Of a stretch of 41,724 nt of DNA, positions 1 through 41,724 are shown piece after piece. Below the pieces are notes generated by a model, which saw nothing but the letters and a program-made list of their open reading frames with translations, did no database searches and had not been told where the DNA came from. A program made the position numbers and the translations under genes. The stretch's first letter is position 1, and every line of letters starts with the position of its first letter. Source of the stretch: Planctomycetaceae bacterium (GTDB lineage Bacteria; Planctomycetota; Planctomycetia; Pirellulales; Pirellulaceae); assembly GCA_007121535.1 (NCBI GenBank), contig SKKK01000488.1, forward strand, positions 1 to 41,724, read 5' to 3'.

Positions 1-228
1 CACTAGCCACCGGTTCTGGACGCGACCGGCGGCTAGCGCCGTTCCGCTCACTAGCCGCCGGTTCTGGGTGCGACCGGCGGCTAGCGCCGTGCCGCTCACT
101 AGCCACCGGTTCTGGACGCGACCGGCGGCTAGCGCCGTTCCGCTCACTAGCCGCCGGTTCTGGGTGCGACCGGCGGCTAGCGCCGTGCCGCTGACTCATC
201 GCGAGCCCAAGATCTTGCCTGGTCGGAG
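1..228. repeat. Family-1 repeat element, copy A (48-bp tandem array)
   Basis: Four head-to-tail units of 48 bp start at 1, 49, 97 and 145. Units 1 and 3 match each other and units 2 and 4 match each other, so there is a 96-bp higher-order unit. Each unit carries the complementary words CTAGCCRCCGGT and ACCGGCGGCTAG, so it can fold. The right flank (GAGCCCAAGAT, TGCCTGG) matches copies at 1223-1387 and 9600-9726. The left end lies outside the window. It abuts a copy of a second hairpin element at 230. Confidence 0.85.
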
Positions 229-229
229 T

Positions 230-319
230 GACGCAACGGGGTCGGGAGTCGTTTTCGGGCAACGACCTACCACATGGGAAGCAGGTCACCCGAAAACGAC
301 TCCCGACCCCTTTCGCCGG
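230..319. repeat. Family-2 MITE core hairpin, copy 1 (lacks ends)
   Basis: Perfect 22-bp inverted arms at 238-259 and 289-310 (containing GGGAGTCGTTTTCGGG and its complement) enclose a 29-bp loop. The same core, with the loop word CTACCACATGGGAAGC, recurs at about 5940-6023, and a more diverged version lies at 25.67-25.75 kb. This copy lacks the TAAGCACCCGG-type ends of the other two. It lies between a family-1 repeat and the 3' end of the response regulator, so it could act as a terminator for that gene. Confidence 0.8.
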
Positions 320-332
320 ACAAAAGGCCGTA

Positions 333-965
333 TTAGACCAGCCCTTTGCGCACCGCCCACACGGCGGCCTGGGTCCGATCGGTGACGCCCACTTTGCGCA
401 AAATGTGTTGCACGTGTTCCTTGACGGTCTCGTAGCTGATCGACAAAGCCTGAGCGATCTCTTTGTTCGTCAATCCCAAGGCCAGTTGCCGGAGCACCTC
501 GCTTTCCCGTTGAGTCAACGGGACCTCGACGTTCGCCGCCAGGCGCGGGGTTGCCAAAGCGCCAGTCACGCGGCGCAGTTCCTCGCGAGTCCAAGTGGTT
601 TCACCCGTTGCCGCGCGTCGCACCGCTTCCAACAAGACATCGCGCGGCGAGTCCTTCAACACATAGCCTGCCGCTCCCAAGGCCACCGCGCGAGCGATGT
701 AGGTGGGGTTGTCGTAGGTGCTGAGCAACAAAACGGGCAGTTCCGGGTAGTCCAATTTCAGTCGCCCCAGTACATTCAGGCCATCGACGTCCGGCATGCG
801 GACGTCCAACAGGACGACTTGCGGCTCGTTCTCCGCGACCGATTCCAATGCTGCTTTGCCCGTTGCCACCTCGGCGGTCACCTGGATCTCCGTGTCGGCA
901 AACATACTTCGCAGCCCCGATCGTACCACCTCGTGATCATCTGCTACTAACACTCGAATTGTCAT
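333..965 (-). CDS. NarL/FixJ-type response regulator with LuxR HTH
   Basis: A 210-residue two-component response regulator of normal family length. The receiver domain (about 1-120) has the acidic pair D9/D10, phospho-acceptor D54 in LLDVRMPDVDG, T83 and K104 (YVLKD). The C-terminal LuxR helix-turn-helix spans about 149-209 (LTQRESEVL, then LTNKEIAQALSIS and TVKEHVQHIL). By family knowledge, phosphorylation at D54 should drive dimerisation and DNA binding in the cytoplasm. No histidine kinase is adjacent, so the partner is elsewhere and the regulon cannot be inferred. No strong ribosome site precedes the ATG, but the start fits the family's usual N-terminus. Confidence 0.93.
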   Translation of the reverse strand: MTIRVLVADDHEVVRSGLRSMFADTEIQVTAEVATGKAALESVAENEPQVVLLDVRMPDVDGLNVLGRLKLDYPELPVLLLSTYDNPTYIARAVALGAAGYVLKDSPRDVLLEAVRRAATGETTWTREELRRVTGALATPRLAANVEVPLTQRESEVLRQLALGLTNKEIAQALSISYETVKEHVQHILRKVGVTDRTQAAVWAVRKGLV

Positions 966-1222
966 GGCTTCAACTCGTCAAAATACGGTGTGAGGGAAAC
1001 ATAAGACCCACTACCTCAGTGAGGCCTGCTTCCCATGATAGCGTAGAGCTTTCGTACTGGCAATCGGTGACCGGTTTGATTACCACCCCAAATGAGTAAA
1101 ATTTTCGGATTTATCAGGATTTTTGTGGGAAAATCATGGGAAAGCCTGTTATCGAGTGTTCGAATGCTGCTTTGATTGAGGGTTTGGAAGCTGGCCAACG
1201 GCTCGTTAGAATCAGCATTAGT
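966..1222. other. Intergenic spacer, partly AT-rich
   Basis: Lies between the divergent response regulator and the zinc-ribbon operon. The stretch about 1085-1160 is more AT-rich than its surroundings and is the likeliest place for promoters of both. I see no convincing -35/-10 pair, conserved operator, RNA gene or coding ORF. Confidence 0.5.
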
Positions 1223-1387
1223 GGATTGTGAGCGGCACGGCGCTAGCCGCCGGTTCTGGACGCCAACGGCGCTACCTGCCGGTTCTGGACGCCAACGGCG
1301 GCTACCTGCCGGTTCTGGAGGCCAACGGCGGCTAGCGCCGTGCCGCTCTCATCGCGACCCCAAGATTTAGTCCGGACAACGCACTAG
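1223..1387. repeat. Family-1 repeat element, copy B
   Basis: A 165-bp element. Its left end (GGATTGTGAGCGGCACGGCG at 1223) and right part (CGCCGTGCCGCTC about 1337) are inverted complements, so the whole forms a large hairpin. Inside, a unit of about 30 bp beginning GGTTCTGGA repeats three times, at 1252, 1281 and 1311. The right terminus is GGACAACGCACTAG, shared with copy C (GGACAACGTACTAG). It ends 16 bp before the start of the first zinc-ribbon gene. Confidence 0.85.
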
Positions 1388-1403
1388 CAGGGGATGACCG
1401 ACG

Positions 1404-2522
1404 ATGCAGACACAGGTTGACGACGTGGCGATCGGCCCGTCTTCCGAGGACGAGTTCGCGTTGGTCGATCCGCACTACGCGGCTCCGCATGGCGATCCCT
1501 GTTCGGCGTGCGGTTGTCCGGTCGAGGCGGAGGATCGCTTCTGTCCGGCTTGCGGGAATCCCCACGGGACCGAGTTGCCTTCCGACGCAACGGCGGAAAC
1601 GTCAACCGAGGCGGAACAATCCCATTTCCGGTGCGAGGGGTGTGGGGCGGAAGTCGCGACGGATCCTGACCAACGCAGTTACGTATGCCCTTTCTGTGCT
1701 TCGACTTATGTCATCGAGTTCTGTCCGGAGACGAGCGGACGGCGCGCACCCGACTTTGTGATCGGATTCGCCGTCTCGCCCGAACAGGCTCAACGGAAAT
1801 TCTCCGAGTGGCTTCGCGATAACGGCTGGTTCCGACCCGGCGACTTGAGCCAGGCCCAGGTGGCGGAAAAGATGAAAGGCATCTACCTGCCGTTCTGGGT
1901 GTTCTCCATGTTGGCTCGAAGCGATTGGTCCGCCAGGATCGGCCAGTATTGGTACCGCACCGAGACCTATACCACGCGGGACGCGAAGGGCAACACGGTC
2001 ACCAAGACGCGCAGGGTCCGGGAAACGGAGTGGTGGCCATTGTCGGGGCAGCATCACCGGTATTACAGCGGCTATTTGGTCTCGGGCAGCCGCGGGTTGC
2101 CTCAGGCGGACGCTCAGCGGATCGAACCGTTCCAATTGCCGGCCTTGAAACGCTACCAGCCGCACTTCTTGGCAGGCTGGTTGAACGAGGAGGTTTCGAT
2201 CGACGAGCAGGCGGCGCTGGCAGCCTGCCAAGGCGAGTTCCAACGACGCGAGCAGTCGCGAATCACCGCGTTCATGCCGGGCGACACGCATCGTGACTTG
2301 CAGATTCGCACGGATTATTCGCGGATCAATTCGGATCTTTGTTTGCTGCCGGTCTATTTGCTGAGCTACCGGTATCGGAATAAGCTGTATCGTTTTCTGG
2401 TCAATGGGCAGACGGGCAAGTGTGCTGGCGACAAGCCCGTGTCGGCGACGAGAGTCGCCTTGGCTGTGGGCTTGGTGTTGCTGTTGGTGTTGGTGGTGGT
2501 GCTGCTGATTCTTTGGTTGTAA
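1404..2522 (+). CDS. TFIIB-type zinc-ribbon membrane-anchored protein, paralogue 1
   Basis: 372 residues. Two zinc ribbons lie at the N-terminus (Cys33/36/47/50 and Cys77/80/95/98). A central domain follows with the family signatures KGIYLPFWVF, IEPFQLPAL and FLAGWLNEE, then LPVYLLSYRYRNKLYRFLVN and a C-terminal hydrophobic helix (about 350-372). The layout matches bacterial proteins usually annotated as TFIIB-type zinc-ribbon proteins, or misnamed as primosomal protein N'-like; their biochemical role is not known to me. The tail helix implies inner-membrane anchoring with the ribbons in the cytoplasm (inference). The next gene is a clear paralogue 17 nt downstream, and ruvB follows. Confidence 0.85.
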   Translation: MQTQVDDVAIGPSSEDEFALVDPHYAAPHGDPCSACGCPVEAEDRFCPACGNPHGTELPSDATAETSTEAEQSHFRCEGCGAEVATDPDQRSYVCPFCASTYVIEFCPETSGRRAPDFVIGFAVSPEQAQRKFSEWLRDNGWFRPGDLSQAQVAEKMKGIYLPFWVFSMLARSDWSARIGQYWYRTETYTTRDAKGNTVTKTRRVRETEWWPLSGQHHRYYSGYLVSGSRGLPQADAQRIEPFQLPALKRYQPHFLAGWLNEEVSIDEQAALAACQGEFQRREQSRITAFMPGDTHRDLQIRTDYSRINSDLCLLPVYLLSYRYRNKLYRFLVNGQTGKCAGDKPVSATRVALAVGLVLLLVLVVVLLILWL

Positions 2523-2539
2523 GGAAATCGGGTGGAACG

Positions 2540-3514
2540 ATGTCGCTGGGTCTCGAAAAATGCACGGTGTGTCACGGTCTGATCGACGAAGAGGATCTTT
2601 TCTGCTCGAATTGCGGTACCCGTGCACCTGAGTCAGAGGACGGTCGGGCCATGTTGGCCTCGCAGATCTCCAAGCACAATTTTGTGTGCGACGGGTGCGG
2701 TGCGTCGATGAGCTACGACGCGTCGGCTCGCACATTGCGTTGTCCGTTCTGCGGCAGCACCGGTTTGACCAAGCACCAGGATGGCCGATCGATCGCCGCG
2801 CAGCGGATCGTCCGTTTCACCATCGATCACTCGCGGGCCAGCAAGATCCTGCGCGCTTGGTTGCGGCGCGGATTCTGGCGGCCCGGAGATTTGGCCAGTA
2901 CGGCCGAGTTGACCAAGGTCGCGGCCGTCTATGTACCCTATTGGGTCTTCCGCGCCCGCACGCACACCTACTGGACCGCGGATACGAACCGCGTTCCGCT
3001 GGGCGCTCGGGGCGATTGGCTCCCGCTGTTCGGTGAACACCAGGGAACGTACGAAGGGCTGTTGATCGGCGCCAGCGGCGTCTTGACGCCTGATGAAACG
3101 TCCGCACTTTGTCCGTTCGATCTGGCGGCCGCTGAGCCGGCCGATGCTGTGGACACGGACAACATGATCGTCGAGCAATTCAACGTGCATCGCAAGTATG
3201 CTCGCCCCTTGGCACGCAAGGCCGTCGAGAATCTGGACCGCGAAGCCTGTACGGTTCGGGTTCCCGGCAGGGCTCGCAACGTGCGGGTCAACGTGCTGAT
3301 GCAAGGCATGTCCAGCGAACCGGTGCTGCTGCCCGTCTGGATCATGGCCTACCGCTACCGCGACCGCCTGTTCCGTTTCCTGATCAACGGGCAGACAGGC
3401 CGAGCCACCGGCCAGGCGCCGATCTCGTGGAAGAAAGTGGTCGTCGCAGCGGGGATTGCCGGATTGGCGGCGGTGCTGTTATTCTTGGCCATCTTGTTCG
3501 CGGCCGCATTGTAG
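2540..3514 (+). CDS. TFIIB-type zinc-ribbon membrane-anchored protein, paralogue 2
   Basis: 324 residues from the ATG at 2540; an in-frame GTG at 2420 would lie inside the previous gene and is unlikely. The architecture equals the upstream gene: ribbons at Cys8/11/22/25 and Cys50/53/68/71, then WLRRGFWRPGDL, VAAVYVPYWVF, LPVWIMAYRYRDRLFRFLIN and a C-terminal membrane helix (about 300-324). The same Cys spacing and the same YRYR...NGQTG block show a tandem duplication that has diverged. The central region is shorter than in paralogue 1. ruvB starts 18 nt after its TAG, so the three genes are probably co-transcribed. Function unknown. Confidence 0.85.
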   Translation: MSLGLEKCTVCHGLIDEEDLFCSNCGTRAPESEDGRAMLASQISKHNFVCDGCGASMSYDASARTLRCPFCGSTGLTKHQDGRSIAAQRIVRFTIDHSRASKILRAWLRRGFWRPGDLASTAELTKVAAVYVPYWVFRARTHTYWTADTNRVPLGARGDWLPLFGEHQGTYEGLLIGASGVLTPDETSALCPFDLAAAEPADAVDTDNMIVEQFNVHRKYARPLARKAVENLDREACTVRVPGRARNVRVNVLMQGMSSEPVLLPVWIMAYRYRDRLFRFLINGQTGRATGQAPISWKKVVVAAGIAGLAAVLLFLAILFAAAL

Positions 3515-3532
3515 AAAGGCACGGAGGCCCCT

Positions 3533-4561
3533 ATGACTCGGGAAGCCATCCTGATGAGTTCGACCAACGAAAAAGAAGAAGATCGCGCGCTGCGACCTCA
3601 ACGCATGGCCGAAATGGTCGGCCAGCAGGAGGTGTACGAGCGACTGATGATCGTGGTGGACGCGGCCCGCAAACGCAACGAATCCTTGGGCCACATCCTG
3701 TTCGATGGGCCTCCCGGCTTGGGAAAGACCACCTTTGCCTTGTGCATTCCCCGCGAACTGGGCGTGGAGGTCCAGTTGGCCAGTGGCCCCGGCCTGAAGG
3801 CCCCCAAGGATCTGGTCCCGTACCTGACCAACGCGATCGAGCGATCCGTCCTGTTCATCGACGAAATCCACCGGATACCGCGTGCGGTCGAGGAATATCT
3901 GTACACGGCCATGGAGGATTTCCGGATCGATCTGGTGCTGGGGGAAGGCATCAACGCCCGGACTCACAACTTATGGCTCAAACCTTTCACGCTGATCGGC
4001 GCCACGACCCGCGCCGGGATGCTGTCCGGTCCGCTCCGCGATCGGTTCCCGATCCGCGAACATCTGACGTTCTACAGCGTGGACGAGTTGACGGAGATCG
4101 TCCGCCGCAACGCCCGCAAGCTGGGCGTCAAGACCGAAGCCCGCGCCGCTCGGGAAATCGCCAGCCGCAGCCGCAGCACGCCTCGCATCGCCAACAACCA
4201 ACTGCGATGGGTGCGCGATTACGCCGAAAGCCGCGCCGATGGCCAGATCACCCTGCAGGTCGCCCGCGATGCCCTGAAGATGGCCGGCGTCGACGATCTG
4301 GGACTGGGGCAACAGGATCGCAACTATTTGTCGACCATCATCCGGGTATTCGGCGGCGGTCCGGCAGGAATCGAAGCCATCGCGCATACCATGAACCTGG
4401 CCCCCGATACTTTGGAGGACGAAGTCGAGCCGTTTTTGCTGAGAACCGAGATGGTCGTTCGCACCCCCCGCGGTCGAGTCGTCACCGCCAAAACCTACGA
4501 ACATTTGCAGATCCAGCCCGGCGGCGCAGCAGCTAACAAACCGCAGCGGCGATTATTCTGA
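3533..4561 (+). CDS. ruvB: Holliday junction branch-migration ATPase RuvB
   Basis: 342 residues, normal for RuvB. The AAA+ core has Walker A G59-T67 (GPPGLGKTT), Walker B LFIDEIH (D110, E111), sensor 1 GATTRAG (156-162) and the PLRDRF arginine-finger region (167-172). The RSRSTPRIAN block and a C-terminal winged helix ending in RTPRGR complete it. RuvB hexamers pump DNA through the RuvA-bound Holliday junction during recombinational repair; ruvA and ruvC are not in this window. An ACGGAGG ribosome site precedes the ATG. It ends the operon with the two zinc-ribbon genes, whose link to recombination is unexplained. The sequence matches my recollection of the planctomycete type of RuvB. Confidence 0.95.
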   Translation: MTREAILMSSTNEKEEDRALRPQRMAEMVGQQEVYERLMIVVDAARKRNESLGHILFDGPPGLGKTTFALCIPRELGVEVQLASGPGLKAPKDLVPYLTNAIERSVLFIDEIHRIPRAVEEYLYTAMEDFRIDLVLGEGINARTHNLWLKPFTLIGATTRAGMLSGPLRDRFPIREHLTFYSVDELTEIVRRNARKLGVKTEARAAREIASRSRSTPRIANNQLRWVRDYAESRADGQITLQVARDALKMAGVDDLGLGQQDRNYLSTIIRVFGGGPAGIEAIAHTMNLAPDTLEDEVEPFLLRTEMVVRTPRGRVVTAKTYEHLQIQPGGAAANKPQRRLF

Positions 4562-4603
4562 CCTTTCCGATGGCGCCATGCCGCTGCCGCGGCCGGACAT
4601 GGA

Positions 4604-5857
4604 TCAGTCCTCGCTGTGGGGTGGTTGTGCGGCGAAAATGGTCAACATCAACTCGGCGTCATCAAGCAACCTGTACTCCGGCCTTCTTCCAGAGAGCTTC
4701 TGGCTTTCGGTGATGATGATCGGTACCCCCTCGCCACGCTTATCCATGATGTAGTTCCGCTGACTGCCGATCGCATTCACGTTCATCGGGCAACGAGCCA
4801 GCAAGGAACTGATCAATTCGTTCCGCGCCGACTGCCGTTCCGAAAGGCTCTCGATGGTCATGGTGTTGGGGATCGACCCTGGTGAAAAGATTTCCAGCCG
4901 ATTCGAAAAGAGGTGCAAGCGAACCTTCGAGCCGTATATCGAGTAATCTCGATGGGCGACCGCGTTGACCACCGCCTCGAATACCGCATTCATCGAAAAC
5001 TGCGGGGTTTCAATCCGATGGGGCGCTTTGATGGCGAAGACCCGCATGTTGCGTTCCACAAACTTGCAGGCGTCCCGAATCTGAACGTCAAGCGGGCCCG
5101 TGATGTCTTTGGCGTCCAGTTGATGGGCCGCATTGCGCTCGGTTCCGCGATAACAAACGGCCTGAATGAAAGCGCTGGACAAAAAAGACTCCGGTGCGTC
5201 CGAAGCCATCAGAATACCGCTGACCGTTGCCCGCATCGCGCCATCTTCGTCCTCATCAATCAGCTTCATCTTTTCGAGGAATTCCCGATCCACCTTGGGC
5301 GAAATCAACGTCCTGAACCGGTTCCAAAGCCCGGGATTCAGATCGTTGACCGATGTGCCCGGAACCGTCTGTTCATCGAAGCGGATGAGTCGCGCCTGAC
5401 TGCGCTGTTGGAATAACCGTGCCAATACATCGGGCTTCATCTCGCGTTTCGAACTGCCGATCCGACGAAAATAGCCATTGGGGCTCTTGTGGACAAACAG
5501 ACTGCGCGGCACATCGATGCGCAGAATGATCTTCTCACTTTGTCGATCGGGCACGATGAGTTTGCGGATGATACAATCCAAGGGAGGATCGATCGAATCA
5601 TTGCAGATCGAACGAAGCCAATCTTCCACCACGTCCAGCATTTCCAGCGGAATCCCTCGAATTTCTTTGGTCTTGTCATCGACCCCCAACACAAGGATGC
5701 CGGAGGCCGTATTGGCCATGGCCGCCAGCTCGTCAGCCATGCCATCCTTGTGGGTACCGATGACTTTGTTGCCGCTGAATTCGACCATCTTCAATTCAAG
5801 GACCGAGTCTTCACCCAGCGAGATCTGTTTGAGCAGGTCAAGAATATTCTCGTACAA
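4604..5857 (-). CDS. AlbA_2/Schlafen-type ATP-binding protein (RecG-like COG2865)
   Basis: 417 residues. The N-terminal AlbA_2 (Schlafen-type) domain spans about 15-150 and includes ELAAMANTASGILVLGVDD and GYFRRIGSS. The C-terminal part has a GHKL-like ATPase signature at 289-328 (NAVFEAVVNAVAHRDYS, then SNRLEIFSPGSIP). This pairing defines the 'ATP-binding protein / transcriptional regulator' family often mislabelled RecG. Members are commonly accessory and scattered in genomes, and some sit in defence islands, but nothing here shows a defence role. It is convergent with ruvB, with 42 bp between their stops. A MITE starts about 33 bp upstream of its start and may hold or disrupt its promoter. 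Confidence 0.88.
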   Translation of the reverse strand: MYENILDLLKQISLGEDSVLELKMVEFSGNKVIGTHKDGMADELAAMANTASGILVLGVDDKTKEIRGIPLEMLDVVEDWLRSICNDSIDPPLDCIIRKLIVPDRQSEKIILRIDVPRSLFVHKSPNGYFRRIGSSKREMKPDVLARLFQQRSQARLIRFDEQTVPGTSVNDLNPGLWNRFRTLISPKVDREFLEKMKLIDEDEDGAMRATVSGILMASDAPESFLSSAFIQAVCYRGTERNAAHQLDAKDITGPLDVQIRDACKFVERNMRVFAIKAPHRIETPQFSMNAVFEAVVNAVAHRDYSIYGSKVRLHLFSNRLEIFSPGSIPNTMTIESLSERQSARNELISSLLARCPMNVNAIGSQRNYIMDKRGEGVPIIITESQKLSGRRPEYRLLDDAELMLTIFAAQPPHSED

Positions 5858-5889
5858 CGGTCAGCCTTTCGCCTTCAACCTTGGTTCAC

Positions 5890-6060
5890 AGTGCACCCGG
5901 CCAAAAGTTTCTTGCCAATTGAGGTAGCCTTGCACGGCGACGCAACGGGGTCGGGAGTCGTTTTCGGCCAACGATCTACCACATGGGAAGCGGGTTACCC
6001 GAAAACGACTCCCGACCCCTTTCGCCCGATTCCAGCAAAAAACATCCGGCCGGGTGCTTA
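5890..6060. mobile_element. Family-2 MITE-like element, copy 2
   Basis: About 171 bp. The right end GGCCGGGTGCTTA (6048-6060) is the inverse of the left end GCACCCGGCC (5893-5902). Inside are the word CTTGCCAATTGAGGTAGCC and a large hairpin whose arms contain GGGAGTCGTTTTCGG. The copy at 25610-25851 has the same ends, the same internal words and the same order. There is no ORF, which fits a non-autonomous element. It lies between the RND permease stop and the AlbA gene start. Confidence 0.8.
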
Positions 6061-6102
6061 TGCCCTACAAAGTACATTGGCGGACCGCCGAAATCAAGCG
6101 TT

Positions 6103-9100
6103 TCATGCGGATGATCGCTGCCTTGTCGGGCCGTGGCTTCGTTCTGGTTCGAGAGAACCGTCGTTCGGATCGCTGCTGGCGTCGACCAGGCGCTGGGCAC
6201 TAGCCAGGCCGAATTTCCAGAACAGGGCGGGGCGTACCAGGAACTCCATGGCGGTACTGGTGACCAGCCCGCCGATGATCACCGTCGCCAGGGGGTACAG
6301 GATCTCTTTGCCGGGTTGACCGGCCGCCAACGCCAAGGGCAGCAGGCCGATGCCTGAGGTGAGTGCGGTCATCATGACGGGCGCCACCCGTTCGCGGCCG
6401 GCACGGCGGATCATGTCCTTGGTCCACGACTGGCCTTCGAATCGCACCAGATGCAGATAATGCTCGAACAGCAGCAACCCGTTGCGGACGGCGATGCCGC
6501 ACAGCGAGATGAAACCGACCATCGCGGCGACCGTCAAAGTCTGGTTGGTGACGTACAAGGCCAGGACCGCGCCGATCAGGGCCGCGGGAAGGGCGATCAT
6601 GACCTGCAGGGCCAGATTTGCGGAACGAAACATCCCGTACAAGACCAGGAACATGCCAGCCAAGGCGCCGGCCGAGTAGATCCCGATCCGTTGTGCCGCT
6701 GATTGCTGGCTTGCGAATTGGCCGCCGTATTCCAGAAAATAGCCGGGCGGCAGATCCCGCTCGATTTCGGTCAACCGCGATTGAATGTCCTGGACCACGT
6801 CGACCAATCCGCGGCCGATGGTATTGCATTGGACGACGATCCGCCGCCGGACCTGCTCGCGGTGGATCGTATTGGGTCCCGAGGCCCGATAGATTCTGGC
6901 CACGGAGGCCAAGTTGGTCGTCCCGCCATCGGGAAGGCTCAGCGGCAGCCGCTCCAGCGCCTGCACGTCTTCGCGCGCGGCATCCTTGAATCGCACCAAC
7001 AGATCGAACGAGCGTTGTCCGACCAGCACTTCGGAGACGACGACCCCGTTCATCGCGGTATGGATCAAGTCGTTTACGGCCGCGCGGCGCAGCCCGTATT
7101 GCTGCAGGGCGTACCCGTCGATCTCGATCCGCAGTTGCGGAATCTCGACTTGAGGCTCGACCTGCAAATCCGTGACGCCCGGAACGTCGGCAATCGCGGT
7201 TTGGATCCGTTGGACGTTGCGTCGGAGGATCTCCAAATCGTCGCCGAACAATTTGATGGCGACTTGCGCCTGGACGCCAGCCAGCATGTGCGAGATCAGA
7301 TGCGTCAATGGTTGTTCGACGCTGCTGACGATCCCCGGCACTTCGCTCAAAGCATGTCTGATTTCGGCCAGGACTTCGGTGCGGCTGCGGAAGCCGTTGG
7401 GGTCGAGCGTCGCGATGATCTCCGAAACGCTGACCGGATCGGCGTGTTCGTCCAATTCGGCACGGCCCGTGACGCGGACCATCGCCACGATGTCGTCGAT
7501 CTGCTGCAGACGTCGCTCGACCATCCCGGCCACGTCTTGCGAAGTGTTCAAGGACGTGCCCGGCGGCAGCATGACGTTGATCTGCACGGCGCCCTCGTCA
7601 AAGGGTGGCAGGAAGTCGCTTTCCAGTCCAACCAAGCCAAGACCGCTGATCAGCACCAGGATCAACGCGATCCCCAAGACGCCACGCGGGTACCGCAAGC
7701 TGAAGACGATCACCCGATCGGCCGCCCAGCGCAGGCTCTGCACGATGGGACTGTCCCGGTCCGATTCAGAGAATCGTTCGGCCAGCACCATGCCCAGCCA
7801 GACAACGGGTGCGGTCAACAAAGCCATCCCTGCGTGAGCGGGCAGAGACAGATCGGACCACCACCGGGCCGCCAGCGGCATCCCGACGGCAGTCAACGCG
7901 GCGGGAATTGCCAGCAGAGACAAGGTGATTGTTCCCAGCGGCGCCACTAGGGCCGCCAGCACTCGCCAGACGTTCCGGCAGGCGAGCAGCCAGTAGGCCA
8001 GCACGGGCGTGACGGTCAACGACACTAGCAGCGACGAGACGACCGAGACAAGGAAGGCCGTTCCCAGCGGGGTGAACAACCGTCCCTCCATGCCTCCCAG
8101 GGCGAAAACCGGGGCGAAGACCAAGATGACGATCAAGGTGCCGAAGACACGTGGATTACGGACCTCCTCACTGGCCTGGAAGACCACCTGCAGCGAGGAT
8201 CGGGGCGATGGACTCTGCCGGTTCAGCCTCAAACGCCGGAAGACGTTCTCGACGCTGACCGTGGCGTCATCCACCAAGCTGCCGATCGCGACGGCCAAGC
8301 CGCCCACCGTCATCGTGTTGATCGACAGGTCGAAGATCGCGAAGACCACGGCCGTAACGACGATGGAAAGCGGAATGGCCGTCAAGGTGATGAACGTGGT
8401 GCGGAAGCTCAACAAGAAAACAAACAGCACCACCACGACCAACAGACTGGCATCTCGCAACGCCTGGACCACGTTGCCGATCGCCACGTCGATGAAGTCC
8501 TTTTGCTGGTACAGCGCCGGCTCGATGCGCAGATCCGGGGGAAGAGACGCTTGCAGCTCGGTCAAGGCTTGCCCGATCTGTTCCGTGACGCGGCGCGTGT
8601 CCGCCTCGGGCTGCTTGGTCACCGTCAGGATGACCGCCGCACCGCCCGCGAATCCGGCCTGATCCCGGACGAATGCCGCGCTGTCCCCGCGTTTGACGTG
8701 TGCCCCGGAAACCACGTGCGCCACGTCACGCACCAGCACCGGTCGGCCCCCGCGCATGGCGACGACCACCTCGCCCGCCTGTTCGATCGTCTGCAGCCGG
8801 CCGAGCGATCGGACCAACAGTTCGTCGGGACCCTGCTGGTCCAGGTAGCCGCCGGTGGCATTCTCGTTGCTCTCGGCCAACGCTTCGGTCACCTCGTTTA
8901 ACGTGACGCCGTAGCGGACCAACTCGGACGGATCGACCAGCACCTGGAACTGCATCCGTTGACCGCCCATGGCGAAGACCTGCGAGACGCCGGGGATCGT
9001 CAGCAGACGCTGGCGGACAACCCAATCCGCCAAGGTGCGGAGTTCCATGGGCGAAGTGTCACCGGTTTCACTCCACATGCCCACGATCATGATCTGACCC

Positions 9101-9519
9101 ATGATCGACGAGATGGGCGCCAGTTGAGGCGTGATGCCCGGCGGCAAACGTTCGGCTGCCAACGCCAGTCGCTCGGCAACGATCTGGCGAGCGGCAAACA
9201 CGTCGGCTCCCCAATCGAATTCCACGTAGATGACGGACAAGCCGACGTCCGACGAACTGCGGACGGCCTGGACCCCCGTCGCTCCGTTGAGTACCGATTC
9301 CAAGGGAAACGTGATGAGTGCTTCGACTTCCTCGGGCGCCATTCCCGGCGATTCGGTCATCACGACGACTCGCGGGCGGTCCAAACTGGGGAAGACATCG
9401 ATAGGCAACTGAGTCATCTGCCAACCGCCGTACAGCATCAAGGCGATCGCTGCTGCAATAACCAGCACCCGTTGGTGCAGCGAAAAACGGAGCAGTCCGT
9501 TCAAGACGGCGTTCAGCAT
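6103..9519 (-). CDS. Heavy-metal efflux RND permease (CzcA/CusA family)
   Basis: 1138 residues, a full RND inner-membrane pump. It shows the N-terminal helix and MTQLPIDVFP motif, a porter segment, helix 4 with GGLAVAIGSLVDDATVSVEN carrying the acidic proton-relay residues, the second-half LGLVGLESDFLPPFDEGAV repeat, and a final GIAVRNGLLLFEHY helix block. By family, it exports metal ions from periplasm or cytoplasm using the proton gradient, in a tripartite complex with a periplasmic adaptor and outer-membrane channel. The VDDA/VEN variant does not settle which metal. The adaptor gene lies upstream on the same strand, about 200 bp away, separated by a family-1 repeat. No outer-membrane factor gene is present in the window. 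Confidence 0.94.
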   Translation of the reverse strand: MLNAVLNGLLRFSLHQRVLVIAAAIALMLYGGWQMTQLPIDVFPSLDRPRVVVMTESPGMAPEEVEALITFPLESVLNGATGVQAVRSSSDVGLSVIYVEFDWGADVFAARQIVAERLALAAERLPPGITPQLAPISSIMGQIMIVGMWSETGDTSPMELRTLADWVVRQRLLTIPGVSQVFAMGGQRMQFQVLVDPSELVRYGVTLNEVTEALAESNENATGGYLDQQGPDELLVRSLGRLQTIEQAGEVVVAMRGGRPVLVRDVAHVVSGAHVKRGDSAAFVRDQAGFAGGAAVILTVTKQPEADTRRVTEQIGQALTELQASLPPDLRIEPALYQQKDFIDVAIGNVVQALRDASLLVVVVLFVFLLSFRTTFITLTAIPLSIVVTAVVFAIFDLSINTMTVGGLAVAIGSLVDDATVSVENVFRRLRLNRQSPSPRSSLQVVFQASEEVRNPRVFGTLIVILVFAPVFALGGMEGRLFTPLGTAFLVSVVSSLLVSLTVTPVLAYWLLACRNVWRVLAALVAPLGTITLSLLAIPAALTAVGMPLAARWWSDLSLPAHAGMALLTAPVVWLGMVLAERFSESDRDSPIVQSLRWAADRVIVFSLRYPRGVLGIALILVLISGLGLVGLESDFLPPFDEGAVQINVMLPPGTSLNTSQDVAGMVERRLQQIDDIVAMVRVTGRAELDEHADPVSVSEIIATLDPNGFRSRTEVLAEIRHALSEVPGIVSSVEQPLTHLISHMLAGVQAQVAIKLFGDDLEILRRNVQRIQTAIADVPGVTDLQVEPQVEIPQLRIEIDGYALQQYGLRRAAVNDLIHTAMNGVVVSEVLVGQRSFDLLVRFKDAAREDVQALERLPLSLPDGGTTNLASVARIYRASGPNTIHREQVRRRIVVQCNTIGRGLVDVVQDIQSRLTEIERDLPPGYFLEYGGQFASQQSAAQRIGIYSAGALAGMFLVLYGMFRSANLALQVMIALPAALIGAVLALYVTNQTLTVAAMVGFISLCGIAVRNGLLLFEHYLHLVRFEGQSWTKDMIRRAGRERVAPVMMTALTSGIGLLPLALAAGQPGKEILYPLATVIIGGLVTSTAMEFLVRPALFWKFGLASAQRLVDASSDPNDGSLEPERSHGPTRQRSSA

Positions 9520-9599
9520 GACGGGGTCTCCTTAAAACTGCATGGCAGCTAACATGTGCGGATCGACAGCGCCTAGTGCGTTGACTAGGCGAAAAATAC

Positions 9600-9726
9600 G
9601 GATTGTGAGCGGCACGGCGCTAGCCGCCGGTTCTGGACGCTACCGCCGGTTCCGGACGCTACCGGCAGCTAACGCCGTGCCGCTCACTCATCACGAGCCC
9701 AAGATTTGGCCTGGACAACGTACTAG
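9600..9726. repeat. Family-1 repeat element, copy C (inside the RND operon)
   Basis: A 127-bp element with the same left end (GGATTGTGAGCGGCACGG) and right end (CCAAGATTTGG, then GGACAACGTACTAG) as copy B. The internal tandem unit here is shorter, about 19-20 bp (CGCCGGTTCTGGACGCTAC and a variant). The terminal ACTAG overlaps the stop codon of the adaptor gene (CTA on the plus strand, 9723-9725). It lies between adaptor and permease and would form a hairpin in their shared transcript. Confidence 0.85.
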
Positions 9727-11132
9727 TGATGGTGGTGATGATCGTGATCGGCCCCGGCGCCCGATTGCTGCCTCAAGGCCAGATGAATCTGGTACGCCCC
9801 CTTGGCCGCTACTAAGTCTCCCGCAGCCAACGCTCCGTCGGCTGCGATGACCGCCCAGCGGTGATCGCGATGTTCCACGTGGACCTCCTTCCGCTCGAAG
9901 CGATCGTCCACCTGCTGATAGACGAACGAATACACGCCCTCCTGAATCACGGCGTCCACCGGCAGCACCCAGCGGTTCTCCCACCGCTCGACCGGGATCT
10001 CGATCTCGACGCGCTGCCCCGGTTTGAAGCGCCAGGCATGAAAGCGGCGTCCGTCGTCCGTCTGATGATCGCGGACTACTTCGTTCGGCAAGAGGATGTA
10101 GAACCGCAGAGCGCGTGAATCTTGATCGATCAGGTTTTCCACGTATAAGATCGTCAGCGGCGAGATCTCAGAGCGCTCGCCTCCGCCTTCCTGGATCAGC
10201 ACGCGGACCCCCAACTCCTTCTCGGCGGCCCGATGCAGGGCGACCGCGTCGTGTTCGAATGCCCTGCCCTGAACGTACAGCTCGCAGTGGTCTGCCAGCA
10301 GCAGCAACGGCGATCCCGCCTCGACGTATTCGCCCGGCCGCACCAGCAGTTCCACCACGTGGTAATCGCCCAGATAGTGTTCGCCCGGCGCCAGTTCCGG
10401 TGCATGGAGCTGGACGGTCGACAGCAATTCCCGCTGGGCGACGATCTGATCCACCTGTTCTGGTGTCAAGCCGTGTAGCACCAGCGCTTGCCGATCGGTG
10501 CGGATCAATGCGTCCAGCGTCTGCAATTCATACTGCCGCTCGAGGACCGTCTTGCCAGCGACCACACCACTGGCCGCCACCTTTTCCAGCCGCTCCATCT
10601 CGCGTTGGACGACGTCGCGTCGCTCGATGGCCGACAACAGGCTCCGCTGCAAGTCCGCCAATTCGTTGTGCATGATGCGCAACTCTGCCAAGTGGCCGCC
10701 CGGCGACACCGCTTCGCCCGCCAGAGGCGTCAACGCAGTGACAATGCCCCGCAACGGCGCCGAGACCGTGATCAGGGTTCGACCGGGTCGTTCGGCGACA
10801 ACGCCCGGTATCGTGATCGTGCGGGAGAAATCCCGGGGCTTGACGCTCACCAGGCTCAACCCGATGTTCTTGCGAGCCTGTTCGCTCAATTCAATCACCC
10901 ATTCGGCGTGATCGTGGTGATCGTGATCGTGATCGTGATCGTGATCGTGATCGTGATCGTGCGCGGCGGAAGGGTCCTCCAGCTTTTCGGGCGCTACGCC
11001 GATCCAAGCGTACCACGACGCTCCCAGCCACCGATTCTGGGACCGTGCCAAAAGACCGCCTGCGACCGTCACGATGAACAGGACGATCAACAGGACCAAC
11101 ATCAAACGTAACTTGGGATTCGATACCCGCAT
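9723..11132 (-). CDS. RND periplasmic adaptor (CusB/CzcB-like) with His-rich segments
   Basis: 469 residues from the ATG at 11132, which is followed directly by a membrane anchor/signal (LRLMLVLLIVLFIVTVAGG); an earlier in-frame ATG at 11219 would add 29 residues before it. After the anchor lies a run of about eight His-Asp pairs (plus strand 10908-10961), then a lipoyl-like half (SAPLRGIVTALTPLAGEAV), a coiled-coil hairpin rich in Leu/Glu/Arg, the second half, and a C-terminal DHDHHHHH tail. The fold is the HlyD/CusB membrane-fusion family, linking the RND pump to an outer-membrane channel. The His-rich runs suggest binding of soft or borderline metals such as Cu, Zn, Co or Ni (inference). 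Confidence 0.92.
   Translation of the reverse strand: MRVSNPKLRLMLVLLIVLFIVTVAGGLLARSQNRWLGASWYAWIGVAPEKLEDPSAAHDHDHDHDHDHDHDHHDHAEWVIELSEQARKNIGLSLVSVKPRDFSRTITIPGVVAERPGRTLITVSAPLRGIVTALTPLAGEAVSPGGHLAELRIMHNELADLQRSLLSAIERRDVVQREMERLEKVAASGVVAGKTVLERQYELQTLDALIRTDRQALVLHGLTPEQVDQIVAQRELLSTVQLHAPELAPGEHYLGDYHVVELLVRPGEYVEAGSPLLLLADHCELYVQGRAFEHDAVALHRAAEKELGVRVLIQEGGGERSEISPLTILYVENLIDQDSRALRFYILLPNEVVRDHQTDDGRRFHAWRFKPGQRVEIEIPVERWENRWVLPVDAVIQEGVYSFVYQQVDDRFERKEVHVEHRDHRWAVIAADGALAAGDLVAAKGAYQIHLALRQQSGAGADHDHHHHH
10908..10961. repeat. Hexamer microsatellite (GATCGT)n encoding His-Asp
   Basis: About eight consecutive GATCGT units, slightly interrupted near the 5' side (GTGGTG). On the coding minus strand they read CAC-GAT, giving His-Asp pairs just after the membrane anchor of the adaptor. 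Such runs change length by slippage in steps of two residues without breaking the frame. Confidence 0.9.
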
Positions 11133-11242
11133 GATTCCGAGACCTGTGACAAAGAAAGATCGGACGTGCAAACGCTTCGATAACGCGCCCCCACGGAAAG
11201 GAAGCGAATCGCGTGCCAAAACGCCGTACCCAAGACGCAGGA

Positions 11243-11854
11243 TCAGATCAGCAGGACCTGCTTGGCCAAGTGGGACCGAAGCGAGCGAAACCGCGATAAT
11301 TCGGGCATGTCGCAGGCTACGGGACGTGTCGTTCGCGAACAGGGAACGACCGAAGAGATGTTACCCATTTGCACACCGCCCAACCTGTCCGCGATGGGAC
11401 CACCGGATCGGGAAGCTACCCCCTCCAAACAACAATGCTCGACGTCCTGATCTTGCGAGCCGTCCCGGGATGCAAATCGTCCCAACCAGACGTCCACGAT
11501 GTTCAGCCGCCAGCCAATACGGGGAGATGTTTCGTCACAGCCCGGGAGGCCCGAACGGACATGCCAGCAACAGCCAACGATCATAGGCAGACAAGTGAAA
11601 ATCAGCAGCAGGTGCTTCAGGATGGGCAGCATGATCAAGGCTCGACAAGTTCGTAACATCACCTGATCGTAACGTCCCTTGAGCGATTCGACAAGTCCTC
11701 TTGTCGCGTAGCGACAATTCGACTTCCACAGATGCCTGAAGCCACTCGGGGGGCACTCTTGTAGTAATCGCTGAAGCGTCTCGTCCCAGTCCAAGGGCGT
11801 GGCGTTGTACTGATCCCAGACGTCTTCGATGGGGGGCAACGGCAGATCCGCCAT
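11243..11854 (-). CDS. Hypothetical protein, doubtful
   Basis: A 203-residue reading frame whose N-terminal half looks protein-like (VWDQYNATPLDWDETL, RHLWKSNCRYATRGL) and holds one hydrophobic segment (LPILKHLLLIFTCLPMIVG, about 76-95). The C-terminal half (SRDGSQDQDVEHCC onward) has an irregular composition more like non-coding sequence. I do not recognise a family. It lies upstream of the RND adaptor on the same strand, where a regulator or outer-membrane factor would be expected, but it resembles neither. It may be a decayed gene with an intact beginning. Confidence 0.35.
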   Translation of the reverse strand: MADLPLPPIEDVWDQYNATPLDWDETLQRLLQECPPSGFRHLWKSNCRYATRGLVESLKGRYDQVMLRTCRALIMLPILKHLLLIFTCLPMIVGCCWHVRSGLPGCDETSPRIGWRLNIVDVWLGRFASRDGSQDQDVEHCCLEGVASRSGGPIADRLGGVQMGNISSVVPCSRTTRPVACDMPELSRFRSLRSHLAKQVLLI

Positions 11855-12055
11855 TCCGATGTTCGAGCCGTTCCGGACGAAAGCCCCGCCGCCTCTTCAC
11901 GCCCCATTGGTCGAATTGGCACTTATTTTGCATCCACAGATCGGTCGGCATCCATTCACTGGCGGATCATCCGATCTTGTGCAGATTTTGACGGGGTGCA
12001 TCTGGAATGTTGTGCAAAGTTTTTACACATGCTGCAAATGAAAGGACGATCGATC

Positions 12056-13201
12056 ATGAAATTCAAGACAAAAGGCTTTATCTCGTTGCTGTTGGCAGGT
12101 TGTTTTACCGTCGCCGCCTTTTCCGGTGTCATTCTGTACATGACGCCTCGAGGCCGCGTGGCCAACTGGAGCGGTTGGACCATGTTGGGGTTGGGAAAGC
12201 ATGAATGGTCCGAGCTGCACATCAACGCATGTGCCCTGGTGCTGGTGATCGCCGCTTGGCATCTGGTGATGAATTGGCGGGTTTTTTGGAGCTACATCAA
12301 ACGCCGCAGTGCCGGTTTGAATCTGAAGCTGGAGATGGCCGTCGCTCTGCTGGTGACGATGGGACTGGTCGCCGGCACGGTCTACGAAGTGCCGCCGCTG
12401 ACGACGTTGGCTGCTTGGAACGAAGCCATCAAGGACTCGTGGGAAAGCCAGCGCGGTCCGGCGCCGCACGCCGAGGAACTGACCGTCTCGCAATTGGCCA
12501 GCAATGTGGGAATCGATCTGAACGATATGGTCACTGCCTTGAAAAACGAAGGCGTGACGGTTGTCGATACCGCGGCGAAATGGGGCGAGGTCGCTGAGCA
12601 CAATGGCATGGCGCCCGGTCAATTGTTCAACCTTGTCTCGCGTACTTACCCACAACTGGCGCAGTTCACACACGTTGGCCAGGGAGCCGGGCAGGCAATG
12701 GGGCGAGGCGGCGGACAAGCAAGCGGCCAAGGACGGGGCCAGGGCGCAGGCCGCCATTCGGGACATGCCGGAGGCTGTTCGGACGGGCATGCGAGCCACG
12801 GTTCTTGCGAAAAAGCTGGCTGTACCTCGACCGCTGTCAGCAAGCCAGGAGCATGCGCCGATCCCGATTGCGGGTCAGACGCCCAGGCTGCCTGCCCCGG
12901 GGGCGGTGCCGGTCAAGGCATGGGATCCGGCCAAGGCATGGGATCCGGCCAAGGCATGGGATCCGGCCAAGGCATGGGATCCGGCCAAGGCATGGGATCC
13001 GGTCAAGGCATGGGATCCGGTCAAGGCATGGGATCCGGTCAAGGCATGGGATCCGGTCAAGGCATGGGACGTGGTCAAGGTATGGGAGCGGGTCGAGGCA
13101 TGGGACGCGGCCAAGATCCAGGTAACGGTCGAGATATGGGGGCTGGTCAAGGCATGGGACCTGGACAAGGGAACTGCGGATCCGGGCAAGATGACCGATA
13201 A
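12056..13201 (+). CDS. DUF4405-type membrane protein with Cys/His- and Met-rich tail
   Basis: 381 residues from the ATG at 12056, preceded by AAAGGA. Three membrane helices lie at about 7-29, 55-75 and 92-112, with His49, His55 and His69 in positions seen in DUF4405/cytochrome-b-like proteins (possible haem or metal ligands, inference). A soluble segment follows (about 115-215). The tail is low complexity: a Cys/His part (HSGHAGGCSDGHASHGSCEK, then Cys pairs) and then GQGMGS-type repeats, eight of them near identical, ending in more variable Gly-Gln-Met units. Met-, Cys- and His-rich stretches are typical of copper or silver handling. It is divergent from the RND pump genes, so a shared role in metal stress is plausible but unproven. 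Confidence 0.8.
   Translation: MKFKTKGFISLLLAGCFTVAAFSGVILYMTPRGRVANWSGWTMLGLGKHEWSELHINACALVLVIAAWHLVMNWRVFWSYIKRRSAGLNLKLEMAVALLVTMGLVAGTVYEVPPLTTLAAWNEAIKDSWESQRGPAPHAEELTVSQLASNVGIDLNDMVTALKNEGVTVVDTAAKWGEVAEHNGMAPGQLFNLVSRTYPQLAQFTHVGQGAGQAMGRGGGQASGQGRGQGAGRHSGHAGGCSDGHASHGSCEKAGCTSTAVSKPGACADPDCGSDAQAACPGGGAGQGMGSGQGMGSGQGMGSGQGMGSGQGMGSGQGMGSGQGMGSGQGMGSGQGMGRGQGMGAGRGMGRGQDPGNGRDMGAGQGMGPGQGNCGSGQDDR
12911..13162. repeat. 18-bp tandem repeat encoding Gly-Gln-Gly-Met-Gly-Ser
   Basis: Fourteen consecutive 18-bp units. The first eight (12911-13054) are GGYCAAGGCATGGGATCC, differing only at one third position, and each contains GGATCC. Units nine to fourteen (13055-13162) diverge gradually. 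The length is a multiple of three, so copy number can change without a frameshift. The other frames also stay open across the array (KAWDPV-type shadow), which is a by-product of the repeat and not a gene. Confidence 0.95.
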
Positions 13202-13435
13202 GTAGCCCCATGGAGGCAGGGCATCGATGAACGTTCTCAGGGAATCACGGAGCCGACCGGACCGGTTCGCTTCGATGGAGGCTGAGTTGGAGAGATCTAA
13301 CATCGCCGATAACCATTCCGGAGACAAAGCAAGCAAATACACGGTATCACGTCCAATATCGGTACTTCAACCGTACGGCTTGAATCGATTTTTCCGGAAG
13401 AACAGAATAGGGCATCTGGGACAAATGGGCAGCTA
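13202..13435. other. Spacer after the DUF4405 gene
   Basis: Contains a 69-residue plus-strand frame from 13227 with no recognisable family, repeat or hydrophobic segment, and no good ribosome site, so I do not call it. No clear terminator was seen. Confidence 0.4.
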
Positions 13436-13536
13436 AGCACCGTTCGAGAAATAACTGACGCACTTTTTGCCCCCTCACCCTGCCCTCTCCCACGAGGGGC
13501 GAGGGAACATCGGACAGTTATTTCTCGAACGGTGCT
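13436..13536. mobile_element. MITE-like element with 22-bp terminal inverted repeats
   Basis: The left end AGCACCGTTCGAGAAATAAC (continuing TG) at 13436 is exactly inverted at 13515-13536, giving 22-bp perfect ends on a 101-bp element. The interior has CCCTCACCCTGCCCTCTCCC followed by GAGGGGCGAGGG, a hairpin-forming motif seen around many bacterial small repeats. There is no ORF. Its right end overlaps and supplies the stop codon of the truncated TPR reading frame on the minus strand. Confidence 0.85.
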
Positions 13537-14127
13537 AACTCGGTTCAGCAACGCTGGATGGCAGGGTCTTTTGCAGCTTATCGAAAGCCTCTTGCAATTC
13601 CTTTGTATTAGCCCCGGTCCCTCCGAATTGCTCTGCGAGCTTCCGCCGGATCTCCAATTTCTCCGCGAAGGCCGCCGCCGCGCCAGAAGTGTCGCTCGAT
13701 TCGCGACACACATCGCCCAAGGAAATCAGGCTTGCTGACAGATCGCGCCGTGTCTGCTTGGACTCTTGATCTCTGGACAGCTTTCCTCGGAAACCTGATG
13801 CATCACCGAATCTGTAATGGAATGACTTATCTTCAACAACTCGTCTGGCTTTTTCGCACGAAAGAGCTGAAATCGGCGAGCCTGACTGCGATAGATACCC
13901 TCCAATCTGGCCGCAAACGCTTGCGCGATACGTGGGGACCGAGAGAACAAGAAACCCAGCCAGAATCCCGAACCCAATTCCACTTGGCGACGCAATCGCT
14001 GCCAATCGCCTTCGGCGCCTCCGCCTAAGGATTCGTCCGTCCTGCGATCGAGGTCGTCAGGCTCCAGCGGTTGATCGATCAACTGTTGAAACAACGTTCT
14101 GAGGAAATCTCGGTGCTCGAATGTCAT
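13535..14127 (-). pseudogene. Truncated, frameshifted TPR-repeat protein
   Basis: The start at 14127 reads MTFEHRDFLRTLFQQLIDQP for about 100 residues. The homologous continuation is in another frame (13535-14005), so a frameshift lies near 13830-13870. The second part has the common TPR sequence RRDLSASLISLGDVCRESSD...AFAEKLEIRRKLAEQFGGTG, typical of tandem arrays in which each unit ends with the next RRDLS. Only about one to two units remain. The frame stops at a TAG made by the inserted MITE at 13535-13537, so the C-terminal repeats are lost. A sequencing error could explain the frameshift but not the truncation. Confidence 0.65.
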
Positions 14128-14313
14128 CGCCGGGTTCTTCTGTTATAATCATCCGGAAGTAATCATGTCCCAGAGAATCAAGATCGATGTTACTCGACTT
14201 GCGAAAGAAACGACAGCCCGAGGCCTGTAAACCCGTGTAACCCACTAGTGCTCGTGGTGCCGTTGCGTGCCCGGTAAGCCCCCCCCTAAAGATACCCGCT
14301 GTTTTGGAAGAGT

Positions 14314-16905
14314 GTGATCATGCCCAGACGTTTCGTAGCCGTCCACGTGCGGTGGTTGGCCCTGATTGTGCTGCTGGTCGTAGAAACGGCTGCTTCCGCC
14401 GTTGGTCAAGATGATCGGCACGCGCCGTGGCCTGACGCTGCGGTTTCGAACTACTTTGCGGAACGACCTTGGCTTGCCGAGTTGACCGCCGCGTTGACGG
14501 CGGACGCATCTTCGGCCCATCGCACCGCCAGGCACTTGGCGACGAAGCATGCAGGCGATCGTTTGGTGTTGGAGGCGATCGTCGACTGGATCCGCGTCGA
14601 TTTCGCATCGGCCGATCCGTCCATCCCGAATGTGCCCCCACCCGCCGACGGCACGGCGGATGCGGCAATGGATCACCGCTTGTTGACGGGCATCCGAAGG
14701 ATCATCGCCGAACTTGGCGAGGATGCGCCAGCAAGCCATCACCTGCGAGGACGCGTCGAGCATGCATCGAATCGAAAGATCCCATCAAGCGATCGTTGGT
14801 GGGCCGAACTGTATCTGGACGCTGCCGTGATGCGTCGGGCGGCGCGTCTGGGTCCGCACCGCGACGTGTTGCAGCGAGTGGTGTTTGCCAAGCATTTCCT
14901 GATGGGCGGGTCCCACTACGCCTATACCGAGGGTCAGTCGGACGCTCAGCACGAACGGCACTTTCATCCCGGCAGCGCCCTGTGCCTGCTGAATTTGGAT
15001 GGCGTGTTCGCCTCGATCGAATACTTGATCGATGACCCTCACGGCGTGATCCGCGATCCCGATGTCCATTATGACGGCGATCGGATCCTGTTCGCCTGGA
15101 AGAAGTCCGATCGCGAGGACGATTATCACTTGCATGAATGGAATCTGAACACCGGCCAACGTCGCAAGTTGACCGATGGGTTGGGCTTTGCCGATTACGA
15201 AGCTGCCTACCTGCCTGACGGGAACATCGTTTTCAACTCGACCCGTAGCGTGCAGACGGTCGATTGCTGGTGGACCGAGGTCAGCAATCTGTTCTTGTGC
15301 GACGGCGATGGCCGGTTCATGCGGCAGGTGGGGTTCGACCAGGTGCATACGAATTTTCCGACGGTCACATGGGATGGTCGAGTGATCTATACCCGGTGGG
15401 ACTACAACGATCGCGGCCAGATCTATCCGCAGGGCCTGTTCCAGATGAATCCCGACGGGACCGGTCAACGAGCTTTGTACGGCAATAATTCGTATTTTCC
15501 CACCACTTTGATCCATGCCCGTTCGATACCGGGAACTCGCAAATACGTGGCGATCTTCACCGGGCACCACACGACGCAGAAGGGTTGGTTGGGAATCATC
15601 GATCCCGCGCTGGGCCGCGAAGAGAATCTGGGGGCTCAATTGATCGCGCCCGTTCGTGAAACGCCCGCCGATCGGATCGATCGGTACGGGCAATCAGGCG
15701 ATCAGTTTCTTTATCCGTATCCGCTGAACGAGCGGGAATTTCTTGTCAGCTTTCAACCCGATGGTCAAGGGCAATTCGGCATCTATTACATCGACCGGGA
15801 CGGACGCCGGGAACTGCTGGCCAACGACCCGGCGATCCACTGCAACCAGCCGATCCCCGTCCGAGTTCGTCCTCGTCCAACGCCTCGGCCCAGTCTGTTG
15901 GATTACCGCCAGACGACCGGGCAGGTCTTGATGCAGGACGTGTATCAGGGTCTGGGGCTGCCGGGGATTCCCAAAGGAACCGTCACCGCGTTGCGAGTGA
16001 TTGCGTTGGAATATCGAGCGGCCGGGATCGGTGAAAACCGGAACCGGGGACCGGCCGGAAGTGCGTTGATCAGCACGCCCATCTCGATCGAGGGCGCCTG
16101 GGACGTGAAACGCATCCTGGGCACCACGCCCGTCCAACCGGATGGCTCTGCCTTCTTCCAGGTACCGGCTCGTACCCCGCTGTACTTCCAAGCGATCGAC
16201 GCGCAGGGACACGCGGTCCAGACGATGCGGAGTTGGACGACCTTGATGCCCGGCGAGGTCCAGTCGTGTGTCGGGTGCCACGATCATAAGAACTCGGTTC
16301 CGCCGCCGATCGGACTGGCTCAGGCAGCGTCCCATCCGGCGCGTCCGTTGGACGAATTCTACGGGCCGCCGCGAGGGTTCAGCTTTATTCAGGAGATCCA
16401 GCCGATCCTGGATCGCCGCTGTGTGGTCTGCCACCATCAGAACGAAGCCCCCGATCACCTGAACGACCCGGAGGCGCCGCGAGGTGATTGGCAGCGGGAT
16501 GACGACGAAAAGATCGTCCCTTCGTTCAGTCTCCGAGGTCGCCAGACACTGGATGCGACGGCCCAACGATTGTGGAGCGATTCGTACGTGGCGCTCGCCC
16601 ATCGACGAGTCGCCGATTGGGTCAGCCCGCAATCGTCTCCGTCGATCCAGGCGCCTTATTCGGCCGGCGCCTCGCAGAGTCCGCTGATCGCCATGTTCGA
16701 CAGCGGTAAGCACTTTGGCGTTGTCCTCAGCCGCGAAGAACTGGACAAATTGGCCTTGTGGATCGATCTGCTGGTCCCGTACGCAGGGGACTACATCGAG
16801 GCCATGAACCCCGAAGTGGTGCCCCGCTATCTGCATTTCCTAGAGAAACGCCAACGCTGGCAGGCCGAAGAGGCCAGGAACATCGAATCGATGCTGCACC
16901 GTTGA
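14314..16905 (+). CDS. Diheme beta-propeller protein, HZS-alpha-like
   Basis: 863 residues (or 861 from the second ATG at 14320) with an N-terminal signal (WLALIVLLVVETAASAVGQ). The N-terminal third is alpha-helical. A TolB/WD-like propeller follows (about 230-520), with blades such as DPDVHYDGDRILFAWK, YLPDGNIVFNSTRS and TWDGRVIYTRWDYNDRGQIYP. The C-terminal part holds two haem c sites, C652-VG-C655-H and C703-VV-C706-H (DRRCVVCHH). This is the layout of the 'hydrazine synthase alpha subunit middle domain' family, which is common in non-anammox planctomycetes. No beta/gamma hydrazine synthase subunits are here, so anammox chemistry is not implied. Probably a periplasmic c-type cytochrome of unknown substrate. 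Confidence 0.82.
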   Translation: MIMPRRFVAVHVRWLALIVLLVVETAASAVGQDDRHAPWPDAAVSNYFAERPWLAELTAALTADASSAHRTARHLATKHAGDRLVLEAIVDWIRVDFASADPSIPNVPPPADGTADAAMDHRLLTGIRRIIAELGEDAPASHHLRGRVEHASNRKIPSSDRWWAELYLDAAVMRRAARLGPHRDVLQRVVFAKHFLMGGSHYAYTEGQSDAQHERHFHPGSALCLLNLDGVFASIEYLIDDPHGVIRDPDVHYDGDRILFAWKKSDREDDYHLHEWNLNTGQRRKLTDGLGFADYEAAYLPDGNIVFNSTRSVQTVDCWWTEVSNLFLCDGDGRFMRQVGFDQVHTNFPTVTWDGRVIYTRWDYNDRGQIYPQGLFQMNPDGTGQRALYGNNSYFPTTLIHARSIPGTRKYVAIFTGHHTTQKGWLGIIDPALGREENLGAQLIAPVRETPADRIDRYGQSGDQFLYPYPLNEREFLVSFQPDGQGQFGIYYIDRDGRRELLANDPAIHCNQPIPVRVRPRPTPRPSLLDYRQTTGQVLMQDVYQGLGLPGIPKGTVTALRVIALEYRAAGIGENRNRGPAGSALISTPISIEGAWDVKRILGTTPVQPDGSAFFQVPARTPLYFQAIDAQGHAVQTMRSWTTLMPGEVQSCVGCHDHKNSVPPPIGLAQAASHPARPLDEFYGPPRGFSFIQEIQPILDRRCVVCHHQNEAPDHLNDPEAPRGDWQRDDDEKIVPSFSLRGRQTLDATAQRLWSDSYVALAHRRVADWVSPQSSPSIQAPYSAGASQSPLIAMFDSGKHFGVVLSREELDKLALWIDLLVPYAGDYIEAMNPEVVPRYLHFLEKRQRWQAEEARNIESMLHR

Positions 16906-17012
16906 TTCGCGATGCTCGACCGATTAGAGTAAAGTGGTCGGGTCGGCGGTTTTGGCACGTGGTGCTCAGACGATCCTCGGCGCTTGATTCACCGTCAAAG
17001 AGAACGCTGCTT

Positions 17013-17918
17013 GTGAAGATACCAACGATCGCTTGTCTCGTTTGGCTCGCCTTTCCCATCCTGGCGTTTGAAACCAGGGCGACGGATTGGTTCGTGAACA
17101 ATCAGATCGGTGACGACCGGTTCGATGGCCAAGATGCCGAAGTGCGAGGCGCAAACGCCGGGCCGTTCAGGTCGATTTCCCGAGCTTTACGCGCCGCCAC
17201 GCAAGGGGACCAAATCACCTTGGCCGATACGGGCCAGCCTTACCGCGAGAGCATCACGTTGCAGGGCGCGGCGCACAGCGGTTTATCCTACCAGGATTTC
17301 CGAATCACTGGCAACGGAGCCGTCCTGGACGGAACGGCTCCGATCCCGCGAGATGCCTGGGAACCGCTCGGGGACGGCATCTGGCGCTTTTCACCGAGAC
17401 GCATGAGCTACCAATTGCTGTACCTGGATGACGAACCGGCTGAACGGGTGGTCGTCGCGCGAGGCGAGCTGGCTTTGCCGGATCTGCAACCGCTGCAATG
17501 GTGCTTGTTCGAGCGGCAGATTTACTTCCGTGCGGAAGAGGACAAGGCGCCCGGAGATTACTCGTTGAGTCTCACCGCGTTGCCGGTCGGCATCACGTTG
17601 GTGGACGTGAATCGCGTCACGATCAGCGAGTTGACCGTGCAAGGTTTTCAATTGGATGGAATCAACGCTCACGACAATGTGTTCGGGGCCACATTGCGGC
17701 GCTTGGTGCTTCAGGGCAATGCGCGCAGCGGGATTTCCGTCGGGGGCGCTTCTCGAGTGATAATCCAGCGAAGTCTGATCGCCGACAACGGCGCCGCCCA
17801 GCTTCGCACCGAAGACCATTGCGTGGTCCAGGTCAGCGGTTGCCGCATCCTGGATCATTCAGCACCCGCGATCGTGAGACAAGGTGGCAGGATCATCGGG
17901 GACGACCTGGATGATTGA
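17013..17918 (+). CDS. Secreted right-handed beta-helix protein
   Basis: 301 residues from a GTG at 17013. This start gives a signal peptide (KIPTIACLVWLAFPILAFETRA); the open frame continues upstream into the previous gene without another sensible start. After DWFVNNQIGDDRFDG comes a typical planctomycete parallel beta-helix opening (GPFRSISRALRAATQGDQITLADTG...YRESITL). It is followed by repeated beta-strand rungs with G-x-N turns (GINAHDNVFGATLRRLVLQGN, SGISVGGASRVIIQRSLIADN). The family includes polysaccharide lyases and surface proteins; no catalytic motif is evident. It starts 107 nt after the diheme gene on the same strand and could be co-transcribed. Confidence 0.75.
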   Translation: MKIPTIACLVWLAFPILAFETRATDWFVNNQIGDDRFDGQDAEVRGANAGPFRSISRALRAATQGDQITLADTGQPYRESITLQGAAHSGLSYQDFRITGNGAVLDGTAPIPRDAWEPLGDGIWRFSPRRMSYQLLYLDDEPAERVVVARGELALPDLQPLQWCLFERQIYFRAEEDKAPGDYSLSLTALPVGITLVDVNRVTISELTVQGFQLDGINAHDNVFGATLRRLVLQGNARSGISVGGASRVIIQRSLIADNGAAQLRTEDHCVVQVSGCRILDHSAPAIVRQGGRIIGDDLDD

Positions 17919-18079
17919 GGGTGCCGGCGCGAAAGGTGCTGCCCATCGATTTGATCGGCGCCACCCATCTGATTGCATCTAATTGATCGAAAGCAAACAC
18001 GGTAGATGGATGGCACCTTTTACATTGCACTGAAAGGCTGCAACATTCACCTCGTGTCACGTTATTGTTGACCTCGTCC

Positions 18080-19894
18080 TCAGTCTTCCGCTGCGCGGAC
18101 TCCGATGGCCGCGCCGCCTCGGCGTTCGTCGGCGACTCCCAGATAGATGCCACTTTGCGGGTCGACCCAGATGGAATGCGCCGAGCCTTGCTGGCGTGCG
18201 ATGCGAACGGAGTGCCCCTTCTCTTCCAGACCGGCGATGGCGTCACCATAGACGGCATCTTGGCCACGTTCCAGATCGAATCGATCGGGGAACCAGGCAT
18301 GGTGCTGTCGCGGCGCGGCAACCGCGGTGGGCAGGTCCATCTGGAATTCGACGACATTCAGCACGATTTGCAATACCGTGCTGATGATCGTCCGCCCTCC
18401 GGGACTGCCGGTGATCAGGAGGACGCGATCATCGCGTCTGACAATCATGGGGGTCATCGAGCTGAGCATGCGTTTTCGGGGCGCGATCACGTTCGGCGGC
18501 GTGCCGATTCGGCCGTGCTGATCCGTGCGGCCCGGCACCCAGTTGAAGTCACCCATCTCGTTGTTCAGGACGAACCCCGCACCTCGGACGACGATTCGCG
18601 ATCCCCAACTGGCTTCCAGCGTGTACGTGTTGGCTACCGCCAGGCCATCGGCGTCGATGACGGAGAAATGGGTTGTTTCGGGCGATTCATCCGCCATTTC
18701 AAACGCTTCGGCCAATTCCAGGCTGGGCGTCGCGCGGTCCATGGGGATCGAAGCCGCCATTTCGCGGGCATACTGTTTATCGGTCAGGTGCGCGGGGATC
18801 GTCACGAAGTCGGGGTCGCCCAGATGTAACGCTCGATCGCGGAACACCCGTCGCTGTGCTTCGGCGATCAGATGCAAGTTGCGAACAGAGAAGCGGGATC
18901 GACGGCCCAGATCAAAGGTTTCCAGGATATTCAACGCTTGGACCACCGCGATGCCGCCCGAGCTGGGCGGTGGGGGGCCGAGGATCTCGTATTGGCGATA
19001 CTGACCTCGGATGACGTCCCGCAATCTGGCTTCGTAGCTGGCCAAATCCGCTCGGGTGATCAGGCCTTCGCCGCGAATCATTTCGGCTTCGATCAATTCG
19101 GCCGTCAGACCGCCGTAGAACGCGCCGGGACCGCCGTCAGCCAGACGTTGGAGTGTCTCCGCCAAATCGGGCTGAACCAACCGCTGGCCTTCCGCCCAGC
19201 GATGTCCGTCCGGCGGCGCGAAGACGCGTCGCAATTCCGCAAATCGCTGGTCCGACTGCGTTTCCTTACTTGCCAGCACTCGATTGATCGACGCCGCCAA
19301 GTGGTGATCGACGATGAATCCATGCCGAGCCAATTGCTCGGCGGGCTGAACCAGGCGGGCCCAGGAGAGTCGCCCGTACTGGGCATGGGCGAGGGCCAGT
19401 CCACGGACCGTGCCCGGAACGCCGACGGCACGATGCGTCCGCGTGCTCTCGTCCGGAGCGTACATATCGACAGTCGCTGCGGCGGGCGCCGTTTCGCGAT
19501 AGTCGACGCAGATCGGCGGTCGCCCATCCGGCGGACACACCAGCATGAAGCCGCCACCGCCCACATTTCCCGCTTCGGGCCACGTAACTGCCAGAGCCAA
19601 AGCGACCGCGACGGCGGCGTCGACCGCATTGCCACCGTCGCGGAGCACATCAGCGCCCACCTGGCCGGCCGGAGCGCTGGCCGAAACCACCATCCCCGCA
19701 TCGGCACGAACCACGTGACCAAGCGTTCGGGCTTGGCTCTTGGTAACCATCCCCACAAGCAGCATGCAGCCCAAGGCGACGATGGCGATTGTCCGGGGCA
19801 AGGTACCGATCGATCCTCGCCACAACGGGAAGGCTCGATGGCCATGACGTCGTCCGGACAAACAGGTCAGATCGGTGGCTGTCGACTGTCGCAT
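18080..19894 (-). CDS. ggt: Gamma-glutamyltranspeptidase
   Basis: 604 residues, the usual GGT proenzyme length. An N-terminal membrane/signal segment lies at about 34-54. The large-subunit part includes GNAVDAAVAVALALAVTWPEAGNVGGGGFML and the small subunit starts at the predicted catalytic Thr407 (ETTHFSVID). Substrate-binding residues follow (NNEMGDF, LSSMTPMIV, GSPGGRTIISTVLQ). The enzyme cleaves itself before Thr407 and then hydrolyses or transfers the gamma-glutamyl group of glutathione and related peptides in the periplasm. It lies 84 bp downstream of a RidA-family gene on the same strand, probably one operon. Confidence 0.93.
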   Translation of the reverse strand: MRQSTATDLTCLSGRRHGHRAFPLWRGSIGTLPRTIAIVALGCMLLVGMVTKSQARTLGHVVRADAGMVVSASAPAGQVGADVLRDGGNAVDAAVAVALALAVTWPEAGNVGGGGFMLVCPPDGRPPICVDYRETAPAAATVDMYAPDESTRTHRAVGVPGTVRGLALAHAQYGRLSWARLVQPAEQLARHGFIVDHHLAASINRVLASKETQSDQRFAELRRVFAPPDGHRWAEGQRLVQPDLAETLQRLADGGPGAFYGGLTAELIEAEMIRGEGLITRADLASYEARLRDVIRGQYRQYEILGPPPPSSGGIAVVQALNILETFDLGRRSRFSVRNLHLIAEAQRRVFRDRALHLGDPDFVTIPAHLTDKQYAREMAASIPMDRATPSLELAEAFEMADESPETTHFSVIDADGLAVANTYTLEASWGSRIVVRGAGFVLNNEMGDFNWVPGRTDQHGRIGTPPNVIAPRKRMLSSMTPMIVRRDDRVLLITGSPGGRTIISTVLQIVLNVVEFQMDLPTAVAAPRQHHAWFPDRFDLERGQDAVYGDAIAGLEEKGHSVRIARQQGSAHSIWVDPQSGIYLGVADERRGGAAIGVRAAED

Positions 19895-19978
19895 GGTGGA
19901 ACCTTTCTTTCAATCGACCGGTTTGCGCCCTGCGGGAGGCTGTCGAAAGCGTGAACCGGTTGCCGTCGGCTTGTGAGT

Positions 19979-20446
19979 TCAGTTGTGTTCGATTTCGAAA
20001 ACCGCTTCGACCTCGACCGCCATATTGCCCGGCAAGACCAGCGCGCCGACGGCACTTCGCGCTCCGACGCCTCGTTCGGCGCCGAACAATTCGGCAAACA
20101 ATTCGCTGAATCCATTGATCACGGCGGATTGCTCGGCGAAATCAGCGGTACAGTTGACGAACCCCAAGGTCTTGACCAATTGTCGAACGCGATCCAGGCT
20201 GCCGAGGCTTTCGCGCAAAGTTGACAGGACCGCCAAACCGACTTGACGCGCCGCGTCGTAACCGGCTTGACGATCCAAGCTCTCTCCGACCCTTCCGGTG
20301 ATCAGCGATCCGTCGGGTAATAGGGGGCCATGTCCGGAAACGTAAGCCCAACCCTCGGTGATCAGGATCGGTTTGTACAACCCGGCCGGTTGGGGAGCCG
20401 GTGGCAGTTGCCAACCCAAGGTTTCCAACTTCGCTTCGATGCCCAT
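19979..20446 (-). CDS. RidA family (YjgF/YER057c/UK114) protein
   Basis: 155 residues from the ATG at 20446; the open frame extends to 20629 but that part reads through the GTGCCACCCATC repeats and is not protein-like. It has the larger RidA-subfamily pattern: GWAYVSGHGPLLPDG, GYDAARQVGLAVLSTLRESLGSLDRV, FGAERGVGARSAVGALVLPGNMAVEVEAVFEI. Classic RidA deaminates reactive enamine/imine intermediates through an Arg in the C-terminal R-x-A-V-G stretch; here GARSAVGA keeps an Arg. It is the first gene of a likely operon with ggt. Substrate not known. Confidence 0.88.
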   Translation of the reverse strand: MGIEAKLETLGWQLPPAPQPAGLYKPILITEGWAYVSGHGPLLPDGSLITGRVGESLDRQAGYDAARQVGLAVLSTLRESLGSLDRVRQLVKTLGFVNCTADFAEQSAVINGFSELFAELFGAERGVGARSAVGALVLPGNMAVEVEAVFEIEHN

Positions 20447-20979
20447 CGCTTTGCTTCCTGATGCGGTGGCTTGACGCCGCTTTGGTTGTGCCTTTTTTTC
20501 CCCTCCGCTGCTTCCAACAGCGATCCTGCAAAATTCAAAGCTGACGCAAGACGAACGTATTGTCAAGCCACCGCACGAGGACTGCGATAGGTGCCACCCA
20601 TCTATTGGACTGCGATAGGTGCCACCCATCTATTGAGGATTGCGATATGTGCCACCCAACGATTAGCCGACGATGGATGCCCCCCATAGAGCTGCACACT
20701 TGTTAGGGCGAGCTGACGGCCCTGATCGACAACCACATGTGGGTCAAGCAAAGTAGCCTCCATTAGGTTGTTTATGCGTCTCGTTATCCATCAGGGTAAC
20801 AAAACGTGGGTGGCACCTATCGAAGTGCCGATGAAGGCCGACTCGGCATGGTCCGGACAAAGGAGCGTCAAGCGAATGGCCTTCCGAAGCAGATGCGCCC
20901 AACATTTCTGGGAACGGCTGAAATGACGATAGACAGCCGCATCATCGCTGACCACAACATGGACTACGGCCGAGTCCGT
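20447..20979. other. Spacer with short dispersed repeats
   Basis: 533 bp between ridA and the DUF1559 gene. It holds the tandem GTGCCACCCATC array (20578-20670) and an inverted copy (GGGTGGCACCTATCGA at about 20808-20823), which could pair across about 140-200 bp. No ORF with family support, RNA gene or terminator was recognised. Confidence 0.6.
20578..20670. repeat. 28-30-bp tandem repeat with GTGCCACCCATC core
   Basis: Two near-identical units (TGCGATAGGTGCCACCCATC at 20583 and 20611) and a third diverged unit at 20641 (TGCGATATGTGCCACCCAAC). Related words occur at 17967 (GCGCCACCCATCTGATTG), inverted at about 18004 (GATGGATGGCACC) and inverted at 20808. This looks like a small REP-like dispersed repeat. 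It is not CRISPR: the units are contiguous, with no unique spacers. Confidence 0.8.
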
Positions 20980-22011
20980 CTAGAATTCACCGATCACTTC
21001 GTTGCCGGCGCGTGTGCCCAGCGCTCGCCACGTGCTCCGCCGGATGTTGTCACTCACCGAACGGACAGAACCGTCCATCATCAGCACATTGACGATTCCG
21101 GAATGGTAGCTTCGCGACGTGATGATGCCGTAGGTAACGTCCGTGGCGTTTCGGCCCTCGCGACTGCTGCTAACATTGATGTCGTATTCTCTGCCATCAA
21201 CAACGTGCGGCACCACCGTATTGGGAACGAACGTCGTCGTAAATCCCGTATGAATCGAGCGTCCGCAAACCCACTCGCTGTGCCCGTTGGTGGGCGACCA
21301 CGCGCCGCCTGTGTATTGACCGGACACTTCTTCGGGCGTCTCCGGCGGTACGGTGGGCACGTCGGTCGCGTCGTGATAACGTGGCGTGAATGCCTTGACC
21401 TCCGCCATCGCCATGGTGTTGCTCAAGCCATCGACGAAAGACGCTGGAGTCAATCGGCTGTTGGGAGCAAACGCGGCGCCACCATCCTGCCCGTTCACCG
21501 GGTTGAAGATCTGGTACAGTCCGACGCTCAGCGTGTAACTCAACGGGTAATGGTACGGAACCCCTTCCGAGTTGACTCGAGGTCGGTCGCCGATGTCGCT
21601 GGGGCACATAAAGGTCGGAACTCGCAACGCCGCAACACCGTGAGGCGGAGAATTGCTGGTGTTGTCGGGGTGGTGATAGCCGACCGAGTAATTGATCAAG
21701 CTTTGGACCGAGGATTGCTCGATGAACGGTAACAATAGCGCCTGTCCGGACCACGGCTGATTCGTCGAGCCGCCGAAAACAATCGAGGAAGGGGGAAATG
21801 CCCCCACAGTCGACTGGTAATTGTGCAGGGCCAAGCCCAATTGCTTGAGATTGTTTTGACAGCTCATGCGACGCGCGGCTTCTCGAGCCGCCTGGACGGC
21901 CGGTAGCAGCAGAGCCACCAACACACCGATGATCGCGATCACGACCAACAATTCGACCAGGGTAAAGGCGGGGCGGGAAGTTTTTGAGGCGTGTGACGGG
22001 GCACGATACAT
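20980..22011 (-). CDS. DUF1559 prepilin-like protein
   Basis: 343 residues. It has a type IV prepilin/pseudopilin N-terminus: a short basic leader, cleavage before F16 in PAFTLVELLVVIAIIGVLVA with Glu20 at mature position +5, then the planctomycete continuation LLPAVQAAREAARRMSCQNNLKQLGLALHNY. The C-terminus has the H-x9-DG motif (HSGIVNVLMMDGSV). The DUF1559 family is massively expanded in planctomycetes; members are thought to be pseudopilin-like envelope proteins, with no defined role for most. A GGAGGGAG ribosome site precedes the ATG. A 3' relic of another member lies at 37946-38350. Confidence 0.95.
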   Translation of the reverse strand: MYRAPSHASKTSRPAFTLVELLVVIAIIGVLVALLLPAVQAAREAARRMSCQNNLKQLGLALHNYQSTVGAFPPSSIVFGGSTNQPWSGQALLLPFIEQSSVQSLINYSVGYHHPDNTSNSPPHGVAALRVPTFMCPSDIGDRPRVNSEGVPYHYPLSYTLSVGLYQIFNPVNGQDGGAAFAPNSRLTPASFVDGLSNTMAMAEVKAFTPRYHDATDVPTVPPETPEEVSGQYTGGAWSPTNGHSEWVCGRSIHTGFTTTFVPNTVVPHVVDGREYDINVSSSREGRNATDVTYGIITSRSYHSGIVNVLMMDGSVRSVSDNIRRSTWRALGTRAGNEVIGEF

Positions 22012-22195
22012 GGTTAGGTTCTCCCTCCGAGTGTCTCGGCATCGCGAAAAAGTGGGGTTAAGGTCTCAATCGTGGAGGCAGTCATCCGTGCAACCGCTTC
22101 CGATAATGAGAAGCATTCTCAATCTCATCAAGATAGACCGGCCGGCGGGTCATGTCAATGGGGCGAGCCAAAAAAATGCCGAAAAATCGATAAGG

Positions 22196-23722
22196 CTAAC
22201 GCGTCCGCCAGGCCAGTTCCGACCAGACAGGAGCCATGACCTGTAACAGCCGCAAGTAACGAGCGTATTTTTGCCGGTACAGGTCTGCCCACTTCAGGTT
22301 GGGCTGACAGACGCGTTCGATGCGGACCATCGCTTGGCATGCCGCTTCCAGGTCGTCGAAACATCCTGCGGCGACGCTTGCGGCGATCGCGGCTCCCAAC
22401 GCCCCCAGCTCGTTGCCCGCCGGGACCTCGATGGGCACTTGCAAAATATCCGCGAAAATCTGCAGCCAAACTTCGCTGCGGGCGGCACCGCCCGAAAGCC
22501 GAATCCGACTGGGCGGCGAACGGAACGCCAGCAGACGGTCCAGGTGCCAGTGATGCGAAAACACAATTCCCTCGTAAATCGCCCGCAACACGTGTTCACG
22601 CGACTGCCAAGCGTCGAGTCCGAAAAAGGCTCCTTTTCCATCCAGGCTGACATTGGACCCGTGCAGAAACGGAAGGAAGATGGTTCCCGATTCATCGGGT
22701 TCGGTTTGGGACACCAGATGGTTGCACCATTCGTAAATGGATTCCCCTTTGGATTCCGCCTGCTGACGCTCGGCTTGGAAGAATTCGGTCACAAACCATT
22801 CCAGGTTACTGGCCGAAGTCGCGCTGCCTTCGAGCATCAAGAAATAGCCATCGATGGCGTAGCGGGTGGTCATGAAAACGTTGGGGTGAACCACCGGTCG
22901 TCGGGAAATGTATTGGTTGTTCCCCCAAGTGCCGGCGATCATGCACAGCAGGCTCTCGTCGACCAATCCCGAGGCCAGACCGCACGCGTCGATATCGAAC
23001 AGACCACCGGCGACCGGGGTACCCACGGCCAAACCCGTGGCCTCGGCGGCTGCCTTCGTTACGGTCCCGCAGATTTCTTCCGAGCGGCACAGAGGCGGCA
23101 ATAAATGCTGTAACTCCGCAATGCCGAAGGCTTGGAGGACTTCAGGATCGTATTGGCCCGTGCCAACGTTCATCAGGCTGGTCCCGGACTGGTTGGTCAC
23201 TTCGGCGGACAATCGCCCGGTCAATCGCAGGCGGATAAAGTCGGTGACGGTTAGGTTCGCAACCGCTTTCCGCAACGAATCCGCTTCATGGTCGCGCATC
23301 CACGCCAACAAAGCGTTGGGCTGCGCTGGCCAGATGGCTTGCATGGTCTTGGGCCGAACGGCAACATCCACGCCATCAGCCAGCCAGCGATCGATATATT
23401 CGCGTGCCCGCGTGTCGGCGCCGCGAATCGCCGGTCGAACAGGTCGAAAATCTTGATCCACCAAGTACAGTCCATTGCCGTGCCCCGTACAAGCAACCCC
23501 CAGGATATCCTTCCCCGTAACGCCCGCTTGCTGCATCGCTTGGCGTATGGCTTCCACTGTCAGTCCCCAAAGGATATTCATGTCCACTTCACTGTAGCCA
23601 GATTGCGGCGAACTGAGCGGGATCTTCTTGCCCGCGACGGCAACGTCCGTTCCATCCGTCGTGAAAACGGCCGCTTTGACGACCGTGCTGCCGTTGTCAA
23701 TCCCCAAAAGATATTGAGACAT
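22196..23722 (-). CDS. FGGY-family sugar kinase, L-xylulokinase (LyxK)-like
   Basis: 508 residues, typical FGGY length. The first ATPase lobe begins YLLGIDNGSTVVKAAVF (phosphate-1 loop). The second lobe has GTPVAGGLFDIDA, EGSATSASNLEWF, IFLPFLHGSN, AIYEGIVFSHHWHLDRLL and the adenosine loop RLSGGAARSEVWLQIFAD. These segments resemble E. coli LyxK as I recall it, closer than XylB or GlpK, so L-xylulose or a similar ketopentose is the likely substrate (inference). A strong ribosome site (AGGAGGGA) precedes the ATG. No transporter, isomerase or regulator is adjacent, so the pathway cannot be read from context. Confidence 0.85.
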   Translation of the reverse strand: MSQYLLGIDNGSTVVKAAVFTTDGTDVAVAGKKIPLSSPQSGYSEVDMNILWGLTVEAIRQAMQQAGVTGKDILGVACTGHGNGLYLVDQDFRPVRPAIRGADTRAREYIDRWLADGVDVAVRPKTMQAIWPAQPNALLAWMRDHEADSLRKAVANLTVTDFIRLRLTGRLSAEVTNQSGTSLMNVGTGQYDPEVLQAFGIAELQHLLPPLCRSEEICGTVTKAAAEATGLAVGTPVAGGLFDIDACGLASGLVDESLLCMIAGTWGNNQYISRRPVVHPNVFMTTRYAIDGYFLMLEGSATSASNLEWFVTEFFQAERQQAESKGESIYEWCNHLVSQTEPDESGTIFLPFLHGSNVSLDGKGAFFGLDAWQSREHVLRAIYEGIVFSHHWHLDRLLAFRSPPSRIRLSGGAARSEVWLQIFADILQVPIEVPAGNELGALGAAIAASVAAGCFDDLEAACQAMVRIERVCQPNLKWADLYRQKYARYLRLLQVMAPVWSELAWRTR

Positions 23723-23928
23723 CTCGCTCGTTCCCTCCTAATACCACATCGAATTAAGACCGTTTCCAAAGTCGGACATTCCTCGATTTGCTTTTGCATT
23801 TGTCGAGCGCCGTTGTTAGAATTCTTCGGCTGACTTCCCCCGGGACGCTGGCGGATTGACGATCGAACGTGGTTTCGATGAACTTGTTCACGACAATACC
23901 ACACACGTATTTTCAGGAAAGTGACGCC

Positions 23929-24876
23929 ATGAATCCACCCCTTGCCCAAGACATTATGGTCACCAAGTTGGTAACAATGCTACCCGACACCGAAGTTGCC
24001 GAGGCGATTCGTCTGTTGGTCAAGCACGGCATCAGCGGCGCCCCTGTCACCGACCGAGACGGCAACTACCTGGGCGTATTTTCCGAAAAGTGCTGTATGA
24101 AGCTGTTCGATGCGATCGCTCGATGTGCTCGACAGCAACAGGTGGCTTTACCCACTCTGCCGGATGCTCGGCAAATCATGTCGACCAAGCTGGTGACGCT
24201 CAGGCCCGACACGGACGTGGTCCAGGCGATCGGTGATTTGCTGAATCACCGCATCTCGGGCGCTCCGGTGGTCGATGCCGACGGGCGGTTCCTGGGCGTC
24301 TTTTCCGAGAAGACCAGCATGAGCGTGCTGGTGCAAGCGGCGTATGAGCAACTGCCATCGCCCAAAGTCGTAGCGTTCATGGATACGGACCTGGATCGGA
24401 CGATTCTGGAAGACGTCAGTTTTCTGGATTGTGCCAAAAGATTCCGCGAGACACCGTACCGACGTCTGCCGGTGTTGCGAGATGGTACGTTGGTCGGATT
24501 GATCAGCCGCCGTGATGTGTTGCGGAATGCCGACAATCTGGCCTCGATGATTACCGAGGGCAGGGTCGCCTTGAAGGCGATGGAAGACCATCTTCCTTCG
24601 GACCCGACTTCCGCTCCCGTCGGCTTCGACCGCGTGCGGCATTTTTTGGATGTCGAAGCGGAAACGATCACCGAGGATCGGGATCTGTTGGCCATCGCGA
24701 AGGATTTCCTCCATACTCCGTACCGGCGGTTTCCCGTGCTTCGTGACGGCAAGCTGGTCGGCCAGGTCAGTCGTCGCGACGTGCTGTCGGCCACCCACAG
24801 CTTGATGAAGATCACTCCGCCCCGCGAACCATCGACCTTGTACCTGAGCGCACTGAACGCCGCTTTTCATCATTAG
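23929..24876 (+). CDS. Four-CBS-domain protein
   Basis: 315 residues from the ATG at 23929, with AGGAAAG eight bases upstream; an earlier in-frame start at 23869 lacks such a site. It consists only of CBS repeats: about 8-60 (DIMVTKLVTMLPDTEVAEAIRLLVKHGISGAPVTDRDG), 85-135 (IMSTKLVTLRPDTDVVQAI), 148-205 (PYRRLPVLRDGTLVGLISRRDVL) and 225-300 (PYRRFPVLRDGKLVGQVSRRDVL). CBS pairs bind adenosine nucleotides and act as energy sensors. There is no attached enzyme or transporter domain, so its partner is unknown. It is divergent from the sugar kinase. Confidence 0.92.
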   Translation: MNPPLAQDIMVTKLVTMLPDTEVAEAIRLLVKHGISGAPVTDRDGNYLGVFSEKCCMKLFDAIARCARQQQVALPTLPDARQIMSTKLVTLRPDTDVVQAIGDLLNHRISGAPVVDADGRFLGVFSEKTSMSVLVQAAYEQLPSPKVVAFMDTDLDRTILEDVSFLDCAKRFRETPYRRLPVLRDGTLVGLISRRDVLRNADNLASMITEGRVALKAMEDHLPSDPTSAPVGFDRVRHFLDVEAETITEDRDLLAIAKDFLHTPYRRFPVLRDGKLVGQVSRRDVLSATHSLMKITPPREPSTLYLSALNAAFHH

Positions 24877-25037
24877 CGTCTTTGGGTGTTGTGTGATCTT
24901 GGCCAGCTCAATCCCGTCTCGCCTCAAACGGTCGACAGGATACTCGCTTGCGCCCACCGAGGCAATCGGCCACTGGTCCCCCATGCCGAGACGTCACCTA
25001 TCGGCGGGCTGCGAAACAACCGCGCGAACGCGGGCGA

Positions 25038-25241
25038 TCAGCGGGCGGAAAGGGCGCGAGTGATCTTGATCTCAGGAGAAAACCGGAACGCCCCGGGGGC
25101 GGCGAACAGGGTCACCCCGTCCCGCTCCAATATCGCTTCCGAATGGTCGATCTCATGACCACTTCCGCTGACCGTCACAACGGTGAATGGCCGGAATGGC
25201 GTCTCGCACTCTAATACCACAAGAGAACGTTCAGCAATCAC
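25038..25241 (-). CDS. Small conserved hypothetical protein
   Basis: 67 residues from a GTG at 25241. The pattern ETPFRPFTVVTVSGSGHEIDHSEAILERDGVTLF resembles a group of short planctomycete proteins I recall with 'PF.PF.V...DG....HP....' and a small beta-rich fold. The function of that group is not known to me. It is convergent with the CBS gene. The short length and GTG start keep the call tentative. Confidence 0.45.
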   Translation of the reverse strand: MIAERSLVVLECETPFRPFTVVTVSGSGHEIDHSEAILERDGVTLFAAPGAFRFSPEIKITRALSAR

Positions 25242-25609
25242 TTCGACGGCAGAACGACGGCGGCAACCGGGCCGCCGCTAAAATGCATTGACTTCGAGAC
25301 GGACGTCATCGGTGGCTCCGGTTCACCGCTTTGTTCGCCCCTTCGATAATTCAACGTCGAGCGACCAATCGTCGGAGTGCGCGGTTTACGGATTCGGAAT
25401 CCGGAAAGTTTGCGTATGCCCTCTCTTCCGCTCTTGTGGCGCTGCGGTGAACTATTCATTTGGCCTGCGCGCCGGGTGGCGTTATTCTACGGGTCGCGTG
25501 CCGGATATCGCGCGAGCGCCCGGGGTGAATTAGATCAGTTAACGGGTGTGGCGTCAAGGACTTGCGGCGAAAGATCTTTGGCTGGGGGGGGCGCGATATT
25601 CGGGCGGCG
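25242..25609. other. Spacer without recognised genes
   Basis: 368 bp between the small hypothetical gene and the nested MITE. Short frames exist on both strands but none has a family, good start or hydrophobic pattern. No terminator or RNA gene was seen. Confidence 0.5.
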
Positions 25610-25851
25610 TAAGCACCCGGCAAGGAGTTTCTTGTCAATTAAGGTAGCCTTGCATTGGGGCCGCAACGGGCTCGGGAGTCGTTTTCGGGCAACGATTCAC
25701 CACAAGGAAAGCAGGTTCTCCGAAAACGACTCCCGCCCCCTTTCGCCCGATTCCACTAAGTGGCGGTAACAAAACCGCCTGACGGCTCGGAGAGCCATCC
25801 TACATGGGCGGTTTTGTTACCGCCTCTAAAAAATATCTGGCCGGGTGCTTA
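25610..25851. mobile_element. Family-2 MITE-like element, copy 3, carrying a nested insertion
   Basis: Perfect 12-bp inverted ends TAAGCACCCGGC (25610-25621) and GCCGGGTGCTTA (25840-25851). The order inside equals copy 2: TTTCTTGTCAATTAAGGTAGCC, then the hairpin with GGGAGTCGTTTTCGGG. After CCCGATTCCA it is interrupted by a hairpin element (25762-25824), absent from copy 2, before AAAAAATATCTGGCCGGG resumes. So it is a 242-bp version of the 171-bp element. No ORF. Confidence 0.85.
25762..25824. repeat. GGCGGTAACAAAACCGCC hairpin element nested in the MITE
   Basis: 18-bp perfect inverted arms, GGCGGTAACAAAACCGCC at 25762-25779 and its complement at 25807-25824, flank a loop with GGCTCGGAGAGCC. 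A related element lies at 38983-39074. Its absence from MITE copy 2 shows that it inserted, or was swapped in, after the MITE formed. Confidence 0.8.
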
Positions 25852-26466
25852 CTCGAAGAGCGAGTTCCTCTAAGGCTAACTGGCGGACCCGACCGGCGGG
25901 ATTTCTTTTGAGCGTTCTTTTCCGCCGCCAACCAAGCGGAGCACTGACGGTGCGTGCCCAGATCACAGCATTGTTGCCTTTCTCTCCCGCGTCGGTTGCA
26001 AGAAACCCCTCGTTTTACACATCGTTTTTATGGGAAAGTACAAAACAGAGCCAGGAATCCCAAACAAAACATTCCGAACAGCGTCGAGTACCCTGCACAG
26101 AGGGGCAGTATTTCCGCCATCGGGGTGACTACAAGCAAAGAACTCTGAAGGATTTCGAGAAAGAACGGACGAGACCGTTGCCTTCTCGTCCGAGAGGGTT
26201 CAAAATCCCTATCAGTTTTATCCGTTAAGGTTTCACGTCCTATGGCTATCATCTTTCTTGTGACCGAAGACTCTGCATCTGGCATTCTGGAAGCCGACTG
26301 GCAGGCTGTCCGGGGAAATCGAGGAAAGTTTTGCGTTTTTCCTGCACGAAATCCGAATATCGTCCCACTAGGAAATCGTCCGACCGGCTCTCGCATGCAT
26401 GCTTCGAAACGCGTTGGATTTCGTCTCGACATTGACTTTGGCCGTATTTCAACCAAGGAGTATCCC
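25852..26466. other. Long leader region of the sigma-factor operon
   Basis: 615 bp with no supported gene. A small hairpin GGACGAGA-N9-TCTCGTCC lies at 26167-26191; it lacks a following T-run, so it is not a typical intrinsic terminator. The frame from 26242 reads openly into the next gene, but its first 75 residues have no good ribosome site. Promoters for the operon should lie here; I see no convincing motif. Confidence 0.5.
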
Positions 26467-26886
26467 ATGTTACGATTTCTTTGCATCGGAATGTTCGCTG
26501 GACTTTGTCTTCTCAACGGCGCGGGTGCATCGGAACGAATGGCCCAGCTCTGCGCCCAACACGTCGAACAAACGGTACAGCGGGCGACGCTGGCAGCGAC
26601 GGAAGAGACTCGGGAATGTGTTCGCAGAATCGTCGCGCTGAAGGAGCAAGGCCAACACGACGAGGCCCTCCGGCTGGCACGGGAATGCATGCAGAGGGCC
26701 ACCAATCGGACCGAAAAAGCGGTGGAGTATGTGACGCAGATCTGCAATCGCTGCATCGCGGCGTTGCTGGCGCACGACGAACCGGAGTTGGCGCGGCGCA
26801 TCGACCGTCTTTGCAGCGAAGCGATTGCCACGCTGCGCTCGCTCTTGCAGCGCCAGCGCAATGCGATTCACGACGCATTACATTAA
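26467..26886 (+). CDS. Small secreted helical protein
   Basis: 139 residues from the ATG at 26467, with AAGGAG seven bases upstream. An N-terminal signal peptide (LRFLCIGMFAGLCLLNGAGA, cleavage about 21-22) precedes an almost wholly helical protein with regularly spaced Cys (AQLCAQH, TRECVRR, ARECMQR, TQICNRCIAAL, DRLCSEA) and many Arg/Glu. I do not recognise the family. It is the first gene of an operon, 16 nt before an ECF sigma factor, so it may be its periplasmic sensor or effector (inference). Confidence 0.75.
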   Translation: MLRFLCIGMFAGLCLLNGAGASERMAQLCAQHVEQTVQRATLAATEETRECVRRIVALKEQGQHDEALRLARECMQRATNRTEKAVEYVTQICNRCIAALLAHDEPELARRIDRLCSEAIATLRSLLQRQRNAIHDALH

Positions 26887-26902
26887 CGGCGCCTGATTTC
26901 GA

Positions 26903-27655
26903 ATGTCCGCCAACGAAGCAAATCGTTCCACACCGGGCGCGCTGTCGTCAGACGCGGTCCGGTGTGCCGCTGCGCGGACTGCGGAAGCGGTCACTGGTCC
27001 GCAACGCCGGGCGGAGCTAGAACTGGTGAGCAGGCTGATTGCGCGGGACGAGGCGGCATGGCAAGAACTGATCGACAGCTATCGCGGCGCCGTTCTGCGC
27101 GGCGCGATCCGCGGACTGACCGAGCTTCGCGTGACTCCGACAGAGGCCCGCATCGAGGAAGTATGTGCCGATGTCGTGTTTGCGCTGTTCCGGAATGATT
27201 GTGCGGCGCTCCGGAGCTTTCAGGGGCGCAGCACCCTTTCGACGTGGCTTGCCGTGATCAGCCGTCGAGTCTGCATAGCCACCCAGTTGAAGCACGAGCG
27301 GATCGGTTCCGCGCGAGCCATCCACATGTGGGATGTAGACTGGCAGGCGTTGCCCGCCCGCCATACTTCCGAGGATCCGGCTGAGGAACGGACAGGAGAT
27401 CTTCGGTTGATGCAGGCCTGTTTCTCCAAGCTGTCGGCCTCGGATCAAGTCATTCTGGAACTTTGCTTTCTGAAGGGACTTTCTTATCAGACGATCGCGG
27501 ACGCGCTGGGCATCACGAGGAACGCCGTGGGACCGAAACTCACACGCGCTCGGCAACGGCTGCGTCGGTTGATGGTCCTGCAGCGACAGGCCGCGACAAC
27601 CGGCCCGGCCACCCCCACAGCCTTGATGAGGAGGGACGAACATGGCTCCCTATAG
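26903..27655 (+). CDS. ECF-type RNA polymerase sigma factor
   Basis: 250 residues. Region 2 spans about 40-115 (LIARDEAAWQELIDSYRGAVLRGAI, then ALRSFQGRSTLSTWLAVISRRVC). Region 4 spans about 175-225 (LSASDQVILELCFLKGLSYQTIADALGITRNAVGPKLTRARQRLRRL). An N-terminal extension of about 40 residues precedes region 2. It should direct RNA polymerase to a small extracytoplasmic-stress regulon. Its end overlaps the next gene by 14 nt (translational coupling), and that gene encodes a membrane protein that could be its anti-sigma factor. Confidence 0.9.
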   Translation: MSANEANRSTPGALSSDAVRCAAARTAEAVTGPQRRAELELVSRLIARDEAAWQELIDSYRGAVLRGAIRGLTELRVTPTEARIEEVCADVVFALFRNDCAALRSFQGRSTLSTWLAVISRRVCIATQLKHERIGSARAIHMWDVDWQALPARHTSEDPAEERTGDLRLMQACFSKLSASDQVILELCFLKGLSYQTIADALGITRNAVGPKLTRARQRLRRLMVLQRQAATTGPATPTALMRRDEHGSL

Positions 27656-29387
27656 CAAGAGGGTGTTGGAACTGCTCCGGTTGCTCGACCGATCCTTGGC
27701 CGATATCGACGACGAAGTCTTGCGTCGGCGCTTGACGAACGAGCCTGAGTTGCAGGTGCAAGCCGAGCGCCTGCATCGCGCATTGGCGGAAGTAGCGATG
27801 GACCAGCAGACGACGGCGGACGACGACGGCCCGTGGGTGGACGCCGAGGCGGTGGCCGCGTTGCTCGACGAGCGAGGACTGGCGTCATCCCTATGGCCGG
27901 CACAGGACGACGGCTCGGATTTCGAGACAAATGGTCGGACCGGTCAAACGGCGGAATTATGGGCGGCAGCCGCAACCCGTGGCCTGCGGTTCGCGCTGCG
28001 TCAGACCATAACCCCGGCGTCTGTTCCCCCACCAGCGCCGCTGGTCGTCCAGCAACGGGGTCGCGGATCACGGCGCCGCCGGTCATCAAGTCGGCTGGCC
28101 GGATTGCCTTGGCAGCGTTGGACCGTCGCGGTCGCGGTTGCCGTTGCGTCGTTTGTCGGCGTGACGTGGGGGACTTGGAAGTATCGTCAGTCGCGTTCGC
28201 CCGGGCCGGTTTCCGTTCCCTTCGGAGTTCAGACCGACCCTCGGCCGCGGACACCCGACGCACGCGATGGGCTGGGCGATCCCGAAGCGATTCGGCAGCC
28301 TGATAAGACGCTTCCTTGGGCAACAACTGCCGCTGTGGATCCGTTGCGTTGGGAGCGGATCAGCGGTGTGTTGGTGGGCTTGCCGAGAGGAACGGAATCT
28401 TGGAGGCCGGTGCTGGCGGCGACGTCCGAACACTTGAGCCCCGGCGACGACTTCGAAGAGTTCCGCACATTGGGAAACAGTTGGGCCGAGGCTCGTACCG
28501 CGACGGGAATTCGCGTCGTTGTGGGTGCCAACGCCTCCGTGCGTATCGAGATCGTGAGAACCGAGTCGGTGAGAATCGAACTGGCGGTTCGACGTGGGAA
28601 AATCGGTTTGAGCGACCTGCCCGTGCTGGCCGAGATCGTCTTCTCCGATCGATACGCCGAGACTGTCTGGTGGGTCAGCGAGCATCAAACGTCATTGGCT
28701 CTGGATTCTGATGACCCTACTGGCGAATTGATGCTGGTACAAGGGGCCATCCAGAATAACGGTCAAGCGTTCCGCGGTCCCGCGAGACTTTCGTTCGACC
28801 GGCAAGGTTGGGACGCCCGACAACTCGTCCAACGGCTTCCTTGGCTCGCGGGACCACCGGATCTGTCGCCCGTCGAGCAGACGCTTGCCGGCATCCTTCA
28901 CCGGGAGCAGGACGTCGTCGAGGGGCTGATCGTCGATCGCGCCGATCTGGACGAAACCCAGATGGAGGTCGCCGTCCAATGGTGCTTGACCATCGATCCG
29001 GTGAGAGCGGTGCCCTTGGCACTGGTTTCTGCTGAGGCCGTTTACCGTGAGGCTGCCTTCCAATGGCTCGTCGACCCAGCCCGCGACCCGGGAGAACTTC
29101 GGCGAGTCTTAGTCGAGATCCAAAGGATTGTGCAGCCGTCGAATTCTGCTGCTGCTCGCTGGATTATGGTGGCGCGAGGCGAAGTGCCGCCCTCCAAGAC
29201 TATGACGGAAAACATGCTTGTCGGCCTGCGGCCGTCCGAGCAACTGTTCGTCCGCGAACTGGCGGTCGCGACCCTGTCCCGACTGACCGGCCAATCGTTC
29301 CCGGCATACAACCCACTCGCTCCGGACCGGAAAGGCATCCAGCAGGTAACCAGCGCGACACGCGCCTGGGCCAGTCAGCTTCCCTAG
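27642..29387 (+). CDS. Membrane-anchored protein coupled to the ECF sigma factor, possible anti-sigma
   Basis: 581 residues with the ATG inside the sigma gene. The cytoplasmic N-terminus (about 1-157) is charged and helical, in the position of an anti-sigma domain, but has no zinc-binding HxxxCxxC motif. One membrane helix lies at about 158-177 (RWTVAVAVAVASFVGVTWG). The rest should be periplasmic, with a FecR-like beta-rich portion (GIRVVVGANASVRIEIVRTESVRIELAVRRGKIGLSDL, about 285-325) and an alpha-helical C-terminus. The topology and coupling suggest a sensor that holds the sigma factor. I could not place it in a named family. Confidence 0.7.
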   Translation: MAPYSKRVLELLRLLDRSLADIDDEVLRRRLTNEPELQVQAERLHRALAEVAMDQQTTADDDGPWVDAEAVAALLDERGLASSLWPAQDDGSDFETNGRTGQTAELWAAAATRGLRFALRQTITPASVPPPAPLVVQQRGRGSRRRRSSSRLAGLPWQRWTVAVAVAVASFVGVTWGTWKYRQSRSPGPVSVPFGVQTDPRPRTPDARDGLGDPEAIRQPDKTLPWATTAAVDPLRWERISGVLVGLPRGTESWRPVLAATSEHLSPGDDFEEFRTLGNSWAEARTATGIRVVVGANASVRIEIVRTESVRIELAVRRGKIGLSDLPVLAEIVFSDRYAETVWWVSEHQTSLALDSDDPTGELMLVQGAIQNNGQAFRGPARLSFDRQGWDARQLVQRLPWLAGPPDLSPVEQTLAGILHREQDVVEGLIVDRADLDETQMEVAVQWCLTIDPVRAVPLALVSAEAVYREAAFQWLVDPARDPGELRRVLVEIQRIVQPSNSAAARWIMVARGEVPPSKTMTENMLVGLRPSEQLFVRELAVATLSRLTGQSFPAYNPLAPDRKGIQQVTSATRAWASQLP

Positions 29388-30266
29388 GCGTGACCGCGTC
29401 CCTCGCGTCGTCCAGCCGGTCTTGACAGGTGCGCCGACTCAGCCCATTGAATCACCCTCAGTGTTTGGGTGCGGAGTTTGTGTTTGGGGTCAAATCTTGA
29501 GGAAGTCGGGCGAAATTGAGCCTCGGTGTGCGGTGGCGCTCAGATGACTTCGTGCTTTTTTCAAATCACGCGGCCGACCTCAGCGTTATCCGCTGAGGCT
29601 GGTCATGACGGATCTTGTGCCATTTCAGGGTGTGCAGCAGGAGGACCGCCAAACCCGCGTGGAGACGTGTCACAGCCAAGCCTTTCCAACAGGCATGCTG
29701 TACGACTTGGTGATTCATCAGATTGTTGACGATCCCCTCGCTCATCGCCCGCTGCCTTGTGCATCAGATCCCGAGTCCGTTGCGGATCGGCTTGCATTTG
29801 CGCAGCATGGATCACCGAGTCCTCGCGATACACATGGATGCACAGCATCCGTCACTTCGATCTGTTACTGGCGCTCGAAAAGTGCCTTGGCATTTGGGTA
29901 GTGGCTGAAGTGTGGTGGAACCGCACCGAACTAGCCAGCGGCGCTGGTTGGCCAACCAATCTCCCCAGCATCCCGTCTCCAGCGATTGGCCACGAAATAC
30001 CTCCGCGCACCGCACCACTTCGCATTTCGCCGGGCTTTTTCAAGGCGTGCCCCCTTTCTTGCCATGACCCCATTCTCGACCCCATTCTCCAACTTCTGCG
30101 CGATTCTGTCTATTGTAAGCCTCCGGGGAAAACGGTCCAATGGATTACTTGACGACCCGTTGGCCGAAACGAGCTGTTGCCGCGTGTCCGCCGCGCCCGT
30201 GATTCGACGTCCTGTAAGGTGAACCCGACATCTCTGGAAACGGCTAGGAAAGCAGGAGCTAGACTT
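29388..30266. other. Long spacer with possible transposase relic
   Basis: 879 bp with no intact gene. Minus-strand frames at about 29590-29850 look like transposase debris (see that entry). The stretch just upstream of the BNR pseudogene carries its ribosome site (GCAGGAG). No terminator was recognised after the sigma operon. Confidence 0.5.
29590..29850 (-). pseudogene. Possible decayed transposase C-terminus
   Basis: Reading minus strand, one frame gives RMLCIHVYREDSVIHAAQMQ and another, just downstream, NNLMNHQVVQHACWKGLAVT followed by RLHAGLAVLLLHTLKWHK. The second resembles the end of DDE transposases, where a neighbour-of-parent pattern 'N.LK.H...R..GLA.V..H..L' is common. It is a weak call made from memory, with a frameshift between the parts and no inverted repeats found. 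Confidence 0.3.
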
Positions 30267-32046
30267 ATGAAACGCAAACGGTGGATTTTCGTCCTGGCCG
30301 GCGCTTGGTGCGGCGCCGCCTTTTCCTTGCAGATCTCCCCGGACCCTACGACCGGCGCCGACGACGAGGCCGATCGGACCTCGCTTTTCGACGGCACGAC
30401 GCTCGCCAGCCGGAAGGCAAACGAGAACGCTGATGTGTGGCAACCGGTGCCGATTAGCACCCGGGCGCAACAAACGGCAGGATATGGTGGCGGCGAGGGG
30501 TTTCAAATGATCTGGGGCATCCAGTATGCTCCTTCCAATCCCGACATCGTGTACATGGTGGTCGACACATCGCAGGTATGGAAGAGCACCGACGGGGGCG
30601 CCAGTTGGCAGCGGAAGCAGAAGGGATTCTACGCAAACGGGGGAGCTTCGCTCGGGGTTCATCCCACCGTTCCAGACATCGTCTTTGTTGCAGGGGGACA
30701 GATGGGGGGCTGGAAACAGCTTACTCCCAATCGCGACGGGATATACAGAACTCTTGACGGAGGCGAAAGCTGGCAGTTGGTCAAGGCAGGGCATCACTTC
30801 AGCCGTTATGATACCGGCGAATTATTCCAATTTCCCTCGAAAGACGTCGTTTATGCGGGAACCTTCGATGCCGGTATCCTGAAATCGACCGACAACGGCG
30901 AATCGTGGAGCACGATGGTTCCTTTCGCGACGACTGGAATGGTTCACGACATCAAGCTTCATCCGGACGATGGGGCGATTCTTTTTGTATCCAGCGCCAA
31001 CGGCTATTCGAAAGTAGAGGACAAGGCCGGAGGCGTCGCAGTGAGTCCTATCGGCAAGGGCCTGGCCAGCCCTCAGGTTTCCGTCATCAGCAAGGACAAC
31101 CCCGGCATCATTCATGCCATTAACGGCGACGATGACAGGATCTATCGCTCGACCGATGGGGGGCAATCGTTTCAGCCTTGTATTCAGCAATCATACGGGC
31201 AAGAGGACAAGGAGACTGGCGATCAGCCCCGTGGATTCCAACTATATGTTCGTGAGTTATGGGCCGAAGTCATACGGAAAGAACGAGGAGTTCTATTATA
31301 CTCACGATGGCGGGCGCACCTTCAGGAATTTCAATGCCCGATATAACGGCCAGGCGGCGTGTCATGCTGTGTCCTTGGACCCGACGCCCGGGTCCAAGGT
31401 GATCGTTGCAGCTTGCGGGCATAATCACGACGGGTAGATTCTTCAAGTATCGAGAGATAAGTTCCTGAGCACCGACAAAGGACACACCTGGTCACGGGTC
31501 ACCCGGGACGGTGGCCCCGTCTACGTCAAGGCGTTGTTTCCCGGAAACGGAGATGTGATTTAGGCGACCAGCGGAGCAGCGATCTACAAGTCCAGGGATC
31601 GGGGCAGGCACTGGTCGACCCCCTATCCGTCCTTGGATGTAGCTAGGGGAGGAATTCAACAAATTGCCGTGGACCCGGACGATGAAGACAGATTGTATGC
31701 GGGCGTCCCGGGAAAGGGCGTGTATGTCGTAACAAGAGACCAAGCTATGCTCAGAAACAGGGATCATGGGATCGACTTGCCCTATTTCGGCGTTTATAAG
31801 ACCGACTGGGTGGCCGTGGATCCGAATGACGCCAATATCGTCTATGCGGCAAGCTGGACAGGCGCATGGGGACACGTCGACGAAGCGATTTTCCGGTCAA
31901 CCGACAAGGGGATTAGCTGGCATGGGATAACCCATAATCGGGCTCCCATCAACGTCGGGGCCATTTCCGTCAATCCGCACGACGGCTATGTCCATGTCGG
32001 GACAATGCACGGCACCTGGAAGTTGCAACCTCCGGGCGCGCGATGA
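30267..32046 (+). pseudogene. Secreted BNR/sialidase-like repeat protein, frameshift and two stops
   Basis: The start at 30267 has GCAGGAG upstream and a signal peptide (KRKRWIFVLAGAWCGAAFS). Repeated BNR Asp-box-like motifs follow (VWKSTDGGASWQ, IYRTLDGGESWQ, ILKSTDNGESWS, IYRSTDGGQSF), the pattern of photosystem-assembly-like/VPS10-type propellers. Near 31150-31210 the frame shifts by one; the new frame continues the same protein (TRRLAISPVDSNYMFVSYG) but meets TAG at 31435-31437 and 31561-31563 before ending at 32046 (IFRSTDKGISW... TWKLQPPGAR). Three lesions make it a likely pseudogene; the intact length would be about 590 residues. Confidence 0.8.
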
Positions 32047-32076
32047 CGGGGCATTTCCACTAACGAAGTGGGAGGA

Positions 32077-32169
32077 TAAGCACCCGCACACGAGTTTCCT
32101 GGCACAATGTAGGATGGACATCCTTGTCCGTCATGCGGCATAAGACGGACAGCAATGTCCATCCTACAT
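32077..32169. repeat. Composite hairpin with a single family-2 MITE end
   Basis: TAAGCACCCG at 32077-32086 followed by GAGTTTCCTGGCA resembles the left end of MITE copy 3. It leads into a hairpin with ATGTAGGATGGACAT (32107) and its complement ATGTCCATCCTACAT (ending 32169). No right end is present. It lies between two pseudogenes. Confidence 0.6.
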
Positions 32170-32174
32170 CCGTG

Positions 32175-34220
32175 TGATGGACAGCCCCAACGCTCAGGGC
32201 CGCAGCGGACCTTACAACCACGACAATCACTTGACGTTCATCGCCGATCCCGCCGGAACGATCTTCGTCAGCGCGCCGGTGATCAACGAAGGGTCAGGCG
32301 ACCTGGTCTTCGCGGCCGATGCGATCCGGATCGGCGGTGAAGTGTCGACTCAGGGCCAAGTGATCCTGCAGCCGCTGCTGCCGGACACGAGCATCGGGAT
32401 TGCCGGCGCGGCGGGTGGGCTCCAGATCAGCCAAGCGTCGATCACCAACGTGACGGCCGCGCAATTGGTGAACGGGCAGGCGGCGGGGCAGCACGAGATC
32501 ACGGTGACCGAAGTGATTTTCCCGCTTCGACGCTGCTTCGCGCTCCGCTGGGGCCGAAGATCACTATCGACGGCCCCGTAACGGCCGAGCGGGACTTTGA
32601 AGCCATCGCCGGCCGCATTGACGTCAACGCTTCGATCCTGAACGAGTCCGATCACGACATCGCGCTGCACGGCGAGACCGAGGGCGTGTTTATCGGCGAT
32701 GGTTCGCAGAAGGAGGAGATCGCCGTCGCAAGCCGGGACGGAATGACCCAGATCTCCGGTGCTTCGTTGACGCTACGCGGCAGCAATTCCACGGACGGCG
32801 CGTTGGCCATGATGGGATACCGTGTCGACGACTGGGGTGATGTCGCAGGCGACATTGTGGTCGATGTCTCTAAATTCGTTCTTCTTCAGCCTCAGGAGTC
32901 CTGACCTCCGCGCCGGTTCGCCAGCGATCGATCGCGGCGATTCCTGGGCCGGCCCGGCGACGGACCGCGACGGATGTCCCCGCCGCGACGACCCCGCGGT
33001 GCCCAACCAGGGAAGCCCCGACTACTTCGTCGAAGATCTCGGCGCCAGCCTGTTTGCGCCGGCCGGCGAACCGCGCGGGTGGCGCGGCAACAACAACTTC
33101 TGGCTATTGACGCTGCCGTTTTCGTTTCCGCTTTACGACAAGAACTACTCGACGGTGCTCGTTTCATCGAACGGTTTCCTCCATTTCGAGGGCCCCTAGT
33201 CAGCCTCTGACGGGGCGAACTCGACCGAGAAACTCGCCCCCAACGTTCGCATCGCGCCGCTGTGGGCCAACCTCCGCACGGACGGCCCCGGCGACGACAT
33301 TTTCATCGACGACACCCTGCCGGGCCAGGTCACCGTCCGCTGGCAGTCCACCGCGGCCAGCGACGGCGGCGAAGTGAACGTCGCCGTCACCCTTCTGAGC
33401 GACGGGCAACGCGGGCTTGGAGCCCACCGTCGGCATTTCGCGGGGGGACGGGCGGAACCGCCTCGTGGCGCCCTACACCGGCGCCGGCGACCTCGGCGGC
33501 GCGCCCTCGCTGGGCTTCGCTCTCGCCCCGGGGCTCGTCGATCTGGGGGCTCATGAGTTCCAAGGATCGACGCTCGACGCGACGCCCCCGATCGTGGTCG
33601 GCACCGAACCGGCCGCGATCCACGAGCAATCGGGCACCGGCAGGGCCGTCCACCAGATCGAAGTCACCTTCGACCAGCCGGTCAATCCCGTCGATGCCCG
33701 GTCGCCCAGTACGTACGAGTTGCGGGGCAGCGACGACCGGCTCGTCACGCTCCTGCCGCGCTATCTGGCCGAGAGCCTGTCGGTGCTGATCGAGTTGGAC
33801 GTGCCCGCGCGCGGTTTGCCTGCGGACACGGGTCGCCTCGAGCGACCTCAGCGAAGGCACCGTCTCGACCGGGTTGCTGGTCTTCACCCCCGAGAACTGG
33901 AATCTGCCGCAGACGGTGGTGGTCACCGGAGTGGACGACGACGTGCTGGACGGAGACGTAGCTTACCAGATCCTGCTGGGTCCGGCCAACAGCGAAGACC
34001 CTCGCTACGACGGTTGGGAACTGCCCGGCGTGTCGGTCGTGAATCGGGACAACGACGTTCCCACCGTAAAGCTGCTGGCCGCCGAAGACCGGACGGCCGA
34101 CCAGGGCTCAGCACTTACCATTGTCGTGCTCTTCAACTCGAACGTTCCGGCTCCTCACACCGCCACGATCGACTGGGGAGATGGGACGATCGTCCCGGTG
34201 GATCCTCACGAGTCCGGCGG
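32175..34220 (+). pseudogene. Remnants of a giant secreted surface protein
   Basis: Pieces of one or more large planctomycete surface proteins in different frames, none with a start. They run: about 32200-32515 filamentous-type repeats (GDLVFAADAIRIGGEVSTQG, then ITNVTAAQLVNGQA); 32521-32904 in another frame (DGPVTAERDFEAIAGRIDVN); 32905-33410 with LRAGSPAIDRG and a domain reading WLLTLPFSFPLYDKNYSTVL, an in-frame TAG at 33197-33199, then APLWANLRTDGPGDDIFIDD; about 33417-33830 TVGISRGDGRNRL and TPPIVVGTEPAA; and about 33830-34220 FTPENWNLPQTVVVTGVDDD with a PKD-like ATIDWGDGTIV. Four or more frame changes and internal deletions. The 3' end is cut at the junction with the ankyrin pseudogene. 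Confidence 0.75.
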
Positions 34221-37200
34221 CAGGTGCGATCGACCTCGCCGCCATTGTCCAGCACCAGGCGGGCGGCGGCCGGATCGTTCTCCAGCGCCGCCCGGTGCAA
34301 TACGCTGTAGTCCGGGATCGGGCTTTGCAATCGGCCACCGGAATCGCGGCGCTGTGGGAAACGGACCTTGTCCGTGTGCTCCAGAAGGCGTTGACAAGAC
34401 CAAAAGTAGTACACCTGCCCCGCATCCACTGCCCGTTTCACCCGCTGATACAAACCGCTCGGTTTGAACCGGTCTGGGGCTTCGTCGGAAAGCCTCGCGG
34501 CGATGTCGACGAAGCCGCGCTCGGCTGCGATCGCCGGCGCCGTTCGGTCCATCGCATCGGGCACGTCCGCCGAGGCGCCCGCGTCGAGCAGCAGATCGAC
34601 GATTTCCATGTGGGCCGCCGCGGCCGCCCAGTGCATTGGCGTCCGTCCCCAGCGGTCCTTCCGGTCCAATCCCGTGCCGGCCTCCAGCAGCAATGCGCAT
34701 GTGGTGCGGTGCCCGTAGAAAGCCGCGCGGTGCAGGGCCGTGCGACCGAAGGAATCGCGCACGTCCGGATCGGCCCCTCGATCCAGCAGATCGCGCACCG
34801 CCAGATCATCACCGAGCGCTGCCGCGGAAAGGAACCGCGCCGGATCAACCGGCTCGTCTACCGCCCGTTGGCGAGCCGCCTTCAGCAACAGCGCTACTAC
34901 GTCGTCGTGTCCGGCTTGCGTGGCGTGTTGCTGCGGCACCTTGCCGGCGTCATCCCGAGGTTCCGGCTGAGCGCCGTGCTGCAAGAGCAACCGGACTGTC
35001 TCGACCGCCCCGGCGGCTGCCGCCAGATGAAGCGGGCGGCGCTGCTGGGGCTACGGGTGCCGATAAGATCGGGAAAGGGCCCGATGATCAGCCCGACGTC
35101 GGTGCGTTGTTCGAGATCGGCCCCGGCAGCGATCAGGGCCTGCAACGATTCGGTCTGGCCGTGATGCGCCGCCGCTTGCAGGGCCGTCGCCCCGAGCGGG
35201 TCCGTGGCGTTGATCTGAGCGCCCTTGTCCATCAGGATCTCGATCAGGCCCACGTGCCCCAGCACCGCGGCGATATGCAGCGCCGGCCGCACGTCCGGCG
35301 CCGACGCTTCCCGGCGCAGCTTCAGATCCGAACGCATCCGTTGTCCGGGCATGGCGAGAAACCGCTGGTTGGGGTCGGCCCCTTCGGCGAGTAATTCCGC
35401 GACGGCTTTTTCGTCGCCCCCTACCAAGGCGAAGAAGTACGCCGCTCTACGCTGCCACGTCGCCGGCTCGGTGTCGGCGTACGTTTCCAGCAGCCGCCCA
35501 CACTGCCAGCGGCCCCCGGGCGCTCTCCGTTGCAGCTCACCAAGCGTCTGGGGTTCTGGCTGAAGGTACAGCAACAACACCTCCAACACGTCGGCCCGGT
35601 CCTCGTTGGCCGCAATCGCTTCGACGATCCACTCTCGGGACTGCTGGTCGTTGACGTGCCCGTCGGCGTAGTGAAGCAATAGGGCCGCCGCAAGGCCCGC
35701 ATCCAGATTCTTCCGGGACCGGAGCGGTCGGCTGACAAGCTTCGGAAGATGCACGGGATTCGTCCGCTCCAGCAGCATCTGCATCACCGGCAGGTTGATG
35801 TGGGGCGAGACCGCGTGTTCCAACGCCAACCGTCCATGGACGCGGGCCTCCGCGTCGGCTCCCTGCTCCAGCAGCAGGCGCACAAGTGTGGCGTCGTCGG
35901 CCCGCACCGCCGCGTACAACGGCGTTTCAAGATCGAGACGGAATCCGCGCTCGTCCCGCCCGCTCGCCGGCTGGCTCTGCCGACCGGCAGGCAGGCCCCG
36001 CACGTCCACCGGGCCGCCCTGCTCGAACCATGCCCTCACGGCCGTATGATCCCGCCGTTGGATGGCGTCGAACAATTCCTGAGAATCATGTCGGGGGCCG
36101 TCCCCACGTGCGGCCTCCAACAGCCCGGCCAGCTCGTGATGGCCGGCGTCGCCCGCCAACTCCTCCGGTAGCCGTCCCGCCCCATCCACGCGATTTGCCG
36201 CTGCCCCCTGTTCCAGCAACAGCTTGACGAACTCATCGTGTCCCTGCTGGGCCGCCACGTGCAGGGCGGCCTCGTCGGCCAGGACTTGCAGCAGCTCCCG
36301 GTGACCCCTGCTAACCGCCAATTCAGCCGCCCCGCAAAACGCTGCTCCGACGCCTCGACGCCCTGACCCAGTAAGTAGCGGACGACGGCCACGTGTCCCG
36401 CGGCTGCTGCGGCCTCGAATGGGCGCCGGTGCCCCGGGCTCATGATCCAAAGCCTCAGATTCTGCGGGATCTGCCCATCGGCGTCGGCACCGGACGCGAC
36501 CAGCACGCGCAGAACATCCAGGTGTCCTAAACCAGCCGCCAAATAGGTCGCCCACACGCGCTGCATTTCGGCGTGATCGCTCTCCTGCCGGAGCCAATAC
36601 TGCACTTGCTGAACATCACCCGTCAAGGCAGCATGCACAAGGTCCTGCGGCTGGCCGGCGCGGGGACGCAACAGATCGAGATCACCGGGATGTCTCAACG
36701 CCACCTTGGCCAGGAACATCGAACCGGTGCCGCTCATCCCTCCCGGGGCCAACGGATCAGCTCCGTGCTCCAGCAGCGCTTTCACGGTCGCCCGCCGTTG
36801 AGCGTCTTCGATTTCCTTGGTCAGCCCGGTCATCAGCGCAGCGAAGTGCGGATCGTACACGTTATGCAGCGGAGTGGCGCCCAGCTCGTCGGACGCATGC
36901 ACGTCCGCTCCATGATCCAGCAACAACCGCACCGCTCCCGCCCGAGAAAGCGAAGCCGCCAGGTGCAGCAGCGTCAGGTTGCCGGGCTGGTGCTCTCGGA
37001 AAGCCGGCTCAAGCGCACCAGCGGCGTCCCTCGCTTCCGCGTCTTCCTCGGGCATCAGGACGACGTTGGGATCGGCTCCTTGCCAAAGCAACCGATCGAG
37101 CGCATCCAGATCGTTCTCAATAATCGCCTCGACCAGCGGGAGCCCGAGTCTTGTGCCCTCGACCTTCTCACGCGATCGGGCGTCTATGCCACCGGACTCG

Positions 37201-37361
37201 ACAAGCGGTTCTTGCGGGGCCTCCTGGGACCTGCCTGGCTCGTAGCCTGAGAGGAGGCCCATCCCAGCCGCTGCAACAATCAGTCCGCACACCACGGTTC
37301 CGAGCCCGCAACGCTCGCCCAACGCAGCACTGTTCAGCGGTGGCCAGTCTTGCGATTTCAC
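34221..37361 (-). pseudogene. Long ankyrin-repeat protein, two frameshifts, 3' end lost
   Basis: The start (GTG) at 37361 gives a signal/anchor (GTVVCGLIVAAAGMGLLSG). Ankyrin repeats follow (NLTLLHLAASLSRAGAVRLLLDHGADVHASD). The frame shifts near 36335; the next frame continues (HVAAQQGHDEFVKLLLEQGA, DDATLVRLLLEQGADAEAR, PALHIAAVLGHVGLIEILMDKGAQIN). It shifts again near 35045-35065, and the third frame continues (LHLAAAAGAVETVRLLLQHG, TALHRAAFYGHRTTCALLLEAG, PMHWAAAAAHMEIVDLLLDAGA). It ends abruptly at DNGGEVDR, where homology stops and surface-protein debris of the opposite strand begins. Repaired, it would exceed 1000 residues. The frameshifts may be mutations or assembly errors; the lost 3' end is a rearrangement. 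Confidence 0.8.
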
Positions 37362-37719
37362 TTGATGCCCTGTTGGAACTCGCTTTGGAATTCCGCTTAC
37401 AAATCTTTCTCATCCTTTCGGGCGGCTATTGCGCACTGGTGTTCTACGTTCTTTTGAAAGAGAGCAACGCAGCCGAGTTTCGTGATGGCCGCTTCGACTT
37501 GCGTGCGCGCCACCTCGATTCGTTTTTGACGATACTGCGTTTGATGACCTGCTGAGAGAGCAGTTTGGCAATCTGGGCGGCAAGCGACAGCCTACCGTCG
37601 ACAACCCACACTGCTCGGCCCGCAATTGACGACGAAACCGACGCCTCAGGCGTCGTGAGTCCAGGCCGCAAAACAGTAAGAAACACCCGTTGGTGGCCCG
37701 ACAATAGTAAGTCGCGGTA
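37362..37719. other. Spacer without recognised genes
   Basis: 358 bp. A minus-strand frame (37444-37704) with RLSLAAQIAKLLSQQVIKR has no family that I recognise and no good start. No repeat or terminator was identified. Confidence 0.4.
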
Positions 37720-37945
37720 CTAGTCGGTCAACTCGAAAACGAAATCATGTTCTTCTCCCAACTTTACCTGCGCGGTAAGGCCGCTGGTTTGGGGATGTCC
37801 GTACTTTTCGGGAATCAACGAACGACGCCGTGCCGTTGCCGCCAGGTCAGCGGCGGTCAACGATGACTCGAATGCGGCGGGATCCGTGGCTTCGAATGCC
37901 GGGTCTACTTCAGGTTGAAAAACCACCGTCGCGTTTGGTACTGGA
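37720..37945 (-). pseudogene. 3' relic of the small lipoprotein that usually follows DUF1559 genes
   Basis: The frame reads VPNATVVFQPEVDPAFEATD and ends SLIPEKYGHPQTSGLTAQVKLGEEHDFVFELTD. This is the pattern of the small carboxypeptidase-regulatory-like lipoproteins commonly found just downstream of DUF1559 genes in planctomycetes (PVPGATVVFTP... IPAKY...LTAEV...F.L). The N-terminal signal and middle beta domain are missing, so only fused ends remain. It directly follows the DUF1559 relic, so both came from one ancestral pair. Confidence 0.6.
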
Positions 37946-38350
37946 TCAGAACTGGCCGACCGGTTCTCCGGTTCTTCGGCCGCCGAGCCGCTGATAGGTT
38001 ATGTGGTCGATTGTTTCGCTGAGGAAGTGAACACTTCCATCCACGAAAAGAAAATTCACGCCACCTGGGTGAAATGACTTGAAGCCCCACGAGTAATTAT
38101 AGTTGGCTTTCTCAGTGCAGGCGGGATTGCTGATCTGCGCCGCAGGCACTTTGTCGCTGGTGGTGCGTTCGTTGATCGGCGTGACGGTCGAGGCATGGGC
38201 GTTACCCATCCCATTGGAGAACCACCATCCGTACGTGGGATGCGAGTGACAGTCCGGTCGCACCTCACCGACGAACAGCACGTTCGACGAGCCATCGGTC
38301 ACGTCCCGCATGCCCTTCGCGCAGGACAATACGCGGCGGCTGGGATACAT
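37946..38350 (-). pseudogene. 3' fragment of a DUF1559 protein
   Basis: 134 residues beginning with an internal segment (GMRDVTDGSSNVLFVGEV) and containing the C-terminal H-x9-DG motif in HPGGVNFLFVDGSVHFLSET. The prepilin N-terminus, which should span about 200 more residues upstream, is absent: sequence beyond 38350 has no DUF1559 similarity. This is a truncated gene, not a small intact one. Confidence 0.8.
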
Positions 38351-38417
38351 GTGGTTGAAAAGCAGGGTCGACCGCCGATTCCTCGACGTCTACCGAAAGA
38401 AACCGGTCGGATGAGTG

Positions 38418-38891
38418 TCACGAAGGCGGCGAGAGCTTCGTCCTGACGAGCCAGTAGGTCAAGCCGAGCGCCAGCACCAGCGCGGCGCTCGACCAGAGGT
38501 AATCCGGATCCAGTTCCCCGAAGTCGAACACGATCACTTTCCGCGACACCGCCATCAGGGCCGTGGCCACGACCAGCTTCACGTGGATCACGTCCTCGCG
38601 AAGGTAGAGCGTGATATTGACGAAGATCTCGATGGCGATCAGCACGGCAAGGAAAGCGCCGAAGATCGCCAACATATCGTTGAAATCCAACAGCAGAAAC
38701 GGTTCAGCGATGACCCGCCGGTATAAAGTAAAGCCGACGTCCAGCACGCCCCAGATGATGACCAACACCATCAGGCCCGCCAGCACCCGGACTACTTGAC
38801 GGATGACGACATCGGCAACGCGGATGACGGGATCCGGCGACTCTTCGGCTTTCCAAATATGTTCTTCTCGGTCGTTGTCGTCGTGCTGCAT
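38418..38891 (-). CDS. PsiE-family membrane protein
   Basis: 157 residues with a charged N-terminus (1-25) and four predicted membrane helices (about 28-52, 67-94, 103-120, 130-148). It shows the PsiE family features: LLDFNDMLAIFGAFLAVLIAIEIFVNITLYLRED, then HVKLVVATALMAVSRKVIVFDF. E. coli PsiE is induced by phosphate starvation; its biochemical role is not established. The homology is clear, but regulation by phosphate here is only inferred from the name. Confidence 0.9.
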   Translation of the reverse strand: MQHDDNDREEHIWKAEESPDPVIRVADVVIRQVVRVLAGLMVLVIIWGVLDVGFTLYRRVIAEPFLLLDFNDMLAIFGAFLAVLIAIEIFVNITLYLREDVIHVKLVVATALMAVSRKVIVFDFGELDPDYLWSSAALVLALGLTYWLVRTKLSPPS

Positions 38892-38982
38892 TGTCAGCGG
38901 CTCCGTAGTTCACCGACACCCCGCTTGTGTGGCCTTCTGGTGACGCGGTTCAAAACATTCTGTTTTCGTGGCCTGCTGGTTA

Positions 38983-39074
38983 GTCGCCGTAACAAAACTG
39001 GCCCGTGAGACCTACGGTCGGCGGTTTCGGCGGGGTCAGAGACCCGCGCCGAACCGTGGGCGGTTTTGTTACGG
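38983..39074. repeat. GCCGTAACAAAAC hairpin element, second copy
   Basis: Left arm GCCGTAACAAAACTGGCCC and right arm GGGCGGTTTTGTTACGGC are near-complementary. An inner stem CGGTTTCGGCG / CGCCGAACCG closes on GGGTC-AGA-GACCC. It shares the GTAACAAAAC arms with the element nested in the MITE at 25762-25824. It lies between the psiE gene start and the ric gene stop and may act as a terminator. Confidence 0.75.
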
Positions 39075-39184
39075 CCTCGAAGCGAAACGGGCCTAAATGG
39101 CCGGAATGGTAGCCGTCGTCCGCCGAGACTGCAACCCCCTGAAAACTTGGCTTGTGCATTTTCTCCGCTAGTGAAAGGTCTTCG

Positions 39185-39913
39185 CTACGACGTGGACGCT
39201 TGTCGCTCCGATTCCAAACGGACCGCTTTCGGGAACAACACATTGTTCTCCTTGTGAATATGCTGGTGCAAATCGCCTTCGAGTTGCCTCAATCCGTCCA
39301 ACATGGCTCGGTACGTGTTGCAGGCCCACTCGGGCACTAGGTAATCGTCGGTCGATTGCCGCAACACCGCCAGCGCGTTGCCGGCGTTGTCGTGCTCGAA
39401 CTCCATCTGCCGGATCGGGTTGGCTACCGAACCGCAATGAAAATCGGGAAGATCCGTCGAGGATTCCAGTTGCCGGATCATCGGAAACAGGATCTGCTCT
39501 TCCTTCATCATGTGTTGGGAAAGCTCCTCGAAAAGTCCCTCAAACGCCCGGCGGACATCCGCCAATCGTGCCTCCGCATCGCCATGCACCTCGTAAACCT
39601 TTTCCGTCATGGCATCCAATCGAGGCAACTCGGATTTCATGTACTGGTGATGCGTCTGCTCGATATGGTCTACCAGTTCCGTCAGAGACATCGCGTCGGC
39701 ATCGACAATCGTCCCATCGTCAACAGCCTGCAGATCGGCTTGTTCGATCTGTTGCAGAACGGTCTGGACGTCCAGTCCCCGCTTGACACACGCTTCGCCC
39801 AGCGGCACCCCGCCACCGCAGCAGTAATCGATCTGCAGTTGTTCGAAGAGTCGAGAGCGGTTTGGATTGGCCTTGACCAATTCCCCGACCGTAGCTTGCC
39901 CACTGAGTGTCAC
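39185..39913 (-). CDS. ric: Iron-sulfur cluster repair di-iron protein (RIC/ScdA/YtfE)
   Basis: 242 residues. The N-terminal ScdA_N/DUF542 domain (about 1-60) has the signature DYCCGGG (Cys31-Cys32). A hemerythrin-like di-iron bundle follows, with ligands in HIEQTHHQYM, ELSQHMMKEEQILFPM, EFEHDNAG and LHQHIHKENNVLFPKA. RIC proteins repair Fe-S clusters damaged by nitric oxide or peroxide in the cytoplasm. Homologues are often controlled by NO-responsive regulators. Upstream lie a hairpin element and an AT-rich dyad (40119-40146) that could belong to its promoter. It stands alone, with no NO reductase nearby. Confidence 0.94.
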   Translation of the reverse strand: MTLSGQATVGELVKANPNRSRLFEQLQIDYCCGGGVPLGEACVKRGLDVQTVLQQIEQADLQAVDDGTIVDADAMSLTELVDHIEQTHHQYMKSELPRLDAMTEKVYEVHGDAEARLADVRRAFEGLFEELSQHMMKEEQILFPMIRQLESSTDLPDFHCGSVANPIRQMEFEHDNAGNALAVLRQSTDDYLVPEWACNTYRAMLDGLRQLEGDLHQHIHKENNVLFPKAVRLESERQASTS

Positions 39914-39989
39914 AGATTGCTCCTTTCAAATCGACATATCGTGCGATGCATCTCGTTCCGTTTCAGGACGACCAGCAACCTCGCACAAA

Positions 39990-40090
39990 GAGGCTGTGAA
40001 AAAATTGGGACAGGCACCTTGGCAACTTCTGTCTTTCCATGTTTTCTTGGCGGTTTCTGTTCGGAGCCAGTCCCATCTTTTCACAGCCTC
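39990..40090. repeat. Inverted-repeat element with GAGGCTGTGAAAA ends
   Basis: 101 bp. The left end GAGGCTGTGAAAAAATTGGG is inverted at the right end (CCCATCTTTTCACAGCCTC, ending 40090) with about two mismatches over 21 bp. No ORF. It sits in the leader of ric, about 77 bp before the start codon, so it could be transcribed as a hairpin or could separate the gene from the dyad upstream. Confidence 0.7.
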
Positions 40091-40118
40091 GGGTGACAGC
40101 CTTTCGGAGTTGACAAAA

Positions 40119-40146
40119 AGCATGCATTAACGCTTTGATGCACGCT
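40119..40146. promoter_or_regulatory. Candidate operator: 28-bp imperfect dyad
   Basis: AGCATGCATTAAC, then about two bases, then TTTGATGCACGCT form a symmetric dyad centred at 132.5 of this kilobase, with TGCATNAA half-sites (about 10 of 13 matched per arm). TGCAT half-sites are also part of the NsrR motif in proteobacteria, but the spacing here is longer, so this is only a candidate. It is 206 bp from the ric start and 248 bp from the divergent gene start. Confidence 0.3.
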
Positions 40147-40393
40147 TGACTTATTTTTAAGGAAAACACATCATGTTGTCAACTGGGCCGTCCGAAAAAA
40201 TGCTTGCAGCACATGCGAGAAGATGAACCCATGGGCATACAAATTATGGGGGTACCAATTTTAGTCGTTGCTGCTGTTCTTTCTGGAAACGGGCGTGGGC
40301 GTATTTGCAGGGGAGGTGTCGGTCTTTTTCCGCCAGTCAGCTTGATGCTTGTTGAATGTTCTGGACTGCCAAAACCCTTGAAGGAGGATCGCA

Positions 40394-40783
40394 ATGCACG
40401 ACGACAGGTCCGCCCCTCAGGAGCACGAATCTTCGCAAGTCGGGAAACGATCTTACTGTTGGTGGTTGTACGTTCTCATCGTTATCAACTCGACGTTGGG
40501 AATTTCGTGCATGGCCTTAATCATGCTCGGAATTGTTTATGACGCTCGTGGCGATCTAAGCTATGAAGCAAGCGTTGGCCTGATCCTCTTGACGGTGTTT
40601 GTGTTTGTTCCAATCGTATTACTCGTTCTGGCCCCGGCCGCGATGGCCCTTTTGGCAGTGACGATTGCCAAGTGGTCAGATTTGGGCTGGAAGGATCGCA
40701 TGATCGCGGCTTCGGCATTGATTCTGGGCGGCATGCCGCCGGTCGTCATCTTCCTTTTTTTCAAATTTGCAGATAACTCTTAA
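40394..40783 (+). CDS. Small hypothetical membrane protein
   Basis: 129 residues with a strong ribosome site (AAGGAGG, seven bases before the ATG). A hydrophilic start (MHDDRSAPQEHESSQ) precedes three predicted membrane segments: about 23-47 (WWLYVLIVINSTLGISCMALIML), 58-93 (GLILLTVFVFVPIVLLVLAPAAMALLAV) and 105-124 (IAASALILGGMPPVVIFLFF). I do not recognise a family. It is divergent from ric and followed by relic sequence. Confidence 0.75.
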   Translation: MHDDRSAPQEHESSQVGKRSYCWWLYVLIVINSTLGISCMALIMLGIVYDARGDLSYEASVGLILLTVFVFVPIVLLVLAPAAMALLAVTIAKWSDLGWKDRMIAASALILGGMPPVVIFLFFKFADNS

Positions 40784-40808
40784 ACCCCTGTTGGCGAGAC
40801 GGCGGAGT

Positions 40809-41050
40809 TCATCGAAGTCCTTCTCCCGCTGCGACGCGCCGAGCGGCCACCTCGAACTTGAAAAGCGTTTTGTCATCCGGCGACGGGGCAATGTCGCTAT
40901 GCGTTTCGATCAGCCAATGGGTTGAATTCCGATTGGCCGCAAACGAATGCATGGCGTCGTCCGGGATTTTGAACTGGAACTGGCCGATGATCGGCCTGAG
41001 GGAACTTTTCCTCCGTACCCCGGGTGTACCACGACTGACGACGACGAAGA
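40809..41050 (-). pseudogene. C-terminal fragment of an unidentified protein
   Basis: About 79 residues reading PIIGQFQFKIPDDAMHSFAA and THWLIETHSDIAPSPDDKTLFKFEV before the stop at 40809. The pattern 'P.DA..SF...N...W.......DI...PD....F...V' resembles the C-terminal beta domain of larger membrane proteins that I cannot name with certainty. The frame is open further upstream only as a shadow of the DUF3179 gene. No start of its own. Confidence 0.4.
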
Positions 41051-41059
41051 TCCGTCGTT

Positions 41060-41446
41060 TCACGGCCGCGCTGCTTCGGCTGACAGCGGGCGGCTGTCGG
41101 GATGGAACTGACGCCAGGCACGGGCAAACGACATGATACCCACACGTTGCGTCAGCATGTTGATCGGATAGGCCCGCGCCTGGCCGGCGACGACGGTACC
41201 CAACACCAATTCGTTGTCGACCACCTGGTCGCGGACCTCGTGGACCGTCAGCGTCGGCGGATGGACGATGGCTGGCTGGACGCCCAGCACTCGGCGCGGC
41301 TGGAACTGGCGATCGCCGGTGCGCGATGTCGCCTGTGCTGCTGCTTGCTGCATCCCAAGCGTCACCAGGGCTATCGCGCCGACCAACGTCGCCAGGCCGA
41401 GCCAGTGTCGGCATCCTGGTCGGCGATTCGTTCTTGAAGGATTCAT
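41060..41446 (-). pseudogene. Truncated DUF3179 protein
   Basis: 128 residues from the ATG at 41446 (GGGAGAG upstream; an earlier ATG at 41503 is less likely). It has a signal peptide (HWLGLATLVGAIALVTLGMQQAAAQ), then the start of a DUF3179 domain (VVDNELVLGTVVAGQARAYPINMLT). Intact members have about 300 or more residues, with further conserved blocks after the AYP motif; here homology ends near 41150 and the last 30 residues look like out-of-frame sequence. Probably cut by a deletion that joined it to the fragment at 40809-41050. Confidence 0.6.
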
Positions 41447-41562
41447 GAGGCTCTCCCGTCGGTAATGTCTCGAACGGTGTGAAAGAGTTGGAACCCCGGC
41501 CACCGGTCGTCGATGACGCCGGCGGTACTGAATACGGCTCGACGCCGACGAAGGCGTTCAAT

Positions 41563-41724
41563 CTACTTGGCTTGTTCGTCGAGTTTTTTCAACTGCTCCA
41601 AAATTTCGTCCGGTGTGGGGCGGTCGCCGAAGGTTTCGCCCCGGCGGGCGTAGCGGAGGATGCCTTGACGGTCGATGATGAACGTGGCCGGGCGGTTGCT
41701 CCATTCGGTATGGATGCGCATCTG
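41563..41724 (-). CDS. Thioredoxin-fold (AhpC/TSA or TlpA-like) protein, 3' end
   Basis: The last 53 codons of a gene whose start lies beyond the window. RPATFIIDRQGILRYARRGETFGDRPTPDEILEQLKKL is the C-terminal beta-strand/helix end of a redoxin-fold protein (the P-x-TF-I-ID-x-x-G-x-I pattern with the cis-Pro region). The catalytic Cys region is outside the window, so peroxiredoxin and TlpA-like types cannot be separated. Confidence 0.8.
   Translation of the reverse strand, partial: QMRIHTEWSNRPATFIIDRQGILRYARRGETFGDRPTPDEILEQLKKLDEQAK

Follow-up and report, generated by a model that had tools for sequence, protein, structure and literature searches.

The window analysed here is a contig of 41,724 nucleotides (SKKK01000488.1, no. 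661 of the 706 contigs in a 9.32-Mb draft genome of a Planctomycetaceae bacterium, GCA_007121535.1). Its positions 29388-38350 hold a genuine cluster of broken genes (Table 1). From left to right, the remnants derive from a protein with BNR repeats, a large surface protein, a protein with ankyrin repeats, possibly a small secreted protein, and a DUF1559 protein. The observation made in a first-pass annotation, namely that five neighbouring genes are broken here, is thereby confirmed: all five remnants were found, the one described as a small lipoprotein on weak evidence. The annotation did not contain two further elements, the relic of an insertion sequence at the left edge and a palindromic repeat beside the BNR gene. 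A scan of the stretch detected no Rfam family at threshold and no tRNA.

Table 1 Remnants, repeat elements and flanking genes in and around the cluster of broken genes
Feature	Position	Strand	Evidence
Open left neighbour, 581 aa	27642-29387	+	Open frame; downstream of an ECF sigma factor gene
Internally deleted, degenerate IS1182-type element	29485-30065	-	DNA match to genus-mate copy; transposase pieces
BNR/Asp-box (Sortilin-Vps10-like) protein pseudogene	30267-32046	+	Pfam; nine intact relatives; profile alignment
Palindromic repeat element	32077-32169	.	Matches on own-genome contigs; fold
Large surface-type protein remnant	about 32170-34221	+	Frame breaks; partial match to repeats
Ankyrin-repeat protein pseudogene	about 34222-37361	-	Pfam ankyrin repeats in three frames
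Possible small secreted protein, C-terminal remnant (tentative)	37723-37998	-	Open tail with coding signal
DUF1559 (SBP_bac_10) protein, C-terminal remnant	37946-38389	-	PF07596, E 8e-18; TIGR04294
Intact right neighbour, PsiE family	38418-38909	-	Pfam
ScdA/hemerythrin gene	39185-39925		Pfam

The BNR remnant carries Sortilin-Vps10/BNR repeats according to Pfam and has an N-terminus that looks signal-like by eye; a PDB search yielded one weak match only (E 6.6e-06). A search of 391 phylum genomes returned 13 matches besides the remnant itself, of which nine, drawn from eight genomes, made up the aligned set of intact relatives and four were left out. The comparison with relatives that the first-pass annotation had proposed as a check thus turned up nine intact versions of the gene, and it exposed one frameshift near 31175, in-frame TAG stops at 31435 and 31561, and two missing stretches of about 100 and 37 residues that are present in all nine aligned relatives. 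On the profile of these relatives, the first frame of the remnant corresponds to positions 2-255, while the next frame corresponds to positions 250-305, 407-459 and 496-690. At the larger gap (~100 positions), one Asp-box of the remnant fits both flanks. Both gaps are in frame and may therefore be older than the inactivation of the gene. The missing stretches also support a part played by rearrangement in the region.

The large surface-type remnant has neither a start nor an end and is read in five segments, with frame switches near 32525, 32902, 33402 and 33830 and an in-frame TAG at 33197. The final part of the remnant is similar to tandem repeats carried by large open proteins in two genomes (G046 and G010; 42-59% identity), and Pfam gave no match in the three pieces scanned, nor in 33790-34221. 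Only weak matches to one of its fragments (P0003) were found in 2 of the 59 near genomes (E 4e-5 at best); in one genus mate the weak match had an E value of 1.6e-4. The surface remnant and the ankyrin gene, which lie on opposite strands, meet tail to tail at about 34222, and at this junction the 3' end of the ankyrin gene is cut off and missing. The Pfam repeats of the ankyrin gene run through three successive frames, with switches near 36324 and 35025, and therefore indicate two frameshifts. At E 1e-20, the 59 near genomes yielded nothing similar to one part of this gene (P0004); for its N-terminal part (P0005), 391 other phylum genomes were searched at E 1e-25, likewise without a match.

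Of the DUF1559 protein, only positions 154-266 of the 268 in PF07596 are retained, and the remnant ends in the C-terminal H-X9-DG motif (TIGR04294). DNA matches in this area were short and occurred in four near genomes. The adjoining small-protein tail, which presumably resembles a small lipoprotein, had no Pfam match and a single weak BLAST match (E 0.097). The protein comparison of these two remnants covered the loci retrieved for the other analyses.

The insertion-sequence relic marks the left edge of the cluster. Over 367 bases, its segment 29485-29851 shares 85% identity with a copy in a genus mate (G001:C759), and its C-terminal transposase pieces, found in two minus-strand frames, match the C-terminus of a 470-aa partial transposase of the genus mate. 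This partial transposase scored above the cut-off for Pfam DDE_Tnp_1_6 and matched NCBIfam IS1182 at E 1.5e-27 with 96.6 bits, under the cut-off of 270, so that "IS1182-type" denotes a likeness and not a filed member. Both terminal inverted repeats of the relic are recognisable by eye, also in the copies. The own genome contains more fragments of the element, of which four lie at contig ends (among the best 40 of 101 candidates). The relic thus has C-terminal transposase pieces and inverted ends in common with IS1182-family insertion sequences; unlike these, it has lost most of the transposase gene. The palindromic repeat, located directly after the BNR gene, has matches on at least 18 other contigs of the own genome (among the best 40 of 101 candidates), and its segment 32105-32171 is predicted to form a strong hairpin as single-stranded DNA (-23.3 kcal/mol, z -7.6).

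In order to quantify the density of broken frames, we trained a codon-usage scan on 40 control stretches (550,773 bp) taken from the same genome and called a frame break where the coding signal switches frame and the previous frame remains open for at least 25 bases. The control stretches, two of which gave no coding signal and were kept in the totals, contained 32 such breaks. Within the 8,963 bp of the cluster we found 6 breaks compared to 0.52 expected, and the highest control count at equal size was 4 breaks, reached in 1 of 504 overlapping windows. By break density, too, the region is a pseudogene cluster, and the claim that its decay is clustered and not random is borne out. The corresponding Poisson probability of 1.8e-5 should be read as indicative, because the region had been picked for its broken look. 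At 37996, one of the six breaks marks the point where two remnants join and is no frameshift; junctions of this type were counted in the controls as well. The switch at 32902 is not among the six, as the frame preceding it runs precisely to that frame's stop codon. The breaks of the BNR gene are likewise outside the count; they escape the scan because this gene has weak codon bias and were detected by homology instead. Three frame-break marks were found in the remaining 32.8 kb of the window. As a point against the decay interpretation, the codon usage of most remnants (piece 32902-33196 left out) falls inside the range of intact genes, which implies that either the decay is fairly recent or there are few breaks. 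As disabled homologues, the BNR gene is identified against its nine intact relatives and the ankyrin and DUF1559 genes by Pfam, whereas the surface remnant is recognised solely by its frame breaks and partial match, and the small protein tentatively.

The genes on both sides of the cluster had been described as intact. This holds insofar as the flanking genes are open and the PsiE and ScdA/hemerythrin genes cover nearly the full length of their Pfam profiles; for the 581-aa left neighbour, which has no match to any Pfam family, completeness cannot be judged in this way. Neither the left neighbour nor the PsiE-family gene had a match at E 1e-5 in the 59 near genomes. Among the genes in 27642-39925, the ScdA/hemerythrin gene alone had a long DNA match to a genus mate (75%), and the G002 contig bearing this gene matches the stretch nowhere else. 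In the genus mates, no close counterpart was found for the left neighbour or for any of the BNR, surface and ankyrin pieces, and a DNA search with the full stretch in the 59 near genomes returned only repeats and short partial matches. None of these genomes offered a relative close enough for the count of synonymous and non-synonymous changes that had been envisaged. The trait common to the pieces is a lack of conservation, which one intact gene to the left and one to the right of them also show. As far as tested, the stretch appears to be specific to its lineage.

The distribution of BNR relatives gives a hint as to where one of the genes may have originated. Among the 59 nearest other genomes, the best match was a weak BNR-type one (E 6e-14), and a search for related loci with the BNR piece alone found nothing. 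Matches at E <=1e-25 were present in 10 of 391 other phylum genomes (E 1.9e-28 to 7.7e-64), and eight of these ten fall within a single family, with Ca. Loosdrechtia (Ca. Loosdrechtia aerotolerans, SOER01000002.1) and Ca. Brocadia (Ca. Brocadia pituitae, AP021856.1) as named members. We take Ca. Loosdrechtia, Jettenia and Brocadia to be anammox-type planctomycetes. Their large BNR/Asp-box proteins have a domain in common with the remnant that extends across ~690 profile positions, at identities of 41-43% for four proteins and 33-37% for three others. These proteins are open, with lengths of 1530-1754 aa (four) and of 732, 735 and 2003 aa (three), whereas the remnant is broken and shorter. At 41-43% identity, the four closest relatives do not identify a donor. 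Nearest relatives outside the own family combined with a patchy distribution were found for the BNR gene only, the ankyrin and surface genes having no close relative by which they could be placed. The distribution and the identities make a foreign origin of the BNR gene probable. Gene loss in the relatives would be the alternative to transfer.

We also asked how far the BNR remnant has departed from its intact relatives. It keeps 48 of the 57 positions that are invariant in all nine. An equally diverged relative retains 72 of 77 conserved positions compared to 48 of 62 for the remnant (Fisher P = 0.011), a second relative 72 of 79 compared to 53 of 62 (Fisher P = 0.42), these being the two of nine relatives for which Fisher tests were made; the most diverged relative and the remnant are about equal (72 of 85 and 55 of 68). 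These values hint at a loss of constraint, short of proof. The relaxed selection put forward in the first-pass annotation is accordingly only weakly suggested: the loss of conserved positions is significant against one relative and not against another, and the remnant is on a par with the most diverged one.

An apparent cluster of this kind might be produced by sequencing or assembly error, with indels or a chimeric contig making intact genes look broken. The genome is a draft in 706 contigs and each single frame break could be a single-base error; the BNR frameshift follows directly after a run of six G (31158-31163) and alone could therefore be an indel error. Elsewhere, however, 551 kb of the same assembly contain 32 frame breaks, and part of these may simply reflect normal boundaries between genes. 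The loss of gene ends and of internal stretches, like the in-frame stops, is atypical of indel errors. The longest homopolymer within 30 bases of seven tested frame switches (the BNR one excluded) was 4, which is also true (<=4) of 88% of 2000 random sites, so that this test neither accuses nor strongly clears assembly error. Error could account for single frameshifts but hardly for the truncations and deletions, and we reject it as the whole explanation, leaving it a low probability. The TAG codons raise the further idea that the genes are functional by recoding, in which TAG would be decoded as an amino acid and the frameshifts would be programmed, since all three counted in-frame stops (31435, 31561 and 33197) are TAG. 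Yet TAG terminates 48 of 211 long open reading frames in the control contigs as well as the gene immediately to the left, and recoding would leave the truncated genes unexplained. We rejected it as highly improbable.

A further reading, along the lines of the first-pass annotation, is that an ancestral surface or secretion island is decaying under relaxed selection on one function. The decay is indeed clustered, and several remnants are secreted or surface-exposed in appearance, judged by eye and by family. However, no searched genome has the genes together, the BNR, surface and ankyrin genes being without close counterpart in the 59 near genomes; the pieces differ in strand, family and relatives and are not linked or conserved as a unit there, and one intact gene to the left and one to the right are just as unconserved. 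The island interpretation did not stand up to these comparisons, and we regard it as improbable. The surface-type fragments without starts could alternatively form a silent cassette store for surface variation that acts by gene conversion into an expressed copy. A DNA search of the own genome found no other copy of 32180-38350 except one 65-base match of 75% (among the best 40 of 101 candidates), and a search of this genome with the surface fragment P0003 recovered that fragment alone. As the assembly yielded no further copy within this scope, the cassette store was rejected, and we give it next to no credence.

The breaks, the truncations, the insertion-sequence relic and the lack of close relatives in the genomes searched were observed directly, and we consider it likely that they reflect a pseudogene cluster in a lineage-specific region, in which poorly retained and partly foreign genes are decaying, and not a former surface island. 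Under this interpretation, the lineage would have gained the genes, probably by horizontal transfer, one of them with its nearest relatives in anammox-type bacteria. The gained genes may have been of too little benefit to be retained, and as selection lapsed they would have been lost via frameshifts, nonsense mutations, truncation and internal deletion. The decay would have proceeded beside the insertion-sequence relic and the palindromic repeat, and mobile elements may have aided the rearrangement. In a bolder version, the site would be a recurrent landing and decay spot, where foreign genes, including large anammox-type BNR-repeat proteins, repeatedly enter and erode, and where insertion sequences and the palindromic repeat give breakpoints; we regard this as a speculative possibility with rather modest chances.

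Overall, the feature is ordinary in kind, as gene decay of this sort is an ordinary process in bacterial genomes. It provides a small, clear example of a large planctomycete genome gaining and losing genes of the secreted and surface type. It also gives a hint that genes may flow between anammox-type bacteria and planctomycetes of other kinds, while the general understanding is unchanged. The top results of a literature search contained nothing specific on planctomycete pseudogene clusters or anammox transfer. In Liu et al. 2004 (PMC522871), failed horizontal transfer is named as a common source of prokaryotic pseudogenes, and transferred genes are in excess among them. The pseudogenes described there are similar to those reported here in being patchily distributed genes with frameshifts, stops and truncation; unlike those cases, five remnants lie within 9 kb here and no donor is identified. 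The disabled genes also resemble those leaving the bacterial genome in the account of pseudogene turnover by Kuo and Ochman 2010 (PMC2916853), which compares Salmonella genomes, whereas our single genome does not allow age and rate to be set.

The codon-usage scan detected four frame breaks, at which the coding signal jumps frame while the old frame remains open for at least 25 bases, within ~8.6 kb of one control stretch (L089) of the same genome. These breaks perhaps represent a second decaying cluster. In the window, the palindromic repeat has matches on at least 18 further contigs of the same genome and is predicted to form a strong hairpin as a single strand. Copies of a second short repeat, which is located between the PsiE and ScdA/hemerythrin genes, were found in the genus mates G001-G003 and in some further near genomes. 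A third repeat family occurs at three sites in the window, and each of them matches one and the same site on the genome's contig 102.

Coordinates of the features described (window unless stated otherwise)
Feature	Position
Control stretch L089	contig 248, 10201-30000
Palindromic repeat	32077-32169
Second short repeat	38986-39082
Third repeat family	230-320, 5893-6061, 25612-25760
Open protein with hydrazine synthase alpha middle-domain match	14314-16905

An open protein of 863 aa has a Pfam match to the hydrazine synthase alpha middle-domain (E 6e-32).
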